DNA from: Acinetobacter sp. NCu2D-2
GTDB taxonomy: Bacteria; Pseudomonadota; Gammaproteobacteria; Pseudomonadales; Moraxellaceae
Reading direction: 5' to 3'
DNA: 64,000 nucleotides
Assembly: GCF_001647675.1 (NCBI RefSeq)
Contig: NZ_CP015594.1
Span: 744,001-808,000, forward strand
The notes under the pieces are model-generated. The model was given only the letters and a program-made list of their open reading frames with translations. It did no database searches and was not told where the DNA came from. Shown here in pieces: positions 1 through 64,000 of the stretch (positions are counted from its first letter, which is position 1; the number at the start of each line of letters is the position of its first letter). The translations under genes and the position numbers were made by a program.

Positions 1-765
<765 letters not shown>

Positions 766-954
766 CTATCCCAAATCAGTCGTCATCACGACATGTCTAT
801 TTTCAACGAATATTTACATTGTACGGCATTCTATTTTCGAATGTCAGCCAGAATAAAAATCTGTTGAGAAAAAAACCAAGGATTTAAACAACAAAATACA
901 ATTCAATCAGCCATTTTGATTAAAATATTGTGAAAGACCACGAGAAGAATAACT

Positions 955-1884
955 ATGGCGAGCAGTTTATTATTATTACTCGATGATATTGCCACCATCA
1001 TGGATGACATTGCCCTCATGAGTAAAATGGCAGCCAAGAAGACGGCTGGCGTACTTGGAGATGATTTGGCATTGAACGCTCAGCAGGTAACGGGTGTGAG
1101 TGCAGATCGTGAATTACCTGTCGTGTGGAAAGTGGCTAAAGGCTCGCTCATTAATAAGTGCATACTCGTGCCCTTGGCTCTGATTATTAGCTATGTCGCA
1201 GGTTGGTTAATCAATCCACTTTTGGTCATTGGTGGATTATTTTTGTGCTATGAAGGTGTGGAAAAAGTTATTCATACTTTACAGCATAAAAAATCAACAG
1301 ACGCTGAAGCGGCTGAACAACGCGTTCTACAAGCTGAAACAGATTTGGTCGCGTATGAAAATGAAAAAGTAAAAGGTGCGATCCGAACAGATTTTATTTT
1401 ATCGGCTGAAATTGTGGTGATTACTTTAGGAACAGTCGCAGCGGCCACTATGCTGACTAAAATTACGGTCTTGAGCTTAATCGCATTGGTGATGACAGTC
1501 GGTGTCTATGGTTTTGTGGCTGTCATTGTCAAAATTGATGATGCTGGATTGTATCTTATTAAAAAAGAATCAGATTTTAAGAAAAAACTTGGACAGGGTT
1601 TGTTATCATTCGCGCCAATTTTAATGAAATTTCTATCCATTGTTGGCACGATAGCCATGTTTTTAGTCGGTGGTGGCATCATTAATCATGCCGTACCATG
1701 GATGCATCATTTTACTGAAGACAGTGTCGACTATGTCGAAGTACTTCCAAATATTGGAACAATCTTGGGCGCGGTCACTCCGATGTTAATAAATTTTGTT
1801 GTTGGAATAATTGCAGGACTAATTGTTTTAATGGTGGTGAAGGCCGTTACGAAACTATGGCCTAAATCGGGTAAATCATCTTAA
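955..1884 (+). CDS. DUF808 (YedI-type) inner membrane protein
   Basis: Membrane protein of 309 residues matching the DUF808/YedI family, whose biochemical role is unknown. The conserved N-terminus rich in Leu and Asp ([17 protein letters not shown]) is the family hallmark, followed by a [15 protein letters not shown] stretch. Hydrophobic spans lie near residues 65-100, 143-192, 216-245 and 277-298, so several transmembrane helices are expected. The ATG has a GAGAAG-type ribosome site just upstream. The metallopeptidase gene follows after 41 bases and may be co-transcribed. Confidence 0.88.
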
Positions 1885-1925
1885 AACGATAAGCTAAATA
1901 TTGGTAAATAAAGAAGGATAGAGCT

Positions 1926-2834
1926 ATGCGCTGGAAAGGTCGTCGAGTCAGCTCGAATATAGAAGATAACCGTGGTGGCGGTGGTGCAAAAGCGGGTGGC
2001 ATTAGTATTGTCGGGCTCGTGGTGGCTTTTGTGGCATGGAAATTTTTTGGGGTGGATCCGCAGCAAGCCTATCAAACTACCAAACAAGTCACGTCTGGTA
2101 TGTCAGCAAGTGCTGAAACGCGTGGTTTGGATAATCCAACGCCTGAGCAGCAAGAGTCGATGGAGTTTGTCGGCACGGTCTTGGCAGATACAGAGGATAC
2201 ATGGTCTCAAGTTTTTCAATCCCAGCTGAATCAGCAATATACACCACCAAAATTAGTATTATTTAGTGGTGTGGTGAATTCAGGCTGTGGAGCTGCACAA
2301 TCTGCAATGGGGCCATTTTATTGTCCAGCGGATCAAAAAGTTTATATCGATACCGCTTTCTTTAAAGATATGCGTACCCAAATGGGCATTACAGGCGAGC
2401 AAAACTCAACTGAACTTTCTCGTAATGACCAAGCAGGTGACTTTGCTCTAGCTTATGTAGTTGCACATGAAGTGGGACATCACATTCAAACGATTTTAGG
2501 TATTTCATCTCAAGTTCAGCACGCTCGTCAGCAAGCGACTAAAGTGCAAGGCAATCAGTTGTCAGTCTTGCAAGAGCTGCAAGCAGACTGTTTTGCTGGA
2601 GTTTGGGCGTATCATAACCATGAGCGTACCCAATTCTTAGAACAAGGTGATGTACAAGAAGCAATGGATGCAGCCCATAAGATTGGTGATGACTACTTAC
2701 AAAAGCAAGCTACAGGTCATGTTGTCCCAGACAGCTTTACTCATGGTACCAGTGCACAGCGTGTACAGTGGTTTAATACAGGGTTGAAAACAGGACAAAT
2801 GTCATCGTGTGATACATTTAAAAATGGTGTCTAA
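1926..2834 (+). CDS. YpfJ-type neutral zinc metallopeptidase, membrane anchored
   Basis: 302-residue protein of the YpfJ/KPN_02809 putative neutral zinc metallopeptidase family. The start MRWKGRRVSSNIEDNRG is typical of the family. One transmembrane segment (about residues 24-40) would leave the rest in the periplasm. The zinc motif HEVGH is at residues 181-185, and a downstream ELQADCFAG supplies the family's third metal-ligand region. The ATG has AAGGA upstream. The gene ends at a hairpin terminator shared with the convergent gene. The physiological substrate is not known. Confidence 0.9.
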   Translation: MRWKGRRVSSNIEDNRGGGGAKAGGISIVGLVVAFVAWKFFGVDPQQAYQTTKQVTSGMSASAETRGLDNPTPEQQESMEFVGTVLADTEDTWSQVFQSQLNQQYTPPKLVLFSGVVNSGCGAAQSAMGPFYCPADQKVYIDTAFFKDMRTQMGITGEQNSTELSRNDQAGDFALAYVVAHEVGHHIQTILGISSQVQHARQQATKVQGNQLSVLQELQADCFAGVWAYHNHERTQFLEQGDVQEAMDAAHKIGDDYLQKQATGHVVPDSFTHGTSAQRVQWFNTGLKTGQMSSCDTFKNGV

Positions 2835-2844
2835 AGTCACATAG

Positions 2845-2870
2845 AAAAGGAGCGTGAAGCTCCTTTTTTT
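2845..2870. terminator. Intrinsic terminator between convergent genes
   Basis: GGAGC/GCTCC hairpin flanked by an A-run on the left and a T-run on the right, so it can stop transcription from both the metallopeptidase gene (+) and the convergent gene (-). Confidence 0.85.
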
Positions 2871-3423
2871 ATCGACCGAGGAATTGTTTAAAATTGCGTA
2901 ATATTCTAAAACTGACATACAACGCAGCGATTGCAAACAGCGCGATTGCGAAGATGATATATTTTAAATTACTGACATCTTGCTGATAGAACTGATGAAT
3001 TTCACTTTGGCTATATTCAAAATTTTTAGCTTGCCCATTACGGCTATCAACATAACTTAATTTTTGAATATAGTGCTGTTGTCCAATCTTGATAAGATCA
3101 ATGGATTGAATCTGACGCGTGTGAGTTTGATTATCTTCATCTAAGCAAAGTTGCGCATAATGTTCGCAGCTTACTTTACTGACATAGCCTTGATTGGCAA
3201 GCAAAATAAAAATCGCTTGATCAGACTTTTTATTATTTGAAACCAGTACAAACTGGCGATCATTTTGGCTCTGTAAAGATAATGTTTTCGCATCTTGATA
3301 GTATTGATCTGCTTTAATAATTTCATTGAGTTTAGTAAAACAGGTGAGTACCAATGACAGCGTAACGGTAAAAATAATTAAAGCCAAGAATAGGCGGAAC
3401 AGCGTTAAGACAGTTTTATGCAT
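2869..3423 (-). CDS. Hypothetical two-transmembrane protein
   Basis: 184-residue protein that I do not recognise. It has a hydrophobic N-terminal segment (about residues 7-30), a polar central part of about 110 residues, and a second hydrophobic segment (about 150-172) followed by a short basic tail. This topology suggests a periplasmic loop held by two inner-membrane helices. The central part has two cysteines, in SCEHYAQLC, which could form a disulfide in the periplasm. No clear ribosome site precedes the ATG, so the start is less certain. It stands alone between convergent and divergent neighbours. Confidence 0.65.
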   Translation of the reverse strand: MHKTVLTLFRLFLALIIFTVTLSLVLTCFTKLNEIIKADQYYQDAKTLSLQSQNDRQFVLVSNNKKSDQAIFILLANQGYVSKVSCEHYAQLCLDEDNQTHTRQIQSIDLIKIGQQHYIQKLSYVDSRNGQAKNFEYSQSEIHQFYQQDVSNLKYIIFAIALFAIAALYVSFRILRNFKQFLGR

Positions 3424-3636
3424 GGGAGAGACTTTAACAAGAAACGAAAGGGATCATTTTAATGATCGGCTTGTATGTTAATGCATCAATCAGTAAAACT
3501 GAAAACAAACTTAACTCAAAGTTTAAAAAATAAGTTTAAAATTAATTTTATCTCTCCGTGCACATTTATTTTATTTTTGGTATTTGCTGCATATTTACCC
3601 CACAACACTTGTGATTTCGCCCAATAAGGAAACCTG

Positions 3637-5136
3637 ATGGGAAGTTTCTTTTTCCTCCAAGTATTGACAGTGGTCTTTTCGCTTTCAATTGCAACCACCA
3701 TGTTTAACAAGCGTGTCCTTGGTTTCCCGCAAGCCATTGGTGTGCCGATTGTTTCTGCAATTTTTGTCTTTATTTTACAGTGGGGCGCAAGTCTCCTGCA
3801 TGGTAATCCATTCTTTAATATTAATATTACTAATATTGAAAAAGCAGTACGAACCATTGATTTTTATGATTTTTTAATTAATGGCGTAATCTGTTTCATT
3901 TTGACCTCTTCAGCTCTGAAATTTAAGGTTTCGGATTTAAGAAACCACTGGAGACCGATTGGTATCTTGGCTAGTGTAGCGTTGGTCTTTTGTGCGGTTT
4001 TCTTTGGACTGATTCTATATGGTTACCAATTCCTGATTGGTAAACATGTTGATTTGTTGGTGCTGCTATTATTGGGTGCTGCATTAGGGGCAACGGATCC
4101 GATTGGGATTAAAGGCGTACTCAGTTCCGTGCGTGCACCTCATCATTTAATCGTCAAGCTTGAAGGTGAATCACTCTTTAACGATGCCATGTGTATTGCA
4201 TTGTTCATGACCTTGTTTAATGTCTTGCAAGGCGAGAATTTTACCGTCATCGGGGTGTTACAAACCTTACTTTATGAAATTGTCGTTGCAGTATTGATTG
4301 GTTTGGTATTCGGTTTTGCCATTCTAAGAATTTTGCGTGGCAAACATGAAATGGAATCGTTGATTCTCACGACTGCTTTATTGGCTTGTGGTTCTTATTT
4401 AGTCGCGTTACTTGCTCATGCCTCTGCACCGATTGCATGTGTGATTGGTGGTTTGATTGTCGGTAACAAATGGAAAGAAATTCTTGCTCGTTCTGATATT
4501 GAAGATGTGAATCATTTCTGGCATACCGTCGAAGGTATTATTAATTCCTTCTTGTTCACCCTCATTGGGCTTGAACTGTTTATTTTAGATTTAAGTACGA
4601 GCTTGGTTCTAGGAGGTATTGTTGCCTTTATTATTTTGCATGCTGCTCGCTTCGCTGCCAATCATTTGTCGTTTGCATTATTCCCAAGTATGCGCAAGAA
4701 AAGCTATAACGGCAGTTTGACCATCCTGTCATGGGGTGGGGTGCGCGGTGGGATTTCATTGGCACTCATTTTAGCGGTCGCCAATATTCCTGAACTTGAG
4801 GAATACAGCAGTATCTTGATCGGCTATACCTTTATTGTGGTGCTACTTTCGGGTGTTGTCTGTGGTTTGGGGCTACCTGCAGTAATGAATGCCTTTTACT
4901 ACAATCCCAATGAAGAAACACAAGGTTTCAAAGGGTGGTACCAACGGATGTGCCATAAGATGAACCGTAAGAAGTTCCAATATCTAGTCGGTGAAGATGC
5001 TCACGGAAATGAAATTATTACCGTTTATAAGCCTGAGAATCTGATTGATGAAAAAGCTGAAGATGGTGTTGCAGCATTGCATAATCCTGAGAAGGTGAAA
5101 GAAGTTAAACGTCTTGAAAACCCAGATAACTTCTAA
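3637..5136 (+). CDS. Na+/H+ antiporter, CPA1 (NhaP) family
   Basis: 499-residue polytopic membrane protein of the cation:proton antiporter-1 family, expected to exchange Na+ (or K+) for H+ across the inner membrane in pH and salt homeostasis. The ATDP motif (about 152-155) and EGESLFNDA (about 176-184, with the paired Asn-Asp of the ion site) are characteristic. About 12 hydrophobic segments end near residue 425, followed by a charged cytoplasmic tail of about 75 residues. The ATG has AAGGA upstream. A hairpin terminator follows the stop. Confidence 0.9.
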   Translation: MGSFFFLQVLTVVFSLSIATTMFNKRVLGFPQAIGVPIVSAIFVFILQWGASLLHGNPFFNINITNIEKAVRTIDFYDFLINGVICFILTSSALKFKVSDLRNHWRPIGILASVALVFCAVFFGLILYGYQFLIGKHVDLLVLLLLGAALGATDPIGIKGVLSSVRAPHHLIVKLEGESLFNDAMCIALFMTLFNVLQGENFTVIGVLQTLLYEIVVAVLIGLVFGFAILRILRGKHEMESLILTTALLACGSYLVALLAHASAPIACVIGGLIVGNKWKEILARSDIEDVNHFWHTVEGIINSFLFTLIGLELFILDLSTSLVLGGIVAFIILHAARFAANHLSFALFPSMRKKSYNGSLTILSWGGVRGGISLALILAVANIPELEEYSSILIGYTFIVVLLSGVVCGLGLPAVMNAFYYNPNEETQGFKGWYQRMCHKMNRKKFQYLVGEDAHGNEIITVYKPENLIDEKAEDGVAALHNPEKVKEVKRLENPDNF

Positions 5137-5159
5137 ATCTTGTATCAGTCAATTTAAAA

Positions 5160-5185
5160 AGAGAATCTCAGGATTCTCTTTTTTG
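5160..5185 (+). terminator. Intrinsic terminator after the antiporter gene
   Basis: AGAGAATC/GATTCTCT hairpin followed by a T-rich run. It lies between the antiporter stop and the start chosen for the alkyltransferase-like gene, which argues against the longer N-terminus that the reading frame permits. Confidence 0.8.
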
Positions 5186-5206
5186 TTTATAGTAGGTTTT
5201 TATTTT

Positions 5207-5548
5207 ATGGGTTTCCCTATGCTGACTGCGACAGAAGAAATGGCACAGATGATCTTAGAAACTGTGCAGCATATTCCATATGGTAAAGTTGCCAGTTATG
5301 GGCAGATTGCTTGCTTGGCGGGTTTGCCGCGTCATGCACGGTTAGTGGGGAAGACCTTGAGTCAACTTGAAACAGAGAGCAGTATTCCTTGGCATCGCGT
5401 TATTAATGCTTCAGGTAAAATTACGCATACTCGTGCCAATGAATGGGGTGATAATATTCAAGCACTGAAACTAAAAGATGAAGGTATATTGGTGGTAAAT
5501 TTAAAAGTAAATCTCAAACAATTTCTTTGGGATGGTTATGCCGTTTAA
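5207..5548 (+). CDS. Alkyltransferase-like protein (ATL, MGMT-type DNA-binding domain)
   Basis: 113-residue protein related to the DNA-binding domain of O6-alkylguanine-DNA methyltransferase. The active-site motif reads PWHRV (Trp at about 62) instead of PCHRV. This is the mark of alkyltransferase-like proteins, which bind O6-alkylguanine lesions and hand them to nucleotide excision repair rather than repairing them directly. The frame is open to 5114, but that would run the protein through the preceding terminator, so ATG 5207 (AGG ten bases upstream) or ATG 5219 is preferred. Confidence 0.85.
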   Translation: MGFPMLTATEEMAQMILETVQHIPYGKVASYGQIACLAGLPRHARLVGKTLSQLETESSIPWHRVINASGKITHTRANEWGDNIQALKLKDEGILVVNLKVNLKQFLWDGYAV

Positions 5549-5709
5549 ATCAGTATTGATCGGATGATTAAAAAGCTTGATATGGACTAGATTCAGTTTA
5601 ATTGCGTAGGCAGTACATCAAAAAATTATGATAAAAATCAATAATTGATTATTTTTTAATTATTTATAATGAATTTGCATACTCTGTGTACATTCATGTG
5701 TGAAAACAC

Positions 5710-5738
5710 TTGACGTTGGTAAATGAAATTAAGATAAT
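5710..5738 (+). promoter_or_regulatory. Sigma-70 promoter of tRNA-Met
   Basis: TTGACG (5710-5715), 17-base spacer, GATAAT (5733-5738), then a GC-rich discriminator starting GCGCAC. The spacing is ideal and the tRNA 5' end lies 16 bases downstream. The GC-rich discriminator is the type seen in stringently controlled stable-RNA promoters (inference). Confidence 0.8.
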
Positions 5739-5753
5739 GCGCACACAGTTTAC

Positions 5754-5830
5754 GGCTATGTAGCTCAGTTGGTTAGAGCACCGCACTCATAATGCGGGGG
5801 TCACAAGTTCAAGTCTCGTCATAGCCACCA
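5754..5830 (+). tRNA. tRNA-Met (CAT), elongator type
   Basis: 77-nt cloverleaf with encoded CCA. The 7 bp acceptor stem is GGCTATG/CATAGCC, and the anticodon stem is CCGCA/TGCGG around the loop CTCATAA, giving anticodon CAT at 5788-5790. The acceptor, D-arm (AGCTCAGTTGGTTAGAGC) and variable region resemble the E. coli elongator tRNA-Met rather than the initiator, which has a mismatched first pair, or tRNA-Ile2. Confidence 0.93.
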
Positions 5831-5838
5831 TTTTAAAA

Positions 5839-5867
5839 GACCAAGCTCTCAGCTTGGTCTCTTTTTT
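5839..5867 (+). terminator. Terminator of tRNA-Met
   Basis: 9 bp perfect stem GACCAAGCT/AGCTTGGTC with loop CTC, followed by TCTTTTTT. It starts nine bases after the encoded CCA. Confidence 0.92.
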
Positions 5868-5925
5868 GTGCCTGGAAAAAAAGTGGAAAAGTAATCTAAA
5901 TATTATTTTGTATAAATGAATAAGC

Positions 5926-5960
5926 AAAAAAAATCGCCTAGTCAACTAAGCGATTTTTTT
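5926..5960 (-). terminator. Terminator of nadE
   Basis: AATCGC/GCGATT stem with an additional TAG/CTA pairing inside. The A-run at 5926-5933 becomes the T-run on the minus strand. It is also T-rich on the plus strand, so it may work in both directions. Confidence 0.8.
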
Positions 5961-5976
5961 GAGCAGATTCTAAAGA

Positions 5977-7602
5977 TTAGAGACCTGCTTTCCAACCATT
6001 TACGATTGGATAGCGACGTTCACGGCTAAAGGCACGTGAACTGATGCGAGGACCAATCGCACCTTGACGACGTTTATATTCATTAAAGTCGACCAAACGA
6101 ATTACCTTTTTCACAACTTCAGCGTCGAAGCCTTTGGCAATAATGTCGTCTTGACTCATATCTTCTTCAATATATGCATAAAGAATTGCATCAAGTACAT
6201 CGTAAGCAGGTAATGAGTCTTGGTCAGTTTGATCTGGACGAAGTTCAGCTGAAGGTGGGCGAGTAATGACACGTTCAGGAATTACAGGTGTCTCAGAAAT
6301 GCTATTACGGTATTTTGCAAGTTCAAATACAATGGTTTTATAAACATCTTTAAGTACAGCAAAACCACCGACCATATCACCATAGAGTGTGCAGTAACCG
6401 ACAGAAAGTTCAGACTTGTTACCTGTTGAAAGCACTAAATTACCGAATTTATTCGATAACGCCATCAACAAAGTACCACGTGAACGTGCCTGTAAGTTTT
6501 CTTCAGTTGAGTCAGCTGGCGCATCACCGAAGAATGGGAACAGGGTTTGCATGAAGCCATTCACAATCGGATTGATTTCTGCAATACCAAAGGTCACACC
6601 AAGTGCTTTTGCTTGAGCTGCTGCATCTTCAACACTAATTTGTGCTGTGTAGGTGTATGGCATCATGACTGCCTGAACTTTATCTGCACCAATTGCATCA
6701 ACCGCAATGGCAAGTGTTAATGCTGAATCGATACCGCCTGATAAGCCAAGAATCACACCAGGGAAACCTGAGCGTTGTACATAGTCACGTGTTGCAACCA
6801 CAAGGCTTTGATAAATCTCAGCCATCGTTTCGAGTACAGGCGTGATGTTGCCTTTGCTATACTCTTGTTGTTCAGGGTTAAATTCAACAATGTACTGATC
6901 TTCTTTGAAGCTTGGTGCTTGTAAAGCGATTTCACCAGACTTGTTCAATACAAAACTTGTACCGTCAAAGACAAGGTCATCCTGTCCACCCACTTGGTTA
7001 CAGTAAACCAAATTGATGTTGAGCTGTTTTGCCAAAGCTGACATGGTGTCAATACGGTGCTGAGGTTTACCTACTTCATACGGAGATGAATTAAGTACCA
7101 AAGCAGTATCGACATTTAATTGAGCCAACTGTTGAACAGTAGTCAGTGACCAAACATCTTCACAAATTAGTACACCAAATTTATGTCCAAGATATTCAAA
7201 GACTAAATGTTGGTGACCTTCAGTGAAGTAACGTTTTTCATCGAACACGCTGTAGTTTGGCAAAGTCTGCTTGTTATATACACCTAAGACTTGACCATCT
7301 TTCATCACAGCTGCTGAGTTAAAGCGTTGACCGTCTTCAGTCACATTCACAAAGCCAAACACCATCAAAATATCTTTCACTTCAGAAAGTTGTTTGAATG
7401 CCTGTTCAGTACGTTTGGTTACGCTTGGGCGAATCAATAAATCTTCAGCAGGATAACCAATGGTTGAAAGTTCAGGGAAGATAATAATGTCAGCGTTATC
7501 TTTTTTAGCCTGATTGGCTTGTTCAATCATTTTTTGGGTATTTGCGTCTATATTGCCCACATGTGGAGAGAATTGAGCAAGGGCAATTTTAAAACTTTTC
7601 AT
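5977..7602 (-). CDS. nadE: Glutamine-dependent NAD+ synthetase
   Basis: 541-residue two-domain enzyme making NAD+ from nicotinic acid adenine dinucleotide, ATP and glutamine, the last step of NAD synthesis. The N-terminal nitrilase-type glutaminase shows the Glu-Lys-Cys triad: E44 in FPELS, K111 in NKQTLP, C147 in LICEDVW. The C-terminal synthetase has the PP-loop SGGIDS (288-293). The glutaminase domain distinguishes it from the short ammonia-only NadE of E. coli. It is a single gene with its own terminator. Confidence 0.97.
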   Translation of the reverse strand: MKSFKIALAQFSPHVGNIDANTQKMIEQANQAKKDNADIIIFPELSTIGYPAEDLLIRPSVTKRTEQAFKQLSEVKDILMVFGFVNVTEDGQRFNSAAVMKDGQVLGVYNKQTLPNYSVFDEKRYFTEGHQHLVFEYLGHKFGVLICEDVWSLTTVQQLAQLNVDTALVLNSSPYEVGKPQHRIDTMSALAKQLNINLVYCNQVGGQDDLVFDGTSFVLNKSGEIALQAPSFKEDQYIVEFNPEQQEYSKGNITPVLETMAEIYQSLVVATRDYVQRSGFPGVILGLSGGIDSALTLAIAVDAIGADKVQAVMMPYTYTAQISVEDAAAQAKALGVTFGIAEINPIVNGFMQTLFPFFGDAPADSTEENLQARSRGTLLMALSNKFGNLVLSTGNKSELSVGYCTLYGDMVGGFAVLKDVYKTIVFELAKYRNSISETPVIPERVITRPPSAELRPDQTDQDSLPAYDVLDAILYAYIEEDMSQDDIIAKGFDAEVVKKVIRLVDFNEYKRRQGAIGPRISSRAFSRERRYPIVNGWKAGL

Positions 7603-7951
7603 TCCAACTAAATCCTATTCCTATAGGTGAATACACTAGGTCACTGATTTTTATAATTCTAGTTATTCAGCTGAGTGCACTTTGTTACTAACAATATGCC
7701 AAATGGCCAAAATTAAAAAAACATCATTTTTGTATGATATTTAAGTCTTCATTAACAGAGCTAAAATATCAGACTCGACTTATTTTATCGAAATTTGCTT
7801 GAGATGCTAGCAATGTTTTGATTGTTTTATGGAACTTAACATTGAAACGCAATAAAAGTTGATAAAACTGTGATGAAAATGGAATAAATCAAATGAAAGA
7901 TTAAGAGAAAATGACATAAATTCAGTGATTATTTCTTTTGAGTATTCATTG
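7603..7951. other. Gene-free 349 bp stretch, nadE upstream region
   Basis: AT-rich spacer between nadE (start at the left end) and the C-terminus of the HExxH gene, both on the minus strand. It must hold the nadE promoter. I see no RNA gene, strong hairpin or credible coding sequence. Confidence 0.5.
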
Positions 7952-8467
7952 CTACATAGAATGTGCTGAGTCATTCAAAATAATATTGGGGATTTTTTTG
8001 AGAAAAATATCACGTGCAATATCACCTTGCTGCTCAATATTATAATCCCAGTAAGATTTATTCGCCTCAAGCGTATAGGCATATGGGTTATAGCGTTTGA
8101 AACTCAAAAAATAAGCACTTTGTAATAGGGCGCCTTTCAATAGAACATTGATGTTTTTTTGGTATTGTAAAATATGTGCCATTTCATGAATAAACAATGC
8201 CTGATAGCTCAAAGATTCTTTTGAGTAATCCGCCTTAAAGTGAAAGGCACGAGCATGAATGAATCCGCTGGGTGCCATAATCACATCTCTCGCTTGCCAA
8301 GGTAGGTAAGGATGATTCATAACATAGACATCCGAATAGCGAATCAAATCTCCAAAAACCTGTCTGCACAGTTGTACTTCACCTGATGTTAAAGATCGCC
8401 CTTTAAATTTTGAAAAACGAATCAGACGAAGTAATACGTAAAGCAGAAAACTTGGCATAGCAGACAT
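7952..8467 (-). CDS. Putative zinc-binding HExxH protein
   Basis: 171-residue protein without a firm family assignment. Residues 94-98 read HEMAH within ALFIHEMAHILQYQ, a gluzincin-like zinc motif, and a candidate third ligand Glu lies at about 145 in DYNIEQQGD. The N-terminus is hydrophobic then basic (MSAMPSFLLYVLLRLIRF), which could be a membrane anchor but is not a clean signal peptide. The layout resembles small proteins annotated as Vgr-related or metallopeptidase-like in other proteobacteria. No secretion genes are nearby, so function remains open. Confidence 0.6.
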   Translation of the reverse strand: MSAMPSFLLYVLLRLIRFSKFKGRSLTSGEVQLCRQVFGDLIRYSDVYVMNHPYLPWQARDVIMAPSGFIHARAFHFKADYSKESLSYQALFIHEMAHILQYQKNINVLLKGALLQSAYFLSFKRYNPYAYTLEANKSYWDYNIEQQGDIARDIFLKKIPNIILNDSAHSM

Positions 8468-8757
8468 TTAAAACCGTATTGGTTGAGTGTTGTGTTCTAT
8501 GTGATTTACAAGTTTCGTATGGAACTAAAATCCATTAAACCTGTTTTACAGATTGTTGCTTTTGACCTCTATAGATAAGGTTTTTCCCTTAAAGCTAAAA
8601 AGTCACTACTCACCTAGTTTAAAGTCATTATTTGTCAATTTAAAAGACTATTCTTGCAAATGCCAAGATCTGATTAGTCGCATAGCTTTGCTATATAAAG
8701 TGCAATTTCAAAATAAAAATTGCGTCACACCCTAACTGAAACATGAAAGGTGATGCT

Positions 8758-9714
8758 ATGCGATTCATACTGAATCTAAGAGATCAATTTCTGCAATTTA
8801 AAAAAATACGTCCTTTTAAAACAGAAGTTCAGTCGCCTGTAATTCCAATAAGGCATATGAAGTTCGATTTTAAAGCCGATCAAATCGATCATCGTTTTTA
8901 CTTAAATGCAGAACTGGCAACGGCTTATTTTGCATCGTTATCTATTTTTTTGACCTATGGTGAAGATTTGGTCATCGATACCGCGCGTTATCATCGGAAT
9001 CTTGTGGATGATCCAAAACTCAAACAATGGATTACCTCGTTGATTGGGCAGGAAGCATTACATTCAAAATTGCATGAAGAGCTTAATAATGCATTTTTGC
9101 AGGCAGATTTGCCCGTCGCGATGTTTAGGCATTGGGCGGAGCTGGTATTTAATTATGGATTCAACCGTTTGCCGCAAGCGATGAAACTATCATTAATGGC
9201 AGGTATTGAGCATTTTACTGCGGTTTTGGCTGAATACATGATGAACCATGAGTAAATTTTCTTTGAGACATCAGATGAAAAGCAGCGTGCAATATGGATG
9301 TGGCATATGCTTGAAGAATCTGAACACAAAGATATTGCATATGATGTATTTCAGTATTTATCTAATAATTACTGGCTTCGAATTGCGGGATTTTTTCCTG
9401 CACTAATCACGATTTTAGTGTTGATATCAGCGGCGGCAACGCTTGTGCCATTTTATCGAAATCCGAAAAATTTAATCCGTTTAGATTATTGGCAAGACAT
9501 ACCGAGAAGCTTCAAGCTGATCTTTGGTTTAAAAGATGGGGTATATGGCAGTACATGGAAGCATATATTAGATTACTTGCGATCAAGTTTTCATCCTAAT
9601 GACCATGATACTTCCGAATGGCTACAATATTATAAACAGAGATTATTAGATCGTGATCAAGGTGTGTTGGCGCCTTATCTTATAAAAGAGTTTACTCCGT
9701 CAATTCGAGCCTAA
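8758..9714 (+). pseudogene. Metal-dependent hydrolase-like gene (PF10118 type) broken by an in-frame stop
   Basis: Two open segments in the same frame (8758-9255 and 9256-9714) are separated only by TAA at 9253-9255. Read through, they give one protein of about 318 residues resembling the predicted metal-dependent hydrolase family COG3687/PF10118. It has His- and Glu-rich helices such as IGQEALHSKLHEE and WMWHMLEESEHKD. The sequence around the stop reads MMNHE-stop-IFFETSDEKQR, as expected if a CAA Gln codon became TAA. No base is gained or lost. ATG 8758 (AAAGG seven bases upstream) is the likely start; an in-frame ATG also lies at 8743. The N-terminal half alone would lose one of the metal-ligand regions. 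Confidence 0.8.
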
Positions 9715-9728
9715 ATTAGGAAATAAAA

Positions 9729-9755
9729 AAACCGCCCGAAGGGGCGGTTTTTTGT
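9729..9755. terminator. Bidirectional terminator between hydrolase pseudogene and gltA
   Basis: CCGCCC (9732-9737)/GGGCGG (9742-9747) stem with GAAG loop, A-run on the left and T-run on the right. It serves two convergent units. Confidence 0.92.
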
Positions 9756-9776
9756 GGTCTCTCGACGCGGTTCGAA

Positions 9777-11051
9777 TTAACGAACGATATCGCGTTGAGT
9801 TTCGCCAGTGTAAAGCTGACGAGGACGACCGATTTTGTAAGGTGCGCTGTGCATTTCTAACCAGTGGCTGATCCAACCAACTGTACGTGCAAGAGCGAAG
9901 ATTACAGTAAACATTTCTGTTGGGATACCAATCGCTTTAAGGATGATACCTGAGTAGAAGTCTACGTTAGGGTATAGGTTACGTTTAATGAAGTATTCGT
10001 CAGAAAGCGCGATACGTTCAAGTTCCATAGCCAAAGCAAGTTGTGGATCGTTGATACCAAGTGCAGTTAACACTTCGTCACAAGTTTCTTTCATTACTTT
10101 CGCACGTGGATCGAAGTTTTTGTAAACTCGGTGACCGAAGCCCATAAGTTTAACTTCTTTAGTTTTCACTTTTTCCATGAACGGAGCAACGTTTTCTACA
10201 GTGCCGATTTCATCAAGCATCTTAAGAACAGCTTCGTTCGCGCCACCGTGAGCAGGTCCCCAAAGCGCTGCAATACCAGCCGCGATACATGCGTATGGGT
10301 TTGCACCAGTAGAACCAGCAAGACGCACTGTAGAAGTAGACGCGTTTTGTTCGTGGTCAGCATGAAGCGTAAAGATACGGTCCATTGCTTTTGCAAGAAT
10401 AGGATCAACTTTGTAATCACGGTCTGCAGGAGTTGCAAACATCATGTACAAGAAGTTTTCTGCGTAGCTTAAATCGTTACGTGGGTAAACGAATGGTTGA
10501 CCAACAGTGTACTTGTAAGTCCAAGCAGCAAGTGTAGGTACTTTTGCAATTAAGCGAATTGCAGTGATTTCACGGTGGTCAATGTTTTCAACATCGAAAC
10601 CGTTGTGATAGAACGCAGAAAGCGCACCAACAACACCACACATGATCGCCATAGGATGGGCGTCACGACGGAAACCATTGAAGAAACGGCTAACTTGGTC
10701 GTGAACCATAGTATGGTTACGTACTTTAGCGTCAAATTCTTCTTTTTGTTCAGCTGTTGGAAGCTCACCATTAAGAAGCAAGTAGCAAGTTTCTAGATAG
10801 TCAGCTTTAGTTGCCAATTGGTCAATTGGGTAACCACGGTGTAAAAGAACACCTTTACCACCATCGATGAATGTAATTTTTGATTCGCAAGCAGCGGTAG
10901 ACACAAAACCAGGATCAAAAGTAAAGTGACCTGCGGCCAATACATCTTTAACGTCGATTACATCTGGGCCCAATGTGCCGCTGTAAATTGGTAATTCAAT
11001 TTCTTTGCCATCAAGCTGTAAAACGGCTTTCTTGCCAGTTGCTTCAGACAT
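9777..11051 (-). CDS. gltA: Citrate synthase (type II)
   Basis: 424-residue citrate synthase joining acetyl-CoA and oxaloacetate, the entry step of the TCA cycle. The active-site regions are intact: [12 protein letters not shown] and [14 protein letters not shown] carry the two catalytic histidines, and NVDFYSG the catalytic Asp. Length matches the hexameric NADH-sensitive form of Gram-negative bacteria. A strong ribosome site (AGGAGA) precedes the ATG. The gene diverges from sdhCDAB across a 1 kb regulatory region. Confidence 0.98.
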
Positions 11052-11160
11052 TCAATAGATCTCCTGTCCTGGTGAATGTTTATCCGATTTGCCTATCAGT
11101 TTTTTCATGTACAAAACGGACGGATCAAATTTCGATATAGATTAGTGAGTACTGAAATTT

Positions 11161-11166
11161 TGTCAA
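11161..11166 (-). promoter_or_regulatory. Candidate -35 element for gltA
   Basis: Perfect TTGACA on the minus strand, about 110 bases before the gltA ATG. The region 16-19 bases downstream (TAATCTATA on the minus strand) gives only a moderate -10, so the exact promoter is uncertain. Confidence 0.5.
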
Positions 11167-11537
11167 TTATACTTATGGATAAAAATGTCACCCTCTTTAT
11201 TTAGCTGGTGTTGATTCTTATGCATAACGCACACGGGACATAAGCAGCACTTGGCGCAATATCATAAGTGATATTATTCTCTTGTGGAGAAATAATTTTA
11301 AAATATCGCGTTCAAAAATAACGAAAACTTGGTGAAAAAGCTATCAACGTGCCGCGTGGACACTTGTGTGTAAATATTAAAAAAAGTGTAAAAATTCTTT
11401 ATATATTGGGGTTTATTTTCTAATGACGGTTTTTCTCTGTCAAAAAAGTCAATTTTAAATGTAAAAAATATGTGTGATTTAATTGATTAAAAAATAGCTC
11501 ATTTGGAATTTAATTGATTATTTTTTGTTTAATAAAG

Positions 11538-11553
11538 TGTGAAATTTATCACA
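11538..11553. promoter_or_regulatory. Crp/Vfr-type binding site
   Basis: TGTGA-AATTTA-TCACA, a perfect match to the half-sites recognised by Crp-family regulators, with A-rich left and T-rich right flanks extending the symmetry. It lies almost midway, 487 bases from the gltA start and 509 from the sdhC start. The match is seen directly; regulation is inferred. Confidence 0.7.
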
Positions 11554-11881
11554 TTTTTGAGCTTTATTTATACAACTAAAGCCCATTTTGAAAAATTACT
11601 CACAATATAAGTTATTCATTCACTTGGTGATCTTTGTTTGATTGTATAAAAACAAAAATGTTATACATTTATTTTCTAAATAAAGGGTGGTTTTCTTATT
11701 TATATAAGTAGATAGGTAAATTTATAAACATTTAAATAATTTTTTATAGTGCTTTAGTCTATGTATGGTTAAAGAAGTCTATTTGATTTTTTTGAGTTGA
11801 GTGGTAGTGTTTGTAATGTAAAACCAAGCATATAAATATGAATAAGATGTCAGGGCAGGGAAGAAGAAGTAAATAAGTTAT

Positions 11882-11900
11882 TGTTAATGATTCTTATTTA
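11882..11900. promoter_or_regulatory. Fur-box-like sequence upstream of the sdhC promoter
   Basis: GTTAATGATTCTTATTT resembles repeated NATWAT hexamers of a Fur box, but with several mismatches. It sits about 35 bases upstream of the sdhC -35. The Sdh enzyme is iron-rich, so iron control is plausible, but the match is weak. Confidence 0.3.
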
Positions 11901-11934
11901 AGTGTTTTTTCTGAAAAAAGCTGTTTTGCATTGT

Positions 11935-11963
11935 TTGTATTTTGATAGTTCGCGTTTTATAAT
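11935..11963 (+). promoter_or_regulatory. Sigma-70 promoter of sdhCDAB
   Basis: TTGTAT (11935-11940), 17-base spacer, consensus TATAAT (11958-11963). It predicts an mRNA start near 11970 and a leader of about 90 bases before sdhC. Confidence 0.75.
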
Positions 11964-12061
11964 TCACTGTCGTTTTATGTTTAGGCATTGATTTGTCTAA
12001 TAATGCCAGCTTTCCTTCGAATTAATTCCAACAAACTCCGGATGGAGTTTTTACTTACAGG

Positions 12062-12460
12062 ATGCCCGCTGTGAAAAGCAACAGACCTGTCAATTTGTCC
12101 ATGGGTCAAGTTTTAGATGTAAACTTAAAATCCCCTGTGGCTATTGCATCAATTTTACACCGTCTTTCAGGTGTGATCGTATTTTTACTCGTACCGGTAC
12201 TTCTATGGATTTTAGACAAGTCATTGTCTTCTCCTGAAGGTTTTGCACAAGTTCAAGAAATCATGAATGGTTTCATTGTTCGCTTCATCGTATGGGTATT
12301 TGTAGCTGGTTTAATCTACCACTTCATCGCTGGTGTTAAGCATTTACTTGCTGATGTTGGTGTTGCAGAAGAACTGCAAAGTGGTCGTACTGCAGCTACT
12401 ATCGCATTAATCTTGTCTGCAATCGGTATCGTTGCGTCATTTGTATGGATCGTACTCTAA
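12062..12460 (+). CDS. sdhC: Succinate dehydrogenase cytochrome b556 subunit
   Basis: 132-residue membrane anchor of complex II with three hydrophobic segments. HRLSG near residue 33 is the SdhC signature, and HFIAGVKHLLAD supplies the likely haem-ligand histidine. It joins SdhD to bind haem b and ubiquinone. The start is ambiguous. ATG 12062 has its AGG directly adjacent. GTG 12071, which would begin VKSNRPVNL like the E. coli protein, has CAGG at a better 9-base spacing. The stop overlaps the sdhD ATG by one base. Confidence 0.95.
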   Translation: MPAVKSNRPVNLSMGQVLDVNLKSPVAIASILHRLSGVIVFLLVPVLLWILDKSLSSPEGFAQVQEIMNGFIVRFIVWVFVAGLIYHFIAGVKHLLADVGVAEELQSGRTAATIALILSAIGIVASFVWIVL

Positions 12461-12822
12461 TGAAAAGTGCTACTGGTTTAACGGGTTCAGGTTCTCGCGA
12501 TTGGTTTCTTCAACGTGTGAGTGCAGTTGTATTGGCTGTATATACTGTTGTTGTTTTTGGTTGGATCCTTTGTAATGGTGGTTTCAACTTCGAACAGTGG
12601 TATGGCTTTATGATGACAACTCCAATGAAGATTATGTCTTTATTGGCAGTTTTCTCTCTTGTTGCACATGCATGGATTGGTATGTGGCAAGTATTCACTG
12701 ACTATGTGACTACTCGTCAAATGGGTCCATCAGCATCAGGTTTACGCATTGTATTGACTTCGGCAGTGATTATCGCTGTATTAGCATACGCAATCTGGGC
12801 AATCCAGATTTTCTGGGCTTGA
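12460..12822 (+). CDS. sdhD: Succinate dehydrogenase membrane anchor subunit
   Basis: 120-residue second membrane anchor of complex II with three predicted helices. It starts at the ATG in TAATG (12460), overlapping the sdhC stop by one base, so translational coupling is likely. The frame is open upstream to an earlier non-ATG start, but that would run into sdhC. The family's haem/quinone-site features are in the GSRDWFLQRVSAVVLAVYT segment and the HAWIGMWQVFTDYV segment. sdhA follows after 12 bases. Confidence 0.95.
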   Translation: MKSATGLTGSGSRDWFLQRVSAVVLAVYTVVVFGWILCNGGFNFEQWYGFMMTTPMKIMSLLAVFSLVAHAWIGMWQVFTDYVTTRQMGPSASGLRIVLTSAVIIAVLAYAIWAIQIFWA

Positions 12823-12834
12823 TAGGAAGAGATC

Positions 12835-14733
12835 ATGGGCGCAATTAACCCTAAAGAAGATTACACAAATATTCCACACGAAACTTTCGATGCTGTCATC
12901 GTTGGTGGTGGTGGTTCAGGTATGCGTGCATCTTACCAACTTGCTCAAGCTGGTTTAAAAGTTGCTGTACTAACTAAAGTATTCCCGACACGTTCACACA
13001 CTGTTGCTGCACAGGGTGGTATTGGTGCATCTCTTGGTAACATGCAAGAAGATAACTGGCACTACCACTTCTATGACACAGTTAAAGGTTCTGACTGGTT
13101 AGGTGACCAAGACGCGATCGAGTTCATGACTCGCGAAGCGCCACAAGTCGTTTACGAACTTGAACACCTAGGTATGCCATTCGACCGTAACGCGGACGGT
13201 ACAATTTACCAACGTCCATTCGGTGGTCACTCTGCGAACTACGGTGAAAAAGCTGTTCCTCGTGCATGTGCTGCTGCCGACCGTACAGGTCACGCACTTC
13301 TTCATACGCTTTATCAAAGCAACGTGAAAATGGGTACGCAATTCTTCGTGGAATGGATCGCACTTGATCTCATTCGTAACGAAGCAGGCGATGTACTTGG
13401 TGTAACAGCAATTGACCAAGAAACTGGTAAAATTGCAGTATTCCAAGCAAAAGCAACATTATTCGCTACTGGTGGTGCTGGTCGTGTTTACCGTGCATCT
13501 ACTAACGCTTATATCAACACTGGTGACGGTCTTGGTATGGCTGCTCGTGCAGGTATTCCATTGCAAGATATGGAATTCTGGCAATTCCACCCTACAGGTG
13601 TTGCGGGCGCAGGCGTATTGTTAACTGAAGGTTGTCGTGGTGAAGGTGCGATCCTTCGTAACAAAGACGGCGAACCGTTCATGGAACGTTATGCACCAAC
13701 TTTAAAAGACTTGGCACCACGTGACTTCGTATCACGTTCTATGGACCAAGAAATTAAAGAAGGTCGCGGTTGTGGTCCTAAAGGTGATTATATCCTTCTT
13801 GATATGACTCACTTGGGTGCTGATACCATCATGAAACGTCTTCCATCTGTATTCGAGATTGGTAAGAAGTTCGCGAACGTTGACATCACTAAAGAACCAA
13901 TTCCTGTAGTACCTACAATCCATTACCAAATGGGTGGTATTCCTACAAATATTCATGGTCAAGTGGTTGTTCCTGAGTCTCCAGCGACTGAAGCGCTTGT
14001 AACAAATTACGACAAGAATACTGATACATATTCTACTAACCAAGAAGGTCGTAACTTCACTAAACCAGTGAAAGGTTTCTACGCAATTGGTGAATGTTCA
14101 TGTGTATCTGTACATGGTGCGAACCGTTTAGGTACAAACTCACTGCTTGATTTGGTTGTATTTGGTAAAGCTGCGGGTGAACACATCATCGATTACGTGA
14201 CTAAACACCACGGTGATGAATATGCTCCACTTCCTACAACTGTACTTGAGAAAACTGTTGCTCGTATTCGTAAATTAGACGAATCAACTACAGGTGAAAA
14301 TGCTCAAGAAGTTGCTGATGCAATTCGTGACATCGTTCAAGACCACGCAGGTGTATTCCGTACATCTGAATTACTTGAAGAAGGTGTTAAACAAATTCTT
14401 GCGCTTGAACCACGTGTTCGCAACATTCATTTGAAAGACAAATCTAAAGTATTCAACACTGCACGTATTGAAGCTCTAGAAGTTGAAAACTTGTATGAAG
14501 TTGCTAAAGCGACCCTAATTTCAGCTGCAGCTCGTAAAGAGTGTCGTGGTGCGCATACAGTGGTTGATTTCGAATTACCACCTGATCATGCAGAATACCC
14601 ATACGGTCGTCGTGATGATGAGTGGATGAAGCACACATTATGGTTCTCTGCGGACAACCGTCTTGAGTACAAACCAGTTCGTTACCGTCCATTGTCGGTT
14701 GACGCAATTCCACCTAAACCACGTACATTCTAA
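12835..14733 (+). CDS. sdhA: Succinate dehydrogenase flavoprotein subunit
   Basis: 632-residue catalytic subunit oxidising succinate to fumarate. The FAD-binding GGGGSGM dinucleotide motif is near residues 24-30, and [10 protein letters not shown] carries the His (about 55) that links covalently to FAD. The substrate-site region [21 protein letters not shown] and the [13 protein letters not shown] stretch are intact. Length is slightly above the E. coli protein (588). It acts on the cytoplasmic face of the inner membrane with SdhB. Confidence 0.98.
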
Positions 14734-14747
14734 TTAGGAGAAGTAAG

Positions 14748-15458
14748 ATGAGTAGAGGTACTCGTACATTTAATATCTACCGCTACGATCCTGATAAGGA
14801 TAAAGCACCGTACATGCAAACTTTTAAACTTGAATTGACTGACAAGCATCGTATGTTGCTTGACGCTCTTCTTGCGTTAAAAGTACAAGACGAATCTTTG
14901 ACATTCCGTCGTTCATGTCGTGAAGGTATTTGTGGTTCTGATGGTGTAAACATCAATGGTAAAAATGGTTTGGCGTGTCTTTGGAACCTAAACGATTTAC
15001 CAGAAGTGATTACTATTCGTCCGCTTCCAGGTCTTCCAGTGATTAAAGACTTGGTTGTAGATATGAATCAGTTCTACGATCAGTACAATAAAATCCATCC
15101 GTTCCTAATCAATAATCAGCCTGCGCCTCCTAAAGAGCGTCTGCAGTCTCCTGAAGATCGTGAACACTTGAATGGTTTGTACGAATGTATTCTTTGTGCA
15201 TGTTGTTCAACTTCATGCCCATCATTCTGGTGGAACCCAGACAAGTTCTTGGGTCCTTCAGCATTGTTGAATGCATACCGTTTCATCATTGACTCTCGTG
15301 ATACTTCAACTCAAGAGCGTTTGGCTCGTCTTGACGACCCATTCTCGCTTTTCCGTTGTAAAGGTATCATGAACTGTGTATCAGTATGTCCTAAAGGCTT
15401 GAACCCTACAAAAGCAATCGGTCACATCCGTAATATGCTTCTTGATATGGCTGGCTAA
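14748..15458 (+). CDS. sdhB: Succinate dehydrogenase iron-sulfur subunit
   Basis: 236-residue electron-transfer subunit of complex II. The N-terminal ferredoxin domain has the 2Fe-2S cysteines in [12 protein letters not shown] plus a later GLACLWN cysteine. The C-terminal domain has [13 protein letters not shown] and [17 protein letters not shown] for the 4Fe-4S and 3Fe-4S clusters. AGGAGA precedes the ATG. It is the last gene of sdhCDAB and is followed by a strong terminator. Confidence 0.98.
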
Positions 15459-15480
15459 TCGACTGATTATTCAGGTCAAA

Positions 15481-15510
15481 AAAAGCACATCATTTGATGT
15501 GCTTTTTTTA
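15481..15510 (+). terminator. Terminator of sdhCDAB
   Basis: 11 bp perfect stem AAAAGCACATC/GATGTGCTTTT (15481-15491 and 15496-15506) with a run of T at the end. It separates sdh from suc transcription. Confidence 0.93.
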
Positions 15511-15980
15511 TGGATATGTAAATATGAAATAGGCATGATTATTGCTCATAAAAATTACAAGAAAAGTGTATTAGTTATAGGATATGGAAGTGTGAATTGA
15601 CGCACATAACGAAACGATAAAAAGTAATTGAATCTGTAGTATAGCTGTAAATCTAGACTGTAAATCCAAATTATTAATGTTATGATATAACAAAGGTAAG
15701 GGAGTGGATTGTAGGATTTACTCTCTTTTTATTTATCTATAAAGTCTAGAACTTTAGTATGGATTAGGTGGGTATCTGTTTGGAATAGCCATATTATACT
15801 AGAATGGTTATGCAGTGTATTTATTGAATTTATAAGCAGTATATGCCAAAAAAATCAATTGATTTGTAAAGTATGTGTTAGCATTTAGCGCAAGACTATA
15901 TGTCAAAAAAGTCAATCCATGTACATTTTTTAAACATTGGATTTTGTTGGCTTGGTATATAAATGTAAATTGAAGTCGCT

Positions 15981-16017
15981 TTAGAAAAAACTTCTGTTAA
16001 TTCATTGTTTTTTCTAA
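15981..16017 (+). repeat. 11 bp inverted repeat upstream of sucA
   Basis: TTAGAAAAAAC (15981-15991) and GTTTTTTCTAA (16007-16017), perfect, with a 15-base loop. It could be a weak hairpin or a protein-binding site. Confidence 0.6.
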
Positions 16018-16078
16018 GTCGATTTGCAAAAAATTGCTCGGTATTTATCGGGTATTCAATGAGTGATGATGCCGCTGA

Positions 16079-16134
16079 GGGGCGTTATTGTTCATTAAAC
16101 ACATTGAGTTTACTTGATGTGTTGATAACGCCTC
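16079..16134 (+). promoter_or_regulatory. Large two-part hairpin in the sucA leader region
   Basis: Outer stem GGCGTTAT (16081-16088)/ATAACGCC (16125-16132), extendable by GG/TC with one G-U pair. Inner stem AACACAT (16098-16104)/ATGTGTT (16117-16123), extendable to 11 pairs with two G-U wobbles. The two are separated by an asymmetric bulge. No T-run follows, so it is not a simple terminator. Confidence 0.65.
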
Positions 16135-16157
16135 ATGGCTTATGCCTTATGGGGGAC

Positions 16158-16183
16158 TAATGTCATTTTACAATTTGACATTA
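16158..16183. repeat. Operator-like inverted repeat before sucA
   Basis: TAATGTCA (16158-16165) and TGACATTA (16176-16183), perfect 8 bp arms 10 bases apart, about 55 bases before sucA. This is the size of a dimeric repressor site; the regulator is unknown. Confidence 0.5.
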
Positions 16184-16236
16184 ATAATCCTGGGTTTTGC
16201 TTAAAAAGCATCCTGAAAATGTTTTTGCAATAGGAA

Positions 16237-19071
16237 ATGGGTCCACAAATGCAAGAAGTTGCTGACGCTCTGCGTCTTGACACTGAACTTAGCGCTGATA
16301 GTGCAGCGTATATTGAAGAACTTTATGAGCAGTATTTAACGGCTCCAGACTCAGTGGGTGCTGATTGGCAAGAATACTTTGGTAAATTCCCTAAAGGTGA
16401 CCAACCCCACAGCAATGTACGTGAGCAATTCCTTCTCCTAGGTCGCAACTCAAGCCGTATTCAGCCTGTTATTCAAGCAACAGTGAGTTCTGAGCACGAA
16501 CGTCGTCAAATCGGCGTTTTACAATTGATCGCTGCGTATCGTAACCGTGGTCATCAAAAAGCGAAATTAGATCCATTAGGTCTTGCAAAACGTGAACAAG
16601 CCTATGATTTGGAACTAAGCGCTCACGGCTTAACTCAATCTGATTTAGATACCGTATTCAATACTGGTAATCTTGCAATTGGTAAAGAAGAAGCAACACT
16701 TGCTGAGATTGTCGCTGCATTAGAGTCAACTTACTGTTCAACAGTAGGTTCTGAATACATGCATATTGTGGACACCAAAGAAAAACGTTGGATTCAACAA
16801 CGTCTTGAAGGTGCACGCGGTCAATTTGGTTTCTCTGCAGAACAGAAAAAACACGTCTTAGAACGTTTAACTGCAGCTGAAGGACTAGAAAAATACTTAG
16901 GTAACAAATACGTTGGTGCGAAACGTTTCGGTGTTGAGGGTGGTGAATCATTCATCCCAATGGTTAACGAATTGATCCAATGTGCAGGTTCAGTGGGTTG
17001 TAAAGAAGTGGTTATCGGAATGCCTCACCGTGGCCGTTTAAACCTTCTTGTCAACATTATGGGTAAAAACCCAGCTGACCTATTTGGTGAATTTGAAGGT
17101 AAATCACTGAACAAAAAAGGTTCAGGTGACGTTAAATACCACCAAGGTTTCTCATCTAACGTGATGACTCCAGGTGGCGAAGTACACTTGGCATTGGCAT
17201 TTAACCCATCACACTTGGAAATCGTAGGTCCTGTAGTTGAAGGTTCTGTACGTGCGCGTCAAGTACGTCGTAAAGACATCGGTGGTGATGATGTATTGCC
17301 AATCATCGTTCACGGTGATGCAGCATTTGCAGGTCAAGGTGTTAACCAAGAAACCTTCCAGATGTCACAAACTCGTGGCTTTACAGTGGGTGGTACAGTT
17401 CACATTGTTGTGAACAACCAAGTTGGTTTCACAACATCTGACCCACGTGATGCACGTTCTACAGAATACTGTACTGACATCGCGAAAATGATCCAAGCGC
17501 CGATCTTCCACGTGAACGGTGATGATCCTGAAGCTGTATTGTTTGTTTCTCAATTGGCACACGATTTCCGTCATACATTCCGTAAAGATGTTGTAATCGA
17601 TATGTTCTGCTACCGTCGTCGTGGTCATAACGAAGCGGACGAACCTGCTGCAACTCAGCCAATGATGTATCAAGTGATCACTAAGAAAGCGACAACTCGT
17701 ACGCTTTATGCTGATCAATTGGTTCAACAAGGTATTTTGGATCGTGCTGCTGCTGACGCAATGGTTGAACAATACCGTTCAGATCTTGAAGCGGGTAACC
17801 ACGTTGCCAATGCACTTGTTCTTGAGCCAAACACTAAAATGTTTGTGGACTGGACACCATACCTTGGTCACGAATACACAGACGAGTGGGATACTTCATT
17901 CCCAATCGAACGCTTAAAAGAACTTGGTCGTAAAATGCGTGAGCTTCCAGAAGGCTTTGTAATGCAACGTCAAGTATCTAAAGTGATTGATGACCGTCTG
18001 AAAATGCAGACTGGTGAAATGCCACTGAACTGGGGTGCTGCTGAAACTTTAGCGTATGCGTCTGTTTTAGATGAAGGTTACCTTGTTCGTTTAACAGGTG
18101 AAGACGTTGGTCGTGGTACATTCTCACACCGTCATGCAAAACTTCATAACCAAGTAGATGGTTCGACTTACATTCCATTATGTAACTTGAAAGAAAACCA
18201 ACCACGTACTGCAATTTATGACTCATTATTGTCTGAAATGGCGGTATTGGCATTTGAATACGGTTATGCAACGACTCTTCCTAAGAGCCTTGTGATTTGG
18301 GAAGCGCAATTTGGTGACTTCGCAAACTGTGCGCAAGTGGTGATTGACCAATTTATCTCATCTGGTGAAACCAAATGGGAACGTGTGTGTGGCTTAACCA
18401 TGCTTCTTCCACACGGTTTCGAAGGTCAAGGTCCTGAGCATTCATCTGCACGTTTAGAACGTTTCTTACAGCTATGTGCTGAAGACAATATGCAAGTGAT
18501 TACACCGACTACACCTGCGCAGATTTTCCATGCGATGCGTCGTCAAGCACTTCGTCCAATCCGTAAACCAATGATCGTGACTTCACCTAAGTCACTTCTT
18601 CGTCACAAACTTGCAACGTCTACATTAGAAGAACTTGCAAATGGTAAATTCCAAACTGTGATCGACGAAATCGACAACATCAACAAGTCTGACGTAACTC
18701 GTCTTGTGCTTTGTGGTGGTAAGGTTTACTACGACTTACTTGAAAAACGTCGTGAAAAAGAATTGAACAACACAGCAATCGTTCGTATTGAACAATTGTA
18801 TCCGTACCCAGAAGCACGTCTTGCTGAAGTTCTTGCTCAATATCCAAACGTAACTGAACTTGTTTGGGCTCAAGAAGAACCGAAAAACCAAGGTGCTTGG
18901 TTATTCATCGCGCCACGTTTATACGAAGGTGTAATGAAATCTGGTCAACAGATTCGTATTAGCTACGCAGGTCGTGAAGCTTCAGCTGCACCGGCTTGTG
19001 GTTCACCATATTTGCATGCAAAACAACAAGCTCAGCTCGTTAACGACGCTCTAGCGATCGATGCTGAATAA
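16237..19071 (+). CDS. sucA: 2-oxoglutarate dehydrogenase E1 component
   Basis: 944-residue thiamine-diphosphate enzyme decarboxylating 2-oxoglutarate in the cytoplasmic OGDH complex. An N-terminal lipoyl-E2-binding segment (AAYIEELYEQYLTAP) is followed by the ThDP domain with GMPHRGRLN, HGDAAFAGQG and the NNQVGFTT region. The C-terminal transketolase-like domain holds PHGFEGQGPEHSSAR. The start is ambiguous: ATG 16237 has AGGAA too close, whereas ATG 16249 places the same site at a long 13-base spacing. First gene of sucAB-lpd. Confidence 0.97.
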   Translation: MGPQMQEVADALRLDTELSADSAAYIEELYEQYLTAPDSVGADWQEYFGKFPKGDQPHSNVREQFLLLGRNSSRIQPVIQATVSSEHERRQIGVLQLIAAYRNRGHQKAKLDPLGLAKREQAYDLELSAHGLTQSDLDTVFNTGNLAIGKEEATLAEIVAALESTYCSTVGSEYMHIVDTKEKRWIQQRLEGARGQFGFSAEQKKHVLERLTAAEGLEKYLGNKYVGAKRFGVEGGESFIPMVNELIQCAGSVGCKEVVIGMPHRGRLNLLVNIMGKNPADLFGEFEGKSLNKKGSGDVKYHQGFSSNVMTPGGEVHLALAFNPSHLEIVGPVVEGSVRARQVRRKDIGGDDVLPIIVHGDAAFAGQGVNQETFQMSQTRGFTVGGTVHIVVNNQVGFTTSDPRDARSTEYCTDIAKMIQAPIFHVNGDDPEAVLFVSQLAHDFRHTFRKDVVIDMFCYRRRGHNEADEPAATQPMMYQVITKKATTRTLYADQLVQQGILDRAAADAMVEQYRSDLEAGNHVANALVLEPNTKMFVDWTPYLGHEYTDEWDTSFPIERLKELGRKMRELPEGFVMQRQVSKVIDDRLKMQTGEMPLNWGAAETLAYASVLDEGYLVRLTGEDVGRGTFSHRHAKLHNQVDGSTYIPLCNLKENQPRTAIYDSLLSEMAVLAFEYGYATTLPKSLVIWEAQFGDFANCAQVVIDQFISSGETKWERVCGLTMLLPHGFEGQGPEHSSARLERFLQLCAEDNMQVITPTTPAQIFHAMRRQALRPIRKPMIVTSPKSLLRHKLATSTLEELANGKFQTVIDEIDNINKSDVTRLVLCGGKVYYDLLEKRREKELNNTAIVRIEQLYPYPEARLAEVLAQYPNVTELVWAQEEPKNQGAWLFIAPRLYEGVMKSGQQIRISYAGREASAAPACGSPYLHAKQQAQLVNDALAIDAE

Positions 19072-19089
19072 TCCAGGAGATTCTAAGTA

Positions 19090-20310
19090 ATGGCAACCGA
19101 AATTAAAGCACCGGTGTTCCCAGAGTCAGTTGCAGACGGAACAATCGCAACTTGGCACAAACAACCAGGTGAAGCTGTATCACGTGATGAAGTGATCTGT
19201 GATATTGAAACTGATAAAGTTGTTTTAGAAGTTGTAGCTCCTGCAGATGGTACGCTTGCATCAATCATTAAAAATGAAGGTGACACTGTACTTTCAGCTG
19301 AAGTGATTGCTCAGTTTGAAGAAGGCGCTGTATCTGGCGCTGCAAACACTCAAGCTGTTCAATCTGAAGAGAAAGTTGAACAAGCTGCTGCAAAAACAGA
19401 AGCAGGTAATGCACCAATCGTTGAACGCGCTCAAGTTGCAGACCAAGCGCCTGCAGTACGTAAAGCATTAACAGAAACTGGTATTAATGCTGCTGACGTT
19501 CAAGGTTCTGGTCGCGGTGGTCGCATCACCAAAGAAGATGTTGCAAACCACCAAGCGAAACCAGCTGATGCAGCTGCGCCTGCGGCACCTTTAAGTGTTG
19601 CTGTTGGTGAACGTATTGAAAAACGCGTTCCAATGACTCGTCTTCGTAAACGTGTTGCTGAACGTCTGCTTAATGCAACTCAAAGCACTGCAATGTTGAC
19701 AACGTTTAACGAAGTCAACATGAAACCAATCATGGAAATGCGTGCTCAATATAAAGATGCATTCGAAAAACGTCATGGTGCACGTCTAGGCTTCATGTCA
19801 TTCTTCGTAAAAGCAGCGACAGAAGCGCTTAAACGCTACCCAGCTGTTAATGCTTCAATTGATGGCGATGATATCGTGTATCACGGTTTCTATGACATCG
19901 GTGTAGCTGTATCTTCTGATCGTGGTCTTGTTGTACCTGTACTTCGTGATACAGATCGTATGAACTATGCTGAAGTTGAAAACGGCATTCGTGCATACGC
20001 TGGTAAAGCGCGTGAAGGTAAACTTGCAATTGAAGATATGACTGGCGGTACGTTCACCATTACTAATGGTGGTACTTTCGGTTCACTTCTTTCTACTCCG
20101 ATTTTAAACACGCCACAAACTGCAATCTTGGGTATGCATAAAATTCAAGAGCGTCCAATGGCGGTGAATGGTCAAGTAGAAATCTTGCCAATGATGTATT
20201 TAGCACTTTCTTATGACCACCGTTTAATCGATGGTAAAGAAGCGGTAGGTTTCCTTGTAACAATTAAAGAATTGTTAGAAGAACCAGCTAAACTGATCCT
20301 TGACCTTTAA
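19090..20310 (+). CDS. sucB: Dihydrolipoyllysine succinyltransferase (E2 of OGDH complex)
   Basis: 406-residue core protein of the 2-oxoglutarate dehydrogenase complex. The N-terminal lipoyl domain carries the lipoylated Lys in ETDKVVLEV (about residues 41-49). It is followed by a flexible Ala/Glu-rich linker (about 80-108), a peripheral subunit-binding domain ([20 protein letters not shown]) and the catalytic acyltransferase domain. That last domain ends in [13 protein letters not shown] with the active His and Asp. AGGAGA precedes the ATG, 18 bases after sucA. Confidence 0.98.
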
Positions 20311-20327
20311 TTCTAAAGAATAAATCC

Positions 20328-21804
<1,477 letters not shown>

Positions 21805-21810
21805 TTTGAA

Positions 21811-21838
21811 AAAAAGAGCGGCTTAGGCCGCTCTTTTT
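21811..21838 (+). terminator. Terminator of sucAB-lpd
   Basis: AAAGAGCGGC (21813-21822)/GCCGCTCTTT (21827-21836) with loop TTAG and terminal T-run. The following 140 bases hold the sucCD promoter region. Confidence 0.92.
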
Positions 21839-21978
21839 GCATTTGGTGGTTGTTTTTGTATGAATAATCATCTAAAAATAATGATAAGAAATATTTTAAT
21901 TTTTAGCACCAAAGCTGCGTTGACGGATGTCTGGGTTTTGGGAAGTCATAACAAAGTAAGAATAGAAAAGGTTGTTGA

Positions 21979-23145
21979 ATGAATCTACACGAGTATCAAG
22001 CCAAAGCTTTATTAAAGAAATATGGGATGCCTGTTCAAGAGGGCGTATTTGCCACAAATGCCGAAGAAACCGTTGCAGCATTTGAGCAATTGGGTGGTAA
22101 ATTTGCAGTTTTAAAAGCCCAAGTTCACGCGGGCGGTCGCGGGAAGGCAGGTGGCGTGAAAGTTGTTAAATCTGCGGATGAAGCAGCTGAATATGCCAAA
22201 CAAATGATTGGTTCACGTTTAGTGACTTATCAAACCGATAGTTTAGGACAACCTGTTAGCGGAATTTTAGTTGCAGAAGATGTCTATCCTGTAGAACGTG
22301 AACTGTACCTTGGTGCAGTGGTTGATCGTTCAAGTCGCCGCATTACCTTTATGGCATCTACTGAAGGTGGTGTCGAAATTGAAAAAGTTGCAGAAGAAAC
22401 CCCTGAAAAAATTATTAAAGTCGAAGTGGATCCTTTAGTTGGTCTATTACCATTCCAAGCGCGTGAAACTGCGTTTGCGTTGGGCTTAAAAGATGGTCAA
22501 ATTAACCAGTTTGTCAAAATTATGACCGCTGCCTATCAGGCATTTATTGAAAATGACTTTGCATTGTTTGAGATTAATCCACTTTCAGTACGTGAAAATG
22601 GTGAGATTCTTTGTGTAGATGCCAAAGTCGGTATCGATTCAAATGCGCTCTATCGTTTACCTGAAGTGGCAGCACTTCGTGATAAGTCACAAGAAAATGA
22701 ACGTGAACTAAAAGCCTCTGAGTTTGATCTCAACTATGTGGCTTTAGAAGGGAACATTGGTTGTATGGTCAATGGTGCAGGTCTTGCCATGGCAACCATG
22801 GACATTATTAAGTTGTACGGTGGTCAGCCGGCTAACTTCTTGGATGTCGGTGGTGGTGCAACCAAAGAGCGTGTAATTGAAGCATTTAAAATTATTTTGG
22901 CTGATAGCTCTGTTCAGGGTGTCCTGATTAATATTTTTGGTGGAATTGTACGTTGTGACATGATCGCAGAAGCGATTATTGCAGCAGTTCAAGAAGTAAA
23001 TGTCACAGTGCCTGTGGTTGTTCGCTTAGAGGGAAATAACGCAGAACTGGGGGCAAAATTACTCGATGAATCTGGTTTGAAATTGATTTCTGCAAATGGT
23101 CTAGCTGATGCTGCAGAAAAAATTGTTGCTGCAGTAAAAGCATAA
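21979..23145 (+). CDS. sucC: Succinyl-CoA synthetase beta subunit (ADP-forming)
   Basis: 388-residue ATP-grasp subunit that, with SucD, converts succinyl-CoA to succinate with ATP formation. It starts [18 protein letters not shown], the family's invariable opening. The [15 protein letters not shown] nucleotide loop and the C-terminal [16 protein letters not shown] and [10 protein letters not shown] regions are present. AAAGG precedes the ATG. sucD follows after 11 bases as an operon. Length equals that of E. coli SucC. Confidence 0.98.
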
Positions 23146-23156
23146 GGAGATCACAC

Positions 23157-24047
23157 ATGAGCGTACTGATTAATAAAGATACAAAAGTATTGGTTCAAGG
23201 TTTCACTGGTAAAAATGGTACATTCCATTCAGAACAATCGATTGCATATGGCACCAAAGTTGTTGGTGGGGTAACGCCGGGTAAAGGTGGCACACAACAT
23301 CTAAACCTACCTGTTTTTAACACGATGAAAGAAGCAGTACGTGAAACAGGTGCGACAGCAACCTCAATTTATGTACCTGCGCCATTTGTATTGGATTCGA
23401 TTATTGAGTCGATTGATTCAGGTGTTGAGCTGATCGTGGTGATCACTGAGGGTGTGCCGACGTTGGATATGCTCAAAGCCAAACGTTATCTTGAAACCTA
23501 TGGCAATGGCGCACGCCTGATCGGGCCTAACTGCCCAGGGATTATTACTCCTGAGGAATGCAAGATCGGCATTATGCCTGGTCACATTCATAAAAAAGGT
23601 AAGATCGGGATTATCTCACGTTCAGGTACGTTAACGTACGAAGCTGTAGCACAAACGACTAAGTTAGGTCTTGGGCAGTCGACATGTATTGGTATCGGGG
23701 GAGACCCAATTCCGGGTATGAACCAGATTGATTGCTTAAAACTGTTCCAAGAAGACCCTGAAACTGAAGCAATCATTATGATTGGTGAAATTGGTGGAAC
23801 CGCAGAGGAAGAGGCTGCTGAATATATCCAATCTGAAGTGACTAAACCGGTGGTGGGTTACATCGCGGGTGTAACAGCGCCGAAAGGTAAGCGTATGGGA
23901 CATGCAGGTGCAATTATCTCGGGTGGTAAAGGAACCGCAGAAGAGAAGTTTGCAGCTTTTGAAAAAGCAGGTATGGCATACACACGTAGTCCAGCTGAAT
24001 TGGGTTCAACCATGTATGCCGTATTAAAGGATAAAGGTTTAGTCTAA
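23157..24047 (+). CDS. sucD: Succinyl-CoA synthetase alpha subunit
   Basis: 296-residue CoA-binding subunit. The N-terminal Rossmann fold contains [13 protein letters not shown] and the C-terminal ligase domain contains [17 protein letters not shown], whose His is the phosphorylated catalytic residue. [15 protein letters not shown] and IGPNCPGII are also family signatures. AAGGAGA precedes the ATG. A terminator follows, and beyond it lies an insertion sequence. Confidence 0.98.
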
Positions 24048-24060
24048 AAGCTAAATGTTA

Positions 24061-24086
24061 AAAAGCCTCCTTAGGGAGGCTTTTTT
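24061..24086 (+). terminator. Terminator of sucCD
   Basis: AAAAGCCTCC/GGAGGC stem (GCCTCC 24065-24070, GGAGGC 24075-24080), loop TTAG, followed by six T. Confidence 0.92.
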
Positions 24087-24194
24087 ATTGCCTAAAAAAT
24101 GGGTGATTAAATAAAAGCAGATTTAGATCGTGAAGAAGGGAGATATGTGAAAAAGTGGTTAAGCTGATAAGTAAAAACAATAGATAAATTGAAT

Positions 24195-24199
24195 GAATA
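24195..24199. repeat. Left target-site duplication of the ISAba11-type element
   Basis: GAATA, repeated exactly at 25301-25305 on the other side of the element. Confidence 0.85.
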
Positions 24200-25300
24200 T
24201 AGGACTTACGCACTATTATTTATAGATTTTCTGTGGCAGCAGATGATTCTTATCGAGAATAAATTCATCAATAAAGTTCTTGATAATTGGTCTAAATAAT
24301 TTCTTCTGCCAACGATATACATTTTCAAAGATCCGCTCAAATTGGTTCTTTTGTATCTCAACATAGGCCATCAAGGCTGAGAAAATATGATTCAAAATCA
24401 GCTTGGATCGTCTTACTTGAAACTTTTCAATATGACAAACCTGTTTAATTACTCGATGATATTGTTCTATTTTCCAATGACTTGAATGTAATTCATAAAA
24501 ACCATCAAAGGACAATAAATCATCTTCATCTTGATGCACAATATAAAATCTCTGCTGTTCTTTTAACTGAGTCTTAAATAATTGTACAAAGCCAACATCT
24601 TTGAGCCAGACCACTTGACCCTGATGAAAATTCGGCAATAAACGGAGTTGAAACCATTGTCCTTTTTCAGGGGAAACCTTACGGTTACTGTCGACACCAA
24701 ACATAAATCGAATACCATGTTTTCTTATGGTTTTTAGATTTTCAGTCGATGAATACCAACTATCACCTGTAATAAATTGAATCTTTGCACCCCAATTGAG
24801 TACTTCACTTAACATCTCCATAAAGTAATCATTCTTGGTTTTACTTTCTGACTTATCATAAATTCGAAAATTAATTGGAATATTTTTGCCATGTTGATCT
24901 GTCGCATACAAGGTAATGAGATTAATACCCTTGACGGATCGGTGGTGTTTACCTGACCAAAAATAGCTAACTAAGTCCATATGTTGACTATATGGCTTAT
25001 CTAAAACAGTATCATCAATACTGACTATAAGTTTATTATTATCAATGTGTTGAATTGCTTCTTGATATAGATCGTGAGCTGTGTAGTCTTCACGCTCCAA
25101 AAAGCGATTTACACTGTCATGCGAGATATTATAAGTCTCGGCAAGTTGTGTGCAGCTAATAGAGTTTGGTTCTGTCATGAGAAAGCCCATATAAATGGGT
25201 AATGTACAAGTTGCTGTAGAAGCATGTTTAGTTCGTCTGATCACAGATACGTTATAAAGTAGTTTGAGACTTTTTTGAATCCGTCAATGCGTAAGTCCTA
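24200..25300 (-). mobile_element. ISAba11-type insertion sequence, complete
   Basis: 1101 bp element bounded by perfect 13 bp inverted repeats, TAGGACTTACGCA (24200-24212) and its complement (25288-25300), and flanked by a GAATA duplication. The length, repeat length and 5 bp duplication match what I recall of ISAba11 from Acinetobacter (ISAba11/IS701-like group). It carries one transposase gene on the minus strand. The intact ends, open transposase and perfect duplication point to a recent insertion. It lies between the sucCD terminator and a porin-like gene and breaks no coding sequence. Confidence 0.9.
24216..25244 (-). CDS. Transposase of the ISAba11-type element
   Basis: 342-residue DDE-type transposase. 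Candidate acidic residues lie in SIDDTVLDKPYS, FITGDSWYSS and the HWKIEQYHRVIKQ segment. The His/Glu/Lys cluster there fits the HHEK signature described for the ISAba11 family (assignment by eye). The ORF is intact and fills nearly the whole element, ending four bases after the left inverted repeat. The conventional start used here is the ATG at 25244; MTEPNSISC further in is an alternative. Confidence 0.88.
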   Translation of the reverse strand: MIRRTKHASTATCTLPIYMGFLMTEPNSISCTQLAETYNISHDSVNRFLEREDYTAHDLYQEAIQHIDNNKLIVSIDDTVLDKPYSQHMDLVSYFWSGKHHRSVKGINLITLYATDQHGKNIPINFRIYDKSESKTKNDYFMEMLSEVLNWGAKIQFITGDSWYSSTENLKTIRKHGIRFMFGVDSNRKVSPEKGQWFQLRLLPNFHQGQVVWLKDVGFVQLFKTQLKEQQRFYIVHQDEDDLLSFDGFYELHSSHWKIEQYHRVIKQVCHIEKFQVRRSKLILNHIFSALMAYVEIQKNQFERIFENVYRWQKKLFRPIIKNFIDEFILDKNHLLPQKIYK

Positions 25301-25305
25301 GAATA
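25301..25305. repeat. Right target-site duplication of the ISAba11-type element
   Basis: GAATA, identical to 24195-24199. Confidence 0.85.
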
Positions 25306-25477
25306 GTAAAAAACTTATGTGTAAGATATGCGCACATTTTAGGTGGATATATAACTTTTGGTAAAAAATTATCATTACAAATAAGCAGCGATCATGGATT
25401 TGCTAAAAGTACATCTAAATTTCTGACTATATCTCGTCAATTCAAAGTTTGAATATGATTTCAATGAGGATAAGCCC

Positions 25478-26245
25478 TTGACTCATCAAAACGTGAAAGC
25501 TGTTGCAAAATCCGTTGCAGCTGCATTATTGGTAATGTCTTTCTCTGCATCAGTTATGGCACATGAGGAGCCATCAGCATCAGAAATTACTGTAACTGGC
25601 GATTTAAGCTTTGCAACAGATTATCGTTTCCGTGGTTTATCAAATACCAGTAATAACATTGCGGTACAAGGTGCTTTAAATCTTGAACATGCATCAGGAC
25701 TTTATGCGAGTCTATGGGCATCTAATGTTGATTTAGACATTGGTACAACAATTGAAACAGACTTTACCCTAGGTTATGCCTTTGATGTCTCAGAAAATGG
25801 CTCATTTGATGTGAGTTACACACGTTTCGAATATCCAGGTGCGGATGATGAAGCAAATGCAGACTATGATGAGTTTGCAGTCATTTATAATCATGCCAAT
25901 GCAGTAGTGGCTGATGACCAACTCTCTACGGGTGTTTATTATTCACCTGAATACAGTGGTAAAACAGGTCAGGAATATTACTTTGAAGCGGGTTACCAAT
26001 ATCCATTAACGCCAAAATTCAACATTGTGAGTGGCGTGGGTTATACCTTAATGGAAAATAAAGAAAAGTTTGAAGCAGCTTTCGGTGGTAATGGCTCACA
26101 AAAAGGCTATTGGGATTACAAAATTGGTCTCAATACTGAAATTGTAGGCTTGGGTGCTGAATTGGTTTGGGTGGATAACAATCTTAAAACTGATGATGCA
26201 ACAGCGAAAGGCGCTGCTGTATTTAGTTTGAGTAAATCATTTTAA
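25478..26245 (+). CDS. TorF-family putative outer-membrane protein
   Basis: 255-residue exported protein of the TorF/TIGR02001 family of putative porins. A signal peptide ends about residue 28 (SFSASVMA/HEE). The mature part starts with the family pattern VTGDLSFATDYRFRGLSNTSNN and continues as alternating beta strands, ending in the aromatic SLSKSF typical of outer-membrane barrels. The start is TTG 25478 with GAGGA at 25466-25470; no ATG lies nearby in frame. The ISAba11-type element ends 170 bases upstream and could affect its promoter. Confidence 0.85.
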   Translation: MTHQNVKAVAKSVAAALLVMSFSASVMAHEEPSASEITVTGDLSFATDYRFRGLSNTSNNIAVQGALNLEHASGLYASLWASNVDLDIGTTIETDFTLGYAFDVSENGSFDVSYTRFEYPGADDEANADYDEFAVIYNHANAVVADDQLSTGVYYSPEYSGKTGQEYYFEAGYQYPLTPKFNIVSGVGYTLMENKEKFEAAFGGNGSQKGYWDYKIGLNTEIVGLGAELVWVDNNLKTDDATAKGAAVFSLSKSF

Positions 26246-26261
26246 GCGATCTAAATAGTAA

Positions 26262-26292
26262 AGAATGCGCCTAGTTCGGGCGCATTTTTTTA
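26262..26292. terminator. Terminator between TorF-type gene and yqiJ-like gene
   Basis: AATGCGCC (26264-26271)/GGCGCATT (26279-26286) stem followed by seven T. It serves the plus-strand gene; the left side has few A, so minus-strand use is doubtful. Confidence 0.85.
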
Positions 26293-26294
26293 AT

Positions 26295-26930
26295 TTAAGC
26301 TGCGATCGCTTGAAAACCTTCTGATGTTTTATGTGTAAGTAATACAGTTTGACCCTGACGGAAAACTTCATCATTCTCGGGTTCAACCAATATGTAATGC
26401 ACATAACCATTGTTGTCGCGCACCTTTGCTTGAGCAGGTTCTTGTGGTTTGGTGTTGCCAAGTACAATAGTAGCTGTGCAGCCGATCAGTTCTTCACTAA
26501 ACATGGCAGAAGGATTGTGTTTAGGGAGTAATTTATAAGTACGTCTCGCAACAAAACGCACGACAGGTAAGCATAAAATTAGACAGAGTGGTGAAATGAT
26601 CCAAGCAGAAAATACTTTGCCTATCATGACACTACTGAGATATTGGATGAATAAACCGAGCAAACTATAGCAAGTCAGAAGCACAATCATCCAAACGAAA
26701 AGTGGCACACGTCCAAGATAGAGCCAACGTAACAGTTTTGAGAAAAAACCATCATTTTTGCGCATTTGTTGTTCAGTTTGCGAAGTTTCTTCAGGTAAAA
26801 AATGCTCTAAAAGTTGTTGTGAACCGCCACCAAGAATCATCAATACAAACTCTAACGCTGCAAACATCAACATAAGACTTAAGCTTATGCTAAAGATGAT
26901 GTTAGATGGATGTGTAAAGAGGTCCCACAT
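26295..26930 (-). CDS. YqiJ-like inner membrane protein with OB-fold tail
   Basis: 211-residue protein resembling YqiJ of E. coli (about 209 residues), an NfeD-like membrane protein that often accompanies a flotillin. One hydrophobic segment is at the N-terminus (about 10-34), and two more lie near residues 75-125. A soluble C-terminal OB-fold-like domain (about 148-205, starting IGCTATIVLG) follows. No flotillin/YqiK gene is adjacent here, unlike in E. coli. The role is probably membrane-domain organisation or quality control, but this is inferred from the family only. Confidence 0.7.
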   Translation of the reverse strand: MWDLFTHPSNIIFSISLSLMLMFAALEFVLMILGGGSQQLLEHFLPEETSQTEQQMRKNDGFFSKLLRWLYLGRVPLFVWMIVLLTCYSLLGLFIQYLSSVMIGKVFSAWIISPLCLILCLPVVRFVARRTYKLLPKHNPSAMFSEELIGCTATIVLGNTKPQEPAQAKVRDNNGYVHYILVEPENDEVFRQGQTVLLTHKTSEGFQAIAA

Positions 26931-27219
26931 TATAATAAGTCTCTATTGTTATGTTTTTTATATAAAAAGTAATTCACGGTTAAAACGATAACATTGTATT
27001 GTTGTTTTGTAAGCAAAACTTAGACTAATTTCAGACAGAAGGTGGCTTGAAAATACGGTATTTTACGGATTTATTTTTATAAAATATTGAAATTCATGTG
27101 TTTCTAGTGTTATTGATTTTTATGGTTGAAATAATGGATTTAAAAGGTTTATTGATATTAATAAACCTACTGGCCTAATTAAAGCGAATGACAATACTTA
27201 AATAATATGCTAACAAAAA

Positions 27220-27786
27220 TTAAAGTAAGCTGGTTTGAATACGAACTTTCATATCAAGTACTTGTTGCAACATATATGCTTTCATCCACTTGACTTGCTC
27301 ACCCATTGGATTGGTTTTTATTGCATGATCTAGAAAAGCTAACTCGGGTCGACTAAAGAGCTGTGTTTCTAAAGCATCTTCAAGACCTTGACTATGAATG
27401 GATAGATCACAACTGACCGTATAGAACGCTTTTGGATAATTATAAAAAGCATAGAGCAAATTAAATGCTTTTTGATCGCCACGCAAATTACCTGCACCAA
27501 TTTCATACTGAGGATTTTGATTACTATGCGTAACACCCAATACAAATTCGAGACCTTGCTCCGTTAAGCGCAGAGCAAACTGAAGCCCGAGCTGATCCGC
27601 TGTAACTTCATGTTGAATATAAAAGCTCAGTGGCGTGCCATCATCATTTAGAGGTTGTTGTAACACCAGCATATGTTGTTGATGTTGGTAAATAAATCCT
27701 GCTAGATTTGCCTTTTCAAGGCGAGATTTAATGGTGGCAAGGTCTAAAGCATGATAAGGCATAGGGGGGCACAACTTTGCTTTCAT
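27220..27786 (-). CDS. Hypothetical cytoplasmic protein
   Basis: 188-residue protein that I do not recognise. There is no signal peptide or membrane segment. The N-terminal half (LDLATIKSRLEKANLAGF) looks helical. A middle stretch has alternating strands, including GAGNLRGDQKAFNLLYAFYNYPKAFY. The C-terminus ends in a helix with MKVRIQT. Codon use and composition fit the neighbours, so it is probably a true conserved gene. It stands alone between AT-rich spacers. Confidence 0.6.
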   Translation of the reverse strand: MKAKLCPPMPYHALDLATIKSRLEKANLAGFIYQHQQHMLVLQQPLNDDGTPLSFYIQHEVTADQLGLQFALRLTEQGLEFVLGVTHSNQNPQYEIGAGNLRGDQKAFNLLYAFYNYPKAFYTVSCDLSIHSQGLEDALETQLFSRPELAFLDHAIKTNPMGEQVKWMKAYMLQQVLDMKVRIQTSLL

Positions 27787-28088
27787 AAATAGATGCTTAA
27801 ACTGTACGCATTTTATTTAATATTTTGAATATTTCGTTTAGAGCTTTTTAATATGAAGTTATTGATTAAAAATAATAAAAAATACAGATCATATAACTTT
27901 ATATGTCGACTTTTATGAAGCGAAAATGTCAGATTAATAAAAATTGATAGGTCATATCAGTGAATTTTTATATGAGCTTTTGATATATCAATATCATAAA
28001 ACAAGAAATCGTTATGAATTCTAAATCACTATAATGTATATAAATTCTATAAAGTGTAATAAGTACACGTGTAATTCGCAGGTTGTCC
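27787..28088. other. 302 bp gene-free region upstream of cysDN
   Basis: Very AT-rich. It contains a perfect 12 bp palindrome TTGATATATCAA (27980-27991) and a consensus -10 TATAAT (28030-28035) with only a weak -35 (AATCGT, 28007-28012). An activator-dependent promoter is expected because cys genes are generally switched on by CysB. Confidence 0.5.
28030..28035 (+). promoter_or_regulatory. Candidate -10 of the cysD promoter
   Basis: TATAAT 54 bases before the cysD ATG. The hexamer 17 bases upstream is poor, consistent with an activator-dependent promoter. Confidence 0.45.
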
Positions 28089-29003
28089 ATGTCGTTAAAT
28101 GAGGAAAGACTTACTCATCTAAAACAGCTTGAAGCTGAGAGTATTCATATCATCCGTGAAGTAGCTGCCGAGTTCGAAAACCCAGTAATGCTTTACTCAA
28201 TTGGTAAAGATTCAGCAGTTATGCTGCATTTGGCCTTAAAAGCATTCTATCCTGCTAAGTTGCCATTCCCACTTCTACATGTAGATACGGGGTGGAAATT
28301 TAAAGACATGATTGCCTTTCGTGACAACATGGCCAAAGAACATGGCTTTGATTTGATCGTACACCAAAACAAAGAAGGTCGTGAAGCGGGTGTAAACCCA
28401 TTCGACTATGGTAGTTCAAAATATACTGACATTATGAAAACCCAAGGCTTAAAACAAGCATTGGATAAATATCAGTTTGATGCTGCTTTTGGTGGTGCGC
28501 GTCGCGATGAAGAAAAATCACGTGCCAAAGAACGTGTGTATTCATTCCGTGACTCTAAACACCGTTGGGACCCAAAAAACCAACGTCCAGAACTTTGGAA
28601 CCTTTACAACGGTAAAGTGAACAAAGGCGAAAGTATTCGTGTATTCCCATTGTCAAACTGGACTGAGCTTGATATCTGGCAATACATTTACCTTGAAAAT
28701 ATTAAATTGGTGCCTTTATACCTAGCGGCTGAACGCCCAGTGGTAGAACGTAACGGTACACTCATTATGGTAGATGATGAGCGTATGCGTTTGCATGAAG
28801 GTGAAGTTCCACAAATGAAATCGGTACGTTTCCGTACTTTAGGTTGTTACCCATTAACAGGGGCGGTTGAATCAACTGCTACAACTTTGCCGGAAATTAT
28901 CCAAGAGATGCTGCTTGCCACAACGTCTGAACGTCAAGGTCGTATGATTGACCATGATGAAGCAGGCTCGATGGAGAAGAAAAAGCAGGAAGGTTACTTC
29001 TAA
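28089..29003 (+). CDS. cysD: Sulfate adenylyltransferase small subunit
   Basis: 304-residue ATP sulfurylase subunit forming adenosine 5'-phosphosulfate in assimilatory sulfate reduction. The PP-loop is [11 protein letters not shown] (about residues 37-47), and the [18 protein letters not shown] and [13 protein letters not shown] regions are conserved. ATG 28089 with AGG seven bases upstream is the natural start; an in-frame TTG six bases earlier is less likely. It pairs with cysN, but a 142-base spacer holding a REP-like hairpin cluster separates them. Confidence 0.96.
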
Positions 29004-29007
29004 GAAA

Positions 29008-29101
29008 ATCTCCCCCCTAACCCCCTATTTGAGAAAGAGGGGAAACTCCCAAATGAAACGGAGGCAAGTCCTCCTTTATTAAAGGAGGATTTAGGTGGAT
29101 T
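29008..29101 (+). repeat. REP-like inverted-repeat cluster inside cysDN
   Basis: Starts AATCTCCCCCCTAACCCCC and ends with GGAGGATTTAGGTGGATT, which is nearly its reverse complement. Inside is a second stem CCTCCTTT/AAAGGAGG (29070-29087). It has the same family layout as the repeats at 34570-34663. Such elements are usually intergenic; this one sits inside an operon and would fold in the mRNA. Confidence 0.75.
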
Positions 29102-29145
29102 TGAAGATTACAACCGATTTCAAAAGAATATGTGGAGTTTGAGCG

Positions 29146-30759
29146 ATGTCTCACCAGTCAGATTTAATTAGCCAAGACATCTTGGCGTATTTAAAACAAC
29201 ACGAAAACAAAGACCTTCTTCGTTTCTTGACTTGCGGTAACGTGGATGATGGTAAATCAACTTTGATTGGTCGTTTGCTTTACGATTCGAAATTGATTTA
29301 TGAAGATCAACTACAAGCCGTAACACGTGACTCGAAAAAAGTCGGGACTACAGGTGATGCACCTGACTTGGCGTTACTTGTGGATGGTCTGCAAGCTGAA
29401 CGTGAGCAGGGGATTACTATTGATGTCGCGTATCGTTATTTCTCTACAGAAAAACGTAAGTTCATTATTGCCGACACCCCGGGACATGAACAGTACACCC
29501 GTAATATGGCAACTGGTGCATCAACAGCCGATCTTGCAATTATCTTGATCGATGCGCGTTATGGCGTACAAACTCAAACTCGCCGTCACTCATTTATTGC
29601 GAGCCTTTTAGGTATTCGTAATATTGTGGTGGCTGTGAACAAAATGGACTTGGTGGAATTCTCTGAAGCACGCTTCAATGAAATTCAGGCTGAGTACAAT
29701 GAGTTTGTGAACCAACTGGGTGACCGTAAACCTGCCAACATCATCTTTACGCCGATCTCTGCGTTAAATGGTGACAACGTGGTGAACAAATCTCCAAATA
29801 CACCTTGGTACCAAGGTGAAACCTTAATGGAGACTTTAGAAAACGTTGAAATTTCGCACGACACAAGCAAACACGAATTCCGTTTCCCTGTACAGTATGT
29901 GAACCGTCCAAACCTCGACTTCCGTGGTTTCTGCGGTACGATCGCACTTGGTGAAGTCAAAGTAGGCGATGAAATTGTCGCTTTGCCATCAGGTAAAAAG
30001 TCAACAGTCAAAGAAATCGTCACTTTTGATGGTAACTTGCAACACGCAGTTGCAGGTCAAGCGGTGACTTTAACGTTAAATGATGAAATTGATATTTCGC
30101 GTGGTAACGTTTTGGTGAAAGCAGGCGAGCAACCACTTATTTCGCGTTCTGCACGTGCATCAGTGGTGTGGATGAATGATCAACCACTTGTACTTGGCAA
30201 ACTGTACAACGTGAAGTTTGGTACACAAACTATTCCAGCGAAAGTTGCGAAAATTAACTACCGTACCAATGTCAACACATTGGAAAAAATGGAAGTTGCT
30301 GAGCTTGAGTTGAATGCCATTGCAGATGTGACCATTGAATTTGATGCACCTGTTGTCTTTGACCGTTACAAAGATAGTCGTTACACCGGTTCATTTATCT
30401 TTATTGACCGTCTCAATAACGTGACTGTTGGTGCGGGTATGGTTGAAGCGGCGATTGAATATACTGCACACAATGAGCCTGTTACTGCTGAAGCACGTGC
30501 TGCACGTTTAGGTCAAAAACCTGCTGCGGTCACTGTAACTGCAAAAGCTCTTGAAAATGCGCAAGCGCTTGAAAGCTTACTCATTCAACAAGGTGTGGTT
30601 GCGATTGCAAAAGCAGGCTTAGATGATGCACAAGTTGCGCTTGTTCGTGAAACAGGTGTGGTGGTGATTACAGATAATGCTGAAGGCACAGATGTGACTT
30701 ACACAGCCGATGCTGTTGAAGAACTTGCTGAGAAGATTGTGGAATTGGTTCGTCTATAA
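29146..30759 (+). CDS. cysN: Sulfate adenylyltransferase GTPase subunit
   Basis: 537-residue EF-Tu-like GTPase that drives ATP sulfurylase with CysD. It has the P-loop GNVDDGKST (about 31-39), the DTPGHEQYT switch region and NKMD. Two beta-barrel domains follow to about residue 455. E. coli CysN has about 475 residues. Here an extra tail of about 70-80 residues is predicted alpha/beta ([23 protein letters not shown], then a final helix) and might be a remnant or stand-in for the fused CysC kinase domain of CysNC proteins (inference). Confidence 0.95.
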
Positions 30760-30771
30760 GACTGAATTGAT

Positions 30772-30803
30772 TTAAAAAAACCCGCTGTAAAGCGGGTTTT
30801 TTA
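30772..30803 (+). terminator. Terminator of cysDN
   Basis: CCCGCT (30781-30786)/AGCGGG (30791-30796), loop GTAA, with A-run before and six T after. Confidence 0.92.
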
Positions 30804-30904
30804 TTGCTTAGTTTTTAACTGTTGGAAAAGTACTCGAATAGTCAAAACAGGATCTTTCAATTCATTTACAGCTTTATACAATCCTTCCGTGGATGGGGGT
30901 ATGT

Positions 30905-31177
30905 ATGAAAAAATTATTATTGTTAGTTGGTTTGTGTGTGGCTTTTGGAGCGGAAGCTAAGCAAAGCAGTCAAAGTGTAGATGCGATTAAGCAAAAGATT
31001 ATCAAAGAGTCGATAGAGAGTTATCCAGGTAACTGCCCATGTCCTTATAACACTGTTCGTAATGGTAGCCGCTGTGGTAAACGTAGTGCTTATAATCGAG
31101 CAGGTGGCTATTCGCCAATTGGTTATACAGAAGATGTTAGTGATCGCATGGTTAAAGAATATAAAGGTCAAAGATAG
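30905..31177 (+). CDS. Small secreted Cys-containing protein
   Basis: 90-residue exported protein. A signal peptide (KKLLLLVGLCVAFGAEA) precedes a mature part with SYPGNCPCPYNTVRNGSRCGKRSAY and the end motif SPIGYTEDVSDRMVKEY. The NCPCPYN...CG.RSAY...DVSD.MV pattern is a recurrent small domain in proteobacterial secreted proteins of unknown function. Three cysteines lie in the mature part. ATG 30905 has a G-rich site (GGGGG) five bases upstream; the longer N-terminus starting at 30893 would hide it. Confidence 0.75.
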   Translation: MKKLLLLVGLCVAFGAEAKQSSQSVDAIKQKIIKESIESYPGNCPCPYNTVRNGSRCGKRSAYNRAGGYSPIGYTEDVSDRMVKEYKGQR

Positions 31178-31249
31178 ATATTTCTTGTGATAGATCAAAA
31201 GAATATTGCTGAAAGATATAAGTTTATTTTCACAAATACAGTAGTGATG

Positions 31250-31528
31250 TCAGGGTTTGGATTTCGAGCACCACATCACCAATCTGATAAGCCCAATGCC
31301 TATACCCGCATAAATTTGAAATACTGCAAAGAAAATCATAGTCCATCCACCATTCCCTGCAACATGGCGCGCATCAAATTCAATGAGTAGCACAAGTAGC
31401 ATGACGAGTACTTCTAGAATAACGACAGTTTTTAAAATCCAAGATTGCGGAAAACGTAAAGCCCAAACCCAAAGCATCATAATAAGGGGAGGTAGGACAC
31501 TCCATAAAAGAATCGTACTTAATGACAT
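31250..31528 (-). CDS. Small integral membrane protein
   Basis: 92-residue hydrophobic protein with three predicted helices (about residues 4-24, 32-50 and 60-85) joined by the short hydrophilic segment EFDARHVAGNGGW. I do not recognise a family. It overlaps no other credible gene, and its composition is that of a real inner-membrane protein rather than a chance ORF. It diverges from the quinone oxidoreductase gene across about 200 bases. Confidence 0.6.
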   Translation of the reverse strand: MSLSTILLWSVLPPLIMMLWVWALRFPQSWILKTVVILEVLVMLLVLLIEFDARHVAGNGGWTMIFFAVFQIYAGIGIGLIRLVMWCSKSKP

Positions 31529-31729
31529 ATTGTTATTTTAATAAAAACATTGGAAACAATTTAGAAAGAATAACTTGTAAATACAAGTCCAGAGCGATTA
31601 AGGGTAAAAGAAGAAAGTGATTATTTCGTAGAGGTGCTAAGACAAAAGTCATAAGTCGCTTCAAAGCCTATAGGAACTATGTTCAAATAACGCTAGATAC
31701 ATGAAAAGTGAAAGATAGGGAAAGCGCAT

Positions 31730-32725
31730 ATGTCTCAAGCAACAATGCAACAAGTAATTATTACCGAACCAGGTGGTATTGAAAAATTAGCCTATGAAAC
31801 GGTTGCACTACCTGAAGCGAAAGCGGATGAAGTGTTAGTCAAAGTCCATGCATTTGGTATTAATCGTCCTGACATCTTACAACGTCAAGGTTTATATCCA
31901 ATGCCTAAAGGTGTAACACCAGTACCAGGTTTAGAAGTTGCGGGTGAAGTTGTTGCTGTGGGGGCAGACGTTACTCAATTTAAAGTAGGCGATAAAGTCT
32001 GTGGTTTAACCAATGGTGGTGGCTACGCAGAATATTGCGTGGTTCCACAAACACAAACTTTAAAAATTCCCGAAGGTGTAAGCTTCGTACAAGCGGCCGC
32101 AATTCCTGAAACATTCTTTACCGTTTGGGCGAATGTATTCCAAATGGGTAAAGCCAAAGCAGGCGAAACTGTACTGATTCATGGCGGTACAAGTGGTATT
32201 GGGACCACGGCATTGATGTTATGCAAATCACTTGGCATTAAAACCTTTGCGACGGTAGGCTCTGACGAAAAAATCCAAGCGATTTCACATTTAACGACTG
32301 GCATTAACTACAAAACTCAAGATTTTGAGCAAGTGATTAATGAAGCAACTGACAACGCAGGTGTCGATGTTGTACTTGATATGGTCGGCGCGCCGTATTT
32401 AGAGAAAAACTTAAATCTTCTGCGTCGTGATGGTCGTTTGGTTTATATTGCTTTCTTAGGTGGACGTAAGGCAAAAGAAGTGAGCCTTGGCCATATTATG
32501 ATGAAACGTCTGACCATTACAGGCTCAACCATGCGCGCGCGCAGCACAGCTGAAAAGGCGGAGATTGCACAAGGTCTCCAAACTCATGTTGCTCCACTAT
32601 GGGCAAAAGGCGAATGTCTACCGATGATCTATAAAACTTTTGCCTTTGATCAGATTCAAGATGCTCACGCATGTATGGATACAGGTGAACATATTGGTAA
32701 AGTGGTCGTAGAAGTCATTTCTTAA
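31730..32725 (+). CDS. NAD(P)H quinone oxidoreductase, PIG3/QOR family
   Basis: 331-residue zinc-independent medium-chain dehydrogenase of the PIG3-type quinone oxidoreductases, which reduce quinones using NADPH in the cytoplasm. Family signatures are ITEPGGIEKL at the N-terminus, GINRPDILQRQGLYPMP, PGLEVAGEVVAVG and the cofactor motif GGTSGIGTTAL. It ends with GEHIGKVVVEV, as usual. It is a single gene with its own terminator. The physiological substrate is unknown. Confidence 0.9.
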   Translation: MSQATMQQVIITEPGGIEKLAYETVALPEAKADEVLVKVHAFGINRPDILQRQGLYPMPKGVTPVPGLEVAGEVVAVGADVTQFKVGDKVCGLTNGGGYAEYCVVPQTQTLKIPEGVSFVQAAAIPETFFTVWANVFQMGKAKAGETVLIHGGTSGIGTTALMLCKSLGIKTFATVGSDEKIQAISHLTTGINYKTQDFEQVINEATDNAGVDVVLDMVGAPYLEKNLNLLRRDGRLVYIAFLGGRKAKEVSLGHIMMKRLTITGSTMRARSTAEKAEIAQGLQTHVAPLWAKGECLPMIYKTFAFDQIQDAHACMDTGEHIGKVVVEVIS

Positions 32726-32733
32726 GTCTTATG

Positions 32734-32766
32734 AGTCAAGAAGCCCCATTTATTGGGGCTTTTTTA
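32734..32766 (+). terminator. Terminator of the quinone oxidoreductase gene
   Basis: AGCCCCA (32742-32748)/TGGGGCT (32754-32760) stem, followed by TTTTTT. Confidence 0.92.
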
Positions 32767-33084
32767 ATGGCTCAAGCGAGCGCTATGTTGGAAATGATTT
32801 AGATATTACGACATGGTTTATATTTTTAATAATGTGACAAGATCTGTCGCTAATAGACATTTTAAAAATTTAAAGTAATAAGTGTGCGATAGATTGTTAG
32901 AAGAAGTAGAGCAGATTTGGTTTTATTTATGATAATAAAAATTATTAATTTCAAACATTTATGGGTGAGTTGGTTTTGTTGAAATAAAAACCTGAAAAAA
33001 GTAGGGGATTTGGTCAGTATTTTGCAATGCATCTGATGAGCACATTTAAATTTGTCTCTTTTTTCATATTTGGAGGTTGAGACG
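32767..33084. other. 318 bp gene-free stretch before the small basic-protein gene
   Basis: AT-rich spacer between a terminator and a 71-residue gene. I see a good ribosome site at the right end but no convincing promoter, RNA or repeat. Confidence 0.4.
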
Positions 33085-33300
33085 ATGCGTATTTCAAAAG
33101 GTCCTTATCATCATTTATATCAACAACATGCTCTAGTGTCAGTAATTCATGCACGTTTGATGAATCAAATTACGCCTGATCAAGTTGCATTGTTTTATTT
33201 GGCTGCATTGAATATGGAAACGTATATCCGAAAACTAACTAAGCCTAAACGTAGACGCATAAGAGGAATGAAGAAATTTTTAAAATTATTAGCCGTATAG
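33085..33300 (+). CDS. Small basic hypothetical protein
   Basis: 71-residue protein with no recognised family. GGAGG at 33072-33076 sits eight bases before ATG 33085, a near-perfect ribosome site that supports real translation and rejects the longer frame from 33052. The protein is strongly basic at the C-terminus (KLTKPKRRRIRGMKKFLKLL), with a central helix NQITPDQVALFYLAALNMETY. The basic tail could bind nucleic acid or membrane, but this is speculation. Confidence 0.6.
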   Translation: MRISKGPYHHLYQQHALVSVIHARLMNQITPDQVALFYLAALNMETYIRKLTKPKRRRIRGMKKFLKLLAV

Positions 33301-33335
33301 ATGACTTTAAAATAAGACAACTCAAATTACAGGCA

Positions 33336-33360
33336 TAAAAAAACCAGCTTTCGCTGGGTT
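33336..33360 (-). terminator. Terminator of the tRNA-Cys/tRNA-Leu unit
   Basis: CCAGC (33344-33348)/GCTGG (33353-33357) stem with a GAAA loop on the minus strand, followed on that strand by a seven-T run. Confidence 0.8.
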
Positions 33361-33393
33361 CTTTATATACACCATTATTCTGTAGTAGAAGAA

Positions 33394-33479
33394 TGGTGCC
33401 CGAGGCCAGACTCGAACTGGCACGCTTTGTGGGCGGGGGATTTTAAATCCCCTGTGTCTACCGATTTCACCACTCGGGC
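33394..33479 (-). tRNA. tRNA-Leu (TAA)
   Basis: 86-nt class II tRNA with encoded CCA (33394-33396). Acceptor GCCCGAG/CTCGGGC, anticodon stem GGGGA/TCCCC around TTTAAAA, anticodon TAA, and the long variable arm expected of leucine tRNAs. It is closely similar to E. coli tRNA-Leu(UAA). Confidence 0.94.
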
Positions 33480-33489
33480 TTAACAAGAT

Positions 33490-33563
33490 TGGAGGCGGAG
33501 GTCGGAATCGAACCGGCGTACACGGAGTTGCAGTCCGCTGCATGACCACTCTGCCACCCCGCC
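33490..33563 (-). tRNA. tRNA-Cys (GCA)
   Basis: 74-nt tRNA with encoded CCA. Acceptor GGCGGGG/CTCCGCC with one G-U pair, discriminator T as typical for tRNA-Cys, anticodon stem GGA/TCC around CTGCAAC, anticodon GCA at 33529-33531 on the complement. It precedes tRNA-Leu by ten bases, probably in one transcript. Confidence 0.94.
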
Positions 33564-33580
33564 ATGTCTTGTTGATGCGT

Positions 33581-33608
33581 ATATTAGCAAGCTCTCAAAA
33601 AAAAACAA
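33581..33608 (-). promoter_or_regulatory. Promoter of the tRNA-Cys/tRNA-Leu unit
   Basis: Minus-strand TTGTTT (33608-33603), 16-base spacer, TAATAT (33586-33581), 17 bases before the tRNA-Cys 5' end. Confidence 0.65.
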
Positions 33609-33717
33609 TAGCAGTTTGAATCGTATGCGCAGAAAAGCAGCATATAACGGAAAATATTCAAAATATTCATGTAGAATGTGCAAAAATTGATTCATATCAA
33701 CACGAGGGAGAAGTGCC

Positions 33718-34566
33718 GTGGCATTAGTTTTAGATGGTCGTGCATTGGCGAAGAAAATTGAAGCTGACTTGTTAACACGCGTAGAAGCGTTAAAAGCAAA
33801 GTCTGGTCGTACTCCAATTCTTGCGACTATTTTAGTAGGTGACGACGGTGCATCTGCAACTTATGTTCGTATGAAAGGAAACGCTTGCCGTCGTGTCGGT
33901 ATGGACTCGCTCAAAGTTGAGCTTCCGAAAGAAACCACAACAGAACAATTGCTTGCTGAAATTGAAAAATTAAATGCAAATCCTGATGTTCACGGTATTT
34001 TGTTACAACATCCAGTACCTGCTCAAATTGATGAGCGTGCATGTTTCGATGCAATCTCACTTGAAAAAGACGTGGATGGTGTAACTTGCCTTGGCTATGG
34101 TCGTATGGCAATGGGTGAAGCTGCATATGGTTCTGCAACACCTGCGGGCATCATGACGATTCTGAAAGAAAACAACATTGAAATTGCGGGTAAACATGCG
34201 GTGGTTGTCGGTCGTTCTGCAATTTTGGGTAAACCGATGGCGGCGATGTTGCTTGAAGCCAATGCAACCGTGACCATTTGCCATTCACGTACACAAAATC
34301 TTCCTGAATTTGTAAAACAAGCGGACATTATTGTTGGTGCAGTGGGTAAAGCGGAATTAATCCAAAAAGATTGGATTAAACCGGGCGCAGTGGTTGTTGA
34401 TGCGGGCTTCCATCCACGTGATGGCGGCGGTGTAGGTGACATTCAATTGGTCGGTATTGAAGATATCGCATCTGCGTATACACCAGTACCAGGTGGTGTA
34501 GGTCCAATGACGATTACAACTTTAATTCGTCAAACTGTAGAAGCTGCTGAGAAAGCGCTCGGTTAA
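33718..34566 (+). CDS. folD: Methylenetetrahydrofolate dehydrogenase / cyclohydrolase
   Basis: 282-residue bifunctional enzyme of one-carbon metabolism, interconverting 5,10-methylene- and 10-formyl-tetrahydrofolate. It contains [19 protein letters not shown] with the YxxxK catalytic pair, [16 protein letters not shown]-like EKDVDGVT, and the NADP-site [14 protein letters not shown]. The C-terminal [13 protein letters not shown] is the family signature. The start is GTG 33718 with GAGGGAG seven bases upstream. It diverges from the tRNA unit. Confidence 0.97.
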
Positions 34567-34569
34567 TTT

Positions 34570-34663
34570 AATCCTCCCTAACCCTCCTTTTTCAAAGGAG
34601 GGAACAAACTTCTAATTTTAAATTGAAGTTCCCCTCTTTTTTAAAGAGGGGTTAGGGGAGATT
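34570..34663 (+). repeat. REP-like inverted repeat downstream of folD, unit 1
   Basis: AATCCTCCCTAACCCTCC...CAAAGGAGGG and then CCCCTCTTTTTTAAAGAGGGGTTAGGGGAGATT form mirrored halves of about 40 bases. Each half is itself a hairpin. It belongs to the same family as 29008-29101. Confidence 0.8.
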
Positions 34664-34668
34664 ATAAG

Positions 34669-34775
34669 ACCTCTCCCTGACCCTCTCCTAAAAGGAGAGG
34701 GAAAATCCATTTGAAAATTGTGGATGTTCCTTCTCTTGCTCCGTATACGGCTCAGGGAGAAGGTTGGGATGAGGG
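34669..34775 (+). repeat. REP-like inverted repeat downstream of folD, unit 2
   Basis: CCTCTCCCTGACCCTCTCC...GGAGAGGG followed by a mirrored, more diverged half ending GGGAGAAGGTTGGGATGAGGG. It is of the type of dispersed CTCTCCC/GGGAGAG hairpins found in many gammaproteobacterial genomes, and it sits tail-to-head with unit 1. Confidence 0.75.
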
Positions 34776-34821
34776 TAGTTATTCAAGTATTCCTTCAAAA
34801 TATATTAATAAAAGAAATTAA

Positions 34822-35490
34822 ATGAGCTGTACCTTCCAATTCCCTAAAGCACCTGAACATCTTCTACAAGCCTTGCATGATGTGATTCCAAACTGTGAAT
34901 TACATGCACAGCAACTTCCTGAAACGCCAATTTCACTTTGGCTGATTCCGCCTGTCTTTCCGACCGATAAGCTCGATGATGAGGTGATTCGCCGCATTTG
35001 GAATGATACGCCGTATTGGATCTTTTGTTGGGCGTCAGGACTTGCGATGGCGCAGTGGTTACTTGCAGAGCCTCATCATGTGAAAGACAAAGTTGTGTTG
35101 GATTTTGGCGCGGGTTCAGGAGTAGTGGCGATTGCTGCAAAAATGGCAGGTGCAAAGCGTGTGATTTGCTGTGATATTGATCAGTTGAGTCTAGATGCCT
35201 GCCGTGCCAATGCAGAATTAAATGATGTTGAGCTTGAATATCTCGATGACTTATACAAGGCCGAACAAGTTGATATTCTGCTTGCTGCAGATGTGCTGTA
35301 TGACCAATGTAATCGTTTTTTCTTGGATGAGTTTTTGAAGTTTGCCTCTGAAGTGTGGGTCGCAGACAGTCGCGTAAAAAACTTTAGTCATCCGAAATAT
35401 ATTAAGCTAGATGAACGCAGTGCGACAACCTGGCCAGATCTAGATGAATCACCTGAGTTTCGTAATGTAAGTTTCTATAAAACTAAATGA
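34822..35490 (+). CDS. SAM-dependent methyltransferase (ETF-beta lysine MTase-like)
   Basis: 222-residue class I methyltransferase. SAM motif I is VVLDFGAGSGVVAIAAK (about residues 92-108), followed by CCDIDQLSLDACRAN and the post-motif LLAADVLYDQ. The DVLYD motif and overall layout resemble the lysine methyltransferase group containing ETF-beta and nicotinamide N-methyltransferase-like proteins; the substrate here is unproven. It lies between REP-like repeats and its own terminator. Confidence 0.8.
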   Translation: MSCTFQFPKAPEHLLQALHDVIPNCELHAQQLPETPISLWLIPPVFPTDKLDDEVIRRIWNDTPYWIFCWASGLAMAQWLLAEPHHVKDKVVLDFGAGSGVVAIAAKMAGAKRVICCDIDQLSLDACRANAELNDVELEYLDDLYKAEQVDILLAADVLYDQCNRFFLDEFLKFASEVWVADSRVKNFSHPKYIKLDERSATTWPDLDESPEFRNVSFYKTK

Positions 35491-35518
35491 TAAAAAGGCA
35501 GATCTTCTGCCTTTTTTT
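35491..35518 (+). terminator. Terminator of the methyltransferase gene
   Basis: AAAAAGGCAGA/TCTGCC stem (GGCAGA 35497-35502, TCTGCC 35506-35511), loop TCT, followed by a T-run. Confidence 0.9.
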
Positions 35519-35535
35519 ACGGTTTTAACCTTATT

Positions 35536-35970
35536 TTATGAGCAGATATAGCGCACGACGCGTAAAGTACTTGGGCTAACATTTAAGGCATCACGCGCAC
35601 CTAAATTGTCGCTATTATATAAATCAGGCGTATTACTTAAACCAAATTTGGTATTGGTGTTACCAATCTGACGACCATATTGATCAGATGAAATGGTGTT
35701 GGGATGTGCAATTTCCTGACTGCTTAGAATCTGAATAGAATATTTTTTATTGTGTCCTAAAGTCTGCTGACAAGCAGCTTGAAACTTGTGCTCATCTTTG
35801 ACTGAATTTTGTTTGCCTGCAGTTGTATAGCGAATTGTAGCTGTATTTTCAGTTTGGCTTTCGACTTGGAAACCCGTCGTTCCATTAAATGGTTTAGAAG
35901 TGCTTTGGCAAGCTGCCAATACAAAAGCAGTGACGCCCATTCCTATTATCTGTAATGATTTTTTCATCAT
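35536..35970 (-). CDS. Hypothetical lipoprotein
   Basis: 144-residue predicted lipoprotein. The signal sequence KKSLQIIGMGVTAFVLAAC ends in a lipobox LAAC, giving a lipidated Cys at about residue 20. The mature part is polar, with one more Cys pair (FQAACQQTLG and the final YICS). No known domain is recognised. Two adjacent ATG codons (35970 and 35967) are equally possible starts. It stands alone. Confidence 0.7.
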   Translation of the reverse strand: MMKKSLQIIGMGVTAFVLAACQSTSKPFNGTTGFQVESQTENTATIRYTTAGKQNSVKDEHKFQAACQQTLGHNKKYSIQILSSQEIAHPNTISSDQYGRQIGNTNTKFGLSNTPDLYNSDNLGARDALNVSPSTLRVVRYICS

Positions 35971-36044
35971 TGAATCCCTTAAATCTCAATTAAATTATGC
36001 TATATCTCAGTCACAGATCATACTCATTTCAACAAAAGCACAAT

Positions 36045-36077
36045 AAAAAAGCCTCTCATATTGGAGAGGCTTTTTTT
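36045..36077 (-). terminator. Terminator of the KgtP-like gene
   Basis: GCCTCTC (36051-36057)/GAGAGGC (36064-36070) with A-run on the left, read as T-run on the minus strand, and a T-run on the right. Confidence 0.9.
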
Positions 36078-36090
36078 GTATAGATGAGGA

Positions 36091-37410
36091 TTAATCGTCC
36101 TGAATCATACTGTGTTTCTTGGTATCTTTCATGAAGATGTATGTAACGAGTGAAATACCAATCATGAATGTAATGTAGTAGAAGAAGTAGTTTTCATGTC
36201 CAGCATTTTTAAAGCTTAGAGCCACAAGTTCTGCTGTACCACCAAAGAGTGTATTGGCAATTGCATAAGGAAGGGCAACACCAAGTGCACGGATATGTGC
36301 AGGGAACAATTCAGCTTTTACGACAGCGTTAATTGCAGTATAACCAGTCACAATTACCATACCACTCATACAAAGCATGAACGCAGTTGTTGGGTTTGAA
36401 GTAGAACCTAAACCATTGAAGATTGGAATAGTAAAGAGAACACCTAATACACCAAAGGCAATCATAATTGGTTTACGACCGATCTTATCTGAAAGCGCAC
36501 CAATTAATGGTTGTAACAACATGAAGATGAAAATCGCTAAAGTTGTGATTTCAGTTGCTGTTGTTTTTTCAAAGCCTGAAGTATTTACAAGGTACTTTTG
36601 AAGGTAAGTTGTAAATGTGTTGAACGCCAATGTACCACCAGCAGTCAACATGATTACAGTGAATGCTTGTTTAGGGTACTTAGTGAATAATGCAAGCGCA
36701 CTTGATTTTGGACCACCAGACTTTGCTTGTTCTTGTGCTTGTTTAGATGATTGAGTTTCAATCAGGCCACGACGAATCCAGAACACCACAATGGCAAGTA
36801 ATGCACCGATGAAGAACGGAATACGCCAGCCCCATTCGGTAAGTTGTGTATCGGTTAAAGTGCGTTGTAAAACGATCAATACACAAAGTGCCAGTAACTG
36901 ACCTGAAATCAGGGTTACATATTGGAAACTCGAGAAGAAACCACGATGGTTTTTACCTGCCATTTCAGTCAAGTAGGTAGCACTTGAACCGTATTCACCA
37001 CCTACACTAAGACCTTGAAGTAAACGTGCAAATAAAAGCAGTGCAGGAGCAAGCATGCCGACAGAATCATACGTTGGTGCACACGCAATAATGAGTGAAC
37101 CAATACACATTAATGAGACTGATACAGTCAGACCCGCCTTACGACCTTTACGGTCAGCATAAATCCCCATAATCCATGCGCCAATCGGACGCATTAAGAA
37201 ACCAAGTGCAAATACGGCAGCTGCCTGAAGTAGCTTAACGGTATCATCACCCTCAGGGAAGAATTGAGAAGCAAAGTACAGCGTAAAGGCAGCGTAGACA
37301 TACCAATCGTACCATTCAACGAGGTTACCTGCTGAACCGCCTAAAATCGATTTAACACGTGTTTTTCGATCAAGTTGCGGCTGTGCAACTTGTGGAGAAG
37401 GCTGAGTCAC
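36091..37410 (-). CDS. kgtP: Alpha-ketoglutarate permease-like MFS transporter
   Basis: 439-residue major facilitator of the metabolite:H+ symporter group, closely following E. coli KgtP. Shared stretches include GNLVEWYDWYVYAAFTLYF, FALGFLMRPIGAW, ADRKGRK, ARLLQGLSVGGEYGSSATY and EWGWRIPFF. Twelve hydrophobic segments are expected. It probably imports 2-oxoglutarate or a similar dicarboxylate with H+, feeding the TCA cycle. The start is GTG 37410 with GGAG eight bases upstream. The substrate is inferred from similarity. Confidence 0.85.
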   Translation of the reverse strand: MTQPSPQVAQPQLDRKTRVKSILGGSAGNLVEWYDWYVYAAFTLYFASQFFPEGDDTVKLLQAAAVFALGFLMRPIGAWIMGIYADRKGRKAGLTVSVSLMCIGSLIIACAPTYDSVGMLAPALLLFARLLQGLSVGGEYGSSATYLTEMAGKNHRGFFSSFQYVTLISGQLLALCVLIVLQRTLTDTQLTEWGWRIPFFIGALLAIVVFWIRRGLIETQSSKQAQEQAKSGGPKSSALALFTKYPKQAFTVIMLTAGGTLAFNTFTTYLQKYLVNTSGFEKTTATEITTLAIFIFMLLQPLIGALSDKIGRKPIMIAFGVLGVLFTIPIFNGLGSTSNPTTAFMLCMSGMVIVTGYTAINAVVKAELFPAHIRALGVALPYAIANTLFGGTAELVALSFKNAGHENYFFYYITFMIGISLVTYIFMKDTKKHSMIQDD

Positions 37411-37710
37411 GAGTGTGCTCCATACAAAGAGTCATGAAACGGCTTTTGAATCGCAAACGCTATTTAAAAAACGTCTCTCGAGGAAAGAGGAGAAAAGAAT
37501 ATAGCTTTTATACACCTATGCTTTTATAGCGTTTATAGGACTTTAGTAGTAGGAAAAATGTATTAATGTTTTTATGTTTTAAAAACAATTATTTGTGGTT
37601 ATTTTAGAGTATATACTTGATTTTTATGGAAGTTTGTTTGTTTGTAAAATGATCTATATATTTTAATAGAAGATAAAAAAAATCTAAGTGAAAATGTAAA
37701 CAATATGCAT
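37411..37710. other. 300 bp gene-free region between kgtP and the pckG terminator
   Basis: AT-rich; it holds the kgtP promoter (minus strand). No convincing hairpin, palindrome or RNA was seen. Confidence 0.4.
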
Positions 37711-37740
37711 AAAAAAAGACCGCATTTGCGGTCTTTTTTT
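37711..37740 (-). terminator. Terminator of pckG
   Basis: GACCGC (37718-37723)/GCGGTC (37728-37733), loop ATTT, A-run left (T-run on minus strand) and T-run right. Confidence 0.92.
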
Positions 37741-37750
37741 AAATCAGCAA

Positions 37751-39580
37751 TTAAGCAGATTTAACAGCTTCTAAAAGCTCAGCTTGACGTTTTTTCAACG
37801 CTTCTGGTAAACGATCACCAAGTTTGTTGAATAATTCAGTATGGCTTTCAAGTTCTTTGATCCATTGATCTTTATCTTGAGAAGTCACAAGGTCAAATTG
37901 TTCTTTAGTAAAGTCAGAACCAGTCCAGTTCAATTGTTCGTAAGTTGGAACGCGACCAATTGGAGTGTCAATAGCAGTTGCACGACCTTCACAACGGTCA
38001 ATGATCCACTCAAGAACACGCATGTTTTGACCGAAACCAGGCCATACGAAGTTGCCTTCAGCATCACGACGGAACCAGTTCACGTTGTAGATACCAGGAA
38101 GTTTGTTGCCTGCAGCTTCAGCTTTAGCACCAACTTTTTCGCCCATTTCTAACCAATGAGTGAAGTAGTCAGCCATGTTGTAGCCAGCGAAAGGAAGCAT
38201 TGCAAATGGGTCGCGACGAACGATACCTTGTTGACCAACAGCAGCAGCAGTTGTTTCAGAACCCATAGTTGCAGCTTTATAAACGCCATCAACCCAGTCA
38301 AATGCTTCTGAAATTAAAGGCACTGTGTCTGCACGGCGACCACCGAAGATGAACGCAGAGATTGGAACACCTGCTGGATTTTCCCAGTCAGCATCGATGG
38401 AAGGGCATTGACCAGCAGATACTGTGAAGCGAGCGTTTGGATGCGCTGCTTTTTCTTCACCAGTGTGTGGTTGACCTTTCCAGTTTGTAAGGTTTGCAGG
38501 CGCTTCTTTAGTCAGACCTTCCCACCAAACTTCGCCATTGTCAGTCACAGCAACGTTTGTATAGATCACGTCTTTGTGAAGAGTTGCCATACAGTTCGGG
38601 TTAGTTTTGGTGTTTGTACCAGGAGCTACACCGAAGAAACCAGCTTCAGGGTTGATTGCATATAGACGACCATCTTCACCTGGTTTAATCCAAGCAATAT
38701 CGTCACCTACAGTTTCAATTTTCCAACCTTCGTAGCCTGCTGGTGGAATCAACATGGCAAAGTTAGTTTTACCACAAGCTGAAGGGAATGCAGCAGCGAT
38801 GTAGTGTTTTTCGCCTTTTGGATTAGTCACACCAAGGATTAGCATGTGTTCAGCTAACCAACCTTGTTGACGACCCATGTAAGATGCAATACGTAACGCT
38901 AGGCATTTTTTACCTAACAATGCGTTACCGCCGTAACCAGAACCGAATGACCAGATTTCGCGAGTTTCTGGGTAATGAACGATATATTTTTCAGGGTTGC
39001 AAGGCCAAGCAACGTCTTTTTGACCTTCTTCCAAAGGTGCACCAACAGTGTGTACACATGGAATGAATTCGCCATCAGTACCTAGAACGTCATAAACGGC
39101 TTTACCCATGCGAGCCATTTTAGACATGCTTACTGCAACATATGGAGAGTCAGTAAGTTCGATACCAATGTGAGCAATATGAGAACCTAAAGGACCCATA
39201 GAGAAAGGAACTACATATAAAGTACGACCTTTCATTGAACCGTCAAACAAACCGTTTAGGCGAGCGCGCATTTCAGCAGGCGCTTCCCAGTTGTTTGTAG
39301 CACCAGCATCTTCTTTGTTTTCAGAACAAATAAAAGTACGACCTTCAACACGAGCAACGTCAGAAGGATCAGAATTTGCAAGATATGAACCAGGATGTTT
39401 TTCTTGGTTAAGTTCTTGCATTGTGCCGTTAGCGATCATCAAGTCGATATAACGTTGATACTCTTCTGCGCTACCGTCACACCATTCAATTTTTGCTGGT
39501 TTTGTTAATTTAGCAATCTCTTCCACCCAAGCAATAAGCTTAGGGTGACGAACGAATTCTGGTGCGTTCACTTGGGTCAT
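37751..39580 (-). CDS. pckG: Phosphoenolpyruvate carboxykinase (GTP)
   Basis: 609-residue GTP-dependent PEPCK converting oxaloacetate to PEP for gluconeogenesis from TCA intermediates. The kinase loop is [14 protein letters not shown], and the family motifs [23 protein letters not shown] and [13 protein letters not shown] are present. It differs from the ATP-type PckA of E. coli. The start is the ATG at 39580 (MTQVNAPEF), with AGG upstream; a TTG farther out is unlikely. The 414-base upstream region probably carries its control. Confidence 0.96.
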
Positions 39581-39994
39581 GGTGAGGCCTATCTCAAATG
39601 TGTACAAATTGAATGTACAAAGTACAATCCGAACAATAAAAATACTGCTCAGATGAAATATGAAAAAAAGTGGCTGTATTAAAGCATAAAATCGTAAAAA
39701 AAATAAGACTAAAGCACTATGAGCTTATCATTGGTATTTTATGCAAATTAGGCCAAAAAGCCCTGTTTTACATAGTGTTACATGTCAAAATGTGCATTTT
39801 TTAATACATTTATAATATTTATGAAAATTATTTTATTTAAAAATATTTTTATAAAATAATAATTTAAGTTGATTGTAATATAAAAATTTTTGATTGATTA
39901 AACAAATGATCTTGATTTGATTTTTACATAATCACCCTGTTATTTGTCCATATATTGGACAAAATGCAAATATTAAGCAGAAATTGTTCAAAAA
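39581..39994. other. 414 bp divergent spacer pckG / lipid-kinase gene
   Basis: Very AT-rich. It holds promoters for both genes and an operator-like inverted repeat at 39943-39963. No gene or RNA recognised. Confidence 0.5.
39943..39963. promoter_or_regulatory. Operator-like palindrome upstream of the lipid-kinase gene
   Basis: TTTGTCCA (39943-39950), five bases, TGGACAAA (39956-39963), perfect arms, 31 bases before the ATG. The centre TATATT could be a -10, so a bound protein would block transcription. The regulator is unknown. Confidence 0.55.
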
Positions 39995-40918
39995 ATGAGT
40001 AAAAAAATAAGACCATTGTCGATTGTCTACAATGAAAAATCGGGCTTTCGGCACAACAAAGATCAAATCTCAGATCAAATGATTTTTGATCGATTTACAA
40101 ATTATGGCTTCGATGTAAAGCCTTATGAGATTCATGCATACGCTAATATGCAGGCGCTTATGCAAGAGGTCATTTTGCGACACCAAAGTTATGAGGATTG
40201 CGGAATTGTTGTAGCTGCTGGTGGTGATGGCACTTTAAACAGCGTGGCACAATATTTAAGACATACCCATATTGTTTTAGGAATTCTGCCACTTGGGACT
40301 TTTAATTATGTGGCACGGTTTTTAAATATTCCTTTAGGACTGTCAGATGCGATTGAAGTCATTGCAACAGGGCAGAATAAAAGTGTGCATGTGGCATGTA
40401 TTAATGAATACATCTATTTAAATAATGCCAGTTTTGGTCTTTATCCTTTATTTATCAAAAAAAGGGAAAAATATAACCATCTTTTGGGACGCCTGCCATT
40501 TAATGCGTATAGCTCTGCGCTTGATGTACTAATCCGAGATCGAAAAGAACTCAAACTTGAAATTTATATCGATGGACAAAAGTTCCCCGTCAAAACCCCC
40601 TTGGTATTTTTTGGAAATAATCAGCTGCAATTGTCTGACTTTGGTTTAAAAATTGCCAAGGCTGCAGAAGAGGGATTGGTGGCAGGTGTAATTGCAGTCA
40701 AAAGTGACAAACTCAGTTTGTTTAAAATGGTTTATCAATTCATTCAAGGTAAACTTGATCAAGCCAAAGATGTTTACAGTTTTTCGGCTAACAAAGTGCT
40801 GATTAAAGCCAAGAGATCAACGTTTACCGTTGCACTTGATGGTGAATTAGCCACCATACAAACCCCAATTCAAATCTCAATTGATCATGATAGTTTGCTT
40901 GTGAGGGTGCTAGCATGA
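39995..40918 (+). CDS. Diacylglycerol/lipid kinase family protein
   Basis: 307-residue protein with a diacylglycerol-kinase catalytic domain. The nucleotide-binding motif AAGGDGTLNSVA lies at about residues 73-84. LGILPLGTFNYVARFL and a C-terminal VALDGELA are family features, as in YegS/BmrU-type lipid kinases. It probably phosphorylates a membrane lipid or sphingoid/diacylglycerol head group. Its last four bases overlap the next gene (ATGA), indicating a tightly coupled pair with the metallophosphoesterase. Confidence 0.85.
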   Translation: MSKKIRPLSIVYNEKSGFRHNKDQISDQMIFDRFTNYGFDVKPYEIHAYANMQALMQEVILRHQSYEDCGIVVAAGGDGTLNSVAQYLRHTHIVLGILPLGTFNYVARFLNIPLGLSDAIEVIATGQNKSVHVACINEYIYLNNASFGLYPLFIKKREKYNHLLGRLPFNAYSSALDVLIRDRKELKLEIYIDGQKFPVKTPLVFFGNNQLQLSDFGLKIAKAAEEGLVAGVIAVKSDKLSLFKMVYQFIQGKLDQAKDVYSFSANKVLIKAKRSTFTVALDGELATIQTPIQISIDHDSLLVRVLA

Positions 40919-41700
40919 TTTTGCATCTTTCGGATTTGCATTTTGGAACTGAGAAGCAGGAATGTGTTCAAGCAATCCAAGCATTTTGTCGTGAGCATCG
41001 ACCGGAAGCTGTGGTCGTCAGTGGTGATATTACGCAACGGGCAAGATGGTACCAATTTCATGCCTGTAAACAATTTCTAGATAGTCTTCAATTGCCATAT
41101 CTCATTATTCCAGGCAATCATGACATCCCTTTATATAATGTATGGAAGCGGATTTTTCATCCTTTTAGTTATTATCAAGCACATTTTGGTCAGACAGAGA
41201 ATTTATTAGAAACAGAGCATTTTTATGTCATTGGTATTAATACCATACGTCGACGGCATCATACCCGTGGTGCTTTATCTTTAGAGCAAATTCAAAAGAT
41301 TGATCAAAAACTCCAAGCGGTATCATCTCAAAAGTTAAAAATTATTGTCGCTCACCAACCTTTTTATGTAACTCATTATGATAGGCGCGGTATTAAAGAT
41401 TGCCCTCGGCTCGCAAAGATCGCGCTTGAAGCATGGGCAAAGCATGGTTTGTATGCCCTACTCCATGGTCATTTGCACCATGCAGCAGTCTATGATTTAA
41501 ACAAAGCATTTGGTTTGGAGTTGGCACAGCCCATATATGACGTACATGCAGGCACAGCAACTTCATATCGTTTACATCAAGGTCAGCCGAATAGTTTTAA
41601 TGTGATCCATTCTAATGGCACGATAGAAGAATATGTTTTTAATTCAGTGAAAGGTTGTTTTGAGTTTAAGCAGGATTTGATGAATAAATCATCGAAATAA
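40915..41700 (+). CDS. Calcineurin-like metallophosphoesterase
   Basis: 261-residue phosphoesterase. The metal-binding motifs are in order: ILHLSDLHFG (DxH), VVSGDITQRA (GD), IPGNHDIPLY (GNHD), VAHQPF and LHGHLHHA (GHxH). No signal peptide, so it is probably cytoplasmic or membrane-peripheral. Being translationally coupled to a lipid kinase suggests it acts on a phospholipid or nucleotide-lipid substrate, but the substrate cannot be read from sequence. Confidence 0.85.
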   Translation: MILHLSDLHFGTEKQECVQAIQAFCREHRPEAVVVSGDITQRARWYQFHACKQFLDSLQLPYLIIPGNHDIPLYNVWKRIFHPFSYYQAHFGQTENLLETEHFYVIGINTIRRRHHTRGALSLEQIQKIDQKLQAVSSQKLKIIVAHQPFYVTHYDRRGIKDCPRLAKIALEAWAKHGLYALLHGHLHHAAVYDLNKAFGLELAQPIYDVHAGTATSYRLHQGQPNSFNVIHSNGTIEEYVFNSVKGCFEFKQDLMNKSSK

Positions 41701-41751
41701 AGTCTTTTATACAAAAAGATTAAAAAAAATCAAAAAAAATTCAATTTTGCC

Positions 41752-41779
41752 CTTGAAGCGTTTTATTCCATCTCCATAA
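41752..41779 (+). promoter_or_regulatory. Sigma-32-type heat-shock promoter of groESL
   Basis: CTTGAAG (41752-41758), 13-base spacer, CTCCATAA (41772-41779), close to the CTTGAAA and CCCCATNT consensus. It lies about 90 bases before groES. Confidence 0.75.
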
Positions 41780-41868
41780 AAGTGACATCAAACAAGTTTG
41801 ATGATGATCAATGGAATAAATAAGTCATCGTCATATATCTAAAAAAGACTTTGTCTATGGAGTTAAAT

Positions 41869-42159
41869 ATGAGCAACATTCGTCCGTTACATGACCGCGT
41901 TGTTATTCGTCGTGTTGAAGAAGAAACTAAAACAGCTGGCGGTATTTTACTTCCTGGTTCAGCTGCTGAAAAACCTGCACAAGGTGAAATTATTGCAGTA
42001 GGTAATGGTCAAATCACTGACAATGGCGTACGTGCGTTAGACGTAAAAGTTGGCGATAAAGTATTGTTCGGTACTTATGCTGGTACAACTGTAAAAGTTG
42101 ACGGTGAAGAGCTTCTTATTATGAAAGAATCTGACATCTTGGCAGTTTTAGAAGCGTAA
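41869..42159 (+). CDS. groES: Co-chaperonin GroES
   Basis: 96-residue heptameric lid of the GroEL folding chamber. It starts [19 protein letters not shown], with the mobile loop [21 protein letters not shown] that contacts GroEL. ATG 41869 is preceded by GGAG at seven bases; the frame upstream to 41851 lacks a comparable site. First gene of groESL, 67 bases before groEL. Confidence 0.98.
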
Positions 42160-42208
42160 GCTTTGCTAATTTAGTCTAATTTTTCAATCAAAGTTTTAAA
42201 GATATTAA

Positions 42209-43861
<1,653 letters not shown>

Positions 43862-43885
43862 TTCATGTTGATCATTTGATCTTGA

Positions 43886-43918
43886 AAAATCCCTACCTCA
43901 GGTAGGGATTTTTTTTAT
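43886..43918 (+). terminator. Terminator of groESL
   Basis: AATCCCTACC/GGTAGGGATT stem, loop TCA, followed by a long T-run. Confidence 0.93.
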
Positions 43919-44031
43919 TTCTTGATAAAAAAGTACGATTTCAATAAAAAATAGAGTAAAATTTGAGACATAAGTTTGATCTAGATTAAAAAATGCAAAC
44001 AGGGTGTCATTTTTTATTAAAAAATTGATTA

Positions 44032-44888
44032 GGGTCTGTTGACATTTGTTGCTTAAAAAAATAGCGAGGTAGTAAAATTAAATCGCCAAACCCAATTTTA
44101 CTCTCGCTATGCCTCGTACAATGCTGAATGATCAACACTGGTCTAAGTTACTTTCTATTTTCCGAAATTTTGATATCTATTTCAAATCTAATTTGAGAAA
44201 TTTTGTCGAAGCCATACTTTATAGAATAAGAACAGGCTGTCCTTGGCGTGATTTGCCTAAAGAATTTGGTTCGTATAACTCAATATTTAAAAAATATAAT
44301 CGTTGGTGTAAAAATGATAAGCTAATGAAAGTATTTAAATTAATTTCTTCAAATGCTGATATGGAATGGGTTTTTATTGACGGTAGTCATGTTCGGGCAC
44401 ACCAACATTCTGCTGGAATAAAAGATCAGGATATTTCTAAAAGCATTGGTGGAAATAGTTCTAAAATACACTTAGCTGTTGATGCAGATGGCAATCCAAT
44501 TGAAATTATTATCTCCGATGGAACGACGCATGACGTCAAGATTGCTCCAAAAATGATTGAAAAACTGGATTTGAGTGAAACGGAAGTATGTTGTGCAGAC
44601 AAGGGATATGACTCTGAATCATTAAGGGAACAAATATCTGCGAAAAAAACTAAAGCTAATATTCCAAGAAAATCAAATACACAGTCAAATAATGACCATA
44701 TGGATTGGTATTTATATAAAATCAGGCACTTAGTTGAGAATGCATTTTGTAGGTTAAAGCAGTTCAGAGGAATAGCAACACGATATGATAAGCTAAAGTG
44801 TAGCTATGAGGGTGCAGTTGCATTAGCTTGTGTATTTATTTGGCTACCTTTATCGGGTAAATTCTATACTTGAAATGTCAACAGACCC
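44032..44888 (+). mobile_element. IS5-family insertion sequence, complete
   Basis: Bounded by perfect 16 bp inverted repeats starting GGGTCTGTTGACATTT (44032-44047; complement at 44873-44888) and flanked by TA on both sides (44030-44031 and 44889-44890). The flanking A/T pairs also extend the symmetry by one base. About 857 bp with one transposase gene. The TA target duplication and layout suggest the IS427-like subgroup, by recall only. It inserted downstream of groEL and breaks no recognised gene. Confidence 0.85.
44109..44873 (+). CDS. IS5-family transposase
   Basis: 254-residue DDE transposase. The acidic residues lie in FIDGSHVRAHQ, CCADKGYDSE and VENAFCRLKQFRGIATRYDK, the last being the typical E-x6-K/R-type motif. 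The N-terminal ILYRIRTGCPWRDLPKEFG is an IS5/IS427-type DUF4096-like segment. The reading frame is intact, without the programmed frameshift used by many relatives. Its stop overlaps the right inverted repeat. Confidence 0.9.
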   Translation: MPRTMLNDQHWSKLLSIFRNFDIYFKSNLRNFVEAILYRIRTGCPWRDLPKEFGSYNSIFKKYNRWCKNDKLMKVFKLISSNADMEWVFIDGSHVRAHQHSAGIKDQDISKSIGGNSSKIHLAVDADGNPIEIIISDGTTHDVKIAPKMIEKLDLSETEVCCADKGYDSESLREQISAKKTKANIPRKSNTQSNNDHMDWYLYKIRHLVENAFCRLKQFRGIATRYDKLKCSYEGAVALACVFIWLPLSGKFYT

Positions 44889-44962
44889 TAATGTTTATTT
44901 TTGTAACATTTGATCTTGGAATATATAGATTTTTGGTTTATGATTTAATCAAAATATAATTG

Positions 44963-45160
44963 ATGTGCGGCTATATGAACAGTACAGTTATAAATAATGA
45001 GGGGAAAAGTTCAGAGGATCATTCTGAATTGGTATTGATTAGTAAATGTGAATTAAAGTCTTTATACCGAAAATTAAAGGAATATGAAGATCGTTTACGG
45101 AGGTATGAGCATGAGCATAAAAAAATTTTAGCTTATTTCACGCATAAAAATTACAATTGA
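44963..45160 (+). CDS. Small coiled-coil hypothetical protein
   Basis: About 65-residue protein, mostly polar, with a helical heptad-like stretch LKSLYRKLKEYEDRLRRYEHEHKK. No family is recognised. No strong ribosome site precedes ATG 44963 or ATG 44975, so the start is uncertain. Its last nine codons lie in the first copy of a 25 bp tandem repeat, which also supplies the stop. It converges on the HTH gene. It may be a real but minor gene. Confidence 0.4.
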   Translation: MCGYMNSTVINNEGKSSEDHSELVLISKCELKSLYRKLKEYEDRLRRYEHEHKKILAYFTHKNYN

Positions 45161-45210
45161 TTTCACGCATAAAAATTACAATTGATTTCACGCATAAAAA
45201 TTACAATTGA
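45136..45210. repeat. Three perfect 25 bp tandem repeats
   Basis: Unit TTTCACGCATAAAAATTACA plus ATTGA occurs at 45136-45160, 45161-45185 and 45186-45210 with no mismatch. It fills the space between two convergent genes. Each copy carries a stop for the plus gene's frame and TTACAATTG, which is the minus gene's stop. Confidence 0.95.
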
Positions 45211-45581
45211 TTTAACTCATCAATCAACTTTTTAATGATATCTTTATGATGATTTTTTAAAGCGCGAAACTTCAGATAATAGTCTAGATCTCCAGCATCG
45301 TGTTCTGAAATCTGGGCACTAGGATTAATATCTTGGTCTCCAAATCTTAGCCATTGATTAGATACATTTAACCAAATCGCTAAAATAGAGAGTTTATCTT
45401 GGCTAGGGATGGCCTTACCTAATAACCAGTTATTTGCAGTTTGAACACTAATAGATTTCCCATTATAACGCAGATTGAATTCCCGCGCTAACCATGTTGG
45501 ACTAATTTTGGCCCAATCATAATTTGAAAGGGTCTGTTTCAATCGTTGGCTAAATGCCAATTTTTCATTCATTTCTTGCAT
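45201..45581 (-). CDS. Putative HTH transcriptional regulator
   Basis: 126-residue protein. A Cro/CI-like helix-turn-helix is suggested by ISPTWLAREFNLRYNGKSISVQTANNWLLGKAIPS-like spacing (about residues 25-60): the helix SPTWLAREFN and the recognition-helix-like SVQTANNWLLG. The tail (HKDIIKKLIDELNQL) is helical. It is divergent from the large surface-protein gene across 291 bases, which makes it a candidate local regulator. Two starts are possible (45581 or the next Met at 45572). Confidence 0.65.
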   Translation of the reverse strand: MQEMNEKLAFSQRLKQTLSNYDWAKISPTWLAREFNLRYNGKSISVQTANNWLLGKAIPSQDKLSILAIWLNVSNQWLRFGDQDINPSAQISEHDAGDLDYYLKFRALKNHHKDIIKKLIDELNQL

Positions 45582-45872
45582 AAAAAAAGCTTAGCCTATC
45601 CCAACCATCCTAAAAATAAAAAAATTATTTTAGAAATAAATAATTATAAAGCTTATTGGGGGTATGTGGTTAATATTTCGATAAGTTTTATATGATTTTT
45701 GTAGTAAAGAAAGAAAAAGGATAAAGAAAAAATTATTTTTTATAAAATTATGATTGATAAATTCTTAAAGCAAAATTAGAATCAAGCTGAAACATAACCT
45801 GAACAAATTGGGTCATTAAAGAGGGTTGTAAATACAACTTCTCTGGAAAAACGTAATAAAAGGAACCGTATA

Positions 45873-48800
45873 ATGAGTTTACATTTGAAAAAAACATCTA
45901 TCGCATTAGCAGTTGCTGCTGTTACAGGGACGACATTTGCTGCGCCAACAGCAACATACCAACCAGCAGTAGATGCCGAGTTGGGTACTAACTACCAACA
46001 AACAACTGGTACGACTGAAACTACCACACCATCTACTGGTACTACTGTTACTGTTTCTAAGGAAGATATTGCTACGGGTGACCTTGTAAGTGCAACAACC
46101 CCTGCAATTAATGGCCCTGAAGTTCAGATTGGTGGGATTAACTATCGTAATTATAGCTATCAGGAAATCCGTAAAGGGCTTTTAGAAGCACGTAACGATA
46201 AAGAATCAAATACGACTGCCGCTGACGGTACAAATACAGTTTCTGAAAGCTGGGATACAACAACAGCAACAGGTCAGGCGAAGCGTACGGCAAATACACG
46301 TATTCAACTGGATAAAACGATTAATCCTGCAACTGAAATTGCTGGAACAAAAGAACGTTTAGATGATAGTTCATTTGACTTTACAAATGATGATGTCAAT
46401 ACAGTTATAGATGCTCGTACAACAAGTGATAAGGGTTCTTCTGAAGAGATCGTTTATGCAGCAGCTGATGAGCGTATTAACTCTAGCAAGTTCCAAAATA
46501 CAACTTCTGATTTAACAACAAAAGCAAAATTAGGAACTGATGGAAAACCTATTGCTGGTCAAACTATTCGTGTAGGTACTGTTGAAAATAAATTTACTGA
46601 AAATAATGTTTATTATAAGAGTACAACAGATGCAAATGGTGTAACGACGAGCAAAAATGCAAGTGGTCTTTTATCTAGTGAGGAGTGGAGTTCAGCAGTT
46701 CACGATGTTTCTGAAAATTATCAAGTTAACCCAACAAACAATGTTGTTGCGTTTAATTTAAGTGCGGATAAAAAAACGCTTCTTGAGTCAACTGTAAATA
46801 CAAATAAATCAGCATTTAGCTCTAAAGATGTAGATTATGATGATGTAAATGCAGCTGGATTAGCTTCCACAGAAGAAACAAAATGGTCATATGATAACTC
46901 TCAAGAAAGCTTGTTAGATGGTTTCGTGAGTGTTGATAAAGGTTCAAATGAAACCAGTGAAACACAATATAACCAAGCTGCTTTAGGTACTAAAAATGCT
47001 TTAGATTATATTGAGACGTCTAAATCAAGCACTGAGACTAAAACACGTGATTTTGTAAAAAATGCTGATGGTGAAATTGTATTAACAGCAGGCAAACCAA
47101 CTGTTAATACTGAAACTGAAACTAAAACTACCAATGAGACGTATGATTCAGTTTATCAACCAACACGTTACACAGCGGATGATGCTGATAAAGGCATTAC
47201 AAAAGGTGATGCTTATAAAGATCATATCGAGAATAGTGCAGAAAACTGGTGGTATCAAGATACAAATGTTCAAAAATCTACAAATAAAGGTACATCAAGT
47301 ACTGTTGTAACTCATAAACAAGATGCAGATTTTAAAGAGCATTGGAATACCTCATGGGACAATAGCGCAGTTTATGCACGTAACCATCAAGAAAATATTG
47401 AAGTAGATCGCGATATTTCTAACTCTTGGGCGGAAGATAATAAATATTTAGCCAAAATCGAAGGCGTTTCTGTTGTAAAACAAGCGGAAGAGGCTAACTT
47501 CCAAATTGGTACAGTCGCTGTTGATGTAAATGGCAATAAATTTGATTCTAGTGATGTACACACTTGGAAAGATGAAACAGGTAAAGAGCGCTACTATGTT
47601 TTACTTGATAATGATGCAAATGGTAATCAAGTTCGTAGTGAAGTAACTTTCAAAGATGGTAAACCACTTGAAACTAAAGCGGCTGAAATTCAAACTGTTA
47701 AAACAGAAGTATATTCTGAAAAACGTACCGACAAAGTAACAATGGGTGCAGAAGTTGCTTATCAAACCAATGAAAAAGAAACTTGGGATGAAAAGACTAC
47801 ATCGAAAGATGGTGCTACAGTTTATGCAGCTGATAAAGGTAGTGACGAAACCAATGTTAAAGTCTTCTCGGTAGGTAAAAATGCCCTTCACCGTGAATCT
47901 GTAACAACGGAATCTAGTGAATCTGTAGAGACTCAATTTGATCAGTTAAATGGTGATATTCTATTTGCTGATGGTAAGCCAGTTGTGCTTTCTGTTGAAT
48001 CTACTAAAACAGCAAGCAATGAAATTGATCGTTTATTCCAAGAGGGTCAAGATAAAACTCGTGAAAATATTTCGACATCTTCTTTTGAAGGAAATGTTAA
48101 GAATGCAGCTGGCGTAGTTCAAACAACATACAAAGGTCATGATAACTGGACAGATGTTGACTATGCAGCAGGTAAAGAGTTAGCGAATACTTTTGTTCAA
48201 GATCAAGCTTTTGAAGTAACTGCAAAAGCGGTAACTAATAATGTTGGCTTTAATTACGATGGTACTGCAAAAGCAAACATCGACAGTAATACATTACGTG
48301 ATAGTGGTACTGTTGATGCAGGTTTAGCCGTTAAAAATGCTCAAGCAGGTGAGATTGTTGTTGACACTAAGTTAGATACTTCTAACAAAGAAGACACCAA
48401 AACTTATCAAGATGGTGGTGTTAAAGCATTAGAAAGCACTCAAGTACAAACGAATGTTCAAACTGTCACTTATGCAGATGCTACAACAGGTACGGTTAAG
48501 GATAATCAAGCGTCTACTGTAACTTTATTTAATAAAGGCAAAGCAGATAAATATCGTGAAGCAGTTAATACAACTGACTCAGAAACAACAGCTAAAACTT
48601 ATAAGACTGATGCTGACGGTGATATCGTCTTAGTTGATGGTAAGCCAGTTGAATCAGGTACAAATAGTTACAAACAAACAGTCACAACCTCTGAAAATCT
48701 TTACCAAATTGGTCAAGAGCGTAAAGCTGATACAGTTGTAGTAACAGATACATCAGAAAAAACTGCAAATGTAGATGGTTCTGGCCGTGATTTTACTGCT

Positions 48801-49706
48801 AAAGCAACTACAGAAAACGTTGAATACCGTTCTGGTCAAAAAGACGGTAAAGAGACTGAGCTTAACACAACTAATGCAAGTGAGTTAAAAGTTACAAAAG
48901 CTGATAATACTGGTTACACTTATAAAGAGGACCGTAAAACTAGCAATGTAACGAATGAAACTGAAATGCATTTACTTGCAAATCGTGAGGTGAAATCTGT
49001 AGGAAAAACTGAATGGACTGAATCACTTGCAGCTTCTGGAAAAAATGCAGTAAGCATTACTCGTGGTACAGAGTTCGTAAATCGTACAGATGAAAGCTCT
49101 ACTGACACTATTTATGGTTCTGAAACGGTAACTGCGGCAACGGGTACAACTACTGTTGCGAAGAAAGAAGTTGATGTAATTGACAAGTTTGGAACTTTCG
49201 AGTCTTCTACGCTTAGCCGTACAGAAACTAAAGTTGCTGCTGACAAGTCTGCTACAAGTAATACAGCAACTCGTGTTGATTCAGTGAATGGTGTTGTATT
49301 AAATGCAACTCAAACGAACACAGACGTAGCAGGTAAAACGGTTACTTCTACTCGTACAACATCGTTAAATGCAACAACTGGTTTAACAACTGACCAAATT
49401 ACTTTAAATGGTAAAGATCTACAAACAGAACTTAACCGTATGGGTAATAACATTGATAAAGTACAGAAAACTGCTTACCGTGGTATTGCAATTGCGTTAG
49501 CTGCACAACAAGCTGTACCTAACATTGCTCCAGGTCAAGTTGCTGTATTTGGTGGTGTAGGTCATTATGAAGGTGAAACTGCTGGTTCTATCGGTGTAGT
49601 TACATCATTCACTGATCGTATCTCTGCAAGCGGTGCTTTTGGTTTCGCGAGTGGTAATGAGTTTGGTGGTCGTGTAGGTGTTGCTTACGTGTTTGGCGGA
49701 AAATAA
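45873..49706 (+). CDS. YadA-anchored trimeric autotransporter-like surface protein
   Basis: 1277 residues. A short signal peptide ends near residue 24 (VTGTTFA/AP), without the extended signal region of many large adhesins. The C-terminus (about 1185-1277) has the helix LNRMGNNIDKVQKTAYRGIA, a glycine-rich barrel and the end VAYVFGGK, matching the YadA trimer anchor. The passenger is rich in Thr, Asn, Asp, Glu and Lys, with no Cys. Three diverged modules (about 355-428, 654-723, 887-945) share DKGS-E, ALxxxE, S-E-T, DG-I-L-x-x-GKP and a final YQ/FQ. DGKP also recurs near residues 226 and 598. No SVAIG-type head repeats were seen. AAAAGGA precedes the ATG. It is probably a surface adhesin; the ligand is unknown. 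Confidence 0.85.
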   Translation: MSLHLKKTSIALAVAAVTGTTFAAPTATYQPAVDAELGTNYQQTTGTTETTTPSTGTTVTVSKEDIATGDLVSATTPAINGPEVQIGGINYRNYSYQEIRKGLLEARNDKESNTTAADGTNTVSESWDTTTATGQAKRTANTRIQLDKTINPATEIAGTKERLDDSSFDFTNDDVNTVIDARTTSDKGSSEEIVYAAADERINSSKFQNTTSDLTTKAKLGTDGKPIAGQTIRVGTVENKFTENNVYYKSTTDANGVTTSKNASGLLSSEEWSSAVHDVSENYQVNPTNNVVAFNLSADKKTLLESTVNTNKSAFSSKDVDYDDVNAAGLASTEETKWSYDNSQESLLDGFVSVDKGSNETSETQYNQAALGTKNALDYIETSKSSTETKTRDFVKNADGEIVLTAGKPTVNTETETKTTNETYDSVYQPTRYTADDADKGITKGDAYKDHIENSAENWWYQDTNVQKSTNKGTSSTVVTHKQDADFKEHWNTSWDNSAVYARNHQENIEVDRDISNSWAEDNKYLAKIEGVSVVKQAEEANFQIGTVAVDVNGNKFDSSDVHTWKDETGKERYYVLLDNDANGNQVRSEVTFKDGKPLETKAAEIQTVKTEVYSEKRTDKVTMGAEVAYQTNEKETWDEKTTSKDGATVYAADKGSDETNVKVFSVGKNALHRESVTTESSESVETQFDQLNGDILFADGKPVVLSVESTKTASNEIDRLFQEGQDKTRENISTSSFEGNVKNAAGVVQTTYKGHDNWTDVDYAAGKELANTFVQDQAFEVTAKAVTNNVGFNYDGTAKANIDSNTLRDSGTVDAGLAVKNAQAGEIVVDTKLDTSNKEDTKTYQDGGVKALESTQVQTNVQTVTYADATTGTVKDNQASTVTLFNKGKADKYREAVNTTDSETTAKTYKTDADGDIVLVDGKPVESGTNSYKQTVTTSENLYQIGQERKADTVVVTDTSEKTANVDGSGRDFTAKATTENVEYRSGQKDGKETELNTTNASELKVTKADNTGYTYKEDRKTSNVTNETEMHLLANREVKSVGKTEWTESLAASGKNAVSITRGTEFVNRTDESSTDTIYGSETVTAATGTTTVAKKEVDVIDKFGTFESSTLSRTETKVAADKSATSNTATRVDSVNGVVLNATQTNTDVAGKTVTSTRTTSLNATTGLTTDQITLNGKDLQTELNRMGNNIDKVQKTAYRGIAIALAAQQAVPNIAPGQVAVFGGVGHYEGETAGSIGVVTSFTDRISASGAFGFASGNEFGGRVGVAYVFGGK

Positions 49707-49734
49707 TTAACCCGTTGGTACATTTGGATTAAAC

Positions 49735-49765
49735 AAAAAATCCCCGCTTTTGCGGGGATTTTTTA
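49735..49765. terminator. Bidirectional terminator: surface protein / NlpE-like gene
   Basis: TCCCCGC/GCGGGGA stem, loop TTTT, A-run left and T-run right, between convergent genes. Confidence 0.92.
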
Positions 49766-50248
49766 TTCAGGCTGTTTCATTAATTTATAATTTAAATTTG
49801 AGTCAATTTTATTGCCACTTTCTAGTTCACGTGCTTCTAAGAAATTTTCACCCACTAAGAATTTACGATTTTCCGCTTTATCATCTAGGCTAATGATAGA
49901 GGGATTTTGTGCATCAAAACTAAAGCTGCCTTTTACTTCAAATTCATTTTTAGCTTTCGTTCCTAAATACTCTTGATTTAATTCATAGGTTTTATCGGCA
50001 TTAAGCTGTAATTCAATTTGAATGCCTTCGCAATCTGCACAAGGGAACACACCCTCATATTCACCGACCCAATTTAAATCGGTTTCGGCACTATTTATGC
50101 GTGTAGGCAATGATTTGCTTTGCTCAGAGGTTGATGTTGATTGCTCTAATTCGCTTTCTTTCAGTGGTGCTGAACCATTATTTTGTGAACACGCAATCAA
50201 TAATAAGCTCACGAGACCAAGGGTTGAAAACTTGAAGATCTGATTCAT
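49763..50248 (-). CDS. NlpE-like lipoprotein
   Basis: 161-residue predicted lipoprotein. The signal ends in a lipobox LIAC (Cys about 20). The mature domain begins VGEYEGVFPCADCEGIQIEL, the signature of the NlpE N-terminal domain with its CxxC metal/thiol site. E. coli NlpE senses surface contact and lipoprotein-trafficking faults through Cpx; only the N-terminal domain is present here. Standing beside a surface adhesin gene is suggestive but may be chance. Confidence 0.85.
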   Translation of the reverse strand: MNQIFKFSTLGLVSLLLIACSQNNGSAPLKESELEQSTSTSEQSKSLPTRINSAETDLNWVGEYEGVFPCADCEGIQIELQLNADKTYELNQEYLGTKAKNEFEVKGSFSFDAQNPSIISLDDKAENRKFLVGENFLEARELESGNKIDSNLNYKLMKQPE

Positions 50249-50617
50249 ACGATTCGTTCCTTTCTATCATATGTCTCACTTAAACAGGATCAGTTCTCGT
50301 AAAAAAGAAGCTTCTTGTAAGATTGTTTAACATTGAGTTAATGGGTTTGCTGTTTTTTTAGAAAGATATATCTCTGAAGAAAGTAGAAAGTGGAATGCAG
50401 CGTCGAAGATGTGAAATGTTGTCATTAAGCACATAAAAATAATCAGTAGGGGGATTTATCTTCCAATTGGGAATTATGGTGAGCTGGCTTATGATTTAAA
50501 TATTGCTGAAAATTGAGCAGGTTGGGTCATATTGAGTCTATTCATCTTCTCAATATTTTAAGCTCATCAGTCCAATCTACCCACTCATGTAAAAACCGCA
50601 AAGCGATGATCTAAACA
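50249..50617. other. 369 bp gene-free stretch
   Basis: Spacer upstream of the NlpE-like gene (promoter region for the minus strand). No RNA, hairpin terminator, repeat or credible gene fragment seen. Confidence 0.4.
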
Positions 50618-50938
50618 TTAATCATCTAGATCGGAGGTCAGTCCACCTAAGCTTTGACATGCGGCTTTATACAATTCATATTGCTGCTCAACCACTTCAG
50701 TGAGTGAAATTTCAAGCTCAGAATCACCATCCTTATAATGCTGCACATAGTTTTCAGCTTTGGCTTTGCTGCTAAATAAAGACTGTTGATAATATTGTGT
50801 CACACCACCATGTGACATTTGGGAGCTGTCGATATTTGTGCAGTGAAACTTAGAGAGAAGGTGTTCTGCATGATGCAGATCATTGGAAAAACAACCTGTC
50901 AGAATAAGTGTACTGCACAGCGCTGTTAAGGCTTTCAT
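50618..50938 (-). CDS. Small hypothetical lipoprotein
   Basis: 106-residue predicted lipoprotein. The signal MKALTALCSTLILTGC has a lipobox LTGC with the lipidated Cys at residue 16. The polar mature part contains one Cys near its start (SKFHC) and one near its end (KAACQSLGG), spaced as if they could pair. No family recognised. It stands alone; the start ATG is the first in frame. Confidence 0.65.
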   Translation of the reverse strand: MKALTALCSTLILTGCFSNDLHHAEHLLSKFHCTNIDSSQMSHGGVTQYYQQSLFSSKAKAENYVQHYKDGDSELEISLTEVVEQQYELYKAACQSLGGLTSDLDD

Positions 50939-51085
50939 AGCAATTGAAATATGTGAAAAAAGTCGTGCGTATTTTAAGTGAAAAAGAGAAAAGCAAAAGT
51001 GAATATTTTAACGATTGGTTAATAATTAGTTCATATTAAAATTAAATTACATTCAACTAAATCTTTATCGACGTAGAGTGTTTAT

Positions 51086-51823
51086 TTATAGCGAAGTGGT
51101 GCTGATAAGTAGAAAACAACCTGAACAAAAAAGCAGTCCTAAAACCAAACGGTTAAAGGTAATTTCTGAAATTTTATAAAATAACTTCGCGCCTAATATT
51201 GCGGGAATACTGACAAATACCATCAATATTGGCAGATAATAAATATGACTCATATTAATGGTTTGATTGAGTAGGTAGGTAATGAGCGTAAAAATTTGGA
51301 TGGCAAAATTAAAGTGGCGCAAAATATAGCGTTGCTGTTGTTTGGGTAGCTGTTTCAACATGACCCATGCTGATGGAATCGCGCCACAAAAGCCACCTAA
51401 GCCGCCTAATATGCCGCCAATCCAACCAATAAACGTATCAGCTAAACGATTTGAACGCTGTATTACGGCAAATTGAGGTTTAAATAGCATGATCGGGCAC
51501 CAGCAGAGTAAGAAGATGCCTAATATCATTTTGAATAGTTCACTTGGGACAATATGCAGTAAATAGGTCCCAAGTGGAACACCAATTAAACCCGCGACAA
51601 TATAGGGAAGGACTAAATGCTTTTTTGAAAGGCCTGATTTAGGCTCTTGCCTCAATGAGATAAGGTGACTCCACACTGATGCAAAAACCGTAAGGGGAGC
51701 AGCAAGCTGCGGCGGTAACACCCAAACCCAGAATGACATAGCCACTAAAGCAAAGGCGAAACCGGTCAGTCCTTGAACAAAGCCTGCACAAATACTGCCT
51801 AAGATAAACACCAGCCAAGTCAT
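51086..51823 (-). CDS. TauE/SafE-family membrane permease
   Basis: 245-residue protein of the TauE/SafE (DUF81) family, usually proposed to export sulfite or organosulfonate-derived anions. Two homologous halves of about four helices each are visible. The first half starts FILGSICAGFVQGLTGFAFALVAM, and the second has IGGILGGLGGFCGAIPSAWVM; both have the family's small-residue-rich G-x-x-G loops. ATG 51823 is preferred over an upstream TTG. Substrate unknown. Confidence 0.85.
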   Translation of the reverse strand: MTWLVFILGSICAGFVQGLTGFAFALVAMSFWVWVLPPQLAAPLTVFASVWSHLISLRQEPKSGLSKKHLVLPYIVAGLIGVPLGTYLLHIVPSELFKMILGIFLLCWCPIMLFKPQFAVIQRSNRLADTFIGWIGGILGGLGGFCGAIPSAWVMLKQLPKQQQRYILRHFNFAIQIFTLITYLLNQTINMSHIYYLPILMVFVSIPAILGAKLFYKISEITFNRLVLGLLFCSGCFLLISTTSL

Positions 51824-52048
51824 GAGCAAACCATTGTTTAAAAACCGACATTATTCACCGTTTCACTTGAATCAACTAGAAGTCACTTAGCCTTATTTAT
51901 GTAATACATAGAATTTTGTCAGATATAAAAAACTAAGCCATGTAATGAACGGATATAAAACTGCTACAAGAGACGAACAGTGAGTGCTTTGCTTCTCCAT
52001 GGATGGCATGAATACTTGCAATGTACATGAAGCAAAGGGATGACACTT

Positions 52049-52249
52049 ATGAAACATATTTTATTAATTTCAGTATTTGCTGTGTCATTAGGTGGCTGTG
52101 TAGTGAGTCCATATGACGATGATTATCGAGATCATCGGGATAGACATGGTCACTATGATAAAAAACCTGGTGATCGCGATTGGAAAAAACATGATAAACG
52201 CGATTGGCAAAAAGATCGTGGTGATTGGCGTTATGGCGACAGGCGCTAA
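52049..52249 (+). CDS. Small Asp/Arg/Lys-rich lipoprotein
   Basis: 66-residue predicted lipoprotein. The signal KHILLISVFAVSLGGC has a lipobox LGGC, followed by an extremely charged tail built of repeats such as DYRDHRDRHGHYD, DRDWKKHDKRDWQKDRGDWRYGDRR. Asp, Arg, His, Lys and Trp dominate and there is no hydrophobic core, so the tail is probably disordered. AAAGGGA at about nine bases supports ATG 52049. Such tails occur in Acinetobacter lipoproteins of unknown role. Confidence 0.65.
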   Translation: MKHILLISVFAVSLGGCVVSPYDDDYRDHRDRHGHYDKKPGDRDWKKHDKRDWQKDRGDWRYGDRR

Positions 52250-52274
52250 ACCGATGAGAAATATTTAATAAATA

Positions 52275-52303
52275 AAAAAGGATTCAATATGAATCCTTTT
52301 TTT
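52275..52303 (+). terminator. Terminator after the small lipoprotein gene
   Basis: GGATTC (52280-52285)/GAATCC (52291-52296), loop AATAT, followed by seven T; an A-run precedes, so it may also stop rsmD. Confidence 0.88.
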
Positions 52304-52315
52304 GTTGCATACGTC

Positions 52316-52873
52316 TTAATCTACGGCTTTCTGATATAAGCCTGCACGGACCGTACCTGCTTTAGTATTCTTAATCAGTTTCCATGTGCTTGGAAGTTGT
52401 AAAGTTGATAAATCTCGATCAGCTTCAACATAGATCAATGCTTGATCTTTAATGAGAGAATCAGCTTGGTGTGCTAATTCTTGCCATAGGTCTAAGCTAT
52501 AAGGTGGATCTAAAAACACCAAATCAAATTGCTCATTTAAACCATTTAAAGCCTGTTGTGCTGTGCTGACTTTAAGCTGTGCACGTGACTTGGTTACTCG
52601 AAGTAACTCCAAGTTTTGACTTAAAAATTGTGCTTGAGTTCGATCCGGTTCGATCATCACCACTTTTGCTGCGCCCCGCGATAATGCCTCAAATGATAAT
52701 ACACCTGAGCCAGCACATAAGTCGAGTACATGACTATTTTGCACATCCCACATCAGCCAGTTGAATAATGTTTCACGTACACGATCTGGAGTAGGGCGTA
52801 GACCTTCGATGGAAGCAAAGGCAAGTTGGCGACGTTTCCAATCCCCACCAATAATACGTAATTGATTTTTCAT
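52316..52873 (-). CDS. rsmD: 16S rRNA (guanine(966)-N2)-methyltransferase
   Basis: 185-residue RsmD. It starts QLRIIGGDWKRRQL and GLRPTPDRVRETLFNWL, a family hallmark. The SAM motif is VLDLCAGSGVLSFEALSRGA, and the N6/N2-type catalytic motif is LVFLDPPYSLD. It modifies G966 of 16S rRNA during ribosome assembly. It starts three bases after the mrdA stop, so the two are probably one transcript. Confidence 0.95.
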   Translation of the reverse strand: MKNQLRIIGGDWKRRQLAFASIEGLRPTPDRVRETLFNWLMWDVQNSHVLDLCAGSGVLSFEALSRGAAKVVMIEPDRTQAQFLSQNLELLRVTKSRAQLKVSTAQQALNGLNEQFDLVFLDPPYSLDLWQELAHQADSLIKDQALIYVEADRDLSTLQLPSTWKLIKNTKAGTVRAGLYQKAVD

Positions 52874-52876
52874 GAA

Positions 52877-54925
52877 TTAATCTCTTTCAACCGCTTGCGC
52901 TGAACTTGCAGCATTTGCGCGTGAGCCATTTGAATTGCTTTGATTTGATTGATTACTATGTGATGCAGAGTTTTGATTATGTGGTGTTGCTGCATCAGGA
53001 CTTAAAATGCCTGAACCACTTGGTAATTCACCTGGTTTAATGCCTGCTGTCATTAAGCCACCACTAATTTGCTGACCTGATGGCACAATTGGGTTTTTCT
53101 TACGGGTCAGTAACCAATAATCAAAAATAGGTTTTGCAAGTTGTGCTGCTGAACCACCATGACGACCATTTTCCCAAACAATCGCAACGGCAATCTGAGG
53201 TTTATCGGCAGGGGCGAAGCCAACGAATAAACCATGGTCGAGTTGGCGTTCTGTTAAGAGGGATTCGTTGTATTTTTTACCTTGGGCGATACTCTTGACC
53301 TGAGCAGTACCTGTTTTACCGGCAATTAAATACATCGGTGTACGAATACCTTTACCCGTACCAGATTGTACGACATCAACCATTGCATCGTGCATTTTTG
53401 ACCAATCTTCAGCTGTGCCATTAAATTGGATTTTGCCATCAGGCGCATTATGCGGTTTAAAGGCTTTAGCACCTTTGGTATCACGGAGTACATGTGGAGT
53501 GACATGCGAGCCTTTGTTGGCAGTAATCGCAGTTGCCATTGCCAGCTGTAATGGTGTTGCGGTGAAAGCCCCTTGACCGATACTTACAGAAATGGTTTCA
53601 CCCCGAAGCCATTTACTGTTGCGGGTACGCATTTTCCATTCAGGGCTTGGATATAAACCACTACTTTCGCTTGGTAAATCGACACCGGTTTTTTCACCAA
53701 AACCGAATTGACGCATCCATGTGTTCATCTTTTCAATACCCATGCGGTAGGACAAGATATAGAAGAAAGTATCGCAAGAAACCACCTGAGATTTGTGTAA
53801 GTTCACTGCACCATGACCGGTTTTTTTATGGTCACGGAAACGGTGGCTATCCCCAGGAAGTGAGAAATAACCGGGATCGGCAATGGCAGTGCCCCAATCA
53901 ATCAAGTTGTAGTGAATACCACCTAAGCCAAACATCGGTTTAATGGTCGAACCCGGTGGGTAAGCCCCTTGCACAGCACGGTTATACAAGGGTTGATCAA
54001 GGTTATCACGTAAGTATGAATAATCTTTGGTGCTAATACCGGTCACAAATAAGTTCGGGTTGAAACTTGGACTGGAAACAAGTGAAAGAATTTCACCTGT
54101 GTTTGGATCCATCGCGATAATGGCACCACGACGACCGGCTAACTGCTCAGAGGCAATCATTTGTAGACCGTAATCTAAAGATAGGAATAGATCATTACCA
54201 CGAACAGGATCTTTACGGCCTAAGTGGCGTAGGACATTACCATGGGCATCGGCTTCTACAGACTCATTACCCGGCACACCATGCAGAATATCTTCATAAG
54301 ATTTTTCTACCCCGATTTTACCAATCAGGTTAGTACCGGCATATAAATCTTTATCAATACTTTTTAATTCTTTGTCATTGATACGACCGACATAACCAAT
54401 TACATGTGCAAACAATTCACCATGCGGATAGTAACGGGTCATTTGTGTATCAATTTTTACCCCTGGAAATTGGTGCTTAATTTCACTAAAACGGGCAATA
54501 TCATTTTCAGTCAGGTTGAGTTTGATCGCGACACGTTCAGTCTTTTTCGAAGTTTTAATACGACTTTTGAAACGGTCGATATCTTCCTGCGTCAATTCCA
54601 ATACAGGAACTAAACGGCGTAGGGTATCGTCAATATCTTCTACATCGGCGCGGCTTAGTGTGGCAGAGAAAACGGGGTAGTTGTCTGCCAGTAAAATACC
54701 ATTGCGGTCATAGATATAACCACGTGCAGGGGCAAGCGGTTGCAAACGAATACGGTTTTGGTCTGATGCTGTCGTAAAAGTTTGATAATTAAAGATTTGC
54801 AAATAGGCGTAGCGACTGACTAGGAGTAGCATCAGCACAATGACAGTGATAATTGAAAACACTACACGGTTGCGATAAATGCGCTTTTCTTCTTGTCCAT
54901 TTTTTAAGGGAAAATGCTGCTTCAT
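52877..54925 (-). CDS. mrdA: Penicillin-binding protein 2
   Basis: 682-residue class B transpeptidase needed for lateral wall growth and rod shape; target of mecillinam and many carbapenems. A short cytoplasmic N-terminus and one transmembrane segment (about 22-42) precede a pedestal with RGYIYDRNGILLADN. The transpeptidase motifs are the active Ser in PGSTIKP (about 326), SCD in VVSCDTFFY, and KTG in AGKTGTAQV (about 536). The Ser/Asn-rich tail of about 60 residues looks disordered. rodA is not adjacent in this window. Confidence 0.96.
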   Translation of the reverse strand: MKQHFPLKNGQEEKRIYRNRVVFSIITVIVLMLLLVSRYAYLQIFNYQTFTTASDQNRIRLQPLAPARGYIYDRNGILLADNYPVFSATLSRADVEDIDDTLRRLVPVLELTQEDIDRFKSRIKTSKKTERVAIKLNLTENDIARFSEIKHQFPGVKIDTQMTRYYPHGELFAHVIGYVGRINDKELKSIDKDLYAGTNLIGKIGVEKSYEDILHGVPGNESVEADAHGNVLRHLGRKDPVRGNDLFLSLDYGLQMIASEQLAGRRGAIIAMDPNTGEILSLVSSPSFNPNLFVTGISTKDYSYLRDNLDQPLYNRAVQGAYPPGSTIKPMFGLGGIHYNLIDWGTAIADPGYFSLPGDSHRFRDHKKTGHGAVNLHKSQVVSCDTFFYILSYRMGIEKMNTWMRQFGFGEKTGVDLPSESSGLYPSPEWKMRTRNSKWLRGETISVSIGQGAFTATPLQLAMATAITANKGSHVTPHVLRDTKGAKAFKPHNAPDGKIQFNGTAEDWSKMHDAMVDVVQSGTGKGIRTPMYLIAGKTGTAQVKSIAQGKKYNESLLTERQLDHGLFVGFAPADKPQIAVAIVWENGRHGGSAAQLAKPIFDYWLLTRKKNPIVPSGQQISGGLMTAGIKPGELPSGSGILSPDAATPHNQNSASHSNQSNQSNSNGSRANAASSAQAVERD

Positions 54926-55154
54926 ACGCGATCGACTTATGACCTGAGAGTGGATATCAATTGAAGTGCGATATTCTAGCGCAACTACTGCTGTTTTGAT
55001 ATTTAAAAACAGATTTCATTGTTTCTCCGAGCAAACTTTGACTTTGTAGACATTAAAATTGTGCTGACTTGTATATGAGTGTTTGGATTATTCTGCTAAA
55101 GTCAAAAATGAATAAAAAAGGATGTAAATCCAAAAACAATAATGAAGGATGTTG

Positions 55155-55682
55155 GTGAAAGGAATGTATAAATTTTACCCCTTACTTGCATTGGCTTTAT
55201 GTGCAAGTACGACTTATGCAAATGATTCAAATCGATATTTTGAGGCAAAACTTGCAGATAGTGATGCAAAAACCTGGAATGTCGGGGTGGGCTTTACCCA
55301 AAAAATCCTGCATGGAAATGTAGAATGGGTGAACCCTTATGGCATTGCTTATGCTAAAGCTGGTGTTTTTATCAACGATGACCACCCACTTGGTGGACAA
55401 CTAGGCTTTAGAGCCCCAGTTCATTTCACGGGCAAAGATAAAAATGGTTATTATGTCGGTGCTTATGCAGGACATATCGAAAGTCGCCCTGTCGATGGTG
55501 AATTTGAAGCACGTTTAGGTGGTGGTATTGATCTTGCTTATGTGATGTTGAGTTCAGAACGTATTAGTACATTTAGTGTGGGTATTGGTGCAGGTGAAGA
55601 ACTTAAAAATCGCGCAGGTCATGTGATTGCCGAAATCCAACCGCGACTACAATTTTCCTATACTTTAAGTATCGGTTTATAG
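55155..55682 (+). CDS. Hypothetical exported protein
   Basis: 175-residue protein with a signal peptide (MYKFYPLLALALCASTTYA/NDS) and a mature part of alternating strands rich in Gly and aromatic residues, ending QPRLQFSYTLSIGL. This suggests a small outer-membrane beta barrel, but no family is recognised. The best ribosome site (GAAGG, 55144-55148) fits GTG 55155; ATG 55164 has AAGGA directly adjacent, and ATG 55149 is too close. It diverges from mrdA. Confidence 0.65.
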   Translation: MKGMYKFYPLLALALCASTTYANDSNRYFEAKLADSDAKTWNVGVGFTQKILHGNVEWVNPYGIAYAKAGVFINDDHPLGGQLGFRAPVHFTGKDKNGYYVGAYAGHIESRPVDGEFEARLGGGIDLAYVMLSSERISTFSVGIGAGEELKNRAGHVIAEIQPRLQFSYTLSIGL

Positions 55683-55747
55683 ACAAAATATTTGACCTGA
55701 TAAGAAATCGTATTCTGTGATCAAAAAATTAAATATGGAAGTTATGC

Positions 55748-57064
55748 ATGCTTGAGTACGTGACACAGTTGTGGCAAGCCTTTTTACAACGTCCCGATTT
55801 TTGGGCAGTGCTCAGTATTATCCCTGTTACCGCATTCGTTACATGGGCCCATGTGTGGATGGCACTCAAAATGGTCTTTTATCCGATCACATTTTGGGGC
55901 TTTCATTTGGGACCCATTCCTGTGGGTTGGCAGGGTATTGTGCCACGTAAAGCAGGTCGTATTTCAGGCATTATTACCGATAACACCTTATCCAAGTTAG
56001 GTTCATTGCGTGAATTTTTGGATGCGATGGATCCTGAGGATATGGCACGCATCATTGGTGAGCAAGTCGGTTTTGAACTTGAGCATCTCATTGATGAAGT
56101 GATGATTGACCGTAATGCAGTGCTTTGGGAAAACTTACCGTTTTCAATTAAACGCCGTATTTATGCTCAAGCACACAAGCAATTGCCTGCGATTTTACGA
56201 GAACTTGTGACTGAGCTGACCATGAACGTTGAGTCATTGGTCGATATGCGCGAAATGGTTGTGCGTCAAATGGAAGGTGACCGCAAACTGATGGTTCGTA
56301 TGTTCCTAAAGGTAGGGCAGAAAGAAATTAATTTCATTTGGCATATCAGTGCATTGATTGGGATGTTCTTTGGCATTTTCCAAATGATTGTTTGGTTTGT
56401 TGTACCATGGCATTGGACTGTGCCGTTTTGGGCAGCGATTTGGGGCTTCTTGACCAACTGGATTGCAATCTGGATGGTGTTTAACCCAATCGAGCCGCAC
56501 TACGTAAAATACCCACAGTTTTTTGCCCGTACAGAAAATCGTAAGTTCCCGTGGATTAAACCTGTCGTTCCTCGTATTGGCACCTATAACATACAAGGTG
56601 CATTTATGAAACGTCAGGAAGAAGTCTCGGAAGTTTTTGCAAGTGTAGTCACAGAAGACTTAATTACGTTAAAATCGATTATGACTGAGATGATGTATGG
56701 CGGCAAAAAAGATAAAACACGCCGCATCGTTAAACGTCATATTAACGAAATTATGGAAACACCATTGGTTCGTACGTCATTGCAGTTGTCTTTAGGTCCA
56801 AAAGAGTATGCAAAACTCAAGACAGACTTGATCGATCGCTCAATTGAAATTACGATGGTGCCTGTATGCGACCCAGCGTTTAATGCGAGCCGTGCACAGA
56901 AAATCTTTCAAATGTTTAGAGAGCGAATTTTAGAACTGACACCTAAAGAGTTTCAGAATTTATTACGTCCTGCGTTTCAGGAAGACGAATGGATTTTGAT
57001 TGTGCTGGGTGGTGTAACTGGTTTTATCGCAGGTTTAATCCATTTGTTTGTGGCTTTCTTATAA
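55748..57064 (+). CDS. DUF445 domain membrane protein
   Basis: 438-residue protein of the DUF445 family, function unknown. It has an N-terminal membrane region (about 18-60), a middle helical cytoplasmic part with GIVPRKAGRISGIITDNTLSKLGS, central helices WHISALIGMFFGIFQM and WAAIWGFLTNWIAIWMVF (about 198-245), and a C-terminal helix LGGVTGFIAGLIHLFVAFL. The family is often found near cell-envelope genes; here adk follows 75 bases later. Confidence 0.82.
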   Translation: MLEYVTQLWQAFLQRPDFWAVLSIIPVTAFVTWAHVWMALKMVFYPITFWGFHLGPIPVGWQGIVPRKAGRISGIITDNTLSKLGSLREFLDAMDPEDMARIIGEQVGFELEHLIDEVMIDRNAVLWENLPFSIKRRIYAQAHKQLPAILRELVTELTMNVESLVDMREMVVRQMEGDRKLMVRMFLKVGQKEINFIWHISALIGMFFGIFQMIVWFVVPWHWTVPFWAAIWGFLTNWIAIWMVFNPIEPHYVKYPQFFARTENRKFPWIKPVVPRIGTYNIQGAFMKRQEEVSEVFASVVTEDLITLKSIMTEMMYGGKKDKTRRIVKRHINEIMETPLVRTSLQLSLGPKEYAKLKTDLIDRSIEITMVPVCDPAFNASRAQKIFQMFRERILELTPKEFQNLLRPAFQEDEWILIVLGGVTGFIAGLIHLFVAFL

Positions 57065-57079
57065 TGAGATGCCCGGGGA

Positions 57080-57097
57080 CACAATCCATTGATTGTG
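57080..57097 (+). repeat. 7 bp hairpin before adk
   Basis: CACAATC (57080-57086)/GATTGTG (57091-57097), loop CATT, extendable with one bulge. No T-run follows. It may affect the adk leader. Confidence 0.45.
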
Positions 57098-57127
57098 GTC
57101 GTGGCGTCATACAAATTGTTTAAATGA

Positions 57128-57819
<692 letters not shown>

Positions 57820-57825
57820 CAAGTG

Positions 57826-57857
57826 AAGAGCCCTAAGTCATATTAGGGCTCTTTTAT
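57826..57857 (+). terminator. Terminator of adk
   Basis: AAGAGCCCTAA/TTAGGGCTCTT stem (57826-57836 and 57843-57853), loop GTCATA, followed by T-rich sequence. Confidence 0.9.
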
Positions 57858-57881
57858 TTTATCTGGCAAAAGGTTGAAGCT

Positions 57882-58064
57882 TTGAAAATTGGTCTGCTTT
57901 TATTGATGGTGGTCTTTGTTGCAGTCTTAATTGGCTTATTTGTTCTAAGTTATAAAATGCTGAATAAAGTACGTCGTGAAGAACAATTGACCAGGTCTAT
58001 ACCTCAGTATGAGCTCCATCCGAAACTCAAAGCTGAGATGCAAAAGCGTAAAAATAAATCCTAA
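57882..58064 (+). CDS. Small single-pass membrane protein
   Basis: 60-residue protein with one N-terminal transmembrane helix (about 4-26, LLLMVVFVAVLIGLFVLSY) and a basic cytoplasmic tail (NKVRREEQLTRSIPQYELHPKLKAEMQKRKNKS). Start TTG 57882 with AAAAGG about eight bases upstream; no ATG is available. It sits just after the adk terminator. Unknown function; small basic single-pass proteins are often regulators of membrane complexes. Confidence 0.55.
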   Translation: MKIGLLLLMVVFVAVLIGLFVLSYKMLNKVRREEQLTRSIPQYELHPKLKAEMQKRKNKS

Positions 58065-58069
58065 AGGGT

Positions 58070-58789
58070 TTATTCAGTTTCTGTAGTTTCGATATTTTTA
58101 ACTGCAATTTGACGCGCTGCCCCAAACTCAAAACGATCCGGCCAGTTACATACGTCGGACACAATACATTCATTGCATTTAGGTTTACGGGCAATACAAC
58201 AATAACGTCCGTGCAGAATCAGCCAATGATGTGAATCGACAATAAATTCTTTTGGAATGACTTTTACCAATCTATGTTCTACTTCGAGTACATTTTTACC
58301 AACGGCTAAGCCTGTACGATTACCTAAACGGAAAATGTGTGTGTCTACGGCCATCGTTGGTTGACCGAACGCTGTATTGAGCACGACATTGGCTGTCTTA
58401 CGTCCTACACCTGGCAATGCCTCTAAGTCAGCCCGATTATTCGGAACGACGCTGTTATGCTTCTCTATGAGCATTTTACAAGCTTTAATGACGTTCTCGG
58501 CTTTTGAGTTATATAAACCAATAGTTTTGATATAAGACTTTAAGCCTTCGACACCTAAGGCATAGATAGCTTCTGGAGTATTGGCGACAGGGAATAATTT
58601 ATCTGTTGCTTTATTGACACTGACATCAGTGGCTTGGGCCGATAGCGTAACTGCAACCAAAAGCTCGAAAGGGCTTGAATAATTTAGTTCTGTTTTTGGA
58701 TTTGGTCGCTGTTCACGTAGACGTTCAAAGAAGATTTGGATCTGCTTTTTGGTCATATTTTTAACAGGTTTGCCACTAGTCGTCATCAT
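58070..58789 (-). CDS. nth: Endonuclease III
   Basis: 239-residue DNA glycosylase/AP-lyase removing oxidised pyrimidines. Helix-hairpin-helix [15 protein letters not shown] and the catalytic Lys within GRKTAN, with the catalytic Asp in [15 protein letters not shown]. The 4Fe-4S cysteines follow the canonical C-x6-C-x2-C-x5-C spacing in [17 protein letters not shown]. Slightly longer at both ends than E. coli Nth (211). Its ATG overlaps the preceding gene's stop (ATGA). Confidence 0.95.
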
Positions 58790-59586
58790 GCGCTTTCACC
58801 TGTTAATGTTGCCAATTGTTGATTAAGTTCTACAAGTTGCACACGTTTACGCTCATCCTCACGTACAGAAAGTTGTTTTTCTAATTTTTTGATTTGTGTA
58901 CGAATTTTGGCAAGCTGTAATGTGGTCTGCACATCGGTGGTAATGATTTCTTCTGCAGGTTTTTCAATGACTTGAATCGCGGGAACTTGGTCGTTTTGTG
59001 CAGTAAATTCAGCAAAAAGCTGGGTGTTAATTTCTGCACGAACCACAGGACTTTTACGATGAATACGTCGTTTCTCTTCGCGCTGAATATGTGCATAGTA
59101 GCGACGACGTAAATCATTTTGCTCTGCAACACGGGCTTGTTCATTCATCAAAGGTTGTGTGTCTTCGACCAAATCGATGCAATCGACAGGGCATGGCGGG
59201 ATACATAATTCACAGCCCGTACAAAGATCGGTTAATACCGTATGCATCAGTTTGCCTGCGCCAATAATCGCATCGACCGGACAGGCATTAATGCACTTCG
59301 TACAACCAATACATTCATCTTCACGAATGATGGCTTTCATCCGTTGTGGACGACCATCAGCCTGGACAGGCCAAACACTTTCTTCTGCTTTCAAAGGCGC
59401 ACGATTTAAAAGTTTGGCTAAAGCATCTGCGACGGGTTGTCCACCCGGGACACATTTATTGGCTTCTTCACCTTCACTGATTGCGCGTGCATAGGGAAGG
59501 CATCCATCACGGTGACCACATAAACCACATTGTGTTTGAGGGAGTAGGGCGTCAATGGATTGGATAAGTGAAGCGTGCGAATTCAT
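58786..59586 (-). CDS. RnfB-like ferredoxin (stand-alone) with coiled-coil tail
   Basis: 266-residue iron-sulfur protein. An N-terminal 4Fe-4S domain has [14 protein letters not shown] (RnfB/Fes-type), followed by two ferredoxin motifs [12 protein letters not shown] and [12 protein letters not shown]. Unlike RnfB it lacks an N-terminal membrane helix, and no other rnf/rsx gene is present. A helical charged C-terminus (about 195-262) looks like a coiled coil. Overlapping nth by four bases, it may supply electrons to or support the iron-sulfur cluster of endonuclease III (inference). Confidence 0.85.
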
Positions 59587-59931
59587 GAAAAACCAGAGCT
59601 ATTAAGCGAAATAAATCAGTAAATGAAATAAAAATCTGTCTTTTCTAAGTTTATCATGAATTTAATGTGTAGAGTGATGCACAAATAAGATACACTTAGT
59701 GCGTCATTTCAATGCATGAAATTTTATTTAATGGTTGATTAAATTGGCTTTTTATCATTGAGTCATTTTATTCATAATAAATATAAATATTTGTTATTAA
59801 AATTATTTTTAATTATTTGTTAAAAAAGTATTGTAGATTAGTTACAAAAGATATTTAATATTTTGCGCCAAAATTTAACATTGATTGTAAATTTGACCAA
59901 TTTTGATCCATTTTCTGCTGAGGATTAAGCG
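59587..59931. other. 345 bp gene-free region upstream of gdhA
   Basis: Very AT-rich divergent spacer between the RnfB-like gene and gdhA. Must carry promoters for both. I saw no strong hairpin or repeat and could not fix a promoter. Confidence 0.4.
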
Positions 59932-61275
<1,344 letters not shown>

Positions 61276-61296
61276 GTTTTCACTTAGTTTAAGCAG

Positions 61297-61327
61297 AAAA
61301 AACCGAGGCATTTGCCTCGGTTTTTTT
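61297..61327. terminator. Bidirectional terminator gdhA / META-domain gene
   Basis: CCGAGGC (61303-61309)/GCCTCGG (61314-61320), loop ATTT, A-run left and T-run right between convergent genes. Confidence 0.93.
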
Positions 61328-61337
61328 ATGTCGAAAA

Positions 61338-62111
61338 TTATAAAGAACCTTTAATCGCTTCTCGTTCAACTGCCATATCATAGACATAGGCATATTTAGA
61401 TTGGTCAGCTGCAGGATTCTTAATGGTATAACGTTTAACTCGAATGATTTGACGTTCATTCGGACTATGTGTGTAACCCTCAATCGTGTCATAAAATAGC
61501 GACCAGTTTTGATCTTGGTAGGTTTTAAGACCTTGTTCGTTATATTTAATTTCTTTGACTTGTAAACAGGTTTGCGCTGCAACACCTGTACATGATTTGG
61601 TCTGTGGAGAAATTTCAAGGAAGATCGTTTCCGCTTGTCCTTGATATTTGGTTTCAGGCGTCATTTTCCCAGTAAAGACATAACGCTGACCATTGCTCGA
61701 CATGAGTGTTAACGTAGGTGCATTTGCATCTTTTACATCTAAAAATAAAGGAATGGCTTTTTGCTCGAAAAGCTGACCTGCTAATTTTTCCTGCTGCATA
61801 GCCTGATCATTACAACCAATCATTGTTGACATTAACTGACCGACAACCAACTGATTACTTTCCACTTTCCATGAGCCACCTAAAGTGTTACAGGTGGTTG
61901 AAACGCTGAAACGACCTTCATTGTCAAACTTCAGCACCATATGTTTAGAAGCGCCAGTATCTAAGTGCCAATCATAAGCATTTAATGTTTTGGAAGGATT
62001 TTGTTGTTGTAAGATCGTCACAACATTATCTCCAAATGTTTGCATATCTGAACTTTGACATGCAGCAAGACCTAAAGGGAGTAGGGCTAAAATAAGATAT
62101 TTAATTTTCAT
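61338..62111 (-). CDS. META and DUF4377 domain lipoprotein
   Basis: 257-residue predicted lipoprotein; signal MKIKYLILALLPLGLAAC ends in lipobox LAAC (Cys 18). The first part (about 40-145) is a META/HslJ-type domain with VSTTCNTLGGSWKVESNQLVVG and MSTMIGCNDQAM, whose two Cys may pair. The second part (about 160-250) resembles DUF4377, with ETIFLEISPQTKSCTGVAAQTCLQVKE and W-LFYDTIEGYTHSPNERQII. Role unknown; HslJ-like proteins relate to envelope stress. Confidence 0.8.
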   Translation of the reverse strand: MKIKYLILALLPLGLAACQSSDMQTFGDNVVTILQQQNPSKTLNAYDWHLDTGASKHMVLKFDNEGRFSVSTTCNTLGGSWKVESNQLVVGQLMSTMIGCNDQAMQQEKLAGQLFEQKAIPLFLDVKDANAPTLTLMSSNGQRYVFTGKMTPETKYQGQAETIFLEISPQTKSCTGVAAQTCLQVKEIKYNEQGLKTYQDQNWSLFYDTIEGYTHSPNERQIIRVKRYTIKNPAADQSKYAYVYDMAVEREAIKGSL

Positions 62112-62255
62112 TCAATTGAAATCATTGTGAATAAACAGATTTCAATATAACCAATTGTTGGGCTAAAAAAATGGATACATTCTGAGGGATTAAGTATCAA
62201 AATGTATCCATGGTATGTGGCTTAAATATAGGTATTGCAAAATGCCAGTATGAAC

Positions 62256-63032
62256 TTAATCGAAGCGATAGATATCCATGCCTAGAGCGCCCATCGTAAA
62301 ACTGCTGTGTACTAAGCTAAAGCGCGTGCCAGTGCCCATTGAAAAGAACAGTGGAGCAAAGTGTTCAAGTGTAGGGTGATTGCGTTGAACATGTGGAATA
62401 GTGGTCCAATCTAAAATCGCATCAACATCATTATGGCTAAGTTTATTCACCACATAATTTCTAAAACTAGATGCCCATTCAGGCACAATACTAGTATCAC
62501 CAGTACGAGTTAACTCACGCAGATTGTGAGTAATACTCCCTGAACCAATCAGTAGAATTTGCTGTTCACGTAGGGGTGCCAGTGTCTGTCCAATCTTATA
62601 TATATCATCTGAAGTCATCGACATTGGTAGTGAAATTTCAACCACAGGAATGTCGGCTTCTGGATACATATGTAAGAGTGGCATCCAAACCCCATGATCA
62701 CGTGGGCGGGTACTATTGGCATGCACAGCAAAACCCGCATCAGATAATAAGCCTAGAATTTTCTCAGAAAGCTCAGGGTTCCCAGGTGCAGGATAACGAA
62801 TTTGATAAAGTTCCTGTGGGAATCCTCTAAAGTCATGCCATGTTTCAGGGCGAATACTGATACTTACTTCTAGTGCGTTACTTTCCCAATGTGCGGACAT
62901 TACTACAATAGCTTGTGGACGTGGAAGATTGATACTTAATCGTTCTAACGCAGGCCCCACTTGTTCAGGGTTAAGCGCCAACATTGGTGAACCATGGGAA
63001 ATGTATAAGCCGGGGAGCGTTTGTAAATTCAT
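62256..63032 (-). CDS. Extradiol ring-cleavage dioxygenase, YgiD/DOPA-dioxygenase type
   Basis: 258-residue LigB-superfamily enzyme like E. coli YgiD (4,5-DOPA extradiol dioxygenase). Metal-ligand regions: LYISHGSPMLAL (His near residue 13), IVVMSAHWES, and LIGSGSITHNL. The fold's end motif GALGMDIYRF is typical. It cleaves catechol-type rings with a divalent metal; the natural substrate in Acinetobacter is unknown. Confidence 0.88.
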   Translation of the reverse strand: MNLQTLPGLYISHGSPMLALNPEQVGPALERLSINLPRPQAIVVMSAHWESNALEVSISIRPETWHDFRGFPQELYQIRYPAPGNPELSEKILGLLSDAGFAVHANSTRPRDHGVWMPLLHMYPEADIPVVEISLPMSMTSDDIYKIGQTLAPLREQQILLIGSGSITHNLRELTRTGDTSIVPEWASSFRNYVVNKLSHNDVDAILDWTTIPHVQRNHPTLEHFAPLFFSMGTGTRFSLVHSSFTMGALGMDIYRFD

Positions 63033-63145
63033 AAGTCAAACCACATCAATCTGATGGATGTATCTTGCAATAAAAGTTAGGGAAATAAGAGTGTATGGCT
63101 AGAATAGACTGTTGCAAATCTAGAACAGGCGTACAAATAAAGTCA

Positions 63146-63628
63146 TCAGCCTGCACGGTGATAAGGGTGGTTATTGTTGATGCTCATTGCACGATAAAGC
63201 TGTTCAATTAACATCACACGAACCATTGGGTGTGGCAAGGTAAGTTTAGACAATGACCAATGCCAAGCTGCAGCTTTACGTACTGCTTCAGAATGACCAT
63301 CAGGGCCACCAATGGCAAGTACAATATCATTGCCTTCTTGCATCCAACCTTTCATGGTTTCGGCAAGTTTTTCTGTACTAAATTCACGTCCACCGACTTC
63401 AAGTGCAATCAGTACCTCATTTTGCTTCATGGCATTTAAGATACTGTCACCCTCAATATTTCGATATTTGAGAATGTCTGCCTCAGAATCATTTTTACCA
63501 CGTTTCGCCATCGGTAATTCAATAATCTGTGTCTGTACAAAAGGTTGTATGCGTTTGAAATAATCTTCAAAACCAGTGAGAACCCAAGCAGGCATTTTTT
63601 GACCAATGGTGAGAATACGAATTTTCAT
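63146..63628 (-). CDS. rlmH: 23S rRNA (pseudouridine(1915)-N3)-methyltransferase
   Basis: 160-residue SPOUT-class methyltransferase. It has MKIRILTIGQKMPAWV at the start, the SAM-knot motif LAIGGPDGHSEAV (about residues 104-116), and the invariant C-terminal RVMLIEQLYRAMSINNNHPYHR. It modifies pseudouridine 1915 in helix 69 of assembled ribosomes. Length is close to E. coli RlmH (155). Confidence 0.96.
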   Translation of the reverse strand: MKIRILTIGQKMPAWVLTGFEDYFKRIQPFVQTQIIELPMAKRGKNDSEADILKYRNIEGDSILNAMKQNEVLIALEVGGREFSTEKLAETMKGWMQEGNDIVLAIGGPDGHSEAVRKAAAWHWSLSKLTLPHPMVRVMLIEQLYRAMSINNNHPYHRAG

Positions 63629-63777
63629 ACAAACTTATTACGGGACAGGATGGGCTATTATAACGGTGAAATACATTTGAATAGAACAATGAAACAATTT
63701 GAAATTGAAAAGCATTTCAGGATGCTGCTTTAATCAACAACTATTAAATTGCTTGCGAATAATGGAATAACTATAAA

Positions 63778-64000
63778 ATGCAAAGCATCATTCCCTTGTT
63801 TTTCAACAGACTTTCTTCGAGTAAATTACTGAGCGTTACGATACTACTCATCAGTTCAATGCTTCCCTCAACCTTTGTATCTGCCAATACACGAACTTTT
63901 GCTCATGCAAAGAATATGCAGTTCTATATGAGTCAGATCGTGAATCCTTCAACACCACGGAATTATCGCAATATTACCGAGTTGAATCGGGTCGCTGCAT
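63778..64000 (+). CDS. Exported protein, start of gene only
   Basis: About 74 codons visible from ATG 63778 to the window edge. A signal peptide is likely (FFNRLSSSKLLSVTILLISSMLPSTFVSA-type hydrophobic core, cleavage near residue 36). The mature beginning, NTRTFAHAKNMQFYMSQIV, is too short to assign a family. It is divergent from rlmH. Confidence 0.6.
   Translation, partial: MQSIIPLFFNRLSSSKLLSVTILLISSMLPSTFVSANTRTFAHAKNMQFYMSQIVNPSTPRNYRNITELNRVAA

Follow-up and report, generated by a model that had tools for sequence, protein, structure and literature searches.

The gene described here lies in a window of 64,000 nucleotides, the whole stretch of Acinetobacter sp. NCu2D-2 DNA that was analysed, and appears to encode a type Vc surface fibre with a passenger predicted as a β-ladder, probably regulated by an HTH protein and diversified by recombination. 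We give this joint reading a probability of roughly 0.55, and within it we infer the trimeric state, the packing, the length, the adhesive role and the regulation. The gene and its parts were annotated as follows.

45873..49706, plus strand: open reading frame of the YadA-anchored protein, 1277 aa, coordinates and length exact, with full-length homologues
45873..45941, plus strand: probable signal peptide, residues 1-23, of ordinary length, assigned by eye
45942..49418, plus strand: passenger, residues 24-1182, predicted as an antiparallel meander of 42 long strands
49419..49505, plus strand: predicted helix preceding the anchor, residues 1183-1211, at low pLDDT (~50-60)
49527..49694, plus strand: YadA membrane anchor, residues 1219-1274, by Pfam match, modelled at pLDDT ~50-60
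49732..49767, no strand: inverted repeat past the stop codon, from the repeat listing, possibly a terminator common with a convergent NlpE-like gene

The N-terminus is conserved across the family alignment, and on inspection by eye residues 1-23 resemble a Sec signal peptide, in keeping with the original prediction that an extended signal peptide is lacking. The passenger of ~1160 residues had been described as Thr-rich and Cys-free with scattered Trp, and the composition of residues 26-1180 (Thr 15.5%, Trp 1.0%, no Cys) agrees with this. The inverted repeat past the stop codon is absent from the list of terminator-like sites.

Assignment to the trimeric autotransporters is suggested by the C-terminus. 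YadA_anchor (PF03895) was matched there with 38.5 bits at a cut-off of 22.7 (E 1.2e-9) and is the sole Pfam family listed for the window protein at E up to 10, in a listing limited by the HMMER filters, which discard most weak matches. Among solved structures, the AtaA anchor 9vnj comes nearest to the anchor in sequence (E 5.7e-4), and the two results together substantiate the YadA-type anchor that had been recognized from the sequence. The anchor was found in all 22 members of the family sample, which comprises the window protein and 21 others; YadA_stalk occurs in 6/22, the window protein not among them. By homology of the anchor, the gene product would be a trimeric type Vc surface fibre.

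The domain search proposed with the original prediction left the passenger uncovered, with no Pfam, NCBIfam or PHROGs family over residues 30-1150 of the window protein and no Pfam head domain matched in the 22 members. SVAIG-type β-roll repeats (Hep_Hag, Ylhead), already noted as lacking, were not seen by Pfam either, whether in the window protein (E up to 10) or among the families that the 22 members match (E up to 0.1). Weak Pfam matches to TseB, AcrF2, DUF489 and FG-GAP_3 in single members (best E 0.014-0.023) were set aside, and ACE2 matches of the passenger profile (E 0.22-9.5) were taken as chance. Searched as a single sequence or as a profile, the passenger has no significant sequence match among solved structures.

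Two AlphaFold2 monomer models were built, for residues 26-623 (model 1; pLDDT 83.9, pTM 0.74) and residues 330-1277 (model 2; pLDDT 81.4, pTM 0.63), on alignments of 35 rows, the non-query rows having 22-86% identity to the query fragments. They agree at 268 of the 294 shared residues but have alignment rows in common and are thus not independent. The predicted meander consists of 42 strands of 9-27 residues each (mean 16.5), which take up 780 of the 1157 residues from 26 to 1182, with almost no helix between them and no long coiled-coil stalk in the monomer models. Tight turns of 2-7 residues, rich in Gly, Ala, Asp and Lys, make up 27 of the 41 connections. The predicted ladder is not unbroken, because the other 14 connections span 10-40 residues and pLDDT drops below 50 at breaks such as residues 446-464 and 801-817. 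On these models, the passenger would form an almost uninterrupted antiparallel ladder of some 42 long strands.

AlphaFold2 can overstate repetitive β-structure, and the ladder might be an artefact, a biased sequence having misled the predictor over a largely disordered or coiled passenger. The biased composition is compatible with this, as is the cross-hairpin covariation, which was not significant: the predicted register was the best of 17, yet 69 of the 596 map offsets equal it. The same applies to strand hydropathy, which does not alternate (lag 2 -0.03 versus -0.13 to +0.08 in shuffles) in an uncalibrated comparison, the anchor control, too small, being likewise non-alternating. For opposite charges across hairpins, the figure was 30 of 596. 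On the other hand, confidence is high over most of the passenger on alignments as diverse as those given above, Y, G and D are invariant in many columns of the family alignment, and indels avoid the strands. Among 103 distinct indel events, 42 fall wholly inside a long strand; 158 circular shifts gave 57.8 on average and never fewer than 45. We consider an artefact improbable and continue with the predicted ladder.

Structure searches returned PDB matches that, among those listed, have TM of at most 0.20, with apoB-100 at the top; absence from the Foldseek or VIA lists is not evidence of a new fold, these showing 50 matches each. The apoB-100 β-belt (9bde, 9coo) is also a very long antiparallel meander, a likeness that is geometric only at ~6-7% identity, whereas the window protein is bacterial and anchored. 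Model 2 also superposes partly on outer-membrane barrels (3.9-6.3 Å over 208-248 residues). With such local fits, and with models of single chains, an unrelated monomeric fold, named as a refutation alongside the original prediction, may still apply. The passenger could accordingly be imagined as a lipid-facing or barrel-like β-sheet; however, identity is 6-11% among the matches listed, at the low TM values above, and the non-alternating hydropathy, in its uncalibrated comparison, would point the same way. Such a sheet appears highly improbable. A long meander is likewise present in the BFVD model of the phiPMW phage tail fibre (E 3.3e-3, TM 0.16), and phage tail fibres are usually trimers. 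In contrast to this likeness, PHROGs gave no family for the passenger up to E 1, and tblastn searches of 50,697 phage and 72,556 plasmid records were without a match at an E limit of 1e-3; on these searches, a phage or plasmid origin was rejected.

Three diverged modules had been proposed within the passenger, and these were tested by profile comparison and leave-one-out searches.

46929..47165, plus strand: module 1 (M1), residues 353-431
47826..48050, plus strand: module 2 (M2), residues 652-726
48528..48716, plus strand: module 3 (M3), residues 886-948

Profile-comparison probabilities were 95-96% for M1-M2, 97-98% for M2-M3 and 68-83% for M1-M3, and the comparison of residues 27-330 with other segments gave nothing above 20%. 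For leave-one-out, a profile built from two modules was searched against the protein for the third, with 1100 composition shuffles as controls. The window protein scored 14.0 (M1), 33.1 (M2) and 36.4 bits (M3), above the respective shuffle maxima of 10.0, 10.8 and 12.3 bits; a chance origin of the repeats was therefore rejected and all three modules were recovered, M1 as the weakest. The left-out module exceeds the best shuffle in 4 (M1), 21 (M2) and 12 (M3) of the other 21 members; M1 is accordingly a weak module, and some members have lost M3 or carry a diverged form of it. In the models, the DG-x-I-x-L-x-x-GKP stretch sits in three connections of 15-16 residues, and the further DGKP motifs reported near residues 226 and 598 are indeed present, both in turns. 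There the modules are hairpins with an enlarged turn. Of the undescribed, module-built architecture originally suggested, the first half fits the searches made, in which no Pfam, NCBIfam or PHROGs family covered the passenger, but the second is only partly right, as the modules are landmarks within ~42 predicted strands.

Type Vc passengers typically combine a coiled-coil stalk with a globular head, according to a review (PMC6555100). YadA of Yersinia has the anchor family PF03895 in common with the window protein, which differs in having no YadA-type head by Pfam and no long coiled-coil stalk in its models. With AtaA/Ata of Acinetobacter the window protein shares the YadA anchor, and its probable signal peptide and the helix predicted ahead of that anchor would be further likenesses. 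AtaA is 3,630 aa long as compared with 1277 aa here, and its stalk, with twelve Trp-rings that are mostly β-meanders, is described as rich in β-structure, like the predicted passenger (PMC3498257). The passenger differs from AtaA in lacking a head or stalk family, a comparison made with Pfam only. The passenger might then be an ordinary TAA β-stalk of diverged, short Trp-ring-like meanders beyond the reach of Pfam, as the stalk of AtaA and the relationship of the anchor to 9vnj would allow. This seems doubtful given the lack of significant matches to solved structures and the length of the predicted strands with hardly any helix between them, and the long ladder remains the preferred reading.

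All full-length relatives with names belong to Acinetobacter. Alleles of the gene are mosaic and have probably been diversified by recombination: in 5 of the 231 pairs of members, at least five 80-residue windows match at ≥90% and at least four at ≤60%. For instance, the window protein and an A. junii member (P0026, on a 3.27 Mb contig) match at 84-97% over residues 1041-1277 and at 26-34% over residues 641-1040. For several mosaic partners, whose contigs are 4.8-22 kb long, the assembly could be chimeric. Passengers differ between genomes at the slot beside groEL. Short matches of the genome contig scan show a shared C-terminus only, since its queries were two anchor motifs.

Upstream of the fibre gene, the slot contains the following elements.

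45201..45581, minus strand: divergent gene for a 126-aa HTH protein that probably regulates the fibre gene, from sequence matches and conserved neighbourhood
45742..45759, plus strand: operator-like inverted repeat of 18 bp overlapping the -35 box, here with 2 mismatches to the family pattern
45754..45782, plus strand: promoter-like TTGATA-17-TAGAAT, by sequence match

HTH_3 in the divergent gene product reached 17.3 bits (E 0.0049), below the curated cut-off of 23, and the similarity to DicA and RstR is weak and also below cut-off. A strong HTH match occurs in 19 of 144 genomes, each time accompanied by a divergent YadA anchor no more than ~4.5 kb away, and 18 of the 144 have the slot behind groEL with the divergent HTH gene. 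The 18-bp site is conserved with at most two mismatches in 18/18 intergenic regions compared (exact in 15), the same regions from which its pattern was derived. Across the 144 genomes, 14 of 16 exact sites lie between the HTH and fibre genes, with 0 for the reversed-pattern control; the exact site is missing from 6/19 genomes with a strong HTH match. The product of the divergent gene is thus a probable regulator of the fibre. The promoter-like match alone proves nothing, because shuffles of the intergenic region carry more such sites than the region itself. For ata, a Lon-Ata-TpgA cluster is reported (PMC6363060), whereas the window gene stands beside groEL with an HTH gene.

In the proposed explanation, Sec would export the fibre protein, and the anchor, with four strands per chain plus the preceding helix, would by homology build the trimer's 12-stranded barrel, the exit route of the passenger. 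Outside the cell, each chain would fold into its nearly continuous ladder of ~42 long antiparallel strands, with turns mostly of 2-7 residues. Because no sign of a hydrophobic face was seen, the three ladders are probably packed together, giving a stiff fibre with a length of the order of 20 nm if the strands cross the axis (42 x 0.48 nm). It would most likely serve as an adhesin or recognition fibre. Recombination would swap blocks in the N-terminal and middle parts and leave the C-terminal stretch in place, and the HTH protein would probably time fibre production by binding the site that overlaps the -35 box. Only tentatively, and at less than even odds, do we propose the whole in its most specific form: a three-chain fibre, each chain a ~42-strand ladder with no close match in the structure searches made, produced from a dedicated groEL slot where species swap whole passengers and alleles trade blocks, with control by one conserved HTH protein through its operator.

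If true, a passenger built as one long β-ladder would be an additional building plan among type Vc passengers and a clear target for structural biology. The locus is an Acinetobacter surface locus separate from the reported ata cluster. Its slot offers a testable system, with one probable regulator, one site, one anchor and several passengers, in which passenger exchange can be followed under fixed regulation.

The anchor places the protein encoded by the following reading frame in a known class, and the passenger (residues 24-1182) makes it a new variant by comparison with Pfam, NCBIfam, PHROGs and solved structures; an assignment to daTAA domains would be the likeliest route to a more ordinary reading.

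45873-49706, + strand: YadA-anchored open reading frame, 1277 aa

Its N-terminus reads MSLHLKKTSIALAVAAVTGTTFA-A, with a signal peptide of ordinary length as judged by eye, in agreement with the original prediction, which had seen no extended one. The YadA-type trimer anchor proposed there was recovered as a match to YadA_anchor (PF03895, 38.5 bits) at residues 1219-1274; this was the sole Pfam family listed at E-values up to 10, so that the passenger matched no head or stalk family of Pfam. NCBIfam and PHROGs gave no family at E-values up to 1. In a search of solved structures, significant similarity was confined to the C-terminal part, with the AtaA domain 9vnj as the best match (E 5.7e-4, and 2.9e-4 with the family profile as query). 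A search of the same genome at E-values up to 0.001 detected no second YadA anchor. Outer-membrane proteins usually end in an aromatic residue; all 22 aligned members of the family differ, ending in FGG plus one residue (49692-49703 in the window).

Altogether, 57 proteins, including the window protein itself, were listed among 7995 candidates scored within length limits, and all 57 possess a YadA anchor. Alignments spanning half or more of the query, at 31-89% identity, were obtained for 36 of the other 56, and shorter ones for the remainder; the named full-length relatives are all from Acinetobacter, some of them A. junii. YadA_anchor was detected in all 22 aligned members and YadA_stalk in six, which ties the family to trimeric autotransporters, while four further Pfam families occur in one to three members each (best E 0.014-0.023). 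With at most four candidates scored per genome, 27 of 144 genomes contain a match, every one in the same genus as the window, and six, including the genome of the window, have the long form (G000, G063, G064, G071, G073 and G087). A contig scan found six long-form carriers, namely Acinetobacter sp. Ac_5812, A. proteolyticus, A. sichuanensis, sp. CFCC 10889, A. piscicola and sp. Marseille-Q1618, a partial relative in sp. ANC 3903, and anchor-only matches, among them a Psychrobacter and a Verrucomicrobia bin.

The three diverged repeat modules described for the passenger (M1, residues 353-431; M2, 652-726; M3, 886-948) proved to be related. Profile-profile comparison gave probabilities of 95-96% for M1-M2, 97-98% for M2-M3 and 68-83% for M1-M3. 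When profiles of two modules from the 22-member alignment were used to seek the third, the left-out module of the window protein scored 14.0 (M1), 33.1 (M2) and 36.4 bits (M3), above the best of 1100 shuffled passengers in each case (10.0, 10.8 and 12.3 bits). Among the other 21 members, the best shuffle was exceeded in four for M1, all 21 for M2 and 12 for M3; an additional copy is present in some members (P0019, residues 751-833; P0029, 275-329). On the whole, the original observation concerned something real.

Monomeric AlphaFold2 models from 35-row alignments (residues 26-623, pLDDT 83.9, pTM 0.74; residues 330-1277, pLDDT 81.4, pTM 0.63) both predict long antiparallel strands, one after another, and assign the same state to 268 of the 294 common residues. 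In the combined models, strands would hold 780 of 1157 residues (26-1182), with 42 strands of at least 9 residues (mean 16.5). Of the 41 predicted connections, 27 are only 2-7 residues long and are enriched in Gly, Ala, Asp and Lys, and 14 span 10-40 residues, some at low confidence. Each module is modelled as two strands, a connection of 15-16 residues carrying DG-x-I-x-L-x-x-GKP, and a further strand, and its closing YQ/FQ would be the strand end ahead of an xxGxx turn. The C-terminal helix and anchor were modelled at pLDDT of only ~50-60.

Alignment indels tend to fall outside the predicted strands. Of 103 distinct events, 42 are wholly inside a long strand, whereas 158 circular shifts gave 57.8 on average and never fewer than 45 (43-strand map, with slightly different limits from the 42-strand count). 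Covariation across hairpins was best at the predicted register among 17, yet 69 of 596 whole-map offsets equalled it, and opposite charges at paired positions were equalled by 30 of 596. No hydropathy alternation was found along the predicted strands, and that of side-chain volume was slight (+0.07, at the top of 300 shuffles); the test is uncalibrated, as the anchor-strand control itself lacked clear alternation. We infer that three such ladders of strands may pack together.

Beyond the original prediction, the analysis adds a probably regulated slot in which passengers are swapped. GroEL lies upstream in all seven long-form loci read (L034, L037-L042), and a divergent gene for a helix-turn-helix (HTH) protein, at 45201-45581 on the - strand in the window, separates groEL from the fibre gene in all except L041. 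Strong matches (>100 bits) to this HTH protein occur in 19 of 144 genomes, each of which has a divergent YadA anchor no more than ~4.5 kb away, and 18 have groEL within 2.6 kb on the same contig (in G082 it is on another contig). At least two further genomes (G057 and G063) have the anchor beside groEL and lack the HTH gene. Apart from one of 107 aa (G070), the frames listed at the slot encode 552-1330 aa. Outside the long form, passengers match the window protein in its C-terminal part only; no match starts before residue 721, and most start beyond 1010. By eye, those of L009 and L011 have coiled-coil-like repeats, those of L017 and L022-L024 are Thr-rich, and YadA-type head repeats are seen in L007, where the slot has no HTH gene. 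The passengers thus differ in kind, and therefore one slot holds exchanged passengers.

Several other features were noted around the slot. In the window, groEL and the HTH gene are separated by an IS5-family insertion (~44031-44891; transposase 44109-44873, matching end repeats), and none was seen at this position in the seven other long-form loci read. Downstream, an NlpE-like lipoprotein gene (PF04170, 49763-50248) is convergent with the fibre gene; most of the slot loci read have other genes there, and L046 has several in common with the window. In A. venetianus (L044), the interval separating groEL from a YadA-anchored gene of 628 aa encodes a secreted-looking protein of 245 aa (7398-8135), and no HTH gene was found in it. 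Tandem pairs of YadA-anchored genes occur away from groEL in L053, L054, L056 and L058 (501-617 aa), each preceded by a small gene starting MRAYSLDLRKKV or MRVYSLDLREKV, and, judging from match span only, in L050, L052, L059, L061 and L065.

The HTH protein scores 17.3 bits against HTH_3, below the cut-off of 23. In 18 intergenic regions (20 less one duplicate and the >700 bp region of L046), the operator-like site ATCAARTWTTGATTGATA is exact in 15, has one mismatch in two and two mismatches in the window; the omitted L046 region also has an exact copy. These regions served to define the pattern and so contain it necessarily; the informative point is its rarity elsewhere. Across the 144 genomes there are 16 exact sites, 14 of which (13 genomes) lie between the HTH and fibre genes and two elsewhere, against none for the reversed control; no exact site is present in six of the 19 genomes with the HTH gene. 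Sites with up to two mismatches were absent from the HTH-less loci L041, L044, L051-L054, L056-L059, L061 and L065, and L050 has one with two mismatches ~4.6 kb ahead of the matched stretch. A separate promoter scan, in which promoter-like sites were rarer than in shuffles (5 vs 12.8), placed TTGATA-17-TAGAAT at 45754-45782. Because the putative site overlaps the -35 box of this candidate promoter, the HTH protein would more probably be a repressor. A 25-bp tandem repeat (3.4 copies, 45135-45220) lies beyond the HTH gene and reaches into its end.

Family members are also mosaic. Using 80-residue windows and requiring at least five at ≥90% and at least four at ≤60% identity, we found five mosaic pairs out of 231. 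P0010 and P0026 have the first five windows in common (92-100%) and different middles, P0019 and P0026 have a common middle (88-96%) and different starts, and the window protein resembles P0026 at 84-97% over residues 1041-1277 and at 26-34% over residues 641-1040. The contig carrying P0026 belongs to A. junii and measures 3.27 Mb; the remaining partners in the five pairs come from contigs of 4.8-22 kb, where chimeric assembly is possible. Adhesion or recognition is the default assumption for the fibre, and the exchange of blocks suggests selection for surface change, from hosts, phages or competitors.
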